Of a stretch of DNA of 5,168 bases, positions 1 to 5,168 are shown piece by piece. How positions within the stretch are numbered: position 1 is the first letter of the stretch; each line of letters starts with the position of its first letter. The translations under genes were made by a program, and so were the position numbers. Source of the DNA: Thermoleophilaceae bacterium (GTDB taxonomy: Bacteria > Actinomycetota > Thermoleophilia > Solirubrobacterales > Thermoleophilaceae); contig JACCXP010000166.1 of NCBI GenBank assembly GCA_013696905.1, positions 1 to 5,168 on the forward strand, read 5' to 3'. The notes below the pieces were generated by a model. It saw nothing but the letters and a program-made list of their open reading frames with translations, was not told the DNA's origin and did no database searches.

Positions 1-510
1 CGGCACCGCGCGGATCGCCTCCCTGCCGGCGATGATCACCACCGGCAGCACCAGCAGCCCGAGGGTGAGCGCTCCGGCCAGCACCACGCGCCCCAGGTCG
101 AGCGGTCCGCGGACGAGGAACGCGAGGCCGAGGATCCCGTAGACGATCGAGGGCACCGCCGCGAGGTTCTGGATGTTGACCTCGATCAGCCGGTTCCACC
201 AGCGATTGTTGTCGGCGTACTCCTCGAGGTACACCGCGGTGGCCACTCCCACCGGCACGACGAAGGCCGCGCACACCGCCATCAGCCAGAGCGTGCCGGT
301 CAGTGCTGAGAAGAGGCCTGCGATCTCGGGGTTGAACGAGGCGAACGAGGTGATGAACTGGACGTCGACCTGGCCGAGTCCGTCGCGCAGGACGTCGACG
401 ACGAGCGTTGCGAGCAGCGCCATTGCCGCGAACAGACAGAACAGCAGCAGCAGGCGGAAGCCAGTCTCCTTCGCGCGTGCGCGTGCATTGGAGGCCGGTA
501 GCGCGCTCAC
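1..510 (-). CDS. pstA: Phosphate ABC transporter permease PstA, C-terminus cut off by the left window edge
   Basis: PstA is one of the two inner-membrane permease subunits of the PstSCAB phosphate importer; it pairs with PstC to form the channel driven by the PstB ATPase. The reading frame opens with GTG at 510 and stays open to position 1, giving 170 residues; full-length PstA is usually about 280-300. Hydrophobic segments lie near residues 18-40, 70-95, 114-134 and 142-162. Family-typical stretches are visible: [12 protein letters not shown] (about 88-99) and [15 protein letters not shown] (about 115-129). The frame leaves the window at REAIRAVP, which is the start of the EAA cytoplasmic loop that contacts PstB. 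The GTG overlaps the TGA of pstC by 4 nt (GTGA), so translation is probably coupled; only a weak AGG lies 7 nt upstream. pstB is expected beyond the left edge. An ATG at 488 is in another frame and is not the start. Confidence 0.93.
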
Positions 511-1457
511 TCGTACACCTGCCGGAAGCGCCGCACGAAGCCGATCGAGAGGGCGTTCATGATCAGCGTCATCACGAACAGCGTCGCCCCGACGGCGAAG
601 ATCGTCTTGTAGGCGACCGAGCCCGTGGCCAGGTCGCCCTTCCCCGTAGCGGCGATGAAGGCTGTCATCGTCTCGATCGCGCCGCGCGGGTCGGCGGTCA
701 GGTTCGGCTGCTGGCCTGCGGCGACGAGCACGATCATCGTCTCGCCGATCGCCCGCGAGATGCCGAGGATGATCGCGGCGGCGACACCGGAGAGCGCCGC
801 GGGGAGCACCACGCGGAGCGACACCTGGCGTTGAGTGGCGCCCAGCCCGAAGGCTCCCTCGCGCAGCGACTGCGGCACCGCCGAGAGCGAGTCCTCGGAC
901 ACCGACGCGATCGTGGGCAGCACCATGAAGCCCATCACGATCCCGGCCGAGAGCGCGTTGAACACCTGCACCTCGACCCCGAGCAGGTCGCGCAGCACTA
1001 CCGGCGTGAAGAACGTCAACGCGAAGTAGCCGAACACGATCGTCGGAACGCCGGCCAGCAGCTCGAGGATCGGCTTGAGCGTGCGCCGCACTCGCGGACG
1101 GGCGTACTCACTGAGGTAGATCGCCGATCCCAGGCCAAGGGGGATCGCGACGGCGAGCGCGATGGCTGTGATCAGGAGCGTGCCACTGATCAGGGGCAAG
1201 ACCCCGTAGGAGGGGTCGGCGAACAGCGGCGACCAATCGGTGCCGGTGAGGAAGTCGACGATGCTGACCTCGCCGAAGAAGACGATCGTCTCACCCAGCA
1301 GCGAGATCACGATCCCGACCGTCGTCAACACGGAGATCAGCGCGGCGAGGAAGAGGCCGAGCTTGATCGCGTCTTCGCCGTAGCGCCGCCGAGCGACGCC
1401 CAGGGAGGGAACCCTGGGCGTTGCGACCGGCGCTCTCGTCGTGGTGCTGGCTTCCAT
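507..1457 (-). CDS. pstC: Phosphate ABC transporter permease PstC
   Basis: PstC is the second inner-membrane permease of the Pst phosphate importer, partner of PstA. The product is 316 residues, close to the usual 300-320. Predicted membrane segments lie near residues 31-53, 87-116, 129-150, 165-187, 217-245 and 283-308. The EAA loop that docks on PstB is at about 190-212 ([15 protein letters not shown]), and the family stretches [16 protein letters not shown] (about 135-150) and [15 protein letters not shown] (about 234-248) are present. A hydrophilic, Thr/Pro/Arg-rich cytoplasmic tail occupies the first 29 residues. ATG at 1457 is chosen because the frame upstream only repeats pstS sequence out of frame and offers no start codon between the pstS stop and 1457. 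It follows pstS after a 26-nt gap and overlaps pstA by 4 nt, so it belongs to one operon. The spacing to its Shine-Dalgarno-like sequence is unusually long (listed separately). Confidence 0.96.
1396..1421 (-). repeat. Perfect 10-bp inverted repeat (hairpin) within the start of pstC
   Basis: Arms ACGCCCAGGG (1396-1405) and CCCTGGGCGT (1412-1421) are exactly complementary around a 6-nt loop. In the mRNA this would be a GC-rich stem about 37-62 nt after the pstC start codon, in codons 13-21, which encode the poorly conserved N-terminal tail. No U-tract follows, so it does not look like an intrinsic terminator. A role in lowering PstC relative to PstS, or in protecting the 3' end of a pstS transcript, is inference. 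Confidence 0.55.
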
Positions 1458-1478
1458 CGCTTGCCGGGAGCCTAGGGC

Positions 1479-1485
1479 CCTCCTC
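1479..1485 (-). promoter_or_regulatory. Distant Shine-Dalgarno-like GAGGAGG for pstC, overlapping the pstS stop codon
   Basis: On the minus strand the pstS stop reads TGAGGAGG, so a strong GAGGAGG is built into the stop codon. It ends 21 nt before the pstC ATG, much further than the usual 5-10 nt, and no better ribosome binding site lies closer. The flanking CTCC and GGAG around the TGA could also pair. Either translation re-initiates from pstS or folding shortens the distance; both are inference. Confidence 0.45.
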
Positions 1486-2434
1486 AGGAGCCGAGCTCCT
1501 CCGTGCTCTTGCCGGCCTGCTCCTCGGTCATCGGCACGATCTGCGCCGACTCCGCGATCTGCTGCTGGTTCTCGAGCACGAAGTCCATGAACGCCTTGAC
1601 CTCGGGCTTGGCGAGCCCCTTGTCGCTCGGGTACATGAAGATCGGCCTCGACAGCGGCTTGTAGTCGCCCTTCTGGATCGTCTCGAGGCTCGGCTTCACG
1701 CAGCCGTCGCCGGCATCGACGCCGACGGCGTTCAGCTTGTCCTTGCTCTGCTCGAAGTAGGAGAAGCCGAAGTAGCCGAGCCCGCCCTTGTCCCCCGAGA
1801 CGCCCTGTACGAGCACGTTGTCGTCCTCGGAGGGCTGGTAGTCCTTGCGCGTGACGCCCTCCTCGCCGTTGATCTTGTCGGTGAAGAAGTCGAACGTGCC
1901 GGAGTCCGTGCCGGCGCCGAACAGCGAGACCTCCTGGTCGGGGAACTCGGGGTCGATGTCCTTGTAGCTCTGGACCTTGGAGCCCTTGTTCCACAGCTCC
2001 TTGAGCTGGTCGGTCGTCATGCAGTCGATCGCGAGCTCCTTGTTGGTGGCGACGGCGATGCCGTCGTTGGCCACCTGGATCTCCTTGTAGGAGACCTTGT
2101 TCTCCTCGCAGATCGGGACCTCCTCGTCCTTCTTGATCGGCCGTGAGGCGTCGGAGATGTCGGTCTCGCCGGCGCAGAACTTCTCGAAGCCGCCGCCGGT
2201 GCCCGATGTGCCGACCGTCACGTTCACTTCCGGGTTTTCCTGCTTGAAGGTCTCAGCCGCCGCCTGCGCGAAGGGAGCGACGGTGCTGGATCCGTCGATC
2301 GCGATCTCGCCGGAGAGCTTCTCGCCGCCGCCTCCCCCGCCGCTTTTCTTTTCCTCCTCGCCGCCTCCGCACGCCGCGGTGGTGAGGCTAAGTGCGCCCA
2401 CCAGCGCCACTACCAGCCACTTGCCTGTCCTCAC
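1484..2434 (-). CDS. pstS: Periplasmic/extracytoplasmic phosphate-binding lipoprotein PstS
   Basis: PstS captures inorganic phosphate outside the membrane and hands it to the PstCA channel. The product is 316 residues. It opens with a lipoprotein signal peptide ([17 protein letters not shown]) and a lipobox LTTAAC with the modified cysteine at residue 22, so it is membrane-anchored by lipid. A low-complexity Gly/Glu/Lys linker follows (about 23-40). Phosphate-ligand loops typical of PstS are visible: DGSSTVAPF (47-55), [10 protein letters not shown] (77-86), ISDASRPI (93-100) and [10 protein letters not shown] (175-184). Four cysteines remain in the mature body (87, 109, 138, 245), enough for disulfides outside the cell. 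The start is GTG at 2434, not ATG, preceded by AAGGGAGG four nt away and giving an intact signal peptide. It is the first gene of the pst operon, downstream of an array of PHO-box-like repeats, so induction by phosphate starvation is expected. Confidence 0.97.
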
Positions 2435-2438
2435 GAAG

Positions 2439-2446
2439 CCTCCCTT
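2439..2446 (-). promoter_or_regulatory. Ribosome binding site of pstS, fixing the GTG start
   Basis: AAGGGAGG on the minus strand ends 4 nt before the GTG at 2434. No other start codon in this frame lies nearby upstream, so this site supports GTG at 2434 as the start. Confidence 0.75.
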
Positions 2447-2469
2447 GCGTTCGATAGAGCTGCCTGGCG

Positions 2470-2475
2470 AGCCTA
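2470..2475 (-). promoter_or_regulatory. Possible -10 element (TAGGCT) of the pstS promoter
   Basis: TAGGCT on the minus strand resembles GC-rich actinobacterial -10 boxes (TAnnnT). It lies 22 nt downstream of the last PHO-box unit and 35 nt upstream of the pstS GTG, leaving room for a short leader carrying the ribosome binding site. No good -35 is seen, as expected if an activator bound to the PHO box substitutes for it. The call rests on position and a weak match only; TATCGA at 2451-2456 is an alternative but would leave almost no leader. Confidence 0.3.
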
Positions 2476-2478
2476 GGT

Positions 2479-2496
2479 GCGGGCGTCGCGCCCCGC
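2479..2496 (-). repeat. GC-rich imperfect hairpin between the PHO box and the pstS -10 candidate
   Basis: GCGGG (2479-2483) and CCCGC (2492-2496) pair around an 8-nt loop, and the loop can partly pair further with one bulged C. It lies just after the stop codon of the winged-helix gene and before the putative pstS -10, so it could end or attenuate read-through from that gene into pstS. There is no U-tract, so evidence for termination is weak. Confidence 0.3.
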
Positions 2497-2497
2497 T

Positions 2498-2541
2498 GTT
2501 ACCGATCTGTGGCCTGCTTGTGAAGAACTTGTAAACGCTCG
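2498..2541 (-). promoter_or_regulatory. Putative PHO box of pstS: four 11-bp direct repeats
   Basis: On the minus strand the array reads as four consecutive 11-nt units, each ending in AC: CGAGCGTTTAC, AAGTTCTTCAC, AAGCAGGCCAC and AGATCGGTAAC (2541 down to 2498). The 11-bp spacing and the TTCAC-like core match known PhoB/PhoP operators, in which tandem winged-helix domains bind successive turns of one DNA face; the Streptomyces unit is GTTCACC plus 4 nt. The array points toward pstS and ends 63 nt before its start codon. It overlaps the last 13 codons and the stop codon of the winged-helix gene. The periodicity is seen directly; the regulator that binds is inferred from the neighbouring genes. 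Confidence 0.72.
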
Positions 2542-2864
2542 GCGGAGAATCGATACCCGAAGCCGAAGTGGGTGTGGATGTAGCGCCAATCAGGCAGCTC
2601 GCGCTCGAGCTTCATCCGCAGCTTCGCGACGTACACGTCCACCGAGCGGTCGTGCTTGTGGAACGGCTGCCCCCAGACGACCGCGTACAGCTCCTCGCGC
2701 GAGACGATCCGCTCCGGTCGACGCGCGAGCGCCGTCAGCAGCTCGAGCTCGCGCACGGTCAACGCGACCGCCCGCCCGTCCACGAGCGCGGCATAGTCTC
2801 GGGGGCGGATCTCGAGCCGACCCGCACGCAGCACCTCGCCGCCTGGAGGGCTCACCTCGTTCAT
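2499..2864 (-). CDS. Stand-alone OmpR/PhoB-type winged-helix DNA-binding protein (no receiver domain)
   Basis: A 121-residue cytoplasmic protein consisting almost entirely of a Trans_reg_C winged helix (about 17-106), the output domain of OmpR/PhoB response regulators. Visible elements: the initial strands (LEIRP...DGRAVALT), helix [14 protein letters not shown] (37-50), [10 protein letters not shown] (56-65), the recognition helix [17 protein letters not shown] (72-88) and the wing [12 protein letters not shown] (95-106). There is no N-terminal receiver, so no phosphoacceptor Asp. ATG at 2864 is chosen because GAGGAGG lies 11 nt upstream; the frame stays open further upstream, but that extension crosses the second PHO box and the neighbouring gene's promoter and has no recognisable domain. 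The gene lies between two PHO-box arrays and is followed by pstS on the same strand. The likely role is to bind PHO boxes and modulate pst expression together with, or against, the divergent full-length regulator. It could be an activator, an antagonist or a partner; sequence alone cannot decide. Confidence 0.82.
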
Positions 2865-2875
2865 GGGCGAGCAAG

Positions 2876-2882
2876 CCTCCTC
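2876..2882 (-). promoter_or_regulatory. Ribosome binding site deciding the start of the winged-helix gene
   Basis: GAGGAGG on the minus strand ends 11 nt before the ATG at 2864. The spacing is slightly long but the match is strong, and it rules against the longer reading that would begin at 3056. Confidence 0.6.
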
Positions 2883-2900
2883 GGCCGGCTCCGAGACCCC

Positions 2901-2944
2901 GTTACCCGCTCGTGATGGCGGTGTTAACAGGCTGTGAAAGGCGC
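2901..2944 (-). promoter_or_regulatory. Putative PHO box of the winged-helix gene: four 11-bp direct repeats
   Basis: On the minus strand four consecutive 11-nt units each end in AC: GCGCCTTTCAC, AGCCTGTTAAC, ACCGCCATCAC and GAGCGGGTAAC (2944 down to 2901). The architecture is the same as the array before pstS, and the last unit of both arrays ends in GGTAAC. The array lies 36 nt upstream of the winged-helix start and points toward it, which suggests that gene is part of the phosphate regulon and may autoregulate. Its far edge is 48 nt upstream of the divergent response regulator ATG, so binding here could also affect that promoter. The repeat is seen directly; function is inferred. Confidence 0.7.
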
Positions 2945-2977
2945 CCTGGTTCCGTCCTCGGCGGATGCGACCGTGCG

Positions 2978-2983
2978 TACACT
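2978..2983 (+). promoter_or_regulatory. Possible -10 element (TACACT) giving a leaderless response regulator mRNA
   Basis: TACACT matches four of six bases of TATAAT and ends 9 nt before the ATG at 2993. Transcription starting at the usual distance would begin within a few nt of the start codon. No Shine-Dalgarno sequence precedes this ATG, consistent with a leaderless transcript, which is common in actinobacteria. No convincing -35 is seen. Confidence 0.35.
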
Positions 2984-2992
2984 TTGTCTCGA

Positions 2993-3844
2993 ATGCGAGA
3001 TCATCTGCACGCGGTGGCCTCCTTTCCCGACTCCTCCGAGCTGCCCCCGGTCGCAAGCCCTCAGCAGGGCGCGCTGCGCCTGGCGGTGATCGACGCGGAC
3101 TCGGGCTTCGTGCACGTGCTCTCGAAGCGGCTCGAGGGGATGGGCTGGCAGTTCCGCTCGCTCACCTCGGCCCCTCCGCTCGACGAGCTCGTCGCGCAGC
3201 GGCTGAACGCGCTGATCGTGGATCCGACCTGCCTCGGCGCGCGCGGGTGGGACTTCCTCGAGCAGGTGTGCTCTGCGTTGCCCGGGCTCGGCGTGCTCGT
3301 CTGCACGGGACGCTCGACCGTTGCCCAGCGGGTCCGCGGCCTGCGCCTCGGCGCCGACGACTGGGTCACCAAGCCGTGCCATCCGTCGGAGGTGATCGCT
3401 CGCGTCGAGGCCGTTGCCCGCCGCCGCCGACGGGCTCGGATGCAGGAGGAGACCGGTCCGCTGGTCGTCGGCGAGCTCGAGATCCGCCTCGACCAGTTCC
3501 AGGCCTTCGCGGCGGGTCGCAGCGCCGAGCTGACGCGGCGCGAGTTCGAGGTCCTTCAGCTGCTGGTCGACGCCCAGGGCCAGGTGCTACAGCGCGAGGA
3601 GATCTACCAACGCGTCTGGGGCTACGCAATGGCCCACGGGGACCGCTCGGTGGACGTGTTCGTGCGCAAGCTGCGCCACAAGCTCGAGCGCTCCTCGCCG
3701 GCCTGGGTCTACATCCACACGCACTTCGGCATCGGCTACCGGTTCGAGGCCCAGCTCAAGTCGGCGGCCGACGTGCTGGGCGAAGAGCCGGCCGCGCCGG
3801 ACCGCCCGCCGGGCGCGCTCGCCGATCCCGCCACCAGCGCGTGA
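2993..3844 (+). CDS. PhoB/PhoP-like two-component response regulator (receiver plus winged helix)
   Basis: A 283-residue OmpR/PhoB-family response regulator, probably controlling the phosphate regulon. The receiver covers about 28-143: the phosphoacceptor is D77 (ALIVDPT), with T105 (VLVCTG) and K127 (WVTKP) as the conserved switch Thr and Lys. The acidic pocket reads VIDAD (32-36): D34 is present, but Ala35 replaces the second Asp that normally binds Mg2+, and the Pro usual four residues after the phosphoacceptor is absent. An Arg-rich linker (143-149) leads to the winged helix (about 162-251), with recognition helix DRSVDVFVRKLRHKLER (217-233) and wing YIHTHFGIGYRF (240-251). A Pro/Ala-rich tail follows. 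The first 27 residues are an extension ahead of the receiver; ATG 2993 lacks a Shine-Dalgarno, and GTG at 3014 is a possible alternative. It is divergent from the stand-alone winged helix and overlaps the PhoU-like gene by 4 nt. No cognate histidine kinase is in view. Confidence 0.9.
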   Translation: MRDHLHAVASFPDSSELPPVASPQQGALRLAVIDADSGFVHVLSKRLEGMGWQFRSLTSAPPLDELVAQRLNALIVDPTCLGARGWDFLEQVCSALPGLGVLVCTGRSTVAQRVRGLRLGADDWVTKPCHPSEVIARVEAVARRRRRARMQEETGPLVVGELEIRLDQFQAFAAGRSAELTRREFEVLQLLVDAQGQVLQREEIYQRVWGYAMAHGDRSVDVFVRKLRHKLERSSPAWVYIHTHFGIGYRFEAQLKSAADVLGEEPAAPDRPPGALADPATSA

Positions 3845-4476
3845 GCCTGCTCCGTCGGTCGCCGGTCCTCGACACCGGCATCTTTGCGCTCTTCGAGGCC
3901 TCCGGTAGCAATGCCCAGCGCGCGTGCGTGCTGTTGCGCGACATGCTCCAAGACTTCCCCGAGCGCTCCGACCTCGCGCGCGACATCCTCAAGTGCGAGC
4001 AGGACGGCGACCGGATCACCCACGACATCATCCATCGCCTGTCAGGCAACGGCCACCGGCCGGAGCCCCACCGCTTCGGCGCCGGCGACCTCTACTCGCT
4101 GGCCAAGCGCCTCGACGACATCGTCGATTACGCCGAGCAGGCCGCGGACACGCTGGTGATCTACGGCATCGAGGCGCCGATGGAGCAGGCCGAGGGCCTG
4201 GCGGAAGTGCTGGTGCAGGCGAGCACAGCCGTCAACGCAGCTCTCGGCGCGCTGCGCAGCGAGGGCGAGCTGCAGGGGCTTCTGGTCGAGATCCACCAGC
4301 TCGAGAACGAGGGAGATCGCCTCTCACGCGACGCGATCGCTGCGCTGTTCGCGAACGGCATCGATCCGATGGTCGTGATTCGCTGGAAGGACATCTTCGA
4401 GCTGCTCGAGGAAGCGATCGATTCCTGCGAGAGCGTGGCCCACACGCTCGAGGGAATCTCCCTCGAGAGCCGCTAG
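3841..4476 (+). CDS. DUF47 / PhoU-like protein
   Basis: A 211-residue, all-helical cytoplasmic protein of the DUF47 (PhoU-divergent) family; length is normal for the family. PhoU proteins bind metal clusters and relay transporter state to the phosphate two-component system, while DUF47 members often accompany Pit-type transporters. The two-fold PhoU repeat is visible: LARDILKCEQDGDRITHDII (45-64) followed by DLYSLAKRLDDIVDYAEQAAD (83-103), and LLVEIHQLENEGDRLSRDAI (147-166) followed by KDIFELLEEAIDSCESVAHTL (183-203). The acidic E/D-x-x-x-D motifs expected to bind metal are kept. The start is GTG at 3841, overlapping the response regulator's TGA (GTGA); no ribosome binding site precedes it, so translation is probably coupled. 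That coupling, and the convergent pst operon, suggest a role in phosphate signalling with the regulator rather than in Pit transport. A Pit gene is not present in the window. Confidence 0.88.
   Translation: MSLLRRSPVLDTGIFALFEASGSNAQRACVLLRDMLQDFPERSDLARDILKCEQDGDRITHDIIHRLSGNGHRPEPHRFGAGDLYSLAKRLDDIVDYAEQAADTLVIYGIEAPMEQAEGLAEVLVQASTAVNAALGALRSEGELQGLLVEIHQLENEGDRLSRDAIAALFANGIDPMVVIRWKDIFELLEEAIDSCESVAHTLEGISLESR
4447..4467. terminator. Perfect 9-bp hairpin at the convergent gene ends
   Basis: Arms CTCGAGGGA (4447-4455) and TCCCTCGAG (4459-4467) pair exactly around the 3-nt loop ATC. The hairpin lies in the last codons of the DUF47 gene, 7 nt before its stop codon, and 18 nt beyond the stop of the convergent PHP gene. 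A second small stem, GCCGC (4469-4473) with GCGGC (4479-4483), follows. Being symmetric, it could act on transcripts from both directions. There is no U-tract on either strand, so it may halt exonucleases rather than terminate; the call is tentative. Confidence 0.45.
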
Positions 4477-4485
4477 CCGCGGCGG

Positions 4486-5168
4486 TCAGGCGGCAGCCAG
4501 CGCCACGGCGTTCGGCGCGAGCCCGCGTGTGAGCAGCTGGATCGGGGCGACGTCCGTCAGCCGGCAGGCAAGCGACTCGCTGATGCCCGACCCGACCATC
4601 TGCTCGAAGCCGAGCGACATCGCGGGCACGCGCCACCCGCCGTGGGCATCGGAGGCGACCACGCCCGCCAAGCCTTCGCGCACGAGGTAGAAGGCGGCAA
4701 GCTCCGCGTCGGCGCCATGCTGGCCGGTGAGCGAGAAGGCGTTCACCTGCAGGACGGTGCCGGCGGCGACCTCGCGCCGCAGGCCAGCGGCATCGCCCTC
4801 GAGCACGCCGGCGCTGCGCTCCGGGTGGGCCATCACGACGCCGAACCCGCGCTCGCGCAGCTCGTTGGCCGCGGCGTGCACGCTCTCGTCGAACCCGCTG
4901 AAGGGAGCCTCGAGCAACAGCCAGCGGGCGCCGAGGGGGCCGACCGCGATCGTCTCGAGGTCGTGCTGGCCGAGCGTTCCCACGAACTCGTGCCCGAGCT
5001 CCGCCCCGCAGCACACCGACAGCTCCACGCCTTCGCGCTCGAGCCGATCCTGGAGCTCCTCGACGCGCACGGGCAGGTCGCTCACGTGCGAGACCTGATC
5101 GGCCCGCACGTGGGGGGTGGCGATGACGGTCGAGGTCCAGTCGCGCACCGCGGCGTCGGCCAGCTCGA
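4486..5168 (-). CDS. CpsB/CapC-type PHP-domain tyrosine phosphatase, N-terminus beyond the right edge
   Basis: A metal-dependent phosphoesterase of the polymerase-and-histidinol-phosphatase (PHP) fold, most like CpsB/CapC/YwqE protein-tyrosine phosphatases, which dephosphorylate the kinases that control capsule and exopolysaccharide synthesis. 226 residues are visible and the frame is open to the edge, so the gene is 5'-truncated. The GTG at 5148 is inside the domain (just before VIATPHV) and is not taken as the start. Metal-ligand motifs seen, numbered from the edge: ATPH (H19), GAEL (E56), MAHPE (H114) and SDAH (D173, H175). The N-terminal D-x-H-x-H motif expected for the family would lie outside the window. 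It converges on the DUF47 gene with a 9-nt gap and no shared operon, so a link to phosphate metabolism is not supported by context. A related PHP phosphoesterase with another substrate is possible. Confidence 0.82.
   Translation of the reverse strand, partial: ELADAAVRDWTSTVIATPHVRADQVSHVSDLPVRVEELQDRLEREGVELSVCCGAELGHEFVGTLGQHDLETIAVGPLGARWLLLEAPFSGFDESVHAAANELRERGFGVVMAHPERSAGVLEGDAAGLRREVAAGTVLQVNAFSLTGQHGADAELAAFYLVREGLAGVVASDAHGGWRVPAMSLGFEQMVGSGISESLACRLTDVAPIQLLTRGLAPNAVALAAA

Follow-up and report, generated by a model that had tools for sequence, protein, structure and literature searches.

A receiver-less PhoB-type protein encoded before pstS is conserved in one bacterial order and is a candidate competitor in phosphate control

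Analysis of the window, the 5168 bp stretch of DNA that makes up an entire MAG contig, confirmed at the level of sequence that a PhoB-type DNA-binding domain is encoded there as a separate protein (S1), and extended this observation from one contig to a family that is widespread in an order. The anatomy of the locus supports the suggestion made in the initial annotation that S1 takes part in a feedback loop. Based on these data, we tentatively propose that S1 is a phosphate-regulated, phosphorylation-blind competitor of the full-length response regulator encoded beside it (RR) and so a brake on phosphate uptake, a reading that we regard as plausible, if somewhat short of probable.

Table 1. 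Genes and predicted regulatory elements of the window (positions in bp; scores of operators are matrix scores).
Feature	Position	Strand	Evidence or remark
pstA permease, cut by contig end	1..510	-	position behind pstC; G002 counterpart
pstC permease	507..1457	-	TIGR02138, 268.2 bits, cut-off 196.45
pstS, phosphate-binding protein	1484..2434	-	TIGR02136, 266.6 bits, cut-off 206.6
-10-like TAGGCT of pstS	2470..2475	-	sequence inspection; pstS-promoter offset (n=77), shifted one base
Predicted pstS operator, four direct repeats	2496..2535	-	score 52.6
S1, receiver-less PhoB-type DNA-binding protein, 121 aa	2499..2864	-	Pfam Trans_reg_C alone
-10-like GAGGCT of S1	2874..2879	-	ATG begins 10 bp after its T
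Predicted S1 operator, four direct repeats, 11-bp period	2899..2938	-	score 37.1
RR, full-length response regulator, receiver + PhoB-type domain, 283 aa	2993..3844	+	Pfam Response_reg, Trans_reg_C; divergent from S1
PhoU-like DUF47 protein, overlaps RR stop	3841..4476	+	PF01865, 70.8 bits

The S1 gene begins with an ATG at 2864 and ends with a TAA at 2499–2501 of the minus strand, exactly where it had been placed before. A Pfam scan of the 121-residue protein matched Trans_reg_C across profile positions 1–77 of 77 (82.2 bits, cut-off 26.2) and gave no match to Response_reg, and thus no receiver with a phosphoacceptor Asp, which bears out the original description of S1 as receiver-less. The structural model of S1 has the N-terminal sheet, recognition helix and C-terminal hairpin of a winged helix and only disordered ends outside it. 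The protein stops 11–15 residues past the domain, which is too short for a sensor or membrane part, and the tail after the domain profile was likewise no more than 15 residues long in 54 of the 65 short genes, the window's included. BLASTP aligned S1 to RR without gaps at 51 identities in 98 residues, close to the gapless match to the C-terminal domain of RR that had been counted by hand at about 48 of 90. RR itself matched Response_reg with 35.6 bits (cut-off 30.2) and Trans_reg_C with 80.3 bits, and its acid pair, phosphoacceptor Asp, Thr and Lys are all present. Upstream of its ATG the S1 frame is open to 3056, but these 64 further codons are too few for a receiver to fit in the frame, and the short ATG is favored because a conserved -10-like element stands 10 bp before it.

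The pstA fragment has 73% identity over 168 aa to the gene in the same place in G002. In the opposite direction (2993–4476), the RR gene overlaps that of the PhoU-like DUF47 protein and within the window is followed by no histidine kinase gene. A CpsB/CapC-type PHP gene (4486–5148, minus strand) is convergent to the DUF47 gene, and a PHP gene is kept near RR in several loci of relatives from the window's family.

Short open frames were the best match in many of the 120 relatives searched. The locus set comprised 101 pst loci (the window and 100 others, from 100 of the 120 relatives), from which we recovered 65 full receiver-less domains (S) and 95 regulator domains, 91 of these pst-linked; two further domains, truncated by contig ends, were excluded. 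As some loci were centered on the short gene, 65 S domains in 101 loci is not a measure of prevalence. The 20 genomes dropped (G007, G015, G018, G021, G024, G027, G029, G030, G046, G059, G062, G068, G071, G073, G079, G100, G110, G113, G117 and G119) mostly had no clear listed match to pstC or the short gene, and some of them have S1 or S2, a second receiver-less family described below (G068, G110). Of the 65 S sequences, 25 entered A1.

A tree built from all 160 domains placed 61 of the 65 S domains, including that of the window, in one clade (97/92) and the 91 pst-linked RR domains in a separate one (81/98). The four S rows outside the clade were those of G092 and G060 and the S2-type copies of G102 and G048. 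The S1 sub-clades largely match the family codes f1, f2 and f3, with G048 and G064 among the misplaced rows. As judged from these sequences, the split between S1 and RR is old and is not a local duplication of the neighboring gene; a recent local duplication of RR was ruled out by the clade structure. In an outgroup tree (73 rows, 93 columns) S1 was paraphyletic in the best tree, although a single S1 clade was not rejected (AU p 0.252); one outgroup row fell among RR, and the root and the order of the splits are unsure in this tree.

Searches of 399 genomes of the class gave matches at E <= 1.9e-39 in at least 104 of the 176 genomes from the window's order and in 0 of the 223 from other orders, both being hand counts at a limit set after seeing the table, and the former a lower bound as the S1 members of G055 and G104 score worse than the limit. 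The strongest match outside the order was 1.7e-34. On the basis of these matches, S1 looks confined to one order and is widespread there. The best 80 of 146 confirmed places included loci named as Solirubrobacterales, Solirubrobacteraceae, Thermoleophilaceae, Solirubrobacter, Patulibacter, Conexibacter and Siliceabacter, the rest of the 80 being titled only Thermoleophilia, Actinomycetota, Actinomycetes or Actinobacteria; these records overlap the genome set. Isolates with collection numbers that carry S1 include Solirubrobacter soli DSM 22325, Patulibacter minatonensis DSM 18081 and P. americanus DSM 16676.

The small size of the MAG contig, of which the window is the entire 5168 bp, and an S1 frame that is open upstream to 3056 would fit an assembly error, a frameshift or the decay of a full-length regulator into a relic. 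We consider such an origin of S1 highly improbable. An in-frame stop lies 8–24 codons upstream of the short domain in 22 of the 65 S genes, the start codon is often about 11 codons ahead of the domain, the window's ATG follows its conserved -10-like element by 10 bp, and the family forms one old, constrained clade present in many genomes and named isolates. The initial annotation had named, among others, two findings that would speak against its own reading, a receiver lost by frameshift or misassembly and a short form peculiar to this contig; the former is ruled out by the short genes of the relatives and the latter is at odds with a clade of 61 of 65 domains and with the distribution of the family in the order. 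One further variant was seen in a pst locus of G064 (L100, 7132–7737, minus strand), where a single open frame encodes, one after the other, two strongly diverged receiver-less domains.

In 54 of 65 cases the S gene is followed, on the same strand and within 500 bp, by a pstS-like gene, and the placement of S1 directly before pstS, true in the window, is thus common in the family. RR was placed more variably relative to S (n=65): 16 cases have it divergent and 21 have it ahead of S on the same strand, while in 19 it lies downstream, at the distal end of the operon, and in 9 the locus has no RR. Of the grouping of short gene, pstS and divergent regulator raised in the initial annotation, the link to pstS is kept, while a divergent pair is one of three layouts and was ruled out as the defining arrangement. 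In Solirubrobacter soli (L143), for example, one operator precedes the short gene and a second one precedes pstS, after which come two permeases and the regulator. A further 34 loci, all five sampled f4 loci among them, have RR but no S, which indicates that the S1 design is not essential to the system.

An operator matrix trained on the regions upstream of pstS settled on four direct repeats whose period is 11 bp. PMC4415409 describes the PHO box as direct repeat units of 11 nt, with the core GTTCACC in Streptomyces coelicolor, and the four 11-bp repeats found here fit that description. The predicted S1 operator is composed of the units TTCAC, TTAAC, ATCAC and GTAAC, which are spaced by 11 bp as tandem repeats in promoter position, and its score of 37.1 compares with highest background scores of 7.0 for shuffled loci and 3.6 for loci resampled by a Markov model (202 strand scans in each case). 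The earlier statement that S1 lies under a PHO box of its own thus holds for the predicted operator.

At a loose limit (score > 2.5), operators were predicted ahead of 55 of the 65 S genes and of 89 of the 96 pstS genes, bearing in mind that the matrix, for which the window's own pstS region was also used, favors pstS scores and that an S operator may have been counted for pstS if both lie within 600 bp. No upstream site was found for 10 of the 65 S genes, and 51 of 65 had one at a score > 15. There were 126 sites with a score > 25 in 1.65 Mb, and 117 of these lay upstream of an S or pstS gene (80 upstream of pstS, 37 of S and 9 elsewhere). Loci with RR but without a complete S had exactly one such site in 35 of 36 cases; at a score > 20, 32 of the same 36 loci had one site, three had two and one had none. 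In L042, identical copies of the pstS operator stand in tandem, 55 bp apart (9327–9366 and 9382–9421).

The two kinds of operator are followed by a -10-like element, nAnnnT, at one shared offset, with A at +21 in 0.82 of 77 pstS and 0.84 of 51 S promoters and T at +25 in 0.86 of both sets. In the window, 19 bp separate the predicted S1 operator from its -10-like hexamer. As the ATG begins only 10 bp after the T of this hexamer, a leaderless S1 mRNA is predicted, and the start codon is about 10 bp behind the -10-like element in most of the S genes listed. The S gene is thus predicted to have a promoter of the same build as that of pstS and a leaderless mRNA. The operators are not identical, differing in repeats 3 and 4, and position 39 is A in 0.04 of 51 S operators versus 0.86 of 85 pstS operators.

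The last 37 bp of S1 lie within the predicted pstS operator of the window, whose fourth repeat contributes the TAA stop codon of S1. Such an overlap with the end of the S frame occurs in 18 of 42 S genes that have a downstream site, window included, and in 17 of these 18 it spans the same 37 bp, the frame reaching its end at an identical point of the fourth repeat. The C-terminal tail of S1 (2499–2546), disordered in the model, is in this way encoded by pstS operator DNA (2496–2535). These features might be taken to mean that the operator is the conserved element and the S1 reading frame its by-product. We find this scarcely credible, as the overlap is limited to the last dozen codons and the 93-column domain is conserved as protein even where the operator follows the stop; for the domain, protein-level conservation contradicts such an origin.

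A second receiver-less family, S2, formed one clade (95/94) in the 73-row outgroup tree. The window's own genome has a copy on another contig (L221, G000:C242 4697–4972, minus strand), followed by a pstS-like gene (3861–4451) and permeases (2758–3705 and 1771–2670). Of the 16 S2 copies examined, three (G000, G062 and G070) stand immediately ahead of a pst-type operon; for the remaining 13 there was no such operon directly after the gene or the contig was too short. Copies related to that of the window's genome occur in G004, G006, G062, G070, G069, G048, G403, G336, G102, G014, G057 and four f4 genomes, so that S2 is present in f4, where the sampled loci have no S1. Repeat-like TTCAC motifs stand ahead of several S2 genes.

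To compare S1 with RR at the level of individual residues, we considered the surfaces that would contact DNA and RNA polymerase. Eleven recognition-helix and wing residues (R60, D63, V64, Y65, R70, K72, T85, H86, G88, G90 and Y91) are invariant in S1 across all 54 loci with both forms, and ten of them are identical in RR, in line with the remark in the initial annotation that the two proteins have recognition helix and wing in common. Other positions differ: the equivalent of PhoB R200 is Arg in 53 of 54 RR and in 10 of 54 S1, and at position 198 S1 has Tyr where RR has Phe, such that the specificity of S1 may differ from that of RR. Such consistent Tyr/Phe and Arg differences within the recognition helix, together with S1 operators that are unlike those of pstS in repeats 3 and 4, could mean that S1, as a one-component regulator, has separate targets or an unknown ligand, and that only its gene is under phosphate control. 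The ten common residues, the persistence of a neighboring pstS-like gene through three locus layouts and a model with only disordered ends beyond the winged helix all weigh against a separate regulon, which we regard as distinctly improbable.

PMC3348028 names W184, G185, V190 and D192 of PhoB as RNA polymerase contacts, and by alignment to 1gxp these map within or border the loop between a conserved Trp and a conserved Asp. Mean pairwise identity of this loop was 0.85 in RR (rest 0.67), 0.60 in S2 (rest 0.50) and 0.32 in S1 (rest 0.54), where 59 of the 65 S rows were taken as S1 (dropped were two of G064, those of G092 and G060, and two S2). Within S1 the loop had the lowest identity of four regions compared, the helix having 0.78 and the wing 0.84. 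By contrast, the S2 loop keeps G, M and D in 15 of 16 copies each, at an overall divergence comparable to that of S1 (0.59), and none of 1000 S1 subsets of 16 matched the loop conservation of S2. Because S2 is equally receiver-less and keeps the loop, loss of the receiver alone does not explain the state of the S1 loop, and the notion that the RR loop is conserved only for contact with the receiver is weakened by the same observation. A newly conserved Arg in the S1 loop (50 of 59) is perhaps a contact of its own.

Based on these comparisons, we propose that S1 operates as follows. When phosphate is scarce, S1 would likely be induced from its own PHO-type promoter, presumably by RR. It would be expected to sit on the operators of 11-bp repeats that RR is predicted to bind, those of both S1 and pstS, and would compete with RR there. 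Operator-bound S1 would recruit RNA polymerase poorly, and S1 would in this way be a phosphorylation-blind brake that exerts negative feedback on pstS and on itself; induction by RR, occupancy of the two operators, competition and the sign of the effect are all inferred. The grounds for supposing that S1 occupies operators without recruiting polymerase well are the retained DNA-contact surfaces, the degenerate polymerase loop and the S2 control. Antagonist, timer and locked-on activator had been offered as options for S1, and the retained DNA-contact positions together with the degenerate polymerase-contact loop favor the antagonist, as far as sequence can indicate. Further observations temper this reading. 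The equivalents of W184 and D192 are kept in 54 and 51 of 54 loci, respectively, and the window's copy keeps both of these and that of G185, which counts against a brake. In addition, pstS operators are alike with and without S1 among the matches listed, so no adaptation to a competitor is visible.

The main rival is that S1 is a locked-on activator, which once induced would activate pstS and itself without phosphorylation and thereby provide positive feedback, memory or bistability. It is the main rival because the PhoB effector domain without its receiver binds DNA constitutively, independent of phosphorylation, according to passages of PMC4415409 that cite Ellison and McCleary 2000. The Trp and Asp contact positions kept in the family, and the Gly kept in the window's S1, are in keeping with an activator, as is the activator geometry common to the S1 and pstS promoters; RoeA, a PhoB-like protein with no phosphorylation domain, is reported to be an activator (PMC10101115). 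However, the loop is degenerate in S1 and not in the equally receiver-less S2, and the G185 equivalent has been lost in 19 of 54 S1 (kept in 35 of 54), and on balance we think a locked-on activator rather unlikely. In either case, a conserved, operator-linked regulator that consists of a DNA-binding half alone would give the system a simple brake or latch of its own, indifferent to phosphorylation, and the contrast between S1 and S2 makes the sign of the S1 effect directly testable.

Comparison with known systems places S1 closest in build to PhoB/PhoP of the OmpR/PhoB family (effector domain 1gxp), with which it has in common a winged helix with recognition helix and wing, and tandem 11-bp PHO-box-type direct repeats upstream of pstS. 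It differs from them in having no receiver or phosphorylation site, in its degenerate polymerase loop and in being encoded beside a full-length relative. The receiver-deleted PhoB has the same domain but is a laboratory construct, whereas S1 occurs naturally, as a conserved gene under a predicted promoter of its own. CadC and ToxR domains were among the structural matches of the S1 model. These one-component regulators are like S1 in having a winged helix without a receiver. ToxR and CadC join the winged helix to membrane and sensor parts, and S1, which ends 11–15 residues after the domain, has no fused part. For CadC, the joined membrane and sensor parts are described in the abstract of PMC5430869. 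ChxR and HP1043 resemble S1 in being independent of phosphorylation, but both keep a receiver, which is degenerate in HP1043, and S1 has none.

The closest published protein that we found, outside phosphate control, is RoeA of Yersinia entomophaga, which PMC10101115 describes as a 15 kDa protein with a PhoB-like winged helix and no phosphorylation domain. RoeA differs from S1 in that it controls exoprotein release, in its C-terminal extension of up to 40 residues, which S1 does not have, and in that no paired full-length regulator is mentioned in the passages describing it, whereas S1 has RR. A search of the open full-text literature, with partial coverage and by ranked matches, found no receiver-less PhoB in a phosphate system. 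To our knowledge, feedback in two-component systems has mostly been described as acting via kinases, phosphatases and the autoregulation of full-length pairs.

Considering both receiver-less families, one order's phosphate response might be built on receiver-less PhoB proteins, with S1 as a natural dominant-negative PhoB belonging to the very regulon that it holds back, and S2, its activation loop intact, as a phosphorylation-free activator that stands before a second pst-type operon in the window's genome. This broader scheme, drawn from sequence comparison, appears unlikely as it stands, but if true, transcription of S1 and S2 would, in addition to phosphorylation, determine how deep the starvation response goes and how long it lasts.

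The acid pair and Lys are invariant in the 91 pst-linked RR, and the phosphoacceptor Asp is present in 86 and replaced by Asn in five; the receiver Thr/Ser is absent in 10 of 91. All 55 RR from loci with a short gene have the phosphoacceptor Asp. Among the matches listed for 15 genomes (all matches for nine of them), no HisKA was found within 10 kb of a pst regulator except in G066, where the match adjoins another regulator. In all five sampled f4 genomes (L075, L077, L080, L082 and L085), RR has Asn in place of the phosphoacceptor Asp and the locus has no S1; judging from this substitution, the f4 full-length regulator may be phosphorylation-blind itself.
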